37,709 bases of DNA, taken from the NCBI GenBank assembly GCA_002843035.1, contig PHEV01000015.1, forward strand, positions 1 to 37,709. The letters run 5' to 3'. This DNA is from Actinobacteria bacterium HGW-Actinobacteria-5 (GTDB lineage: Bacteria > Actinomycetota > Actinomycetes > Propionibacteriales > Propionibacteriaceae). The notes under the pieces were generated by a model. It was not told the origin of the DNA. It saw nothing but the letters and a program-made list of their open reading frames with translations, and searched no databases. Of this stretch, positions 1 through 37,709 are shown in pieces (position 1 is the stretch's first letter; every line of letters starts with the position of its first letter). A program made the position numbers and the translations under genes.

Positions 1-1
1 A

Positions 2-82
2 GCTCTGGTCGCCGCCGCGAAGTCCGGCAAGCTCCCGCTCGCCGACGACGCCCACATGGGCTCCGCCTTCCGTCCCGGCTGA
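2..82 (+). CDS. C-terminal end of an unidentified protein (cut by window start)
   Basis: An open frame enters from the left edge and ends at TGA 80-82. The 26 visible residues (beginning ALVAAAKSGKLPLADD and ending FRPG) have actinobacterial codon use with G/C at nearly every third position. They are too few to identify a family. The gene is followed within 25 nt by the first intergenic repeat cluster, the usual position of these repeats relative to gene 3' ends in this window. Confidence 0.5.
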   Translation, partial: ALVAAAKSGKLPLADDAHMGSAFRPG

Positions 83-106
83 CCCGTAGACCTTGTGGGG
101 CAGCCC

Positions 107-393
107 GGGGACGGTTCCGTTTCCGTTCACGGGGACGGTTCCCTTCCCGTTCGGATGGTCCGTCCCCATTCCCGTTCACGGGGACGGTTCCCTTCCCGTT
201 CGGATGGTCCGTCCCCATTCCCGTTCACGGGGACGGTTCCCTTTCGATTCACCAGCCGTTGCCCTTGTCAGCGACTGAATGGGAAAGGAACCGTCCCCAA
301 GTCCCGCCCACTTTCGCCCGATCATGGGCGGAGAGTGAACGGGAAGGGAACCGTCCCCGAACCGGCAGCGTGAACGGGAAGGGAACCGTCCCC
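107..393. repeat. Repeat cluster 1: about nine copies of the 24-bp GGGGACGG...GTTCAC element
   Basis: Plus-oriented copies start at about 107, 131, 180 and 229, with divergent copies near 157 and 206 whose left half reads GGTCCGTCCCC. Minus-oriented copies end the cluster at 276-298, 335-358 and 370-393. Each full copy is GGACGG, an 8-nt centre (usually TTCCCTTC), then CCGTTC; the arms pair as six base pairs with one G-T wobble. The segment 151-208 is a near-exact duplicate unit: TTCGGATGGTCCGTCCCC occurs twice. The cluster fills the gap between the 3' ends of the truncated gene and pyc. Nothing else is seen in the 83-449 gap. Confidence 0.93.
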
Positions 394-449
394 GAACGCG
401 GACCCGAACGCGCCGACCGAGCTGGGACGACGTGAAGTGGACGGGGCGG

Positions 450-3400
450 TCAGGCGATCTCGACCAGGAGGTCGCCGCCCTCGACGGCCTGGGCGTGGCC
501 GATCGCCAGCCGCTTCACCGTCCCGGCTACCGGGCTGGTGATCGCCGCCTCCATCTTCATCGCCTCGATGGTGGCCACCTGCTGGCCGGCGCTGACCTGT
601 TCGCCCACCTCGACGATCAACGTGACCACGCCGGCGAACGGAGCCGGAACCTGGCCGGGCACCTTCGGGTTGGCCTGCTCGGCTGTCGCCACCGTGGAGG
701 TGACCGACTCGTCGCGGACCGAGATCACCCGCATCTGGCCGTTCACCGTGCAGATCACCTGGCGCATGCCGCGGTCGTCCGGGTCGCCGATGGCCGAGAT
801 GCCGAGCAGCAGCGACTTGCCCCGCTCGATCCGCACCTCGACCTCCTCGCCCTGCTTCACGCCGTGCAGGAACTCCTTGGTGGGCATCGCCGTCAGCCCC
901 GAGTAGGCCTCGAAGGACTCCTCGTAGTCGCGCAGCGGGCCGGGGAACAGCAGCCGGTTCAGCGTCCGGCGCGGGTTGGACTCCAGGTCGGCGGCCTGCT
1001 CCTCGGTCAGCTCGCTGACCACCGGCTTCGGCGTCCGTCCGGCCAGCGCCTTGGTGCGGAACGGCTCGGGCCACCCGCCGGGCGGGTCGCCGAGATCGCC
1101 GTTGAGGAAGCCGATCACCGAGTCGGGGATGTCGTACTTCTCCGGGTTCGCCTCGAAATCGGCCGGGTCCGCCTTGCGCCCGACCAGGGCCAGCGCCAGG
1201 TCTCCGACGACCTTGGACGACGGCGTCACCTTCACGATGTTGCCGAGGATCTTGTTCGCCGCGGCGTACATGTCCTCGATCGCCTCGAACCGGTTGCCCA
1301 GCCCGAGCGCGATCGCCTGCTGGCGAAGGTTCGACAGCTGGCCACCGGGGATCTCGTGGTGGTAGACGCGTCCGGTCGGCCCGGGCAGGCCGGACTCGAA
1401 CGGCGCGTAGAGCTTGCGGACGGCCTCCCAGTACGGCTCCAGCGCCTCCACCGCGTCCAGGCTCAGCCCGGTGTCGCGGTCGGTGTCCTCCAGCGCGGCC
1501 ACCAGCGCCGACATCGACACCTGCGAGGTCGTCCCGGCCATGGACGCCGCTGCGACGTCCACCGCGTCCACGCCGGCATCGATCGCGGCCAGCAGGGTGC
1601 CGAGCTGGCCACCGGCGGTGTCGTGGGTGTGCAGGTGGACGGGCAGGTCGAAGTTGCCACGCAATGCGGTGACCAGCTTCGCCGCGGCCGGCGCCCGAAG
1701 CAGGCCGGCCATGTCCTTGATCGCGAGGATGTGCGCGCCCGCCTCGACGAACTGCTCGGCCAGGTGCAGGTAGTAGTCGAGCGTGTACAGCGTCTCGGAC
1801 GGCGAGGTCATGTTGCCCGTGTAGCACAGCGCCGCCTCGGCGACGGCGTGGTCGGTCTCCAGCACCGCCTCGATCGCCGGACGGATCTGCTCCACGTTGT
1901 TGAGCGCGTCGAAGATCCGGAACACGTCCAGCCCGGATCGTGCGGCCTCGTGCACGAACGCCTTCGTGACCGCCAGCGGGTAGGGGGTGTAGCCGACGGT
2001 GTTACGGCCGCGCAGCAGCATCTGCATCGGGATGTTCGGCATCGCCGCGTGCAGCGCGTCCAGCCGGTCCCACGGGTCCTCCTTGAGGAACCGCAGCGCC
2101 ACGTCATAGGTCGCACCCCCCCACGCCTCCACGCTGAGCAGCTGCGGCAGCGTCCGGGCGATCACCGGCGCGACGTGCATCAGGTCGCGGGTGCGGACCC
2201 GGGTGGCCAGCAGCGACTGGTGCGCGTCCCGGAAGGTGGTGTCGGTCACTGCCACCGCGGTCTGCGCGCGCAACTCGGCCGCCCACTGCGCCGGCCCGAC
2301 CTCGAGCAGCCGTTGCCGCGAGCCGGACGGCGGCGGCACCGCCAGCGCGCCCTTCGGCAGCTGCGGCAGCTTCTCCTGCGGCCGGATCAGCGAGCGCGCC
2401 TCGCCGTTGGGCTTGTTCACGCTGACCTCGGCGAGGTAGGTGAGCAGCTTCGTGCCCCGGTCGGCGGGGATGTGGTAATGCAGCAGGTGCGGACGCTCGT
2501 CGATGAAGCTGGTGTTGGTGTGCCCGTCGAGGAAGTCGGGATCGGAGATCACCGCTTCGAGGAACGGGATGTTCGTCGAGACGCCGCGGACGCGGAACTC
2601 GCTCAGCGCCCGATAGGCCCGGCGGGCGGCCGAGTGCAGGTCGGAGCCGCGGCAGGTCAGCTTGACCAGCATCGAGTCGAAGTGGGCACCGACGGTGGCG
2701 CCGGCGAACACCACCCCGCCGTCGAGGCGGACGCCGGAGCCGCCGGGCGTGCGGTAGACCGAGATCGTGCCGGTGTCGGGACGGAAGCCGTTCTCCGGGT
2801 CCTCGGTGGTGATCCGGCACTGCAGGGCGGCGCCGCGGACGCTGATCGCGTCCTGGGTGAGACCCATCCCGACGAGCGTCTCGCCGGCCGCGATCCGGAT
2901 CTGGCTGCTGACCAGGTCGACGTTGGTGACCTCCTCGGTCACCGTGTGCTCGACCTGGATCCGGGGGTTCATCTCGATGAACACATAACGGCCGTCCTCG
3001 CCGACGAGGAATTCGACCGTGCCCGCGTTCACGTACCCGATCTGGCGGGCGAAGCGGACGGCGTCGGCGCAGATCTGGCGGCGAAGCCCGGGGTCGAGAT
3101 TCGGCGCCGGCGCGATCTCGACGACCTTCTGGTGGCGCCGCTGCACCGAGCAGTCCCGCTCGAACAGATGGATCACCTCGCCGGTGGCGTCGGCCAGCAC
3201 CTGCACCTCGATGTGCCGGGGGCGGATCACCGCCTGCTCCAGGTACATCCTCGAGTCACCGAAGGCCGACTCGGCCTCGCGCATCGCCTCGGCCAGTGCC
3301 GCAGGCAGCTTCTGGGGATCCTCGACCCGGCGCATGCCGCGTCCGCCGCCGCCGGAGACGGCCTTCACGAACAGCGGGAACCCGACCTCGTCCGACGCCG

Positions 3401-3836
3401 CGACCAGGGTGTCGACGTCCGCGCTCGGCTCGGAGCCGCGCAGCGTCGGCAGGCCGGCCTCACGGGCCGCCGCGATGGCGCGGGCCTTGTCGCCGGTGAG
3501 TTCGAGGACAGTGTGCGGCGGGCCGATGAAGGTGATCCCGGCGTCCTCGCAGGCCTGGGCGAGATCGGGGTTCTCCGACAGGAACCCGTAGCCGGGGTAG
3601 ATCGCGTCAGCGTCCGCGTGCCGGGCAGCCTCGATGATGCCGGCGATGTCCAGGTAGGCGCGGACGGGGTGGCCGTGCACCCCGATCTCGTAGGACTCGT
3701 CCGCCTTCAGCCGGTACTCGGCGTGCCGGTCCTCGTAGGGGAACACCGCGACGGTGCCCACCCCGAGTTCGGTGGCGGCGCGGAACGCCCGCACGGCGAT
3801 CTCGCCCCGGTTCGCGACCAGGATCTTCCGGAACAT
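450..3836 (-). CDS. pyc: Pyruvate carboxylase
   Basis: This biotin enzyme carboxylates pyruvate to oxaloacetate using ATP and bicarbonate, replenishing the TCA cycle. The 1128-residue product has the complete single-chain architecture. The biotin carboxylase part covers about 1-450, with VANRGEIAVRA at the N-terminus, the glycine loop SGGGGRGMR near 161-169 and EMNPRIQVEHT near 288-298. The carboxyltransferase part covers about 525-800, with TDTTFRDAHQS at 531-541, AIKDMA whose lysine (707) is the expected carboxylated metal ligand, and HLHTHDT. The C-terminal biotinyl domain has EAMKMEA with biotinyl lysine 1094. The ATG is preceded by GAGGAGG, and the length matches the family. No biotin ligase gene is in the window. 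Propionyl-CoA or acetyl-CoA carboxylase alpha chains are excluded by the fused carboxyltransferase. Confidence 0.97.
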   Translation of the reverse strand: MFRKILVANRGEIAVRAFRAATELGVGTVAVFPYEDRHAEYRLKADESYEIGVHGHPVRAYLDIAGIIEAARHADADAIYPGYGFLSENPDLAQACEDAGITFIGPPHTVLELTGDKARAIAAAREAGLPTLRGSEPSADVDTLVAASDEVGFPLFVKAVSGGGGRGMRRVEDPQKLPAALAEAMREAESAFGDSRMYLEQAVIRPRHIEVQVLADATGEVIHLFERDCSVQRRHQKVVEIAPAPNLDPGLRRQICADAVRFARQIGYVNAGTVEFLVGEDGRYVFIEMNPRIQVEHTVTEEVTNVDLVSSQIRIAAGETLVGMGLTQDAISVRGAALQCRITTEDPENGFRPDTGTISVYRTPGGSGVRLDGGVVFAGATVGAHFDSMLVKLTCRGSDLHSAARRAYRALSEFRVRGVSTNIPFLEAVISDPDFLDGHTNTSFIDERPHLLHYHIPADRGTKLLTYLAEVSVNKPNGEARSLIRPQEKLPQLPKGALAVPPPSGSRQRLLEVGPAQWAAELRAQTAVAVTDTTFRDAHQSLLATRVRTRDLMHVAPVIARTLPQLLSVEAWGGATYDVALRFLKEDPWDRLDALHAAMPNIPMQMLLRGRNTVGYTPYPLAVTKAFVHEAARSGLDVFRIFDALNNVEQIRPAIEAVLETDHAVAEAALCYTGNMTSPSETLYTLDYYLHLAEQFVEAGAHILAIKDMAGLLRAPAAAKLVTALRGNFDLPVHLHTHDTAGGQLGTLLAAIDAGVDAVDVAAASMAGTTSQVSMSALVAALEDTDRDTGLSLDAVEALEPYWEAVRKLYAPFESGLPGPTGRVYHHEIPGGQLSNLRQQAIALGLGNRFEAIEDMYAAANKILGNIVKVTPSSKVVGDLALALVGRKADPADFEANPEKYDIPDSVIGFLNGDLGDPPGGWPEPFRTKALAGRTPKPVVSELTEEQAADLESNPRRTLNRLLFPGPLRDYEESFEAYSGLTAMPTKEFLHGVKQGEEVEVRIERGKSLLLGISAIGDPDDRGMRQVICTVNGQMRVISVRDESVTSTVATAEQANPKVPGQVPAPFAGVVTLIVEVGEQVSAGQQVATIEAMKMEAAITSPVAGTVKRLAIGHAQAVEGGDLLVEIA

Positions 3837-3840
3837 CGGG

Positions 3841-3873
3841 CCTCCTCGGCGGTTCGGCGTCCGAATGACTCTA
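3841..3873 (-). promoter_or_regulatory. pyc ribosome binding site and candidate -10
   Basis: On the minus strand the sequence GAGGAGG lies about 5 nt before the pyc ATG, a near-perfect Shine-Dalgarno. A TAGAGT hexamer (plus-strand 3868-3873) lies about 32 nt upstream of the ATG and could be the -10 box. No convincing -35 was found, so the promoter part is tentative. Confidence 0.4.
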
Positions 3874-3917
3874 TTCGCTGCTGGTGCCCGACCGGCACCC
3901 CCGGTCCGCCGGGGAAC

Positions 3918-4065
3918 GAACGGGACCGGGGACGGACCCGCCGATCCAGGGGACGGTTCCCTTCCCGTTCACTCTCCACGACGGGCGGACCCGCCGACTC
4001 AGGGGACGGTTCCCTTCCCGTTCACTCCCCCTGCCGACTCAGGGGACGGTTCCATTCCCGTTCAC
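3918..4065. repeat. Repeat cluster 2: three full copies plus one degenerate copy
   Basis: Full plus-oriented copies lie at 3949-3972, 4002-4025 and 4042-4065, the last with CCATTCCC in place of CCCTTCCC. A degenerate minus copy (GAACGGGACCGGGGACGG) starts near 3918. Copies are separated by related spacers containing GCCGACTCA. The last copy overlaps the stop codon of the gene at 4062-5411. Confidence 0.92.
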
Positions 4066-5411
4066 TCCCCACGGTGGGCAGAACCGCTGCGCGCCCGGCG
4101 GATCGCCGTGTAGAACGGCAACCGGGCGAGTTGAGCCTCGCGCCGCGCCAGCTGGCGTTCGGCGGCCGTGGCGCGTGTTCGTTCGGCCCGGAGCTCGTCC
4201 CGCAGCCGCGTTGACGTCTCCACCTCGCGGTCGTACAGCCGAGCTGCAGTGAAGGCATTCAGTGCGAGTTCCCGCTCGTAGCGGCTGAACGCGCGGAAGG
4301 GACGCTCGCCGGGCGTGCCGGTGAGCGCGGCGCTGATCCGGGCGAGGTTGTCCAGGCTCAGCTGCCAGAATCCCTCACGAATGGACGCGAACTCCCGCCT
4401 GCGCGCAGCGAAGTCACCGAACCAGGCGTCCACCAGATCGAGGACGCGGCCCGGCCACTCATCCCCCCGCGGATCGACGGCAAGCTCGGGGTGCCCGATG
4501 TCGTCAGCGAACCAGCGCAGCTTGTCGCGCGCAGCAACAGAGATGATGCCGTTGCCCATGCCGAACGGGATCATCTGGCCGTGCCCGCGCATCCCGATGG
4601 TGAGCGGCAATCGCGCGTAGTAGGCGAGCCCGTCGTGGATGTCGCGCTCGATCCCCTCCAGAGGCACCAGCCGCGCGTCCACCCCGTGCTCGCGGAGGTG
4701 GTCATGGAAGCGGCGGTCACGGGGATGGTGGGAGATCACGTCGAGCGCGTACCCGCGTCCGGCCAGCTCCCGGGCGACATCGAGCAGGCCGGCGAAGACG
4801 CGGTCGCCGTCGTAGCCGGCCAACTCGTTGCGCTCCTCGAAGGTCACCTGGAAGCCGACGCGTCGCTCGGGCTCGAGGTCGGGGACGTGCAGGTCCGGCA
4901 CCAGGTAGGACGCGACCGTGGTCGGGCACGGCTGGAAGGTGAGCCGGTCCCGCAACTCGGGCCGCAGGTAGTCCCGGACGCGGGCGATCGAGGCATGGTT
5001 CCGCAGCCCGAAGAACGCCGCCTTCGCCACGGTCGCGTTCAGATGCTCGGCGAAGACGGGGTCGAAGTCCGGCTCTCCCTCGAACCGGTTGTAGCCGATC
5101 GCGAACACCACTAGGGGAACGGTGAGCGCCTCGAGGTCGGCGATCGAGATCTTCCACTGCCATCCCGACAGCTGGTTCTCATTCGTGCTGCGCAGCATCA
5201 GACCGCCACCACCCAGCACGACCGCGTCGTAGCCCTGGTTGACCTGCCGCACCCGGCCCGCGCCGACCTGGTGCCGGAGGTTGGCCGACCCCGTCACGAG
5301 GAACCGCTCGCGGTCGTCGTACCCGTCGAGCAGTAGCCGGACCAGCTCGAACAGGATGGCGTCGCCGTAGTTGCTGCGTGGTTTGAGGTCGAAGTGGAAC
5401 AGGTGCAGCAC
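4062..5411 (-). CDS. Polysaccharide pyruvyl transferase family protein
   Basis: The 449-residue product matches the CsaB/WcaK-like family, which transfers pyruvate from phosphoenolpyruvate to sugars of cell-wall or exopolysaccharides as a ketal. Support is the N-terminal SNYGDAILFELV (13-24), the Rossmann-type VLGGGGLM (65-72) and the family signature GMRGHGQMIPFGMGN (273-287). Residues about 395-430 are Arg/Glu-rich and probably a coiled coil, a C-terminal extension to the core fold. The GTG start has GGAGGAG 5-8 nt upstream. The TGA stop (4062-4064) lies inside a copy of the intergenic repeat, so the last codons before it may have been reshaped by repeat insertion. There is no glycosyltransferase neighbour, so the acceptor sugar is unknown. 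Confidence 0.8.
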   Translation of the reverse strand: MLHLFHFDLKPRSNYGDAILFELVRLLLDGYDDRERFLVTGSANLRHQVGAGRVRQVNQGYDAVVLGGGGLMLRSTNENQLSGWQWKISIADLEALTVPLVVFAIGYNRFEGEPDFDPVFAEHLNATVAKAAFFGLRNHASIARVRDYLRPELRDRLTFQPCPTTVASYLVPDLHVPDLEPERRVGFQVTFEERNELAGYDGDRVFAGLLDVARELAGRGYALDVISHHPRDRRFHDHLREHGVDARLVPLEGIERDIHDGLAYYARLPLTIGMRGHGQMIPFGMGNGIISVAARDKLRWFADDIGHPELAVDPRGDEWPGRVLDLVDAWFGDFAARRREFASIREGFWQLSLDNLARISAALTGTPGERPFRAFSRYERELALNAFTAARLYDREVETSTRLRDELRAERTRATAAERQLARREAQLARLPFYTAIRRARSGSAHRGE

Positions 5412-5487
5412 GGCGTCTCCTCCGTTCGGGTGCGCTCGCGCACATGCGGATTGTGGACGGGTCGTGTGAACCGCCGATGATCCCGGG

Positions 5488-5571
5488 GTGAACGGGAACG
5501 GGGACGGACCCGGTGAACGGGAAGGGAACCGTCCCCGTGAACGGAAAGGGGACGGTTCCCTTCCCGTTCAC
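5488..5571. repeat. Repeat cluster 3: four copies, partly fused head-to-head
   Basis: Minus-oriented copies lie at 5488-5508 (short form with a GGGGACGGA end) and 5513-5536. From 5537 a minus half-copy (GTGAACGGAAAGG) is fused directly to a full plus copy at 5548-5571, giving a larger inverted structure. The cluster lies immediately downstream of the patatin gene, whose TGA (5572-5574) abuts the last repeat base. Confidence 0.92.
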
Positions 5572-6453
5572 TCACCCCCAGACGGCCCCGACGTCGGCAA
5601 CACGGCGCCGGCCGAACGTGCGGCCTGCCTCCACACAGGCCGGGACGCGATCGACGGCGAGCACATCCAGGCCGATCGCGCGGCGACCGGCCGCGTCCGG
5701 GGTGAGCAGCACCACCGTGGCACCGGACGCCCGCAGCCGTGCAGCCTGCACCCCCGGACGCCGGTGCGCCCGCAACGCTCCGGTCAACGGCGCCAGCGCC
5801 ACAACCACGTCGGCCGCACCCGCCGCGTCGAGGTTCGCCGGGGAGCGCAACCCGCCGTCGAAGTACAGCCGCCCGCCGATCCGCACGGCCGGGAGGACTC
5901 CCGGCATCGCGCAACTCGCCGCCACCGCCAGGGCGAGGTCGACCGGCCGCCGGGCCCGGAAGAGCACCGGACGGCCGGTGGCCGCGTCGGTCACGACGAC
6001 CACGAGAGGCGCCGGCCAGCCCCGTCCCGCGAGATCGCCGGCCACGGCGTCCACCCAGCGTCCGGACGCCTCCGGCGTCCACTCGGCGGCGGCCCTGCGG
6101 CCCAACCGGACGACGGCCCGGCGCCGGTGCGGGTGCAGCTGCGCGGCCACCAACCGGATCGCCGCGGAGACCGGGACCGCACCCGGGACGTCCCCGCCCC
6201 CACCAGGTTGGCGCGCCGACTCGCCGGGATTCGACCGGAACGTGCGGTCGGACCCCAGGGCGTCCGCCACGTCCCGGATCGCCTCCCCGGCGGCGAGCCG
6301 CGCGGCCAGCAGCGCCCCCGCGGACGTACCCACGAGCAGATCGGCGTTCCAGGCCAGCCCGCCATCCGCGAGTCCGTCCAGCACCCCGACCTGCCAGGCC
6401 AGCCCGGTCAGGCCGCCACTGCCCAGCACCAGGGCCCGGCGCGACGTGTCCAC
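5572..6453 (-). CDS. Patatin-like phospholipase family protein
   Basis: This is a predicted serine acyl hydrolase of 293 residues. It shows the patatin oxyanion loop GSGGLTG (11-17), the nucleophile elbow GTSAG with Ser44, and the Asp of the Ser-Asp dyad in YFDGG (Asp199). Substrates of bacterial patatins are usually phospholipids or other acyl esters; the real substrate cannot be read from the sequence. The GTG start at 6453 puts the glycine loop at the usual distance from the N-terminus; the ribosome site is weak (GAGAG directly before the start). No signal peptide is visible, so a cytoplasmic or membrane-associated location is likely. It differs clearly from the second patatin at 16627-17586, so the two are not recent duplicates. 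Confidence 0.85.
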   Translation of the reverse strand: MDTSRRALVLGSGGLTGLAWQVGVLDGLADGGLAWNADLLVGTSAGALLAARLAAGEAIRDVADALGSDRTFRSNPGESARQPGGGGDVPGAVPVSAAIRLVAAQLHPHRRRAVVRLGRRAAAEWTPEASGRWVDAVAGDLAGRGWPAPLVVVVTDAATGRPVLFRARRPVDLALAVAASCAMPGVLPAVRIGGRLYFDGGLRSPANLDAAGAADVVVALAPLTGALRAHRRPGVQAARLRASGATVVLLTPDAAGRRAIGLDVLAVDRVPACVEAGRTFGRRRVADVGAVWG

Positions 6454-6612
6454 CTCTCGATTCTGCGGTATCGCCTCGCGCTCTCGCGCCTCTCACAGCC
6501 GACCACAGCTCAGGAGGAAGCCTTGCTCAGACGATTCTTCTCGGCCTCTCAGGCACTCGGCCAGCGCTCGGCGGCAGACTGGCCGGCAAGACACACTGGA
6601 GCGAGGATCTCG

Positions 6613-7248
6613 ATGGCGCGTCACCTCGTCGTCAGCGCAATTGCCTTGTGCGTGCTCTCAGCCTGTGCCTCGCCTGCGCAGTGGACGCCGGGCCCGATCG
6701 TCACCGAGAGCGCCACCACGGTCGCGACGACCCCCTCCGCGTCCCCCACGTCGTCCGGCACCGCAGCCACCCCGACCGCACCAGCGGTCCCCGACGCCAC
6801 CGGCGCCACGGACGTGAGCAGTTACGACTTCTCCGACTTCGCCAGCCCGTCCGGGCGGATCTGGTGCGGCCTGCGGTCCGACCTCGCGCTGTGCCACTTC
6901 CCCTACGGTATGAAGGGCAAGGTGCCGTCCTCGAACACCGTGTGCCCGGGCGAGGGACTGGACGTCACCGGCGTCTCCGTCCACGCCCAGGGCAAGGCGG
7001 AGTACTTCTGCAGCGGCGACCCGGAGGCGTTCCCGCAGACCAGCAGCGAGTCCGTCGCCTGGTGGAAGCCCGCCGGCTACCCGTCGGTGAAGTACAACGG
7101 CTTCACCCTCGCCGTCCTGCCGTACGGCAAGAAGATCGCCAACGGCTCCTACGTCTGCATCAGCGAGAAGGTCGGAGTGACCTGCGGCAACACCCAGACA
7201 GGAAGGGGCTTCAGGGTCGCCCTGGCGGGGGTGACCTTCATCGGGTGA
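6613..7248 (+). CDS. Secreted cysteine-rich lipoprotein of unknown function
   Basis: From the ATG at 6613 the 211-residue product has a short signal peptide (MARHLVVSAIALCVLSAC) ending in the lipobox LSAC, so Cys18 would be lipidated and the protein anchored outside the membrane. A Ser/Thr/Pro/Ala-rich linker (about 25-70) leads to a globular domain with six cysteines. Its pattern (PSGRIWCGL, LPYG, GVTCGNTQTGRGF) resembles a widespread actinobacterial secreted family whose members carry SPSGNI.C and GVTC.N motifs; no function is established for it as far as I know. Six cysteines suggest three disulfides. A TTG at 6523, in frame and behind a strong AGGAGG, is a competing start, but it would place 30 residues before the signal peptide, so the ATG is preferred. 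Confidence 0.75.
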   Translation: MARHLVVSAIALCVLSACASPAQWTPGPIVTESATTVATTPSASPTSSGTAATPTAPAVPDATGATDVSSYDFSDFASPSGRIWCGLRSDLALCHFPYGMKGKVPSSNTVCPGEGLDVTGVSVHAQGKAEYFCSGDPEAFPQTSSESVAWWKPAGYPSVKYNGFTLAVLPYGKKIANGSYVCISEKVGVTCGNTQTGRGFRVALAGVTFIG

Positions 7249-7254
7249 GCCCGC

Positions 7255-7281
7255 GTCGGCGCGCGGGGGGTCCGCGCCGAC
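7255..7281. terminator. Hairpin after the lipoprotein gene
   Basis: A perfect 9-bp stem GTCGGCGCG/CGCGCCGAC with a 9-nt G-rich loop starts 7 nt after the lipoprotein stop codon. There is no clear T-run, as is usual in actinobacterial terminators. Confidence 0.55.
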
Positions 7282-7332
7282 CCGGGTTCGCCCACCTCCG
7301 GTGACACCGCGGGAATGCCGGCGCCGCGTCGG

Positions 7333-7338
7333 TATCGT
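7333..7338 (+). promoter_or_regulatory. Leaderless-type -10 box TATCGT
   Basis: TATCGT lies exactly 6 nt before the ATG at 7345, with no Shine-Dalgarno between. Transcription would start at or next to the A of the start codon. The same spacing recurs at several other genes in this window and decides the start here over the upstream in-frame ATG at 7315. Confidence 0.55.
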
Positions 7339-7344
7339 GTCGCC

Positions 7345-9846
7345 ATGTCTGCCCCGGCGTCCGAGCTGCCCAGCCCGCTGCTGGACGCCTACCGGATGCA
7401 TCCGGCCCGCGCGGGCGTCGACGAGCTGATCGACGCCGGGCAGCCGCGTCCGCACACCGGGGAGCTCGCCGCGACCATCGACGGCATGGGGCTCGGCGGA
7501 CTGCTCGCTGCCCGCGCGGAGGCTGCCGGGCTGGTCGCGGACGAGGGCATCACCTACGGCGCGGCCTCCTCGGGGGCCCGAACGCCGTGGCTGGTCGACC
7601 CGCTACCACTGCCGCTGGACGCCGCCGACTGGACCGGACTGGAGCGTGGCCTGGTCCAGCGCGCCCGCCTCCTGGACGCCGTGATGGCCGACCTGTACGG
7701 CGACCGCACGCTGCTGCGCACGCGCGTCCTGCCGCCGGCGACGATCCTCTCCCATCCCGGCTTCACCCGTCCGGCGGACCGGATCGAGATGCCGGGCCGA
7801 CGCCAGCTCGTGCTCACAGCCACCGACCTGGGCAGGGACGCGTCCGGCGCATGGCGGGTGATCTCCGACCGCACCCAGGCGCCCGCCGGCGCCGGCTACG
7901 CGATGGCCACCCGGCGCATCGTCAGCCGGGTGCTCGCAGGGCTGCACCGAACCAGCGACCTGGCCCGCCTGCGGGGCTTCTTCCACGCCATGACAGGGGC
8001 CCTGCTGGACGCCGCGCCGGGCGGCTCGGAGACCCCGCGCGTGGTGCTGCTGTCCCGCGGCGCGACCAGCGTGACCGCCTACGACCAGGGCTTCCTGGCC
8101 GCGATGCTCGGCTTCCCGCTCGCCGAGGCCGACGACCTGGTGGTGAGCCGGGGACGGGTCTGGCTCCGCGCCGGCGACGACCTCGAACCGGTGGACGTGA
8201 TCCTGCGTCGCGTCGAGGCGGCGCTCACCGACCCGCTGGAGTTCCGCGGCAACTCCGAGGTGGGCCTGCCCGGCCTGGTCGAAGCCGGACGGCGGCGCGC
8301 GGTCACGGTGGTGAACCCGGTCGGCTCCGGCGTCCTCGACAATCCGGCCCTGATCGCACACCTGCAACCCGTGGCGCGGGCGCTGCTCGGCGAGGACCTG
8401 CTGCTCGACGCCCCCGTCACCTGGTGGTGCGGGGAGGAGTCCCAGCTCAGCCACGTGCTGACGCACCTGGACGAGCTGGTGGTCAAGCCGACCGCACGCA
8501 GGGACGCCGCTGCGGTCCGGTACGGCTGGCTGCTCGACGCGGACGAGCGGACGGAGCTGATCGACCGGATCCGCGAGGAGCCGTGGGCGTGGTGCGGGCA
8601 GGAGCCGATCGAGCTGTCCACGGCGCCGGTGGTCACCCCGGGCGGGCTGGAACCGCGCCGGTTCGTGCTGCGCGCGTTCGGCGTGGCGGCCGGGGACGGC
8701 TACCAGTTCCTTCCCGGCGGACTGGGCCGGGTCGCGGCGAGCACCAGCGAGCACACCGTGTCCAGTGCGGCCGGCACGCTCGCGAAGGACGTGTGGGTGC
8801 CGGCGTCGGCGGTGGAGCGGGTCGAACCGGAGCGCGTCCGGCCGCGGCTCACGCTGGCCAGGGAGGGGGCGGTGCCGCCGCGCGTCGCCCGCACCCTGAT
8901 GGCCATCGGCAAGTTCGCCGAACGGGCCGAGAGCACCGCCCGCCTGGTCAAGGTGGCCGACGACGTGGCCGAGGACTTCGCCGCGCGTCCGGATACCTGG
9001 GGTGCCGTCGCGGCAGGCCAGCTGATCGAGGCGGTGGCAGCCATCACCGGCATCGAGCGCTGGTACGCCGAGTCGGCGCTGGGCTACCTGACCCGGGTGG
9101 CGCTGGACGCGTCCGCGCCGGGCGGGGTGCACCACAGCGCGCGGCGGCTCACCGCCGAGGCGCAGGAGGTTCGCGACCTGATGAGCGTGGACGTGTGGAG
9201 CGTGTTCAGCCGGCTGGAACGCACGCTGGCGTCCCCTCCGGACTCCGACGGCGACCTGCAGCCGCTGCTGGCCGACGTGCTGGAATCCCTGCTCGCCTAC
9301 GCCGGGATCATGGCGCAGAGCATGGTGCGGGACTCGTCGTGGGCGTTCCTGGACGCGGGCAGCCGGCTGGAGCGGGCCCGGCACACCGTCTCGATGCTGC
9401 GGCACGCGCTGGCCGGACGGACGCCGGGCCAGGCCTCCGACCCGACGGCCGATCTGGTGGCGGACGCGGTGCTCCGCGCCGGGGAGAGCATCATCACGCA
9501 CCGCCGGCGTGCCGCGTCCGGTACCGGCCCGGCGACCGCGACCGAGTCGGTGCGGCAGCTGCTCGTGCACGACCCGGCGAACCCGCGCTCGGTGGCGCAC
9601 TCGCTGGCCTCGCTCGCCTCCGACCTGCGCATGGTGGGGGACGACCGCCTCGCCGGCCAGGCGGACGCGATCCTGGCCGACGTGGATGCCTACGCCGCCG
9701 CGGCTCCGGATGATGCCGACGCGCGGCTGCAGCAGTTGGCGTCCGCCCTCGACGGGCTCGGCGAGCGGATCGGGGCCCGCCACTTCGTCCGGCAGGCCAC
9801 CCGGCGCACCGCCGAGACCTGGTCGACCCCGAGGCAGGCCGGCTGA
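7345..9846 (+). CDS. Circularly permuted ATP-grasp type 2 / alpha-E fusion protein
   Basis: The 833-residue protein joins two families usually found as adjacent genes. Residues about 1-500 are a circularly permuted ATP-grasp domain; markers include NPVGSGVLDNPALIAHLQP, RALLGEDLLLD and TWWCGEESQL, all typical of this group. Residues about 512-820 are the helical alpha-E domain (RTLMAIGKFAERAESTARLVK at its start). Such proteins occur with transglutaminase-like proteins and are thought to form or modify a peptide or amide bond, but the reaction is not established. The downstream transglutaminase gene overlaps by one base (TGATG), so the two are cotranscribed and probably act in one pathway. The family assignment is confident; the function is not. 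Confidence 0.88.
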   Translation: MSAPASELPSPLLDAYRMHPARAGVDELIDAGQPRPHTGELAATIDGMGLGGLLAARAEAAGLVADEGITYGAASSGARTPWLVDPLPLPLDAADWTGLERGLVQRARLLDAVMADLYGDRTLLRTRVLPPATILSHPGFTRPADRIEMPGRRQLVLTATDLGRDASGAWRVISDRTQAPAGAGYAMATRRIVSRVLAGLHRTSDLARLRGFFHAMTGALLDAAPGGSETPRVVLLSRGATSVTAYDQGFLAAMLGFPLAEADDLVVSRGRVWLRAGDDLEPVDVILRRVEAALTDPLEFRGNSEVGLPGLVEAGRRRAVTVVNPVGSGVLDNPALIAHLQPVARALLGEDLLLDAPVTWWCGEESQLSHVLTHLDELVVKPTARRDAAAVRYGWLLDADERTELIDRIREEPWAWCGQEPIELSTAPVVTPGGLEPRRFVLRAFGVAAGDGYQFLPGGLGRVAASTSEHTVSSAAGTLAKDVWVPASAVERVEPERVRPRLTLAREGAVPPRVARTLMAIGKFAERAESTARLVKVADDVAEDFAARPDTWGAVAAGQLIEAVAAITGIERWYAESALGYLTRVALDASAPGGVHHSARRLTAEAQEVRDLMSVDVWSVFSRLERTLASPPDSDGDLQPLLADVLESLLAYAGIMAQSMVRDSSWAFLDAGSRLERARHTVSMLRHALAGRTPGQASDPTADLVADAVLRAGESIITHRRRAASGTGPATATESVRQLLVHDPANPRSVAHSLASLASDLRMVGDDRLAGQADAILADVDAYAAAAPDDADARLQQLASALDGLGERIGARHFVRQATRRTAETWSTPRQAG

Positions 9847-10742
9847 TGAGCTACGGACCCCATCGCTACCGGGTGCGCCACGTCACCCGATACACCTACG
9901 ACGACGTGCTCGAGGCCTGCTACAACCGGGGTCTGCTCCAACCGCGCGAGACGCCCACCCAGCGGGTGCTGGCCAGCGACGTGGTGGCCACGCCGCCGTC
10001 CGACCTGATGGCGAGCCACCTGGACTACTTCGGGAACCACTCGCTCTACCTCGAGACCCGCGAGCCCACCACCGAACTGACCGTCGCGGCGACGAGCGTG
10101 GTCGAGGTGAACTGGCCGGAGCCGGACCTCGCCGGCCTGGACGCCTGGACGGTGGCGGGGGCGGCCGCGGAGCTCGCAGCGAGCCTCGACGCGGTGGAGC
10201 TGGCCGAGTTCACCCTGCCGTCCCCGCTGGTGGCGATCGGCACGAAGGTGCACGCGTACGCCGCGTCCGAGTTGCGGCCGGAGCGGCCGCTGGGCGAGGC
10301 CCTCGCCGCCCTGCTGCACCGGATTCACGACGATTTCGGCTACCGGCAGGGCACCACGTCGGTGCGGACCACGCTGGCCGAGCTGCTGGAGCTGCGGCAG
10401 GGCGTCTGCCAGGACTTCGCACACCTCGCGGTCGGCTGCCTGCGGTCGGTCGGGCTGCCCGCGCGGTACGTGAGCGGCTACCTGGAGACCGCGCCTGCGC
10501 CCGGGAAGGAGAAGCTGCAGGGCGCGGACGCCACGCACGCCTGGGCGTCCGTGCTCACCCCGCGCGGCGACTGGCTCGACCTCGACCCGACCAACGACCA
10601 CTTCGCTGACTCCCGCTACATCGTCACCGCGTGGGGACGCGACTTCTCCGACGTCTCCCCGCTGCGCGGCGTGGTCTTCACCGAGGCCGCCACGTCCGAC
10701 CTCGTCGTCGAGGTGGACGTCGACCCGCTCCCCCTGGACTGA
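9846..10742 (+). CDS. Transglutaminase-like cysteine peptidase family protein
   Basis: The product has 298 residues. The N-terminal 100 residues match the bacterial transglutaminase-like N-terminal region (HRYRVRHVTRYTYDD, LLQPRETP). The core carries the catalytic triad: Cys188 in GVCQDFAHL, His231 in THAWAS and Asp247 in LDLDPTNDH. Proteins of this type hydrolyse or transfer amide bonds; a protease or amidase role is as likely as crosslinking. No signal peptide is present, so it should act in the cytoplasm. The start overlaps the ATP-grasp/alpha-E stop (TGATG), implying translational coupling. Homologous pairs of these two genes are common in bacteria. The gene ends about 20 nt before repeat cluster 4. 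Confidence 0.9.
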   Translation: MSYGPHRYRVRHVTRYTYDDVLEACYNRGLLQPRETPTQRVLASDVVATPPSDLMASHLDYFGNHSLYLETREPTTELTVAATSVVEVNWPEPDLAGLDAWTVAGAAAELAASLDAVELAEFTLPSPLVAIGTKVHAYAASELRPERPLGEALAALLHRIHDDFGYRQGTTSVRTTLAELLELRQGVCQDFAHLAVGCLRSVGLPARYVSGYLETAPAPGKEKLQGADATHAWASVLTPRGDWLDLDPTNDHFADSRYIVTAWGRDFSDVSPLRGVVFTEAATSDLVVEVDVDPLPLD

Positions 10743-10761
10743 TCCGTCCCTCCGGATTCCC

Positions 10762-10892
10762 GGTCCGTCCCCTTCCCGTTCACGGGGACGGTTCCCTTCC
10801 CGTTCACAAGAACCGTCCCCCTTCCCGTTCACCGGGGGGATGCGGGGACGGTTCCCTTCCCGTTCACAAGAACCGTCCCCCTTCCCGTTCAC
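10762..10892. repeat. Repeat cluster 4: five copies built from a 60-bp tandem unit
   Basis: Canonical plus copies lie at 10784-10807 and 10844-10867. Each is followed by a variant (AAGAACCGTCCCCC plus TTCCCGTTCAC) at 10808-10832 and 10868-10892. A further variant (GGTCCGTCCCC form) lies at 10762-10783. The pair canonical-plus-variant is repeated exactly for about 52 bp with a 60-bp period, a recent tandem duplication. The rest of the 10743-11034 gap holds the ribosome site of the next gene; nothing else is seen. Confidence 0.93.
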
Positions 10893-11034
10893 CGGACATC
10901 CGGGTGGACGCGGACGGCCGCGGCTCGTGGAGTGGCCCCATCACGGCGCGCCCCCGACCCGGCCGCGACGAAAGGGTGTTTTGATCGACTGGACGCCGAC
11001 CGCCGCCACCCCCCGTCGGCCCGAGGAGCGAGCC

Positions 11035-13224
11035 ATGAAGGCAAACCGTGCCACAGTCCCCGCCTCCGAGGACGCCGCCTGGACCATCACCCGCGACGGC
11101 TTCGATCCCGGTCGGATCGGTCACCGGGAAACGATCTTCACCATCGGCAACGGCAACCTGAGCCTGCGGGGAACCCTGGAGGAGGGCCACCCGCAGGAGA
11201 CCGCGGCCTCGTTCATGCACCGGGTCTGGGACGACATGCCGGGGCGAGCGACGGAACTCGCGAACCTGCCGCGGTGGTGGGGACTGGACCTGTGGATCGC
11301 CGATCAGCGTGTCCGCCCCGAGGACGCATCAGAGACCCGGCAGACGCTCGACCTGCGCACCGGGGTGCTGCACCGCGAGTACGACTATCCGATCGGGCCC
11401 GGCATTCAGTTGCGCGTGCTGCACGAGCGGTTCACCAGCCTCGTTGAACCGTACGGCGCCATGCTGCGCACGCGGCTCGAATTGGGCTGCGGCGAGGCCG
11501 ACATCCGAATCCGGGCGAGCGCCAGCCTGCACGTGGAGAACACCGGCCTGCTGCACTGGCGCCTGGTGGGTCAGTCGGTCGGGGAGGACGGGATCGCGCT
11601 GGTCGCGGTCACCCGCGCCACGGGAATCCCGGTTGCCGTGGTGGTGCGCCCGCACCTCTCCGTCCCGGCGGAGCTGACGCCCGGCGACGCGGATGGGCAG
11701 CCGTCCTTCGACTACCGGCTGCGCCTGCGGGCCGGCACGCCGGTGGAGATCGTGCGCAGCGTCGGCATCGTGCCCGCGATCGACACGACCGTGCCGCTGA
11801 ATCTGGCGCGTGAGGTCACCGGCCGGCTGGACGCACAGGGCTGGGCGGGCGCACTGGCCGCGTCCAGTCGGGCGTGGGCGCAGGTGTGGTCCGAGTGCGA
11901 CGTCGAAATCGACGGCGACCCGGAGGCACAACGGGCCGTCCGCTACAACCTCTTCCAGCTGGTCAGCGCCGCCCCGCGGTTCACCGAGGACGCCAGCATC
12001 GGCGCGAAGACCCTTTCCGGCTACGGCTACCGGCATCACGTGCGCTGGGATGCCGAGTCGTTCATGCTGCCCGTGTTCACCTTCACCCAACCCGACATCG
12101 CCCGAAACATGCTCGCCTACCGCTGTCGACGGCTCGAGGGGGCCCGGGCCAAGGCACGCAAGGGCGGGTACACCGGCGCACAGTTCCCCTGGGAGAGCGC
12201 CGGGACGGGCGCCGAGGTCACTCCGGTCTGGATCGAGGACCCGCTCGACCCCCGCGAGCGGATGCGGGTGTGGTCGGGGGACCTGGAGATCCACGTCACG
12301 GCCGACATCGCGTTCGCGGTGATTCAGTACTGGGAGGCCACTGGGGACGACGCGTTCCTGCGCGAACAGGGCGCCGAACTGATCATCGAGGGCGCGCGCT
12401 TCTGGGCGTCCCGGGTGGCGCAGGATGCGGACGGCAGCTTCCACCTCCGGGACGTGGTGGGGCCGGACGAGTACCACGAGCATGTCGACGACGACGCCTA
12501 CACCAACGCCATGGCGGCCTGGCACCTGCGCACGGCGGGTCTCGTGCTCACCTGGCTGGAGCGGACCGGGCCGATCAGCACCGACCACCTGGTCGCCCGG
12601 CTCGGGCTCGCCGAAGGGGAGCGGGCACGCTGGGCGGAGGTCGCGGCAGGGCTGCGACCGCTGCCCGCGGTGAACGGGGTGGTGGAGCAGTTCGCCGGGT
12701 ACTTCGATCTTGCCGATGTCGACTACGTTCGGTTGCGTAATCCGGCCCGCGCGCTGTCGATGCAGGTGCTGCTCGGAGTGGACGGTGTCCAGCTCACCCG
12801 GACGCTGAAGCAGCCGGACGTGCTGATGCTCGCGTTCCAGCTGCCCGAGCTGTTCCCGGCGGAGGCGCTGTCGCACAACTACCACTACTACGACCCGCGC
12901 ACAGACCACGAGCACGGCTCCGGCCACGGGTCGGGCGTGAGCGCTGTGGTGGCTGCCCGGACCGGTGATCTCGGCGGCGCCTACGCACACTTCCTGCGGG
13001 CGGCCCGAGCGGACCTGCAGGACGCGCGCGGCAACGCGTCCGACGGAATCCACGGCGCGTCCGCGGGCGGGCTGTGGCAGGCGGTCGTGTTCGGCTTCGC
13101 CGGGCTCCGCCTGACGAAGGACGGCTGGACGGTCGACCCCCACCTGCCGGAGGGGTGGACGCGGCTGAAGTTCACCTTCCGCTACCGCGGCGCCCGCCAG
13201 GTCGTCGAACTCACCAACGAGTAG
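11035..13224 (+). CDS. Glycoside hydrolase family 65 protein (phosphorylase or hydrolase of an alpha-glucoside)
   Basis: The 729-residue protein has the GH65 layout. A beta-sandwich N-terminal domain carries TIGNGNLSLRG, and the (alpha/alpha)6 catalytic domain carries RWDAESFMLPVF and the general-acid segment VVGPDEYHEHVDDDAYTN (Glu479 by position). Family members act on maltose, trehalose, kojibiose, nigerose or related disaccharides, most by phosphorolysis. At the site where phosphorylases have the phosphate-binding Ser/His loop this protein reads HEHGSGHGSGVSA (625-637), with Glu626 placed where GH65 hydrolases carry a general base, so hydrolysis is possible. There is no beta-phosphoglucomutase or sugar transporter next to it, unlike many phosphorylase operons. 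The start is the ATG at 11035 behind GAGGAGCGAGCC; the longer upstream frame runs through repeats and is not used. Confidence 0.85.
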   Translation: MKANRATVPASEDAAWTITRDGFDPGRIGHRETIFTIGNGNLSLRGTLEEGHPQETAASFMHRVWDDMPGRATELANLPRWWGLDLWIADQRVRPEDASETRQTLDLRTGVLHREYDYPIGPGIQLRVLHERFTSLVEPYGAMLRTRLELGCGEADIRIRASASLHVENTGLLHWRLVGQSVGEDGIALVAVTRATGIPVAVVVRPHLSVPAELTPGDADGQPSFDYRLRLRAGTPVEIVRSVGIVPAIDTTVPLNLAREVTGRLDAQGWAGALAASSRAWAQVWSECDVEIDGDPEAQRAVRYNLFQLVSAAPRFTEDASIGAKTLSGYGYRHHVRWDAESFMLPVFTFTQPDIARNMLAYRCRRLEGARAKARKGGYTGAQFPWESAGTGAEVTPVWIEDPLDPRERMRVWSGDLEIHVTADIAFAVIQYWEATGDDAFLREQGAELIIEGARFWASRVAQDADGSFHLRDVVGPDEYHEHVDDDAYTNAMAAWHLRTAGLVLTWLERTGPISTDHLVARLGLAEGERARWAEVAAGLRPLPAVNGVVEQFAGYFDLADVDYVRLRNPARALSMQVLLGVDGVQLTRTLKQPDVLMLAFQLPELFPAEALSHNYHYYDPRTDHEHGSGHGSGVSAVVAARTGDLGGAYAHFLRAARADLQDARGNASDGIHGASAGGLWQAVVFGFAGLRLTKDGWTVDPHLPEGWTRLKFTFRYRGARQVVELTNE

Positions 13225-13252
13225 TCGCTCCGCTCCCCGGTTCGCAGGGTCA

Positions 13253-13577
13253 GGGGACGGTTCCCTTTCCGTTCACGGGGACGGTTCCTTTCCCGTTCAC
13301 GGAGGCTCAGCGGCGGTTCCCTTCCTGCTCACTCACCACCCGTGATCGGTTGACGGGGAACCGGAGCGGGGACGGTTCCTTCACAGTCCGGCCGCTGACA
13401 AGGGACGGGGCCAAGTGAACGGGATCGGGGACGGACCAGGTGAACGGGAAGGGAACCGTCCCCGCAGTGTGACTGAACGGGAAGGGAACCGTCCCCGCAG
13501 TGTGACTGAACGGGAACGGGGACGCACCCCGTGAACGGAAAGGGAACCGTCCCCGTGAACGGAAACGGAACCGTCCC
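13253..13577. repeat. Repeat cluster 5: the largest, about ten copies
   Basis: Plus copies lie at 13253-13276 and 13277-13300 (back to back), a degenerate copy at about 13311-13332 and a shortened one at 13367-13385. Minus copies follow at about 13414, 13441, 13474, 13507, 13531 and 13554. Positions 13441-13473 and 13474-13506 are an exact 33-bp tandem duplication: one repeat plus the spacer CGCAGTGTGAC. The plus-then-minus order is the same as around the RAYT gene. The cluster lies between the 3' ends of the GH65 and Hsp70-like genes; the 13225-13632 gap holds nothing else recognisable. Confidence 0.94.
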
Positions 13578-13632
13578 CGGTTCTCTCGAGCGCCGGGGGC
13601 ACCAGCAGGCGCAGCCCGGACCGGAGCGGGAG

Positions 13633-15138
13633 TCAGCGGCCGAGGCCGTAGACCTGGCTGTAGCCGGTGTCGAGGTCGGTCAGCCGGACGCTGACGATGC
13701 CGTGGGGATCGATGCGGTACGACTCCTCGACCATTGGACCGTGGTCCCAGCGCTCGACCGGGACCGCGTCCAGCACGTAACGGCCCTGCAGCGACGGGTC
13801 GAACGGGAACCGCACCTCTGCGATCGGAGCGAGGTCGCCGCGCGGCTCGCCGTCCGCATCCACCCCGGCGTACTCGACAAACCGGAACCAGCCCACGTTG
13901 TGCGCGGCCCGGTAGCGCCGGGTAACGGTGAGCTCGCCGTGGTCAGGCAGCGCGGTGTTGCGGTCGACGAGCTGGTCGAAGCCGACCGCGCGCCCCGCGT
14001 CCAGCTCCCGGAACACGCCGAAGCCACGCCAGAGCCGGTCGACCAGCGAGAAGCCGGACGCCGGGTCCGCCGCGATCGCCAACCCGATCGCCGTGGACGC
14101 AGCCGGGTACGGCGAGCGGTACACACGTCGGCCGAACCGCTCACGCAGCAGCCGCGGCACCAGCGGCAACGCGCTGCCGCCACCGACCAGGTAGATTCCT
14201 GCGACCTGCCCGCCGATCGTGTCGACCTCGTCATTGAGGTTCTGAACCAGCGGTGCCATCGCGTCGAGGCTGGCCGCCACGAGCCCGGACGCCGCGGCGT
14301 AGAAGTCGTCGACAGCCACCGTCACCGGCTGCCCGGCAACCTCCACCGTGATCCGCTTCGACTGCGGGCTGAGGCGTTCCTTCGCCTCCCGGCACTCCTC
14401 CAGCAGCTGCCGCAGCTCGCCCTCGTCCAGCTCGGGGCTGCCGGCCGCGTCCCGTGCCAGCGCGCTCAGCACCTCGTCGAAGTCATCCCCGCCGAGCCGG
14501 TTCACCCCCACCGAGCCGACGACGTCGTGGCGGACGCCCGCCACCTCGACCAGGGACGCGTCGAACGTCCCGCCACCGAGGTCGTAGACCAGCACCTGGT
14601 TGCGCCGGGAGTTCAGCGTTCGCCCCTGGCGGTGGGTGTACTCGAACCCGGCCGCGGACGGCTCGTTGACCAGGCCGGACACCTCGAAGCCCGCCTGCCG
14701 GAACGCCTCCAGGGTGAGGAACCGCTGCGCGCCCAGCGCGTGCGCGGGCACCGACACCACCGTCGTCCGGGCCTTCGCGGCCACGAACTCCGGACCGATG
14801 TTGGACGCCGAGCCGAGCGCGACCCGCAGCGCGGACAGGAAGCCGGTGAGCACCGACAACAGCGGGAAGGTGGCGTCCCCGACCCGCACCGGGGTGTCGG
14901 CGCCGACCCCCGGCTCACCGAGCAGCCGCTTCACCGAACGCAGGTAGGCCGCGCCCTGCCTGGCCGCGGCGAGGGCCTCGAAGCCGTAGACGAGCCGGGT
15001 GCCCTGCAGCGCAACCAGAGACGGGTAGTAGTCGTGGCTGTCGCCCGCCGCGTCCAGGAAGCTGACCACCGGGTAGTTGCCCCGGTCGGCGTGGGCGACG
15101 ATGGTGCGAGTAGTTCCGAAGTCGACCCCGAGCTGCAT
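13633..15138 (-). CDS. Short Hsp70-family protein (DnaK-like ATPase domain)
   Basis: The product has 501 residues. It contains an actin-like Hsp70 nucleotide-binding domain: phosphate-1 loop LGVDFGTTRT at the N-terminus, VNEPSAAGFEY, phosphate-2 VYDLGGGTFDASLVEV, and the adenosine motif YLVGGGSALPLVP. After about residue 390 only some 110 residues remain. These do not show the DnaK beta-sandwich plus helical lid, and there is no EEVD-like tail. It is therefore an atypical Hsp70 whose client or partner is unknown. No DnaJ or GrpE gene is adjacent. The ATG at 15138 is preceded by TAGGTT with a 6-nt spacer, a leaderless pattern. It is divergent from the DUF2199 gene across a 165-nt region with three tandem 10-bp repeats. 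Confidence 0.85.
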   Translation of the reverse strand: MQLGVDFGTTRTIVAHADRGNYPVVSFLDAAGDSHDYYPSLVALQGTRLVYGFEALAAARQGAAYLRSVKRLLGEPGVGADTPVRVGDATFPLLSVLTGFLSALRVALGSASNIGPEFVAAKARTTVVSVPAHALGAQRFLTLEAFRQAGFEVSGLVNEPSAAGFEYTHRQGRTLNSRRNQVLVYDLGGGTFDASLVEVAGVRHDVVGSVGVNRLGGDDFDEVLSALARDAAGSPELDEGELRQLLEECREAKERLSPQSKRITVEVAGQPVTVAVDDFYAAASGLVAASLDAMAPLVQNLNDEVDTIGGQVAGIYLVGGGSALPLVPRLLRERFGRRVYRSPYPAASTAIGLAIAADPASGFSLVDRLWRGFGVFRELDAGRAVGFDQLVDRNTALPDHGELTVTRRYRAAHNVGWFRFVEYAGVDADGEPRGDLAPIAEVRFPFDPSLQGRYVLDAVPVERWDHGPMVEESYRIDPHGIVSVRLTDLDTGYSQVYGLGR

Positions 15139-15144
15139 GCCGCC

Positions 15145-15150
15145 AACCTA
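15145..15150 (-). promoter_or_regulatory. Leaderless-type -10 box TAGGTT for the Hsp70-like gene
   Basis: On the minus strand TAGGTT is followed by GGCGGC and then the ATG. The spacing is exactly 6 nt and no Shine-Dalgarno is present. Confidence 0.5.
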
Positions 15151-15219
15151 ACCCGACCGGAGCCGTACCGGTGACCGCGCCCGCGCTCCGGGAGCCTTCG
15201 CCGGCGTACCCCACCGGAG

Positions 15220-15249
15220 CCCACGTGGACCCACGTAGTCCCACAGGTA
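15220..15249. promoter_or_regulatory. Three tandem 10-bp repeats in a divergent promoter region
   Basis: The units are CCCACGTGGA, then CCCACGTAGT, then CCCACAGGTA, directly adjoining. The first contains the palindrome CACGTG. A 10-bp period places every unit on the same helix face. The block lies 82 nt upstream of the Hsp70-like ATG and 55 nt upstream of the DUF2199 ATG, so a regulator bound here could act on both. Confidence 0.4.
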
Positions 15250-15303
15250 ACAATCTGCGGCTTTTCCGGACGCAGCCACCGACGGGGGTGGAGGATGGAT
15301 CGC

Positions 15304-15831
15304 ATGCTTCCGGTGATCGAGGGTTCGGATGCGCCTTGCCGTGTCTGCCACCAGGTGCACCGCGGCCTCACCCGGATCCTGGGTACTTCGGCGCCGGATG
15401 CATGGCTGGCTGTAAGCGAGGGCGAGCGGCTCGAGGCCGAACTCACTCCGGACGTCTGCATCCTCCCCCATCAGGGCGTGACAAGGCATTTCATCCGCGG
15501 GCACATCCAGTTGCCCGTGGTCGAGCCGGAGCCCGACGTGTTCGTCTGGTCGGTCTGGGTCGAGGTGGACGAGGAGTCGATGGCCACGATCGCCCGCACC
15601 TGGAGCGACCCGAACCGGGCCGCGATGGCCCCCCTGAGCGGTCGCCTGGCCACGGAGCTCCCCTATGAGCAGCCGACCCGGGGGCTGCAGATCACCATCT
15701 ACACCCGCGATCCCGGCATGGCTCCGCTGCTGATGCTCTCGTCTGGCTCCGGCCACACTCTCGGCGCTGAACAGCGCAACGGCGTCTCGCTGCACCGGAT
15801 CGCGGAGTTCTCCGAGCTCGTCCGGCGTTGA
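15304..15831 (+). CDS. DUF2199 domain-containing protein
   Basis: The product has 175 residues from the ATG at 15304, which is 9 nt after GGAGG; the ATG at 15295 is too close to that site. The N-terminal CRVCHQVHRG resembles the family's C-x2-C/H-type start. The rest follows the DUF2199 pattern: DVCILPHQGVTRHFIRGHIQLPV, FVWSVWVEVDE, then a segment on ATELPYEQPTRGLQI, and RNGVSLHRIAEF near the end. The family has no established function. It is 7 nt upstream of the DUF6191-DinB gene on the same strand, so the two are probably cotranscribed. Confidence 0.75.
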   Translation: MLPVIEGSDAPCRVCHQVHRGLTRILGTSAPDAWLAVSEGERLEAELTPDVCILPHQGVTRHFIRGHIQLPVVEPEPDVFVWSVWVEVDEESMATIARTWSDPNRAAMAPLSGRLATELPYEQPTRGLQITIYTRDPGMAPLLMLSSGSGHTLGAEQRNGVSLHRIAEFSELVRR

Positions 15832-15838
15832 TCCGGGC

Positions 15839-16558
15839 ATGAGCGATTTCTTCGAGATCTTCAACCCCGGCCTGAGGCACACGCGCGAGCAGCTCGACCT
15901 CGAGAAGATGCTCGTCGTTGAGGCGGACAAGGGCGGTTCCGGACCGAAGCCACTCGATCTCGACTCTGGCTCGGTCGTGCTGCGGATGCCGGCCGGTGCC
16001 TATCCTGAGCCGATGCAGACCCCTCAGCCCCCCGAGCCCGACGACAAGGACTGGACGTTCGTGCTGGAGCGTCCCTGCCCCGAGTGCGGCTACCTCGCCG
16101 CAGACGTGGACGCGCACGACCTGCCCGCGCTGGTCCGTGCCGCCGCCGCACCGTGGGCGGACGTGCTGTCGGGCCCGGACGCGTCGGCGCGCCCGGCGCC
16201 GCAGGTGTGGTCCCCACTGGAGTACGGCTGCCACGTTCGCGACGTGCTGCGTATCTTCACCGTCCGCAATCAGCTGATCCGCACCGAGTCCAACCCGGTG
16301 TTCCCCAACTGGGACCAGGACGCTACCGCGCTCGACGAGCGCTACTGGGAGCAGGACCCGGCCACGGTCGCCGCCGAACTCGCCGCGGCCGGCGAGGCGA
16401 ACGCCGCCGCCTGGGCGGACGTCGCGGAGTCGGAGTGGCAGCGTCCCGGCACCCGCAGCAACGGTTCGGAGTTCACCCTGGACACGCTCGGTCGCTACAT
16501 GCTGCACGACCTCCTCCACCACCTCCACGACGTGGGCGTCCAGCCCCGCGTCGCCTGA
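15839..16558 (+). CDS. DUF6191 segment fused in frame to a DinB-like protein
   Basis: The 239-residue frame begins with MSDFFEIFNPGLRHTREQLD, then PLDLDSGSVVLR. This matches small actinobacterial DUF6191 proteins, which normally end about here. From residue 59 (ATG 16013) it continues without a stop into a DinB-family domain: WTFVLERPCPECGY, GCHVRDVLRIF and the C-terminal HDLLHHLHDVG, whose histidines would be metal ligands of the four-helix bundle. DinB/YfiT-type proteins include thiol-dependent transferases and metal-dependent enzymes; the substrate is unknown. A TATCCT box lies exactly 6 nt before ATG 16013, so a separate 181-residue DinB protein may also be made. Either this is a real fusion or two genes that share a frame. 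Confidence 0.7.
   Translation: MSDFFEIFNPGLRHTREQLDLEKMLVVEADKGGSGPKPLDLDSGSVVLRMPAGAYPEPMQTPQPPEPDDKDWTFVLERPCPECGYLAADVDAHDLPALVRAAAAPWADVLSGPDASARPAPQVWSPLEYGCHVRDVLRIFTVRNQLIRTESNPVFPNWDQDATALDERYWEQDPATVAAELAAAGEANAAAWADVAESEWQRPGTRSNGSEFTLDTLGRYMLHDLLHHLHDVGVQPRVA
16001..16006 (+). promoter_or_regulatory. Possible internal leaderless -10 box TATCCT
   Basis: TATCCT followed by 6 nt and ATG (16013) matches the arrangement seen at several confident starts in this window. It would drive the DinB part alone. Confidence 0.4.
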
Positions 16559-16577
16559 TCGTTCCTGACGCGCGGCT

Positions 16578-16608
16578 CCCCTGGCCGCGAAGGGATGCCA
16601 GCCAGGGG
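16578..16608. terminator. Bidirectional hairpin between convergent genes
   Basis: CCCCTGGC (16578-16585) pairs with GCCAGGGG (16601-16608) across a 15-nt loop. It sits in the 68-nt gap between the DUF6191-DinB stop and the patatin stop, so it could end transcription from both sides. Confidence 0.5.
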
Positions 16609-16626
16609 CTGCCCGCGAAGAACTCT

Positions 16627-17586
16627 CTATTCGTCGACGGTGGCCTCGTCGAGAGCGGCCTCGGTGAGGGTGCGACCCAGGGCGATCAGTTCCTCGGCGC
16701 GGTGGAAGTCCATCGCCTTCGCCGCGTCGCCGGGGACGGTGACCAGCACGTCCGGGGGCAGGGTGGCGAGGCGGAAGCGCGTGATCAGCGAGCCCATCGT
16801 GTCCAGCGACATCGACGTCACGTCCGTGATGCCCAGGCCCGGCGGCGGCGGCTCGAACGCTGGCGGGGTGTGCCCCTCGTCGTCGTGCCCGTTCCGGGAG
16901 AACCGCGCCAGGATGGACGCCACGAAGTCGTTCTCCCAGACCCCCGCGGCCCCCTTGACGAACCGGTCCAGCCACTCGTTCGGCGGACGCTGCTCCGAGC
17001 TCTCCTTGGTCGGTGTGGCGTCGCGGTGCGGGGTCCTCGCCCCACCCAGCGAGATCGCCATGGTGAAGTCCGCGTCCGTCCCGATCACCGGGTCCATCGG
17101 GACGGGGTTCAGCACACCCCCGTCCACCAGCAGCCGCCCGTTCACCATGATCGGCGTGATCAGCCCCGGGATCGAGATGGACGCCCGGATCGCGACGTCC
17201 AGCGGACCAGAGGTGAACCACACCTCGCGCCGCGCCCCGATGTCGGTCGCGACCGCCGTGTAGGGGATCGGCAACTTCTCGATCAGCGCGCCGTCGAGGA
17301 TCTCGCTCATCCGGGCCAGCACCCGCTCCAGCCGGATCGCGCCCGGTCCGGACAGCGTCGGGTCGAGCAGCCGGAGCACGTCCCGCTGCGAGAGTCCGGT
17401 GACCCAGTCGGTGTAGTCGCCGAGTTTGCCTGCGGCGAACAGCCCGCCGACCAGTGCGCCCATCGAGCTGCCCGCCACCGCGACCACCTCGTGGCCCCGT
17501 TCGGCGAGGACCTGGATTGCGCCGATGTGGACGTAGCCGCGCGCTCCGCCTGAACCGAGAACGAGTGCCACCCGCTTGCCTGCCAT
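16627..17586 (-). CDS. Patatin-like phospholipase (RssA-type)
   Basis: The product has 319 residues. Patatin features are clear: the oxyanion loop GSGGARG (11-17), the nucleophile elbow GSSMG with Ser41, and LLVDGGVLNPVP with Asp155. The AVATDIGARREVWF and ASISIPGLITPI segments match RssA/YchK-like proteins, so an acyl-hydrolase role on lipids is expected; the substrate is unknown. Residues about 185-245 form an inserted, Pro-rich region and the C-terminal 70 residues continue past the usual core. The ATG at 17586 is preceded by GATAAT with a 6-nt spacer (leaderless). It is divergent from the rhomboid gene. Confidence 0.88.
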   Translation of the reverse strand: MAGKRVALVLGSGGARGYVHIGAIQVLAERGHEVVAVAGSSMGALVGGLFAAGKLGDYTDWVTGLSQRDVLRLLDPTLSGPGAIRLERVLARMSEILDGALIEKLPIPYTAVATDIGARREVWFTSGPLDVAIRASISIPGLITPIMVNGRLLVDGGVLNPVPMDPVIGTDADFTMAISLGGARTPHRDATPTKESSEQRPPNEWLDRFVKGAAGVWENDFVASILARFSRNGHDDEGHTPPAFEPPPPGLGITDVTSMSLDTMGSLITRFRLATLPPDVLVTVPGDAAKAMDFHRAEELIALGRTLTEAALDEATVDE

Positions 17587-17592
17587 GCGTCC

Positions 17593-17598
17593 ATTATC
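17593..17598 (-). promoter_or_regulatory. Leaderless-type -10 box GATAAT for the patatin gene
   Basis: On the minus strand GATAAT is followed by GGACGC and the ATG at 17586. It is close to the TATAAT consensus and lacks a Shine-Dalgarno downstream. Confidence 0.55.
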
Positions 17599-17718
17599 CG
17601 CACCTCACGCCGAGGGCCAGCCTTCTCGCCGACGGCTCGTCCCCAAGGGGGAGCGCGTGGGGCGAAGGGTGGCCCCTCGACGGCCTGTTCCGCGTGCGGT
17701 CCGCGGCGTGGCGCCGGG

Positions 17719-17724
17719 TATCGT
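17719..17724 (+). promoter_or_regulatory. Leaderless-type -10 box TATCGT for the rhomboid gene
   Basis: TATCGT is followed by 7 nt and ATG 17732. The hexamer is identical to that before the ATP-grasp gene at 7345. It supports this start rather than the longer upstream frame. Confidence 0.5.
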
Positions 17725-17731
17725 GCAGGGC

Positions 17732-18652
17732 ATGACCCAGCCGCAGCAGCCCGTCGCCTACGGTTGCTACCGCCATCCCGACCGCGCCACCTACATCCGC
17801 TGCCAGCGCTGCGGACGCCCGATCTGCGGCGACTGCATGATCAGCGCCGCGGTCGGGTTCCAGTGCCCCGAGTGCGTGGCCACCTTCGCGAAGCAGACCC
17901 GGCAGCACGAGGGCCCCTTCGGCGGGACGCGCAGCACGAACCCCCGCCTCACCACCATCGTGCTGATCGGCATCAATGTGGCGGTCTGGGCGCTGATCCT
18001 GATCGGTGGCGACGCCATCGCCAACCTGCTGGCGCTGCAACCGGGGGGCTTCTGCCTGAGTGCCACCGATCCGACCCAGTGGTTCCCCGGCGCCACCACG
18101 GCGACGCGCTGCGCCATCGTGGGCGGTGCGTGGCAGGCCGGCGTGGCCAGTGGGGCGTGGTGGCAGGTGATCACCTCCGCCTTCACCCACGTCCAGGTGT
18201 GGCACATCGGCATGAACATGCTCTCGCTGTGGTTCCTGGGCCCGCCGATGGAGACCGCCCTCGGCCGCACCCGGTTCCTCGCGACGTACCTGCTCTCGGC
18301 GCTGGCGGGCTCTGCGGCCGTGATGTGGTTCGCCGAGCCGACCACCCAGACGCTGGGCGCGTCCGGGGCGGTGTTCGGCCTGATCGGAGCGCTGATCGTG
18401 GTCGGGCTGAAGATCAAGGCCGACCTGCGGGTCGCGTTCACCTGGCTGGCGATCAACCTGGTCTTCACGTTCGTCAACGCCGGGATCTCCTGGCAGGGGC
18501 ACATCGGGGGCCTGCTGGGCGGCATGGCCGCCACGGCGATCATCGTCTACGCGCCCCGCGAGAACCGCTCCCGCGTGCAGTGGCTCGGGCTCGCCGGCCT
18601 CGCCGTCGCCACGATCGCAGCGATCGTCGTCCGGGCCGCGCAGCTCGCCTGA
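17732..18652 (+). CDS. Rhomboid-family intramembrane serine protease with N-terminal zinc finger
   Basis: The product has 306 residues. Residues 12-48 are a B-box-like zinc-binding segment (CYRHPDRATYIRCQRCGRPICGDCM, then CPEC). The rhomboid core follows with six or more TM segments from about residue 73. The catalytic dyad is visible as Ser211 in GASGAVFG and His257 in GHIGG. HIGMNMLSLWFLG carries the conserved HxxxN of TM2 (His158, Asn162). It should cleave membrane proteins within the lipid bilayer. The B-box/rhomboid combination is common in actinobacteria. The gene converges on the sigma factor gene with only 6 nt between the stop codons. Confidence 0.92.
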   Translation: MTQPQQPVAYGCYRHPDRATYIRCQRCGRPICGDCMISAAVGFQCPECVATFAKQTRQHEGPFGGTRSTNPRLTTIVLIGINVAVWALILIGGDAIANLLALQPGGFCLSATDPTQWFPGATTATRCAIVGGAWQAGVASGAWWQVITSAFTHVQVWHIGMNMLSLWFLGPPMETALGRTRFLATYLLSALAGSAAVMWFAEPTTQTLGASGAVFGLIGALIVVGLKIKADLRVAFTWLAINLVFTFVNAGISWQGHIGGLLGGMAATAIIVYAPRENRSRVQWLGLAGLAVATIAAIVVRAAQLA

Positions 18653-18658
18653 GTCGGC

Positions 18659-19234
18659 TCAGCCCGGCACGCCCTCCAGCGGCCCGGGCTGGGCGCGGCT
18701 CGCCAGCGTCCGGCGCAGGGAAGCCAGCGCACGGTGCTGCAGCAGCTTCACCGAGCCCTCGCTCTTCCCGATGATCCGGGCGGTCTCCTCGACGGAGAAC
18801 TGCTGCACCACCCGCAGCACCAGCACCATCCGCTGGTCGGCGGTGAGGGTGGACAGCACCTCCTCAACCGCACTGCGCGCGAGCAGCCCCTGGTCCGCCG
18901 CGTCCGCAACGTGCCGCGGGACGTAGGCGTCCTCGGGGTCGGCCATCGGGACGCTGGGACGACGGCCCGCGCTGCGCCACGCGTCCACGAGCCTGCTCCG
19001 CGCAACGGTGAACGCCCACGCGCGGAACTCCGCCTCGCCGCCGGAGAAGTTCGGCAGGCCCCGGACGAGGTGGACGAAGGTCTCCCCCAGGCAGTCCTCG
19101 GGCTCCAGGCAGCCCTGGCTGCGCAGAAAGCTCAGCAGGCTCGGTGCGATGTCCCGGTAGAGCTCGGCCCACGCCCAATCGGCCCCCTCGCTGGCGGCCG
19201 AGAGGACCGGGTCGAATCGAACTCCGAGTGTCAT
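18659..19234 (-). CDS. ECF-type sigma-70 family RNA polymerase sigma factor
   Basis: The product has 191 residues from ATG 19234 (a TTG at 19240 is an alternative). Region 2 runs from about 20-90 (ELYRDIAPSLLSFLRSQG, then FRAWAFTVARSRLVDAWR). Region 4 runs from about 125-180 (STLTADQRMVLVLRVVQQFSVEETARIIGKSEGSVKLLQHRAL), with the helix-turn-helix for the -35 element. No regions 1 or 3 are present, as in ECF sigma factors. The gene for a one-TM anti-sigma-like protein precedes it on the same strand. A strong hairpin between the two suggests the sigma gene may have its own control. Target promoters cannot be predicted. Confidence 0.9.
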   Translation of the reverse strand: MTLGVRFDPVLSAASEGADWAWAELYRDIAPSLLSFLRSQGCLEPEDCLGETFVHLVRGLPNFSGGEAEFRAWAFTVARSRLVDAWRSAGRRPSVPMADPEDAYVPRHVADAADQGLLARSAVEEVLSTLTADQRMVLVLRVVQQFSVEETARIIGKSEGSVKLLQHRALASLRRTLASRAQPGPLEGVPG

Positions 19235-19273
19235 CTGCAAGCATCTTCTCGGGACTTGGTCGCGCCAAGGATA

Positions 19274-19309
19274 AGCGCCGGGCTGGTGAGGGGAAACCAG
19301 CCCGGCGCT
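19274..19309. terminator. Perfect 14-bp hairpin between the anti-sigma-like and sigma genes
   Basis: AGCGCCGGGCTGGT (19274-19287) pairs perfectly with ACCAGCCCGGCGCT (19296-19309) across an 8-nt loop. It lies 109 nt after the anti-sigma-like stop and 40 nt before the sigma start. It may terminate or attenuate transcription into the sigma gene. No T-run follows on the minus strand. Confidence 0.6.
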
Positions 19310-19418
19310 GCTGCGCCTTCAACTCTCAACCTGCACGGGAGGGGATCCGCGGTTGAGCGTCGGTGCGCTCCTTACTCGTGCAGGCGGGGGGCCTGCGCCT
19401 TCAGCGGAAAGACGGCCA

Positions 19419-20042
19419 TCAGGGGGAGGTCGTCTTCTTCTTTCCGCTGGCGTCCTTGTCCGACGGGACCTTCTTCGCTTCCTTCTCCTTCTTGGGCTTC
19501 TTGGTCTTCTCCACCTTGGTCGGCTTGGCGGATTCGCCCGTGGTCGGCACCACGCTGCCCCCGTCGGTGGGCGTGTGGGTCGGGGACGGCGGCGTCGTCG
19601 GAGTGTGGTTTGTGGGCCGGCCCCCGTCCGGGGCGGAGGGGTTGCCTCCGGACGTCGGGGCCGGCGCGGGTGTGATCGTCACTGGCTGGTCGATTCGGGG
19701 GGCGACCAGCTGGGCGATCGGATTGATCCCCATTGCGGCGGCAGCCCCGACCCCTGCGGTGAGCAGGACGGTGGCACCGGCCACGGTGGAGACCAGGGCG
19801 CGACGGAGTCGCGTCCGCCGCCGGCTGAGCACGTTGGCACCGGATGCCGCCCGGCCCGCTGCCATGATCCGGGACTCCCGAGCCATGGCGGCGAGGTGTT
19901 CGGCCTCGACCGCTGCGGTCGGCCCCGGGGGGTAGGCCGACCGCAGTTCGCCGAGGAAAGCGGCAACGCCGCTCCAGGCAGCATCGTCAACAGGGGCCTC
20001 GCCGGCTGAGAGCCGGTCGAAGGTGCCGTCGTCGATGCCCAT
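19419..20042 (-). CDS. Single-pass membrane protein, candidate anti-sigma factor
   Basis: The product has 207 residues from ATG 20042. An acidic cytoplasmic N-terminus (about 1-75) contains DDAAWSGVAAFLGELRSAYP, an architecture like RsdA-type anti-sigma factors. A basic stretch RRRTRLRR leads into one TM helix (about 82-105). The extracytoplasmic part is Pro/Thr-rich and ends in a Lys/Glu-rich tail (KKPKKEKEAKK). The HxxxCxxC zinc motif of classic ZAS anti-sigma factors is absent. Its position directly before the sigma gene on the same strand is the main functional argument; the usual order is sigma first. The function is inferred and not proven by sequence. Confidence 0.6.
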   Translation of the reverse strand: MGIDDGTFDRLSAGEAPVDDAAWSGVAAFLGELRSAYPPGPTAAVEAEHLAAMARESRIMAAGRAASGANVLSRRRTRLRRALVSTVAGATVLLTAGVGAAAAMGINPIAQLVAPRIDQPVTITPAPAPTSGGNPSAPDGGRPTNHTPTTPPSPTHTPTDGGSVVPTTGESAKPTKVEKTKKPKKEKEAKKVPSDKDASGKKKTTSP

Positions 20043-20143
20043 CAATGTGCCTTTCCGACCGGGTTACCGACGAGAGACAGCGTTTGGTTACGGGTAGTCG
20101 CAAGAAATCTCTAGGTACTATTGCCACGCCCCCCGCGACGCTC

Positions 20144-21133
20144 TCAAGAGTCGGCGTTTGCCCTTGCCAAGCGTCGGTTCGAGAGCAAGCTCGTGACCAC
20201 GACGGTGGCAAGGATCGCGACGATCACACCCAGCGAGGCCAGGGTATCGATCTGGGGCACCCAGCTCCACAGGCCGTGGGCCCAGTGCAGCACGAGCTTG
20301 GCGCCGATGAACGCCAGGATCGCCGCCAGGCCGTAGCCGAGGTGCACGAGGGCGCCCAGCGCGCCCTCCAGCACGAAGTAGAGGGCGCGCAGCCCGAGCA
20401 GGGCGAAGGCGTTGGTGACGAAGACCAGGTACGCGTCGCCGGTGATGCCGTAGACCGCGGGCACAGAGTCGACGGCGAAGACGACGTCGGTGCCGAGGAT
20501 GGCCAGCGTGGCGAGAGCGAGCGGGGTGAGCGCCCTGCGTCCGTCCACCCGCTCGGTGAGGCGCGGGCCGCGGTAGCCATCCGTCACCGGCCAGAACCGG
20601 CGGACGAGGCGGACGATCGGCAACGCACCGGGGTCGATCTCGTGTTCGGCGGGAGCCAGGGTGTCGCGCAGCACCTTCACCGCCGTGACCAGCAGGATCA
20701 CGCCGAACAGCAGGAAGGTCCAGGCGAAGTGGGCGAGCATCGCCGCGCCCAGCGCGATGAACACGCCGCGCAGGACGAGCGCGCCCGCCACCCCGATCAG
20801 CAGGACGCGCTGCTGCAGTTCGCGGGGGACGGCGAAGGACGCCAGCAGCAGCATGAACACGAACAGGTTGTCCACGCTGAGCGACTTCTCGACGAGGTAG
20901 CCGGCGTAGAACTCCAGGCCCCGCTCGGGGCCGAAGGCCGTCCACACCCAGACCCCGAAGGCCAGGGGCAGTGCGATGTAGAACGCGGACCAGCCGAGGG
21001 CTTCCTTCATGGAGACCTCGTGCGGGCGGCGGGTGATCAGGAAGTCGAGGCCGAAGAGGGCCAGGACCGCGGCGATACTGATCGCCCACAGCTCGGGCGA
21101 GCCGATGGCGATCTCGAGGACGGGAAGGTTCAC
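20144..21133 (-). CDS. TerC/Alx-family integral membrane protein, probable Mn2+ exporter
   Basis: The product has 329 residues and about nine hydrophobic segments. Family markers are the acidic intramembrane motifs SVDNLFVFMLLL and ILGTDVVFAVDSVPAVYGIT, with TNAFALLGLRALYF and HLGYGLAAILAFIGAKL downstream. TerC-family proteins such as Alx/MeeF-type exporters handle manganese, sometimes supplying it to secreted metalloproteins; older names link them to tellurite resistance, which need not apply. The minus-strand leader at 21158-21257 resembles a yybP-ykoY Mn riboswitch, consistent with Mn export. The ATG at 21133 follows GAGAGAGGTCCCTCGTG-like sequence, so a GTG-proximal start is also conceivable. 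Confidence 0.88.
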   Translation of the reverse strand: MNLPVLEIAIGSPELWAISIAAVLALFGLDFLITRRPHEVSMKEALGWSAFYIALPLAFGVWVWTAFGPERGLEFYAGYLVEKSLSVDNLFVFMLLLASFAVPRELQQRVLLIGVAGALVLRGVFIALGAAMLAHFAWTFLLFGVILLVTAVKVLRDTLAPAEHEIDPGALPIVRLVRRFWPVTDGYRGPRLTERVDGRRALTPLALATLAILGTDVVFAVDSVPAVYGITGDAYLVFVTNAFALLGLRALYFVLEGALGALVHLGYGLAAILAFIGAKLVLHWAHGLWSWVPQIDTLASLGVIVAILATVVVTSLLSNRRLARANADS

Positions 21134-21157
21134 GAGGGACCTCTCTCACAGCATTGA

Positions 21158-21257
21158 TGCGGTGAGGTCTCCTTCGCCGCTGCCGGCGCACCCGCGGGGG
21201 CACGATCGCGCGCCCGAACTGACCAACGGATGACTTGAGAAGTACTCCCCTCGTCCA
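21158..21257 (-). ncRNA. Candidate yybP-ykoY (manganese) riboswitch leader
   Basis: Read on the minus strand, the TerC leader contains GAGGGGAGTA (21252-21243) and, about 75 nt later, GGAGACCTCACC (21172-21161). These correspond to the paired ends of the yybP-ykoY aptamer, where GGGGAGUA and AGACC flank the coaxial arms; GAGG and CCTC can close the first stem. Between them lie GC-rich hairpins, for example GGGC/GCCC and CGCCG/CGGCG. This riboswitch class is frequently found ahead of TerC-family genes. The match was made by eye from a remembered consensus, so a covariance-model search is needed for certainty. Confidence 0.5.
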
Positions 21258-21305
21258 GGAGTCTACAGGTCACGCCGAATGTCGACAATTTCGGCCCCGG
21301 CTGCC

Positions 21306-21421
21306 GGGGACGGTTCCCTTCCCGTTCACCTCCCCGCGGAGGTTCAGACGCCGGGGACGGTTCCCTTCCCGTTCATTTCGCCCTTCCTCGGTCGAAAGTG
21401 AACGGGAAGGGAACCGTCCCC
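21306..21421. repeat. Repeat cluster 6: three copies
   Basis: Plus copies lie at 21306-21329 and 21353-21375, and a minus copy at 21398-21421. The order is again plus, plus, minus. It occupies the gap between the TerC leader (5' end) and the 3' end of the ABC permease gene. Confidence 0.92.
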
Positions 21422-21445
21422 AGGCTGCGGATCGCCGTGTGCGGG

Positions 21446-22828
21446 TCAGTCCGGACGCGGGCCCGTGCCGGCGACAGCCGCGCGGACCAGCGGACGGCAG
21501 GCTTCGCCGGCGGCCCAGACCAGCGCGATCCCTGCGACCAGCGCACCGAGGAAGACGATCACCCCGAGCTGGCTCGCACCCACCTTCGGCAGCAGCCCGA
21601 AGAAGAAGACCGCCAGCAGCCCAGAGCCGAGCGCAGCCACGGAGGCCGGCGCCACCACCTGGACGAGCCGGGTGCGGTCGTGCAGCACCAGCGGGACGCC
21701 GAGGTTGCCCAGCTGCTGCAGTTCGCGGCGCCGGTCCAACACCGCGGACGCCTGGTTCAGCAGGGTGGACGCCGCCGCCACCACGAACGCGATCGCCAGC
21801 GTGAGGTATGTGCCCGTGCGCAGGTCATCGGCGAGGATCCGGATCAGCGGATCGGCTGCCCCCTCCCCGAGGTCGGGAATCGTGACCAGGGCGCCCCCGG
21901 TGAAGCCGATGAACGCCAGCCCCGACACCGAGCGCCATGCGCCCTTGGGGTCGGCCAGCAGCCGGCGCCCGGCCAGGAGTACGGACGGTCGCCCCGAACG
22001 GGCCAGCAGATGGCCCATGAACTGCAGCAGCCACGGGCCGACAAGGTTGATCACACCCATGAACACGGCCAGCGACACGAGGACCACGGTCGCGCCGACG
22101 GCGAACGCGCGGGCGAGGTTCAGCATCGGGGCCACCAGCAGCCAGGCCACGACGGCCAGCGGCAGGGCGAGGAAGCGCCACACGCGAACGGCAGGACGCG
22201 GCGCCCGCCGGGCCACCCCGAGCGGTGAGATCCGCAGCCGCATCAGGCCGCCGACCGCGCTGATCGCGGCGAGCACGACCACCAGCCCGACGATGGAGGC
22301 CAGCGCCCAGCCGGGCAGCAGCATCTCCGCGGCCGAGAGCGGCGTGGCCTGGAAGGTGATCGCCGCCCACGCCGGCAGGGTGACGAGGTAGCCCACGAGC
22401 CCCACAACGGCACCGGCCAGGGCAGCCAGGACGGTCTCGAGCACGCTCAGCGCCACCACCTGGCCGCCGGAGACGCCCAGCAACCGCAACGTGGCCAGCC
22501 GCCGGTCGCGGCCCAGCGCCCCCATTCGGGCGGCCGCCGCGCCGAGGGTCAGCACCGGCACGACCAGCAGGACGCTCGCGCAGGCTGCGATCAGCGTCCA
22601 GATCGGCAACTCGGACGCGCCGTCCACAGGTCCGCCGCCGACCGCAGCCAGGAACATCGCTGGCGGCGCGGCCTGGCGCTGGACGAACACGTTCAGTCCG
22701 GCCAGCACGGTGAACAACAGCCAGCTGCTCACGGTGAAGGCTGCGACGGTCATCAGGTCGATCAGCCCCTGCCCTGCCGAGATCCGTCCGCGCAACAGCA
22801 TCGGGGCGACCCGGGTGACCCGCCGCAT
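21446..22828 (-). CDS. ABC transporter permease, FtsX/MacB-like
   Basis: The product has 460 residues with about eight predicted TM helices. The first block (about 20-60) and a cluster from 95 to 260 are followed by a second set at 300-450, giving two FtsX-like halves. DRRLATLRLLGVSGGQVVALSVLET after the third helix is the typical FtsX coupling-region motif, and RRRELQQLGNLGVP is its degenerate second copy. It should form the membrane part of an exporter or envelope-stress transporter with the ATPase encoded just upstream, whose stop overlaps this ATG (TGATG). The divergent LuxR-type two-component system suggests regulation by, or sensing through, this transporter, as in antimicrobial-peptide detoxification modules. 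The substrate is not deducible. Confidence 0.85.
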   Translation of the reverse strand: MRRVTRVAPMLLRGRISAGQGLIDLMTVAAFTVSSWLLFTVLAGLNVFVQRQAAPPAMFLAAVGGGPVDGASELPIWTLIAACASVLLVVPVLTLGAAAARMGALGRDRRLATLRLLGVSGGQVVALSVLETVLAALAGAVVGLVGYLVTLPAWAAITFQATPLSAAEMLLPGWALASIVGLVVVLAAISAVGGLMRLRISPLGVARRAPRPAVRVWRFLALPLAVVAWLLVAPMLNLARAFAVGATVVLVSLAVFMGVINLVGPWLLQFMGHLLARSGRPSVLLAGRRLLADPKGAWRSVSGLAFIGFTGGALVTIPDLGEGAADPLIRILADDLRTGTYLTLAIAFVVAAASTLLNQASAVLDRRRELQQLGNLGVPLVLHDRTRLVQVVAPASVAALGSGLLAVFFFGLLPKVGASQLGVIVFLGALVAGIALVWAAGEACRPLVRAAVAGTGPRPD

Positions 22829-23526
22829 CAGGCGGCCCACCGGGCGGCGACGTCGTTGATCACGCGGCCGTCCACGATCTCGACGTGTCGCTCGCACCAC
22901 TGCGCGACCCCGGCGTCGTGGGTGACGACCACCAGGCTCGCCCCGCCGTCCCTGGTCGCCGCAGTGAGGACCCGCATCACCTCGGCGCCGGTGGCCTGGT
23001 CGAGGGCGCCGGTGGGCTCGTCGGCCAGCACGACGGCCGGATCGGCGACCATCGCACGAGCGATCGCGACCCGGTGCTCCTGCCCGCCGGACAACTGCCC
23101 GGGACGCCGCTTCTCCAGTCCGGCCAGGCCCAGCCGGGACAGCCAGTCGGCAGCCCGGCCCAGCGCCTCTGCACGCGGACGGCCGAGCAGGAGCAGCGGC
23201 AACGCCACGTTCTCCAGCGCCGGGAGTTCGGGCAGGAGCTGCCCGTCCTGGAAGACGAAGCCCATGTGCTGCAAGCGCAACCGGCTGCGGGCCGCGTCCG
23301 ATGACAGCGAGATCGGCTCGTCGCCGAGGCTGACGTCACCCGCGTCCGGACGCAGGATGCCGGCCAGGCAGTGCAGCAGGGTGGACTTCCCCGAACCGGA
23401 CGGGCCCATCACCGACACCGACTGACCCGACGGGATGTCGATGCTGACGCCGTCGAGCGCATGGACGTCGCCGAAGGACTTCGAGATGCTGCGAGCGCTG
23501 AGCATGCGCCCCGGGATGTTGTTCAT
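22828..23526 (-). CDS. ABC transporter ATP-binding protein (LolD/MacB-type)
   Basis: The product has 232 residues with all nucleotide-binding motifs: Walker A GPSGSGKST, Q-loop FVFQDGQLLPEL, signature LSGGQEHRVAIARAM, Walker B VVLADEPTGALD and the H-loop VVVTHD. This subtype pairs with FtsX-like permeases, as encoded downstream. The ATG at 23526 is preceded by TTGGCT and a 6-nt spacer; an ATG at 23505 is an alternative start and gives a more typical N-terminus (MLSARSISKSFG). It is divergent from the sensor kinase gene across 130 nt holding two palindromes. Confidence 0.93.
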   Translation of the reverse strand: MNNIPGRMLSARSISKSFGDVHALDGVSIDIPSGQSVSVMGPSGSGKSTLLHCLAGILRPDAGDVSLGDEPISLSSDAARSRLRLQHMGFVFQDGQLLPELPALENVALPLLLLGRPRAEALGRAADWLSRLGLAGLEKRRPGQLSGGQEHRVAIARAMVADPAVVLADEPTGALDQATGAEVMRVLTAATRDGGASLVVVTHDAGVAQWCERHVEIVDGRVINDVAARWAA

Positions 23527-23583
23527 GCCTCCAGCCAACCGCAGCGGTGCGGCAGGCTCACGGGCGCTGACCGGCGTCCTGCG

Positions 23584-23601
23584 GGTAGTGCCAGCACTAC
23601 C
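23584..23601. promoter_or_regulatory. 8-2-8 palindromic operator centred between divergent starts
   Basis: GGTAGTGC (23584-23591), CA, GCACTACC (23594-23601) is a perfect inverted repeat. Its centre (23592.5) is about 66 nt from the ABC ATG and about 64 nt from the kinase GTG, essentially the midpoint. This is where a dimeric regulator such as the LuxR-type response regulator at 24953-25612 could control both transcripts. Confidence 0.6.
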
Positions 23602-23633
23602 GGTCACTCGCCCACGCACCCTCCCTTGCGCGG

Positions 23634-23656
23634 CCCGCCACCCCTAGGGTGGCGGG
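23634..23656. promoter_or_regulatory. 10-3-10 palindrome covering the -10 region of the sensor kinase gene
   Basis: CCCGCCACCC (23634-23643), CTA, GGGTGGCGGG (23647-23656) is perfectly self-complementary and ends on the base before the GTG start at 23657. Within it TAGGGT (23645-23650) stands 6 nt before the GTG, the leaderless -10 spacing of this genome. It could be an autoregulatory operator. Confidence 0.5.
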
Positions 23657-24850
23657 GTGACCACGCAGAGCCCGCTCGCCGATGCCGAGTTCCGGAGCCG
23701 GCTCGCGGCGCCCCACAACCCGCTGCGGATGCTGATCAGCCCGATCGGCTGGCGGGCCGTGCTGTACTGCTTCACCTCGATCGTCGGCGGAGTGCTCGCG
23801 CTGCTCGCTGCGATCCTCGGGGTGCTGGTGCTGCCGCTGGTGACCTGGGCGACGGCGAACGTGGAGCGGGGTCGCCTTGTCGTCCTCGGCCTGCCGCGAC
23901 TCACCCCGCTGCCCCGTACCCGCGTCCGGCACCCGTGGGACCCGCGAGGCTTCAGCGACGGCAATCTCGCCGTGTGGGGGATCACCGTCCTGTTCGGTCT
24001 TGTGGATGCGATCCCCGGGGCGGGGCTGGCGATACTGATCCTCGGCCTGGCGTACACCCTCGCCCGCCAGCTCAATGCCTTCCGCTGGAGCATCGATATC
24101 GTGCTGGTCGGGGGCGAACTGACGGTCGCCCTCGTCATCGGGCTGTACGTGGCCTGGGCGCTCGCGGCGGCGCAGGCGATCATCGTCGACATCCAGCTGC
24201 GACCGCACTCCGAGCTCAGCCAGCAGGTGGACGAGCTGACCGTCTCCCGACGCAACCTCGTGGACGTGTTCGCCGCCGAGCGCCGTCGGATCGAACACGA
24301 CCTGCACGACGGCGCCCAGCAGCACCTGGTGTTGACCAGCATGCAGCTCGGGGAGGCCGAGTACGCGCTCGGGCGGGGTGACCTGGACGGGGCGCGCCGA
24401 GCACTGCAGGCCGCGCAGGGCTCGGTCGAGGCCGCGACGACGTCGCTGCGGGACACGATCCGCGGCATCCACCCCCAACTGCTCACCGACCGGGGACTCG
24501 TCGCCGCGGTCCGTGAACTGGCCGGACGCCAGTCCCTTCCTGTGCACGTGGAGGTCAGCGGCGTCCAGACCCCAGGGGAAGACGTGTCGCTGGCGGTGTA
24601 CTACCTGGTCAGTGAGGCATTCACCAACCAGGCCCGGCACGCGCGAGCCACCACGTCCACGGTCCGGCTGCAGTTGGCCGACCCGCTGGTGCTGGAGGTG
24701 TACGACGACGGCGTGGGTGGTGCGCAGGTGCGTCCGGGCCACGGCCTCAGCGGCCTGGTCGAGTGGACCCGAGCCCTCGGCGGGGGCTTCTGGCTGTCCA
24801 GCCCGCCGGGCGGCCCGACCCTGCTCCGGGCGAGCTTCCCGAACCGCTGA
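23657..24850 (+). CDS. Sensor histidine kinase (HisKA_3/NarL-type)
   Basis: The product has 397 residues. Hydrophobic segments at about 30-65, 100-135 and 145-175 form a membrane sensor region. The dimerisation domain has ERRRIEHDLHDGAQQ with phospho-accepting His214, as in kinases that pair with LuxR-type regulators. The ATPase domain shows an N-box (SEAFTNQARHARAT) and a G1 box (VYDDGVGGA); the G2 region is short (GHGLSGLVEW). The GTG start follows a palindrome that contains its -10. The response regulator gene lies 102 nt downstream, and the ABC transporter is divergent. Confidence 0.92.
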   Translation: MTTQSPLADAEFRSRLAAPHNPLRMLISPIGWRAVLYCFTSIVGGVLALLAAILGVLVLPLVTWATANVERGRLVVLGLPRLTPLPRTRVRHPWDPRGFSDGNLAVWGITVLFGLVDAIPGAGLAILILGLAYTLARQLNAFRWSIDIVLVGGELTVALVIGLYVAWALAAAQAIIVDIQLRPHSELSQQVDELTVSRRNLVDVFAAERRRIEHDLHDGAQQHLVLTSMQLGEAEYALGRGDLDGARRALQAAQGSVEAATTSLRDTIRGIHPQLLTDRGLVAAVRELAGRQSLPVHVEVSGVQTPGEDVSLAVYYLVSEAFTNQARHARATTSTVRLQLADPLVLEVYDDGVGGAQVRPGHGLSGLVEWTRALGGGFWLSSPPGGPTLLRASFPNR

Positions 24851-24865
24851 ACGAGCGCGGGCCGG

Positions 24866-24925
24866 CCTCCGGTTCGAGAGTTCGGCCCAGGGGCTCGGCC
24901 GGCCTTCGGCCCGGAAGACCGGAGG
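24866..24925. other. Intercistronic inverted repeat between kinase and regulator genes
   Basis: CCTCCGGT (24866-24873) and ACCGGAGG (24918-24925) are perfect complements enclosing a GC-rich segment with GGCCGGCC. It could fold as a long hairpin in the 102-nt gap and separate expression of the two genes. The function is unknown. Confidence 0.35.
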
Positions 24926-24952
24926 GAGATACTGTTCGCCGAAGGAGGCGGG

Positions 24953-25612
24953 ATGCGACTGCTGGTGGCCGACGACGCGGCGCTGATCCGGGCCGGTCTG
25001 GTGGGCCTGCTGGAGCGGGCCGGACACGAGGTGGTGGCCGAGGCGGCAGACGCGCCGGAGCTGGTCGCCCGGTGCAGCCGGCTCGCCGCCACCGGGGAGC
25101 TGCCCGATCTGGTCATCGCCGACGTGCGGATGCCGCCGTCCATGACGGACGACGGGCTGCGGGCGGCCGTCCAGCTCCGCGACGCCTATCCGGAGTTGCC
25201 CGTGCTGATGCTCAGCCAATACGTTGCGCCGGCCTACGCCGCCACGCTGCTGGAGGCACGCGCGTCCGCCGGGCTCGGCTACCTGCTGAAGGAGCGGGTG
25301 GGGCGGGTGGCCGACTTCCTGCGCTCGGTCGAACTCGTCGCGGCCGGTGGCGTCGTGGTCGACCCGGAGGTTGTCGGCCAGCTGCTCAACGCGCGCCGCG
25401 GTGACCCGGTACTGAGCCGGCTCACGCCGCGCGAGCTCGAGGTGCTCTCGCTGATGGCCAACGGCGCGTCCAACGCCCAGATCGCCGATCAGCTGGTGGT
25501 CACGCAGGCAGCCGTCGCCAAGCATGTCGCGAACATCTTCGCCAAACTCGACCTCGGCCCGAACGAGGACAATCGCCGCGTCCGGGCGGTCCTGACCTAC
25601 CTCAACCGCTGA
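24953..25612 (+). CDS. Response regulator, NarL/LuxR family
   Basis: The product has 219 residues. The receiver domain (1-120) has the acidic pair DD (7-8), phospho-acceptor Asp57 in VIADVRMP, Ser/Thr position MLSQY and Lys in YLLKERVG. A LuxR-type helix-turn-helix occupies about 155-215 (LTPRELEVLSLMANGASNAQIADQLVVTQAAVAKHVANIFAKLDL). Phosphorylated by the upstream kinase, it should bind palindromic DNA as a dimer; the 8-2-8 palindrome at 23584-23601 is the obvious candidate. The ribosome site is GGAGG, 6 nt before the ATG. The likely target is the divergent ABC transporter and its own operon. Confidence 0.94.
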   Translation: MRLLVADDAALIRAGLVGLLERAGHEVVAEAADAPELVARCSRLAATGELPDLVIADVRMPPSMTDDGLRAAVQLRDAYPELPVLMLSQYVAPAYAATLLEARASAGLGYLLKERVGRVADFLRSVELVAAGGVVVDPEVVGQLLNARRGDPVLSRLTPRELEVLSLMANGASNAQIADQLVVTQAAVAKHVANIFAKLDLGPNEDNRRVRAVLTYLNR

Positions 25613-25635
25613 GCTTCCCTGGCACCCAGGGGAGC
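25613..25635 (+). terminator. Hairpin directly after the response regulator stop
   Basis: GCTTCCCTGG (25613-25622) pairs with CCAGGGGAGC (25626-25635) across a CAC loop, with one T-G wobble. It begins on the base after the TGA. The next repeat cluster starts 13 nt further on. Confidence 0.55.
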
Positions 25636-25647
25636 GCCGGGAAGTTC

Positions 25648-25781
25648 GGGGACGGTTCCCTACCCGTTCACGGGGACGGTTCCCTACCCGTTCACCTTTC
25701 AACCGATGACAGACCGAATGAACCGAAAGGGAACCGTCCCCTCAGTGCGCGGACCGAGTGAACGGAAAGGGAACCGTCCCC
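25648..25781. repeat. Repeat cluster 7: four copies, plus-plus-minus-minus
   Basis: Plus copies at 25648-25671 and 25672-25695 are adjoining and both have CCTACCC in place of CCTTCCC. Minus copies are at 25718-25741 and 25758-25781. The linker at about 25702-25720 (ACCGATGACAGACCGAATG) is nearly the same as in cluster 10, which suggests the clusters are versions of one composite element. Confidence 0.93.
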
Positions 25782-25795
25782 TCAATGCGCAACCC

Positions 25796-26992
<1,197 letters not shown>

Positions 26993-26999
26993 GGGTCCG

Positions 27000-27005
27000 A
27001 GCCTA
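27000..27005 (-). promoter_or_regulatory. Leaderless-type -10 box TAGGCT for kbl
   Basis: On the minus strand TAGGCT is followed by CGGACCC and the ATG at 26992. There is no Shine-Dalgarno in between. Confidence 0.45.
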
Positions 27006-27095
27006 CGCGGACGCCGCCCCCCGAGTCGGCGGTGGTCTCCGAGTCGGCGGTGGCCCCGGGTTGGCAGTGTCAGTGGCACCACGCAGAATGGCGGA

Positions 27096-28388
27096 ATGCC
27101 GGAAGAGACAAGCACCCCGCACGGCCAGCGGCCCCGCTGGCGGCGCGACGTCGCCCTGTTCCTCAGCGGCCAGATGGTGTCGCTGTTCGGCTCGATGCTC
27201 GTCCAGTACGCGGTCCTGTGGTACCTCACCCTGACCACCAAGGACGGCACGGTCGTCGCCCTCTCGACGATCTTCGGGTTCCTGCCGCAGGCGATTGTCT
27301 CGATCTTCGGCGGCGTGTGGGCCGACCGCCACAACCGGAAGTTCCTGATCATCGGAGCGGACGCGGCGATCGCGCTGGCCACGCTCGTCCTCGCCGTCCT
27401 GATGTTCCTCGGTGCCCGCGACCTGTGGCTGATCTACGCAGTGCTCGCCGTCCGCTCGATCGGCGCCGGTATCCAGACGCCCGCCGTGGGGGCGCTCGTG
27501 CCACAGATCGTTCCCGCCGACCGGTTGCTGTCGATCAACGGCCTCACCCAGACCATCCAGGCCGGCATGATGCTGGTCGGCCCACCGGTGGCGGCCGTGC
27601 TCTACGCCACGCTGCCGCTGGCCGCGATCCTCTCGATCGACGTCGTCACGGCGGCGATCGGGATCGGGCTGCTCGCCCTTGTGCCGGTGTCGAAGGTGGC
27701 GCGGGCGCAGGCCGCGCAGGACGGGTACTTCGGCGACCTGGCCGCGGGCTTCCGCTACGTCGTCGGCCACCCCCTGATCCGATGGCTGCTGGGCCTGTAC
27801 GCGGTGGTGATGGTGCTCGCTGCTGCTCCCTCGTTCCTGACGCCGCTGATGGTCGCGCGCAGCTTCGGCGAGGAGGTGTGGAAGCTCACCGTGCTGGAGT
27901 TGTCGTTCTCGATCGGCATGATGCTCGCGGGGGCCACCATCGGCGCGTGGGGCAAGCGGTTCAGCCGGATGACACTGATCGTCGGCGCGTCGATCGCGTT
28001 CGGAGCGCTGTCGATCGGCATGGGCCTCTCGACGAACCTGTGGGTCTTCTACGCCTTCATGTTCGGGGTGGGTGTAGCCGTGCCTGCGTTCTCCACGCCG
28101 TCCATGACCGTGCTGCAGGAAGCCGTCGAACCCGAGAGACAGGGACGGGTGTTCGGCTTCTTCGGCATCGTCTCCGCCACCGCGATGCCGGTGGGCATGG
28201 CGGTGTTCGGGCCCCTGGCCGACGTCCGCTCGGTGGAGTTCGTGCTGGTCGCGTCCGGGCTGGCGACCTTTGCCGTGGCCGCCGTGGCACTGGCGCTGCC
28301 GTCCGGACGACGCGCGATGCGGGCCGCGCGCGACCACACCGATCCGTTGTCGCACGGCCCCGTGGAGGCGGCCACCGAGGCCGACTGA
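27096..28388 (+). CDS. MFS transporter (drug/metabolite exporter type)
   Basis: The product has 430 residues and 12 predicted TM helices. The N-terminal half has [23 protein letters not shown] and the loop-2/3 motif [18 protein letters not shown], typical of the MFS_3/macrolide-efflux-like group. The second half carries [16 protein letters not shown] and [22 protein letters not shown]. An export role is likely and the substrate is unknown. CAGAAT lies 6 nt before the ATG at 27096, so this start may also be leaderless. The gene is inserted in opposite orientation between kbl and tdh: divergent from kbl (103 nt) and convergent with tdh (64 nt). Confidence 0.88.
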
Positions 28389-28415
28389 GCCGCGCCACCC
28401 CGTGCGCTGGGACGG

Positions 28416-28451
28416 GCCGGTTGTCCGTCGACGTGAGCGCGGACGGCTGGC
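28416..28451 (+). terminator. Hairpin after the MFS gene
   Basis: GCCGGTTGTCCG (28416-28427) pairs with CGGACGGCTGGC (28440-28451) over 12 positions in the plus-strand RNA with three G-U wobbles and a 12-nt loop. Because the wobbles become A-C mismatches on the other strand, the hairpin favours the MFS transcript. Confidence 0.4.
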
Positions 28452-28452
28452 G

Positions 28453-29490
28453 TCAGCTCCAGTCGAGGATCACCTTGCCGCACTCGCCGCTGCGGGCCGC
28501 GGCGAAGGCGTCCGCCCACTGATCGGCCGGGAAGCGGTGGGTGATCACCGAGCGGACGGCGTCGGCGAGGCTGGGCGAGGTGGCCAGCATCGAACTCATC
28601 AGGTACCAGGTCTCGAACATCTCGCGCCCGTAGATGCCCTTGATGGTGATCATGTGGGTGATCACCTTGCCCCAGTCGATCGGGTAGGGGTCCTTCGGCA
28701 GGCCGAGCATGGCGACCTTGGCGCCGTGGTTCAGGTTGGCGAGCATCTCGGTGACGGCGGACGGGGAGCCGGACATCTCCAGGCCGATGTCGAAACCCTC
28801 CAGCATGGCGAGCTGCTGCTGCGCATCCGCAATCCGGGTGCGGGCGACGTTCACGCACAGATCGGCGCCGGCGGCCTTCGCCAGGCCGAGCCGGTAGTCG
28901 CTGATGTCGGTGACGACGACGTGCTTGGCGCCGGCGTGCCGGACGATGGCCGCGGCCATCACGCCGATTGGGCCCGCGCCGGTGACCAGCACGTCCTCGC
29001 CGACGACAGGCCATTGCAGCGCGGTGTGGGTGGCATTGCCGAGGGGGTCGAAGATGGCGCCGAGCTCTGCGTCGATCGCGTCCGGCTGGAGCCAGACGTT
29101 GGACGCGGGCAGCACCACGTAGTCGGCGAACGCACCGTGGGTGTTCACGCCGAGCCCGACGGTGTGGATGCACTGGTGGCGGCGGCCGGCCCGGCAGTTG
29201 CGGCAGCGTCCGCACACGATGTGGCCCTCGCCGGACGCGTGGTCGCCCGGCGTGATGCCGGTCACCTCGTGCCCGACCTCAACGACCTCGCCGTAGAACT
29301 CGTGCCCGATGGTCAGTGGCGCGATCACGGTGGACGCGGCCCAGTCATCCCAGGACTCGAGGTGCAGGTCCGTGCCGCAGAGCCCGGCGCGCAGCACCCG
29401 GATCTTCACCTGGTCGGGACCGCAGTCCGGTTCGGGTACCTCGATGAGTTCCAGGCCTGGCCCTGGGGCCGTCTTCACCAACGCGCGCAC
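28453..29490 (-). CDS. tdh: L-threonine 3-dehydrogenase
   Basis: This zinc-dependent alcohol-dehydrogenase-type enzyme oxidises L-threonine to 2-amino-3-oxobutyrate with NAD+, the substrate of Kbl. The product has 345 residues. Catalytic zinc ligands are Cys38 and His63-Glu64 (CGTDLH, GHEFYGEVV); the structural zinc cysteines are 93, 96, 99 and 107 (CGRCRNCRAGRRHQC), the same numbering I recall for the E. coli enzyme. The NAD-binding fold shows VTGAGPIGVMAA and VVVTD. TIKGIYGREMFETWY near the C-terminus is specific to TDH. GTG is the start; TAGCGT precedes it with a 6-nt spacer. Confidence 0.95.
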   Translation of the reverse strand: MRALVKTAPGPGLELIEVPEPDCGPDQVKIRVLRAGLCGTDLHLESWDDWAASTVIAPLTIGHEFYGEVVEVGHEVTGITPGDHASGEGHIVCGRCRNCRAGRRHQCIHTVGLGVNTHGAFADYVVLPASNVWLQPDAIDAELGAIFDPLGNATHTALQWPVVGEDVLVTGAGPIGVMAAAIVRHAGAKHVVVTDISDYRLGLAKAAGADLCVNVARTRIADAQQQLAMLEGFDIGLEMSGSPSAVTEMLANLNHGAKVAMLGLPKDPYPIDWGKVITHMITIKGIYGREMFETWYLMSSMLATSPSLADAVRSVITHRFPADQWADAFAAARSGECGKVILDWS

Positions 29491-29496
29491 GCCGCC

Positions 29497-29502
29497 ACGC
29501 TA
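29497..29502 (-). promoter_or_regulatory. Leaderless-type -10 box TAGCGT for tdh
   Basis: On the minus strand TAGCGT is followed by GGCGGC and the GTG at 29490. The same spacer GGCGGC occurs before the Hsp70-like gene. Confidence 0.5.
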
Positions 29503-29527
29503 GTCACCGTCCCCACCGAACGGAAAT

Positions 29528-29646
29528 GGGGACGGTTCCCTTCCCGTTCACCCCCACCCGCCGCAGGCTCCGAGGTTCCGGGGAGGTTCCGGGGACGGTT
29601 CCCTTCCCGTTCACCCCTACCCGGGGACGGTTCCCATCCCGTTCAC
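29528..29646. repeat. Repeat cluster 8: three plus copies upstream of the RAYT gene
   Basis: Copies lie at 29528-29551, 29591-29614 and 29623-29646; the last has CCCATCCC. All point the same way, toward the transposase gene. Partial repeats of the centre (GAGGTTCCGGGGA) between copies one and two suggest slippage or partial copying. Confidence 0.93.
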
Positions 29647-29670
29647 CCCCGTTCAGCCGTCCACAGCCGT

Positions 29671-29696
29671 TTCGCCAAATGGCGAAGTTGTCCACA
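29671..29696. promoter_or_regulatory. 16-bp palindrome followed by a perfect actinobacterial DnaA box
   Basis: TTCGCCA (29671-29677), AA, TGGCGAA (29680-29686) is a perfect inverted repeat. It is followed at 29688-29696 by TTGTCCACA, the DnaA box sequence described for high-GC actinobacteria. A second GTCCACAG lies at about 29659 on the other side, so the palindrome is bracketed by related octamers. The RAYT gene begins 81 nt further on. Only one full DnaA box is present, so this is not an origin. Confidence 0.55.
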
Positions 29697-29777
29697 GATC
29701 CGAATCCAGACCCTGCCATCACCGTCCAGCGTTCCTAAGCTCGCCGCGTCAACCGCGAACGCAGAGGAGGACCGGGG

Positions 29778-30557
29778 ATGCCCCGTCGTGCCAGAAGGAT
29801 CGCCGAGTCAGGGATCTACCACGTGATGATGCGCGGGGTGAACCGCGACGCCATCTTCCTGGAAGAGGAGGACGGCGACAGGTTCCTGCTCGCGCTCGAC
29901 CAGACCAGGAAGCTCTCGGGCTGCCGGGTGCTGGCGTACTGCCTCATGCCCAACCATGTGCACCTCGTGCTGCGCATCGCCGACGAACCGATCGGGGCTG
30001 TGATCAAGCGCCTCGGCGTCCGGTACGCGGGCTGGTTCAACCGAAAGTACGGACGGGTGGGTCACCTCTTCCAGGATCGGTTCCGGAGCGAGCCGGTCGA
30101 AGACGACGCGTACTTCGTCTCGGTGATCAGGTACGTGTGGGACAACCCCGTCGAAGCCGGCCTCGCGCCGAGCGCCGAGAAGTACCGGTGGAGCAGCCGA
30201 CGGTTCCTGGGCCGGCCATCCCTGGTTGATGAGGCTGAACTCCGGCGGCTCATGCCGCCGGGGGCGATGGACCACGCTGCGTCCGTCCGGACCGTTTCGT
30301 CCATCGAGGACTCGAAGACCCACCGGCTGCCGAGGTACACCGAGGACGAGGTTGGCCTGATGCTTGCGCACGCCTGTGGAGCTCGCTCCGCTGAGGACTT
30401 CCGCTACCTCAGCCTGCACGCCCAACGCCGGGCCATCTGCGAACTGCGGACGCGGTCGGTCTCCTACGCGCAGATCGCGAGAGCTACCGGGCTGAGCAAC
30501 TCCCGCGTTCGACGGGTACACATCGCGGGCGAGTGGACGGCGCGCGCGGTGGCCTGA
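29778..30557 (+). CDS. REP-associated tyrosine transposase-like protein (Y1 HUH family)
   Basis: The product has 259 residues. It belongs to the Y1_Tnp (IS200-like) HUH endonucleases. The metal-binding HUH motif is PNHVHLVL (His60, His62) and the catalytic tyrosine is Tyr119 in IRYVWDNPVEAGL. IYHVMMRGVNRDAIF at the N-terminus is the typical first strand of this group. After about residue 170 an extra domain follows, with KTHRLPRYTEDEVGLML and a helix-turn-helix (SVSYAQIARATGLSNSRVRRV), probably for repeat recognition. Such enzymes cut and join single-stranded hairpin DNA and are held to mobilise REP sequences. The Shine-Dalgarno GAGGAGG is 8 nt before the ATG. The reading frame is intact, so it may be active. 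Confidence 0.92.
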   Translation: MPRRARRIAESGIYHVMMRGVNRDAIFLEEEDGDRFLLALDQTRKLSGCRVLAYCLMPNHVHLVLRIADEPIGAVIKRLGVRYAGWFNRKYGRVGHLFQDRFRSEPVEDDAYFVSVIRYVWDNPVEAGLAPSAEKYRWSSRRFLGRPSLVDEAELRRLMPPGAMDHAASVRTVSSIEDSKTHRLPRYTEDEVGLMLAHACGARSAEDFRYLSLHAQRRAICELRTRSVSYAQIARATGLSNSRVRRVHIAGEWTARAVA

Positions 30558-30573
30558 TCGGCGTCGAATCCGG

Positions 30574-30669
30574 GTGAACGGGAAGGGAACCGTCCCCGCG
30601 AACCGAACAGGAACCGTCCCTGCGAACGGGAAGGGAACCGTCCCCGCGAACCGAACAGGAACCGTCCCC
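30574..30669. repeat. Repeat cluster 9: four minus copies, a 48-bp unit in tandem
   Basis: Copies at 30574-30597 and 30622-30645 are canonical; copies at about 30598-30620 and 30646-30669 are a second subtype (CGAACCGAACAGGAACCGTCCC). The pair is duplicated with a 48-bp period and only two mismatches. It follows the RAYT stop by 16 nt. Confidence 0.93.
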
Positions 30670-30687
30670 GGAACCGAGCCCCGTCAA

Positions 30688-30732
30688 GGACGCGTCAAGG
30701 TCGGCACCGGCGGCGTTAGGGACGCGTCAAGG
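30688..30732. promoter_or_regulatory. Paired GACGCGTC palindromes upstream of the KimA-like gene
   Basis: GACGCGTC occurs at 30689-30696 and 30721-30728 inside a 13-bp direct repeat (GGACGCGTCAAGG), 32 bp apart, about three helical turns. A third partial copy (GTCAAGG) lies at 30683. The gene start is 39 nt beyond the second site. These may be operator sites, possibly for the KdpE-like regulator of the same operon. Confidence 0.35.
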
Positions 30733-30770
30733 AAGTGGAATCGCGACGGACGGGCGCGTTGGCTGGAATC

Positions 30771-32825
30771 GTGACCACGTTCCGCGTGCCCAAGCGACTG
30801 CTCGTCGGCAACCCGATGCGCTCCACCCAGTTGCACGAGACCCTGCTGCCCAAGCGCCTCGCCCTGCCGGTGTACTGCTCCGACCCGATCTCGTCCAACG
30901 CCTACGCCACGCAGGAGATCATCCTCGTGCTGGCCCTCGGTGGCGCCTCCATGGTGTTGCTCACCCCCTGGGTGGCGGTGGTCGTGGTGTCGCTGCTCGG
31001 CCTGGTCACGCTGAGCTACCGGCAGACCTGCCACGCCTACCCCGACGGGGGCGGGGCCTACGCGGTCAGCCGCGCGAACCTCGGACGGAACGCCTCCCTC
31101 GTCGCGGCGGCCGCCCTGCTGGTCGACTACGTGATGACGGTCGCGGTATCGGTGGCGTCCGGCGTGGAGAACTTCGTCTCCGCGTTCCCCCAACTGCGCA
31201 CTCACAGCGTCGAACTCGGGCTGCTGTTCATCGTCGTACTGATGGTGATGAACCTGCGTGGGGTACGCGAGTCCGGCACCCTCTTCGCAATCCCCACCTA
31301 CGGCTTCATCGTGAGCGTCTTCGTCATGCTCGGCGTCGGCTTCTGGAACGTGTTGGGTGGCCACGCTCCCGTCGCGGAGTCCGCCCACCTCGGCTTCGTC
31401 GATGCGAGCCCGGCCGGAGCCGCCCTGATCATCCTGCTGCTGCGCGCGTTCGCGTCGGGCTGCACCTCGCTGACCGGGGTCGAGGCCGTGAGCAACGGCG
31501 TGCCGACCTTCCGCAAGCCGAAGGCACGCAACGCCGCGATCACCCTGCTCACGATGGCCGGACTGAGCATCTCGATGATGCTGGGCATCTCGGTGCTGAG
31601 CACAGTCGCCGGTGTGCACATCGCCGACAGCCTGGACAGCCTCACGAATGTCCCCCACGGCTACGAGCAACGGACCGTGCTCGCACAGCTCTCCGCCGCC
31701 GTGTTCGGGAACAACAGCTGGGGATTCTTCGCCGTCCAGGGCTTCACCACCCTGATCCTCGTGCTCGCCGCGAACACCGCCTTCAACGGCTTCCCGATCC
31801 TCGCGTCCATCCTTGCCGAGGACCGGTTCCTGCCCAAGCAGCTGGGACGCCGCGGCGACCGCCTGGTGTTCAGCAACGGGATCCTGATCCTGGCCTCGAT
31901 CGCGGCACTGCTGATCGTCGCCTTCAACGGCTCGGTGACCCGGCTGATCCAGCTGTACATCCTGGGCGTGTTCGTCTCGTTCACGCTCAGCCAGACCGGG
32001 ATGGTCGTCTACTGGCGACGCCACGCCGCCGAGCACGGCTGGTCGCCGAAGCTGATCGGGTCGATGCTGGTGAACGCCGTCGGCGCGCTGGCCACCGCGG
32101 TCGTGCTCGTGATCGTGCTGATCACCAAGTTCACCCACGGCGCCTACCTCGTCGTGATCGCCATGCCCGTGCTCTTCTTCGTGATGACCCGGATCCACCG
32201 CCACTACCAGCGGGTCTCCCGGCAGCTCACGCCGAAGGCGGCCGGCATCACGCTGCCCAGCCGGATCCACGCGATCGTCCTGATCAGCCAGCTGAACGAG
32301 CCGTCGCTGAAGGCCTTGGCGTTCGCCCGCGCGCTGCGTCCCGCCACGATCACCGCGCTGCGGGTCGACACTGACCCGCAGCGGACGCGCAAGCTCACCG
32401 AGGAGTGGGCGACGCGGGACATCCAGGTTCCCCTGACCATCGTCCAGTCGCCCTACCGGGACCTCACCGAACCCGTGCTCGACTACCTCGCGAAGATCCA
32501 CGTCGGGCCGAGGGACGTCGTCGAGGTGTTCATCCCCGAATACGTCGTCGGCCACTGGTGGGAACAGATCCTGCACAACCAGAGCGCGCTGCGGCTGAAG
32601 ACCCGTCTGCTCTACATGCCGGGCGTGATGGTCACCAGCGTGCCGTACCAGCTGACCTCGGCCGAGCCGTACGTGCTCGAGCGTCCGGGCACGAGCGCCG
32701 AGGTGGCCGTTCCCCCCGAGGCACGGGACGCCCGGCCGTCGCGTCCCGCCGCCGCAGTGGCGGAGTCTCCGCGGGGCGGTCGGCGCAGCGAAGGTGATCG
32801 GAGTCTGGCAAGCTCAGGAAGGTGA
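30771..32825 (+). CDS. KimA-like APC-superfamily potassium symporter
   Basis: The product has 684 residues from GTG 30771 and closely follows the B. subtilis KimA (YdaO) pattern as I recall it: the N-terminal KRLLVGNPMRS, SSNAYATQEIILVLA, SYRQTCHAYPDGGGAYAVSR, LLVDYVMTVAVSVASG and LTGVEAVSNGVPTFRKPKARNA. Twelve TM segments are followed from about residue 460 by a cytoplasmic domain (HAIVLISQLNEPSLKALAFARAL, then HNQSALRLKTRLLYMPGVMVTSVPYQL). KimA proteins import K+ with protons. The C-terminal tail is Ala/Pro/Arg-rich. The stop overlaps the kinase start by 4 nt (GTGA). A GTG at 30735 would add 12 residues. The start choice follows the KimA N-terminus; TTGGCT sits 6 nt before it. Confidence 0.87.
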   Translation: MTTFRVPKRLLVGNPMRSTQLHETLLPKRLALPVYCSDPISSNAYATQEIILVLALGGASMVLLTPWVAVVVVSLLGLVTLSYRQTCHAYPDGGGAYAVSRANLGRNASLVAAAALLVDYVMTVAVSVASGVENFVSAFPQLRTHSVELGLLFIVVLMVMNLRGVRESGTLFAIPTYGFIVSVFVMLGVGFWNVLGGHAPVAESAHLGFVDASPAGAALIILLLRAFASGCTSLTGVEAVSNGVPTFRKPKARNAAITLLTMAGLSISMMLGISVLSTVAGVHIADSLDSLTNVPHGYEQRTVLAQLSAAVFGNNSWGFFAVQGFTTLILVLAANTAFNGFPILASILAEDRFLPKQLGRRGDRLVFSNGILILASIAALLIVAFNGSVTRLIQLYILGVFVSFTLSQTGMVVYWRRHAAEHGWSPKLIGSMLVNAVGALATAVVLVIVLITKFTHGAYLVVIAMPVLFFVMTRIHRHYQRVSRQLTPKAAGITLPSRIHAIVLISQLNEPSLKALAFARALRPATITALRVDTDPQRTRKLTEEWATRDIQVPLTIVQSPYRDLTEPVLDYLAKIHVGPRDVVEVFIPEYVVGHWWEQILHNQSALRLKTRLLYMPGVMVTSVPYQLTSAEPYVLERPGTSAEVAVPPEARDARPSRPAAAVAESPRGGRRSEGDRSLASSGR

Positions 32826-34234
32826 GCCAGCAGATCAGCACGCCCGCGCCGGCGAGCGGCCTGGCTTCCCGGATCTCCCGGCGGCGCCAGCTCTACGGAT
32901 TCGGCGTGGCCTGCCTCGCCCCGGTCCTGCTCACCCTCCTGCTGGCACCCATGCGGGAGAGCCTCGGCCTCGACACCGTGCTGCTCGTGTTCGTGCTCAT
33001 CTCTGTCGCCGCGTCCGTGCTGGGCGGGGTGCTGCCCGCGCTGGTCGCGTCCGCGGTCAGCTTCGGTCTGGCCAACTTCTTCTTCACCCGCCCCTACGGC
33101 AGCCTGCTGGTCGCGAACGGCTCAGAACTGATCGACCTGGTGATCTTCGCCGCGGTGGCCGCACTGGTCGGTGTGGTCACGGAGGTCGGCGCGCGCGCCC
33201 GCGGACGCACCGAGCGCGGGCGGCTGGAAGCGGAGTGGCTCGCCGAGCTGGGCAGCCGTGACCACGGTCCGAATTCGGTGGAGCTGGCGTTGTCCGAGGC
33301 CCGCGCCATCTACGGCATGCACGAGGCGCGGCTGATCGAGGCCGGACGGGTGCTGGTCTCCTCTGGCGCCGCGGAGCCGGACGACACCCGGCTCGTCGTG
33401 CCCGCAGGGGAGCACCTCAGCCTCGAGCTGTCCGGCCCTGAACGCCTCGGCGAGGACCGCGGCCTGCTGAGTTCCCTGGCCCTCACGGCCGGGCGCCTGT
33501 GGCGCACCCAGCAACTGGCCGAGCAGGCCCGGCGGGCCGAGGAGCTGGCGCACATCGACGAGCTGCGCTCCAGCCTGCTGGCCGCCGTCGGCCACGACCT
33601 GCGCAACCCGCTGGCCACGATCACCGCCGCCGCGTCCACACTGCGCCAGACCGACATCCAGCTCGACCCGGAAGACCAGGCCGAACTGCTCGCGACCATC
33701 GAGGAACATGCCGGACGCCTGAACGCGATCATCGGCAACCTGCTCGACGCCAGCCGGCTGCAGGCGGGGGCGCTGTCGGTGCACGCGCGGCCGACCGCGC
33801 TCCTGGAGGTGCTCGCCGGCGTCCTGCGGTTGGGCGAGAACCGGGTCGAGCTGGCGATTCCGGAGGATCTGCCGCTGATCCACGCCGACGCGGGCCTGCT
33901 CGAGCGGGTGCTGGCGAACCTGGTCGCGAACGCGGACCGGCACCTGCCGGCGGGCGCCAAGGTGCGGGTGGAGGCCGAGCTGGTGGGCACGCGGGTCGCC
34001 GTCCGGGTCGTCGACCACGGCCCCGGGGTCGCACCGGAGCGGTTCGCCGAGATCTTCGCGCCGTTCCAGCACTTCGGCGACCGCGCCACCACAGGCGTCG
34101 GGCTGGGGCTGGCGATCGCCCGCGGCTTCACCGAGGCGATGGGCGGTACCCTCACACCGTCCCCGACCCCGGGCGGGGGCCTGACCATGACCGTGAGCCT
34201 GGAGGTCGCCGATGCCGCGACTACTGATCGTTGA
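32822..34234 (+). CDS. KdpD-like sensor histidine kinase lacking the N-terminal KdpD domain
   Basis: The product has 470 residues. It starts at the four-helix KdpD membrane domain (about 25-120; SFGLANFFFTRPYGSLLVAN is diagnostic). A GAF-like linker with a short LAEQARRAEELAHIDELRSSLLAAV helix leads to the H-box GHDLRNPLATI (His258). The N, G1 and G2 boxes follow (NLVANADRHL, VDHGPGVAPE, GVGLGLAIARGFTEAMGG). Full KdpD (about 900 residues) has in addition a K+-sensing KdpD/Usp region of some 370 residues, missing here. The GTG start overlaps the KimA-like stop. The regulator gene overlaps the 3' end by 23 nt. It probably senses potassium or envelope state for this transporter. Confidence 0.9.
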   Translation: MSQQISTPAPASGLASRISRRRQLYGFGVACLAPVLLTLLLAPMRESLGLDTVLLVFVLISVAASVLGGVLPALVASAVSFGLANFFFTRPYGSLLVANGSELIDLVIFAAVAALVGVVTEVGARARGRTERGRLEAEWLAELGSRDHGPNSVELALSEARAIYGMHEARLIEAGRVLVSSGAAEPDDTRLVVPAGEHLSLELSGPERLGEDRGLLSSLALTAGRLWRTQQLAEQARRAEELAHIDELRSSLLAAVGHDLRNPLATITAAASTLRQTDIQLDPEDQAELLATIEEHAGRLNAIIGNLLDASRLQAGALSVHARPTALLEVLAGVLRLGENRVELAIPEDLPLIHADAGLLERVLANLVANADRHLPAGAKVRVEAELVGTRVAVRVVDHGPGVAPERFAEIFAPFQHFGDRATTGVGLGLAIARGFTEAMGGTLTPSPTPGGGLTMTVSLEVADAATTDR

Positions 34235-34892
34235 GGACGAATCGGCGCTGCGCCGGGCGCTCACCATCAACCTGAAGGCCCGCAGCTACGAGGTCGAGGG
34301 AGTCGGCACCGGTGCGTCCGCACTGCGCGCCGCCGCGGCGAACCCGCCCGACCTCGTCATCGTCGACCTCGGCCTGCCCGACCTCGACGGCGCGGATGTG
34401 ATCGCCGGCCTGCGCGGCTGGTCGCAGGTGCCGATCATCGTGCTGTCTGCCCGCGACAGCCAGGCCCAGAAGGTCCGCGCACTGGACCTGGGGGCCGACG
34501 ACTATGTCACGAAACCGTTCGGAATGGACGAGCTCGTCGCCCGCGTCCGGGCCGCGCTGCGGCGCGCTGATGTGCAGGACCTCGCCGTGGGGCCGCTGGT
34601 GACCACACCGTCCTTCACCCTCGACCTGGCGGCCAAGCGGGCGGTCCGCAACGGTGCGGAGGTACGCCTGACCCCGACCGAGTGGCACCTCGTGGAGGCG
34701 CTGGTGCGCCACCCCGGGACGCTCGTGTCGGGGGCCCAGCTACTGGCCGAGGTGTGGGGGCCGGGGTACGAGAAGGAGACCAACTACCTGCGGGTCTACT
34801 TCGCCCAGCTGCGCCGCAAGCTCGAGGACTCCCCTGGCAGGCCACGGCATTTCATCACCGAGCCCGGTGTCGGCTACCGCTTCGAGCCCTGA
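34212..34892 (+). CDS. KdpE-like response regulator, OmpR family
   Basis: The product has 226 residues. The receiver domain has the acidic EDE (8-10), phospho-acceptor Asp52 in VIVDLGLPDLDG, VLSARD and the Lys in YVTKPFGMDEL. The winged-helix DNA-binding domain ends in ETNYLRVYFAQLRRKLEDSPGRPRHFITEPGVGYRFEP, close to the KdpE C-terminus. GGAGG lies 7 nt before the ATG, inside the kinase gene. Being co-expressed with a KimA-like transporter rather than kdpFABC, it may regulate that transporter. Confidence 0.93.
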   Translation: MPRLLIVEDESALRRALTINLKARSYEVEGVGTGASALRAAAANPPDLVIVDLGLPDLDGADVIAGLRGWSQVPIIVLSARDSQAQKVRALDLGADDYVTKPFGMDELVARVRAALRRADVQDLAVGPLVTTPSFTLDLAAKRAVRNGAEVRLTPTEWHLVEALVRHPGTLVSGAQLLAEVWGPGYEKETNYLRVYFAQLRRKLEDSPGRPRHFITEPGVGYRFEP

Positions 34893-34977
34893 GCGGAGTA
34901 CACGCGTCCCCGCCTGCGGCTGGTCGCTCCCGTCCCGGCGCCCGGTGTGGTCGGACGCGAACGGCTCCCCGAACGAA

Positions 34978-35106
34978 GGGGACGGTTCCCTTCCCGTTCA
35001 CCCCGGGCAGGAAGGGGACGGTTCCCTTCCCGTTCACTCTCCACCGATGACGGGCCGAATGAACGGTTAGGGAACCGTCCCCGCGAACGGGAAAGGAACC
35101 GTCCCC
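34978..35106. repeat. Repeat cluster 10: four copies, plus-plus-minus-minus
   Basis: Plus copies lie at 34978-35001 and 35014-35037. Minus copies are at 35059-35082 (with GGTTAGG in the centre) and 35083-35106. The linker before the first minus copy (ACCGATGACGGGCCGAATG) matches that of cluster 7 with two differences. The rest of the 34893-35138 gap shows nothing. Confidence 0.93.
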
Positions 35107-35138
35107 GAAGGCCGACCAGTTCGAGGACGGACGCAGAA

Positions 35139-35165
35139 CCGGCCGGGACGCAACGTCCCGGCCGG
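35139..35165 (-). terminator. Strong hairpin terminator of the RDD protein gene
   Basis: CCGGCCGGGACG (35139-35150) pairs perfectly with CGTCCCGGCCGG (35154-35165) across a CAA loop. It lies 22 nt beyond the RDD gene stop on the minus strand and is followed by TTCTG. Confidence 0.7.
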
Positions 35166-35186
35166 CTCGTCAGTGGTTCGGACCGC

Positions 35187-36065
35187 TCAGCCCCAGTTGT
35201 AGGTGCCGGCGTTCGGGTCGGTGGAGTTGTCGACCACGACGGTCTTCATGATCTTGTCGGCGATCGTCTGCTTCTTCGCGTCCCACAGCGGGAAGAGCCA
35301 ACCGACGTAGCAGATGATCGAGTCGATGATGTGCGCGAACTGACGAATGATGCCGTTCGTCACGCCGATCGGCTGGCCGGTCTCGGCACTGATCAGCTTC
35401 GTCTTCGCGATGCTGCGTCCGAAGGTGACACCGGTGGTGCCGCTCTTGTAACCGAGGTAGCACATCCACGCGATGCCCAGGACGGCGTTCACCAGTGTGC
35501 CCAGCGTGCTCGACACGTTGTTCAACACGCCGGCGACAATGCTGAGCACGATGCCCGCAGCCACATAGTCGACCAGGCCACCCAGCGCGCGCTTGGGCCA
35601 GTCCACCAGCGCACCACCCACCGGAGGCATCGCCATCGGGTAGCCGCCGTAGGCGGCGTTCGGATCGGTGTAGCCGGACGCGGGCGGCGGGTACGACCCC
35701 GGACCGGGCGGCTCGGGGAAACCAGCACTTGGCGGCGGCGGGTAGCCACCCGCAGGAGGCGGGGTGTAGGCCGGCGGAGTCGCGGCCGGCGGCTCGTAGC
35801 CACCCGCAGGAGGCGGGGTGTAGACCGGCGGAGTCGCAGCCGGCGGCTCGTAGCCACCCGCAGGAGGCGGGGTGTAGACCGGCGGAGTCGCAGCCGGCGG
35901 CTCGTAACCACCCGCAGGAGGCGGAGTGAAGGCCGGCGGCTCAGGCGCGGCCGGCGGGGTGTAGGCCGGCGGCCCGGCGGGGGCGGTGGGCTCAGAAGCA
36001 GCAGGGGGCTCGTAGCCAGGAACGGCGTCGCTCGGGTCCGGCGTGGTCGGATTCTGGTCGGACAT
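35187..36065 (-). CDS. RDD family membrane protein with proline-rich repeat N-terminus
   Basis: The product has 292 residues. Residues about 1-150 are almost all Pro, Gly, Ala, Tyr and Thr and contain three to four copies of an 18-residue unit (GGYEPPAATPPVYTPPPA). The C-terminal 140 residues form an RDD domain with three or so TM helices: WPKRALGGLVDYVAAGIV carries the conserved Arg and Asp, followed by GVTFGRSIAKTKLI and the late DKIMKTVVV motif. RDD proteins are poorly characterised; some are linked to Na+/H+ transport. The disordered N-terminus faces the cytoplasm and may bind proteins. GGGAGAG precedes the ATG. A clear terminator follows. Confidence 0.85.
   Translation of the reverse strand: MSDQNPTTPDPSDAVPGYEPPAASEPTAPAGPPAYTPPAAPEPPAFTPPPAGGYEPPAATPPVYTPPPAGGYEPPAATPPVYTPPPAGGYEPPAATPPAYTPPPAGGYPPPPSAGFPEPPGPGSYPPPASGYTDPNAAYGGYPMAMPPVGGALVDWPKRALGGLVDYVAAGIVLSIVAGVLNNVSSTLGTLVNAVLGIAWMCYLGYKSGTTGVTFGRSIAKTKLISAETGQPIGVTNGIIRQFAHIIDSIICYVGWLFPLWDAKKQTIADKIMKTVVVDNSTDPNAGTYNWG
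35743..35930. repeat. 54-bp coding tandem repeat inside the RDD gene
   Basis: Units start at 35743, 35797, 35851 and 35905 (last one partial and diverged). They are nearly identical at nucleotide level and encode the 18-residue proline-rich unit. Because 54 is a multiple of three, copy-number change would keep the frame. Confidence 0.85.
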
Positions 36066-36131
36066 GCTCTCTCCCTAGATGGATGATGCGACTGATCCTA
36101 GGGCCGCCGGGGCTCCCTCAGGGCATGGAGC

Positions 36132-36137
36132 GATAAT
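36132..36137 (+). promoter_or_regulatory. Leaderless-type -10 box GATAAT for the DUF2752 gene
   Basis: GATAAT is followed by exactly 6 nt (GACGGC) and the GTG at 36144. It is near-consensus and lacks a Shine-Dalgarno. Confidence 0.55.
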
Positions 36138-36143
36138 GACGGC

Positions 36144-36554
36144 GTGCCGAATCGGTCAGATTCCCCCACCGTCACCACCCGGTCCCGGGTGCGGGCGGCG
36201 GTCATGTTCGGCGCGGTCGGGCTCTCCCTCAGCGCGGTGTACGCCTTCAGCGGCTACGGAATCCCGTGCCCCTGGCGCGTCCTCACCCACACTCTCTGCC
36301 CCTTCTGCGGAGCCACCACCCTCGGGGCGTACCTGCTCCGCGGCGACGTCGCCGCGGCCTGGGCTGCCAACCAGTTCGTATTCGTCCTGCTGGTCGGGCT
36401 GCTGCTCGCCGGCATCATCTGGGTCGCAGAGCTGCTCGGCGGGCCGCGGCTCCGGTTCCCCGCGCGATGGGGCGACCAACGCCTCTGGTACGCCGTGCTG
36501 GGCACTGCGGGCGTGGCGTTCGCGGTCGTGCGGAATCTGGTCCCGCTGGGCTGA
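36144..36554 (+). CDS. DUF2752 domain-containing membrane protein
   Basis: The product has 136 residues with three TM segments (about 18-38, 75-95 and 113-132). The family signature is present: GYGIPCPWRVLTHTLCPFCGATTLGAYLLRGDVAAAWAANQF, with the two CP motifs and the Asn near the second helix. The function of DUF2752 is unknown; the CPFCG motif suggests metal binding or redox activity at the membrane. The GTG start is chosen by the leaderless -10. No partner gene is adjacent. Confidence 0.85.
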   Translation: MPNRSDSPTVTTRSRVRAAVMFGAVGLSLSAVYAFSGYGIPCPWRVLTHTLCPFCGATTLGAYLLRGDVAAAWAANQFVFVLLVGLLLAGIIWVAELLGGPRLRFPARWGDQRLWYAVLGTAGVAFAVVRNLVPLG

Positions 36555-36588
36555 GGCGCACAACTCAGATCCGCTCGCGGGCCGGCGG

Positions 36589-36642
36589 TGGACGCCTGAG
36601 CACCAGTGGGCTCCTGAACCTAAGTGGGCGCCCGAACCGAAG
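36589..36642 (+). repeat. Three 18-bp tandem repeats in a gene-free stretch
   Basis: TGGACGCCTGAGCACCAG, then TGGGCTCCTGAACCTAAG, then TGGGCGCCCGAACCGAAG lie head to tail. In one frame they read WTPEHQ, WAPEPK, WAPEPK. That frame stays open to 36897 but has no convincing start, and codon bias fades toward the end, so it may be a remnant of a coding sequence. Elsewhere in the 36555-37046 gap I see a small hairpin (CGGGGC/GCCCCG at 36744-36760), a lower-GC stretch from about 36780 and the FNR-like site. Confidence 0.45.
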
Positions 36643-36966
36643 TCCGAGCGCCCACCCGCGAACCGGCTCAATTGGGGAGCCGAGCTCAGTTCGCTTCTCG
36701 ACTCCGGCAGACCGCCGACGGGCCGCCACCCATCGTCGCCGCCCGGGGCCGAGAGCCCCGAGGTTCGCCTGAAGTTCAGTATCCGCGCTTCCCAGATGCG
36801 CCCCACAACGAAAAGAGCAGTGCGCGGACGCCGTCACACCCTATCCTTCTCCCCTCGGACGGGCCGACGTCACGCATTTCCCCTTCCAAGCAGCTAGAAA
36901 CCTCTCAGACCCCCCGCAGCCGGGCCAGCTAGCAGCTAACCTGTGTCAAGGTTCGAACGGGATGGA

Positions 36967-36980
36967 TTGACCTCGATCAA
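36967..36980. promoter_or_regulatory. FNR/Crp-like binding site
   Basis: TTGACCTCGATCAA differs from the FNR consensus TTGAT-N4-ATCAA at one position only. It lies 66 nt before the ATG of a Crp/Fnr-family gene, so autoregulation or control by a related regulator is likely. Confidence 0.55.
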
Positions 36981-37046
36981 GCAGACACATCATGCGATGA
37001 ATTGCTGGGAGGCGTCAGCGGTTCGTACCGGACGAGGAGGACCCCG

Positions 37047-37709
37047 ATGATCGTCGACGGAGCCACCGGCCACGCGATGCGCAGCCTCCGCCTGCTGCTC
37101 GAGGCGTACGCCGGCTGCGAGTTGCCGCAGTGGGATCTGTTCGCCAGCAACGTCAGGGTGGTGCGCGTCGAGCCGGGCGCGGTGCTCTTCAGTGCCGGCG
37201 AGCACAATCCCTACATCTACTTCGTGCAGCGAGGGTTATTCAGGGCGCAGATGCTCAGCGAGGGCCGGCTCACCACGGTCTTCTTTCCCGAGGAGGGCGA
37301 CGTGCTGGCCTCGATGTCGGCGCTGGGCGTGGACGGGGTGCGCAGGGTGGCATCCCGCGGCCTTCACCCCCGCTCGGAGACCCTGCGCGCTGCGGTCGAG
37401 GCCGAGACCGTCCACACGGTCACGGCGATCGAGCCGGGCCTGCTGCTCCGGGTCAACTATCGCGTGATCGACCATCTCTCGACCCAGCACCTGCAGTGGG
37501 CGCGGCTCATCACCACGATCGCACTGATGCACGCCACCACTCTCCAGGCGGACGCCGGATGGCTGCGAGCCACTCCCGAACAGCGCTACCGCTCGCTGCT
37601 GCGCGAGCACCCGGGACTCGTCCAGCGGGTCACCCAGCGAGACCTCGCGAGCTTCCTGAACATCACCGACGTCGCGCTGAGCCGGATCGCCAAGCGCGTC
37701 CGGGGAGAG
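37047..37709 (+). CDS. Crp/Fnr-family transcriptional regulator (3' end cut by window)
   Basis: The open frame of 221 residues runs off the right edge without a stop. Residues about 25-140 form the cyclic-nucleotide-binding-like beta barrel (VEPGAVLFSAGEHNPYIYFVQRGLFRAQ is the typical first part, then FFPEEGDVLASMSALG). A long helix follows (HLQWARLITTIALMHATTL), then TPEQRYRSLLREHPGLVQRVTQRDLASFLNITDVALSRIAKRVRG, the winged helix-turn-helix. Only one cysteine (Cys27) is in the visible part, so an FNR-type 4Fe-4S cluster is unlikely. GAGGAGG lies 6 nt before the ATG. An FNR-like site is present in the promoter region. Confidence 0.88.
   Translation, partial: MIVDGATGHAMRSLRLLLEAYAGCELPQWDLFASNVRVVRVEPGAVLFSAGEHNPYIYFVQRGLFRAQMLSEGRLTTVFFPEEGDVLASMSALGVDGVRRVASRGLHPRSETLRAAVEAETVHTVTAIEPGLLLRVNYRVIDHLSTQHLQWARLITTIALMHATTLQADAGWLRATPEQRYRSLLREHPGLVQRVTQRDLASFLNITDVALSRIAKRVRGE

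Follow-up and report, generated by a model that had tools for sequence, protein, structure and literature searches.

A conserved operator between an ABC exporter and a divergent two-component system in actinobacteria, with the adjacent response regulator as its predicted ligand

When an exporter operon and a two-component operon diverge from the same short stretch of intergenic DNA, a palindrome lying between them raises the question of which protein reads it, and which of the two operons it serves. The window analysed here, a stretch of 37,709 nucleotides from Actinobacteria bacterium HGW-Actinobacteria-5, contains such a region, in which 130 nt separate the ATG of an ABC ATPase gene (23526, minus strand) from the GTG of a histidine kinase gene (23657, plus strand). 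On the minus strand lie a LolD/MacB-like ABC transporter ATPase of 232 amino acids (22828-23526) and an FtsX-family permease of 460 amino acids (21446-22828), whose Pfam FtsX score is just under the cut-off and whose predicted fold is nearest to BceB and YbbP (model pLDDT 83.8; closest chains from BceABS and YbbAP). The permease start and the ATPase stop share one base within TGATG at 22826-22830, an overlap that suggests translational coupling. On the plus strand, a HisKA_3 histidine kinase of 397 amino acids (23657-24850), placed in the membrane from its hydrophobic N-terminal half, is followed by a NarL/LuxR family response regulator of 219 amino acids (24953-25612) with the recognition helix AAVAKHVANIF and alanine at residue 189. 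Both domains of this regulator score above their Pfam cut-offs, the receiver at 55.0 bits (cut-off 30.2) and the GerE helix-turn-helix at 49.8 bits (cut-off 23.5).

Two perfect palindromes occupy the intergenic region, at the positions given in a preliminary description of the sequence. The first, GGTAGTGC-CA-GCACTACC (23584-23601, unstranded), is our predicted site for a response-regulator dimer; the second, CCCGCCACCC-CTA-GGGTGGCGGG (23634-23656, unstranded), is a perfect 10-3-10 repeat lying over the kinase promoter. As a palindrome, the 8-2-8 element is unremarkable: the window holds four perfect 8-2-8 palindromes where 2.1 would be expected, and a perfect 8-(0 to 4)-8 palindrome arises in 2.7% of simulated 130-nt stretches. 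Because such repeats occur near chance frequency, the case for an operator rests on comparison, and it is for its conservation that the element is remarkable.

That conservation is narrow in exact sequence and broader in its core. The 3.84-Mb genome of the organism itself carries two perfect copies of the 18-mer, no copy with one mismatch, and next-best sites with two mismatches, and in a class-wide sample of 394 genomes the 18-mer was confined to the organism's own. A search with the 16-base core and a free centre found 13 sites in 12 of 146 genomes, the organism's own included and most of them from its genus and family; every one of the 13 adjoins an ABC ATPase gene, and the centre is always CA or TG. 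An exact scan of 84,980 species returned 58 stretches, 51 actinobacterial and 7 from other groups. Assuming equal base use, two strands of 257 billion bases set against 4^18 possible words predict about 7.5 copies, so the 7 non-actinobacterial copies are about the chance number estimated for the whole collection. Among relatives, the two arms vary together, as GTAGAGC/GCTCTAC, GTGGAGC/GCTCCAC or GTGGTGC/GCACCAC. That the palindrome is an accident of GC-rich intergenic DNA, as the frequency of perfect 8-2-8 repeats in the window would allow, is accordingly a reading to which we give almost no weight; it is ruled out by the conserved core, the distribution of exact copies and the regulator-anchored loci described below, in which the operator is kept at a near-fixed spacing and both of its arms are altered together.

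A regulator match at 1e-45 or better was present in 113 of 198 family genomes. We assembled 60 regulator-anchored loci, made up of the window, the 58 best other loci among more than 150 matches and the organism's own paralogue on contig C87, and took an additional stretch from contig C74, where the second perfect site lies. Within this set of best matches, 48 of the 60 loci contained an ABC ATPase match. Scoring up to 500 nt upstream of the ATPase against two operator variants at once, with the best count out of 18 positions taken, gave an operator of at least 15/18 in all 48 loci and of at least 16/18 in 45, while a reversed consensus reached 15/18 in one of the same 48 loci and 16/18 in none. 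The related intergenic regions thus keep the 8-2-8 operator, as the preliminary description had expected of a functional site. Four of the 48 counted ATPases (L092, L097, L098 and L103) are 42-45% identical to that of the window and may belong to other exporters. The remaining 12 loci had no ABC match; eight of these are paralogues with Glu, Gly or Thr at residue 189, L059, on a contig of only 5.7 kb, has a site with one mismatch, and in the other three (L054, L058 and L086) the contig has an operator preceding an exporter at another place (L180, L181 and L005, respectively).

The distance from the operator to the exporter gene is the most constant feature of these loci. In 46 of the 48, the operator centre lies 64.5-68.5 nt from an in-frame ATPase start, and exactly 65.5 nt from it in 29, with the start nearest the expected place chosen in the 26 of these 46 loci where more than one in-frame start is possible. 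An alternative score reaching up to 1,000 nt upstream placed a site in 41 of the 48 loci, all 41 with a start at 64.5-68.5 nt. Of the 48, the two loci outside this spacing are L097, at 113.5 nt, and L098, at 54.5 nt. The same spacing recurs among the exact copies: an open reading frame starts 64.5-68.5 nt away from 40 of the 51 actinobacterial sites, compared with 11% when positions are drawn at random from those loci, and from none of the 7 others. Near these 51 sites, an ABC ATPase start 20-160 nt away was found in 32 and a response regulator of at least 47% identity, no more than 3.5 kb off, in 30; by these criteria 39 have one or the other and 12 have neither.

Conservation of the exporter distance bears directly on whether the site serves both operons equally. 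Measured from the operator centre at 23592.5, the ABC ATG is 66.5 nt away and the kinase GTG 64.5 nt, which bears out the preliminary placement within 1-2 nt of the midpoint. It had been proposed from this that, if both transcripts are leaderless, the equal distances would suit symmetrical control by one dimer. The equal spacing is seen in the window and the six loci nearest to it, where a candidate kinase start lies at 64.5 or 65.5 nt and the exporter at 66.5 nt, but elsewhere the spacing on the kinase side varies or disappears. Another 12 loci form a group with the candidate kinase start 42.5-44.5 nt from the centre (the site in L100 being poor), and in other loci it is scattered or hundreds of nucleotides away while the exporter distance stays at about 65.5. 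The site stays by the exporter in L078, L083, L084, L091 and L094, whose candidate kinase starts lie 313.5 to 1013.5 nt off. Locus L053 is a natural test of the two-target idea, in that its exporter and kinase operons lie about 2.4 kb apart and each has an operator of its own, at 66.5 and 64.5 nt. The symmetry is real locally, yet it is not the feature that selection preserved; what stays nearly fixed is the exporter distance. We make no claim of helical phasing for the kinase-side distances, as a p value of about 1e-4 over 27 values from related loci became about 0.16 over 13 hand-thinned ones.

Which protein binds the operator can be approached through covariation between the site and the recognition helix. 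Within 49 loci that have alanine or serine at residue 189 and a scored operator (12 Ser, 37 Ala), base 6 of the operator is A on both arms in all 12 Ser189 rows, one of which (L097) has a weak 15-match site. In the Ala189 rows it is T on both arms in 31 of 37, on one arm in 5, and on neither in 1, again a weak site. Two further Ala rows, L058 and L086, have no operator near the regulator; the L086 gene lies about 18 kb from an exporter with an operator (L005) on the same contig of genome G063. The single Val189 row, L103, has the operator with GTAGAGC on one arm. Near the 8 paralogues with Glu, Gly or Thr at this residue, no operator of at least 15/18 was found. Residue 189 aligns with the lysine that follows valine in the VraR helix VKTHV. 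Residue and base change together, twice on the tree, a co-change that is suggestive; an independent-pairs test amounts to 2 pairs and has no power. Within the organism's own genome, the recognition helix of the window regulator occurs in one of seven regulator matches, the window's own.

Because the operator accompanies this regulator subfamily and base 6 follows residue 189, the adjacent regulator (24953-25612) is most likely the ligand of the 8-2-8 operator. The same two observations count against the idea that the site is used by a different DNA-binding protein whose gene lies elsewhere, with the nearby response regulator as a bystander: the operator goes with this subfamily and not with the 8 paralogues, and its base 6 tracks residue 189. 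In Nocardia, and in Actinoplanes with its relatives, some exact sites do adjoin genes for PF00144 hydrolases, an MMPL protein or a fatty-acid desaturase, as a binding protein of another kind might lead one to expect, and we regard such a protein as very unlikely. The operator, its conservation, its near-fixed distance from the exporter start and its association with the recognition helix are observations of this study, on which the prediction of binding is built.

How the bound regulator would act is suggested by the promoters on either side. For the exporter operon, the minus-10-like hexamer TTGGCT (23533-23538, minus strand) ends 6 nt before the ATG, and for the kinase gene, TAGGGT (23645-23650, plus strand) ends 6 nt before the GTG; the function of both is judged from position, and both fit leaderless transcripts. 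Exporter hexamers in relatives are mostly TGGAAT, TGAAAT or TTGGCT, 6 or 7 nt before the start. A T....T hexamer at that distance is present in 42 of 46 exporter promoters (TGGAAT in 14, TGAAAT in 8, TTGGCT in 7), and in none of the 46 does a TAnnnT hexamer occur 5-8 nt ahead of the start. Kinase promoters of the window clade have TAGGGT. Poor exporter minus-10 hexamers, together with a core promoter left free by the distant site, fit a weak promoter that depends on an activator. A further conserved element, GGCRCYNTGG by per-position base counts, lies some 42 to 33 nt ahead of the exporter start (window form AGCGCCCGTGA, 23558-23568, minus strand) and may serve as a weak additional half-site covering the minus-35 region. 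A scan for the sigma-70 consensus gave no match, a consensus that actinobacterial promoters need not fit. No terminator-like site was found in 23300-25100, and an RNA attenuator or terminator is ruled out by this result and by the position of the operator upstream of both presumed starts.

We therefore propose a model in which each step is a prediction. The membrane kinase (23657-24850) would sense a signal, for which our guess is envelope or membrane damage, and the phosphorylated NarL/LuxR-type regulator would bind GGTAGTGC-CA-GCACTACC as a dimer. From about 66 nt upstream, the bound regulator would activate the weak leaderless exporter promoter, and in this clade the same site would also activate the kinase-regulator operon, closing a positive feedback loop. 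It would probably also act in trans at the other perfect site of the genome, which precedes a further ABC exporter on contig C74. We consider it probable that the regulator binds the operator and switches on the exporter and, within this clade, the operon that encodes the regulator itself. The exporter system may be viewed as a putative response to envelope or membrane stress, with the signal and the transported substrate, like activation rather than repression, inferred from sequence. The reverse arrangement, in which the same regulator keeps one or both of the exporter and the kinase operon repressed until signalling releases it, would suit a site between divergent promoters, as response regulators can repress, and HrrA, which a review describes in its available part as both activating and repressing, is a precedent for such dual action. 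We judge repression unlikely, as the operator is centred some 66 nt ahead of the presumed start, off the core promoter, the exporter minus-10 hexamers are poor, and two studied parallels, ChrSA and AbrA1/A2, are positively autoregulated according to the accessible portions of their reports.

The second palindrome appears to have a different standing. The preliminary description treated the region as controlled by two palindromes, a view that does not survive comparison: the nearest relatives keep the TAGGGT region and lose the left arm of 23634-23656, which rules the element out as a shared operator. As a perfect 10-3-10 repeat it is rarer than its neighbour (a perfect 10-(0 to 4)-10 palindrome occurs in 0.3% of simulated 130-nt stretches), and the repeat, which overlaps the minus-10, is able to fold as RNA, features that would suit an additional operator or an RNA hairpin controlling the kinase gene. 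With the left arm lost beside a retained TAGGGT region, and with the hairpin falling outside the RNA if the kinase transcript is leaderless, we think either role distinctly unlikely, and the second palindrome probably lies outside the shared mechanism. As a separate matter, the window is rich in another repeat, GGGGACGGTTCC, with 41 copies at up to one mismatch compared with 0.7 expected. These copies are clustered, for example at 107-393, 13253-13578, 25648-25781, 30586-30669 and 34978-35106, and in several clusters a plus-strand run faces a minus-strand run; a longer form of the repeat is found at 63 places in the genome with up to one mismatch.

Returning to activation by the adjacent regulator, the second perfect operator in the genome (L001:1501-1518, contig C74) lies 65.5 nt upstream of a further ABC ATPase gene, which starts with GTG and has TAGCGT 6 nt before its start. 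Homologues of this second exporter have the operator in 4 of 27 cases in the genus (own included), all at 65.5-67.5 nt, so that the second exporter is a patchy target in the genus. Farther away, some records from Actinoplanes, Paractinoplanes and Virgisporangium have the operator upstream of genes of other kinds, encoding a fatty-acid desaturase or an MMPL protein, a sensor protein or kinase with PF13796, or a hydrolase of PF00144.

In four Actinoplanes loci (L132, L137, L138 and L143), the operator lies between an apparent fatty-acid desaturase gene and a divergent open reading frame that starts 42.5 nt from the centre and, in L137, L138 and L143, matches a kinase. The desaturase was called by Pfam in L132 and judged by N-terminal likeness or position in the other three, and it seems to replace the exporter there, an arrangement somewhat like that of DesKR systems. 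Exact operators also lie upstream of PF00144 (beta-lactamase-fold) proteins in Nocardia (L126 and L147) and Actinoplanes (L119), the two Nocardia sites at distances other than 66 nt.

A wider statement can be ventured, although we would put it at slightly under an even chance: that there is an actinobacterial response-regulator code in which the AVAKHV/AVSKHV subfamily reads GGTRGWGC-CA-GCWCYACC about 65.5 nt before leaderless starts, each arm has its base 6 determined by residue 189, and a membrane or envelope stress regulon of desaturase, MMPL and PF00144 genes is also controlled in Actinoplanes, its relatives and Nocardia. For the exporter-linked two-component systems of several Actinomycetota orders, the comparison yields an operator sequence, a spacing rule and a specificity residue that can be put to the test, from which regulons might be predicted from sequence in Propionicimonas, Tessaracoccus, Micropruina, Corynebacterium, and Actinoplanes and its relatives. 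Since operators lie at a nearly constant distance from start codons, the loci also offer a natural test of how NarL-type activators act at leaderless promoters.

The arrangement itself is known, and our literature searches turned up no earlier description of the proposed operator code. Among the papers listed, text searches with the half-sites, the cores AGTGCCAGCACT and AGTGCTGGCACT and degenerate spellings did not find the operator described, and topical searches led to the parallels given below and to no such operator, with PMC7581861 matching in its reference list only, within a literature in which sequence logos and most subscription papers lie outside the reach of such searches, nor did text searches find the residue-189/base-6 rule in print. 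A Bce-type module pairs its transporter with a kinase and an OmpR-type regulator of the BceS/BceR kind. The window permease has a BceB-like transmembrane fold, although the match of its model to the BceABS chain is weak (TM-score 0.55 by query, E 6e-4) and no large extracellular domain is evident in the 460-residue model; unlike Bce-type systems, the window has a HisKA_3 kinase and a GerE regulator, neither of which is of the BceS/BceR kind. In Enterococcus faecalis, MadRS with MadLM and MadEFG provides envelope defence through ABC exporters and senses through a further transporter, MadAB, according to the available part of PMC10614854. MadR (NF047785) is the best NCBIfam model for the window regulator, at 94.8 bits, below its cut-off of 300.

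Closer likenesses are found among actinobacteria. In Streptomyces coelicolor, AbrA1/A2 and SCO1742/43 form one four-gene operon with positive autoregulation, as described in PMC4193843, a paper from which the terms binding site, palindrome, inverted repeat and consensus are absent; an ABC transporter is likewise kept together with a two-component system, in one operon there and divergently in the window. Among solved structures, the window regulator is closest in sequence to VraR (73.9 bits), with ChrA at 53.8 bits, the ChrA structure 4yn8 matching at 2.6e-13, more weakly than VraR. In arrangement, the closest known parallel is nevertheless ChrSA/hrtBA of Corynebacterium glutamicum, where, in the available text of PMC6850329, two promoters are both positively autoregulated from one centred ChrA binding site. 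As in that system (PMC6850329 and PMC3353115, in their accessible parts), the NarL/LuxR-type two-component operon of the window is divergent from an ABC exporter, and a single conserved operator lies between the operons, a likeness that holds in the window clade and not in all relatives. The signal of ChrSA is heme according to the same partial texts, unlike the envelope or membrane damage that we suppose here. Leaving homology and the sequence of the ChrA site aside, the window would work much as ChrSA/hrtBA does, and its divergent arrangement around a shared site is of a known kind.
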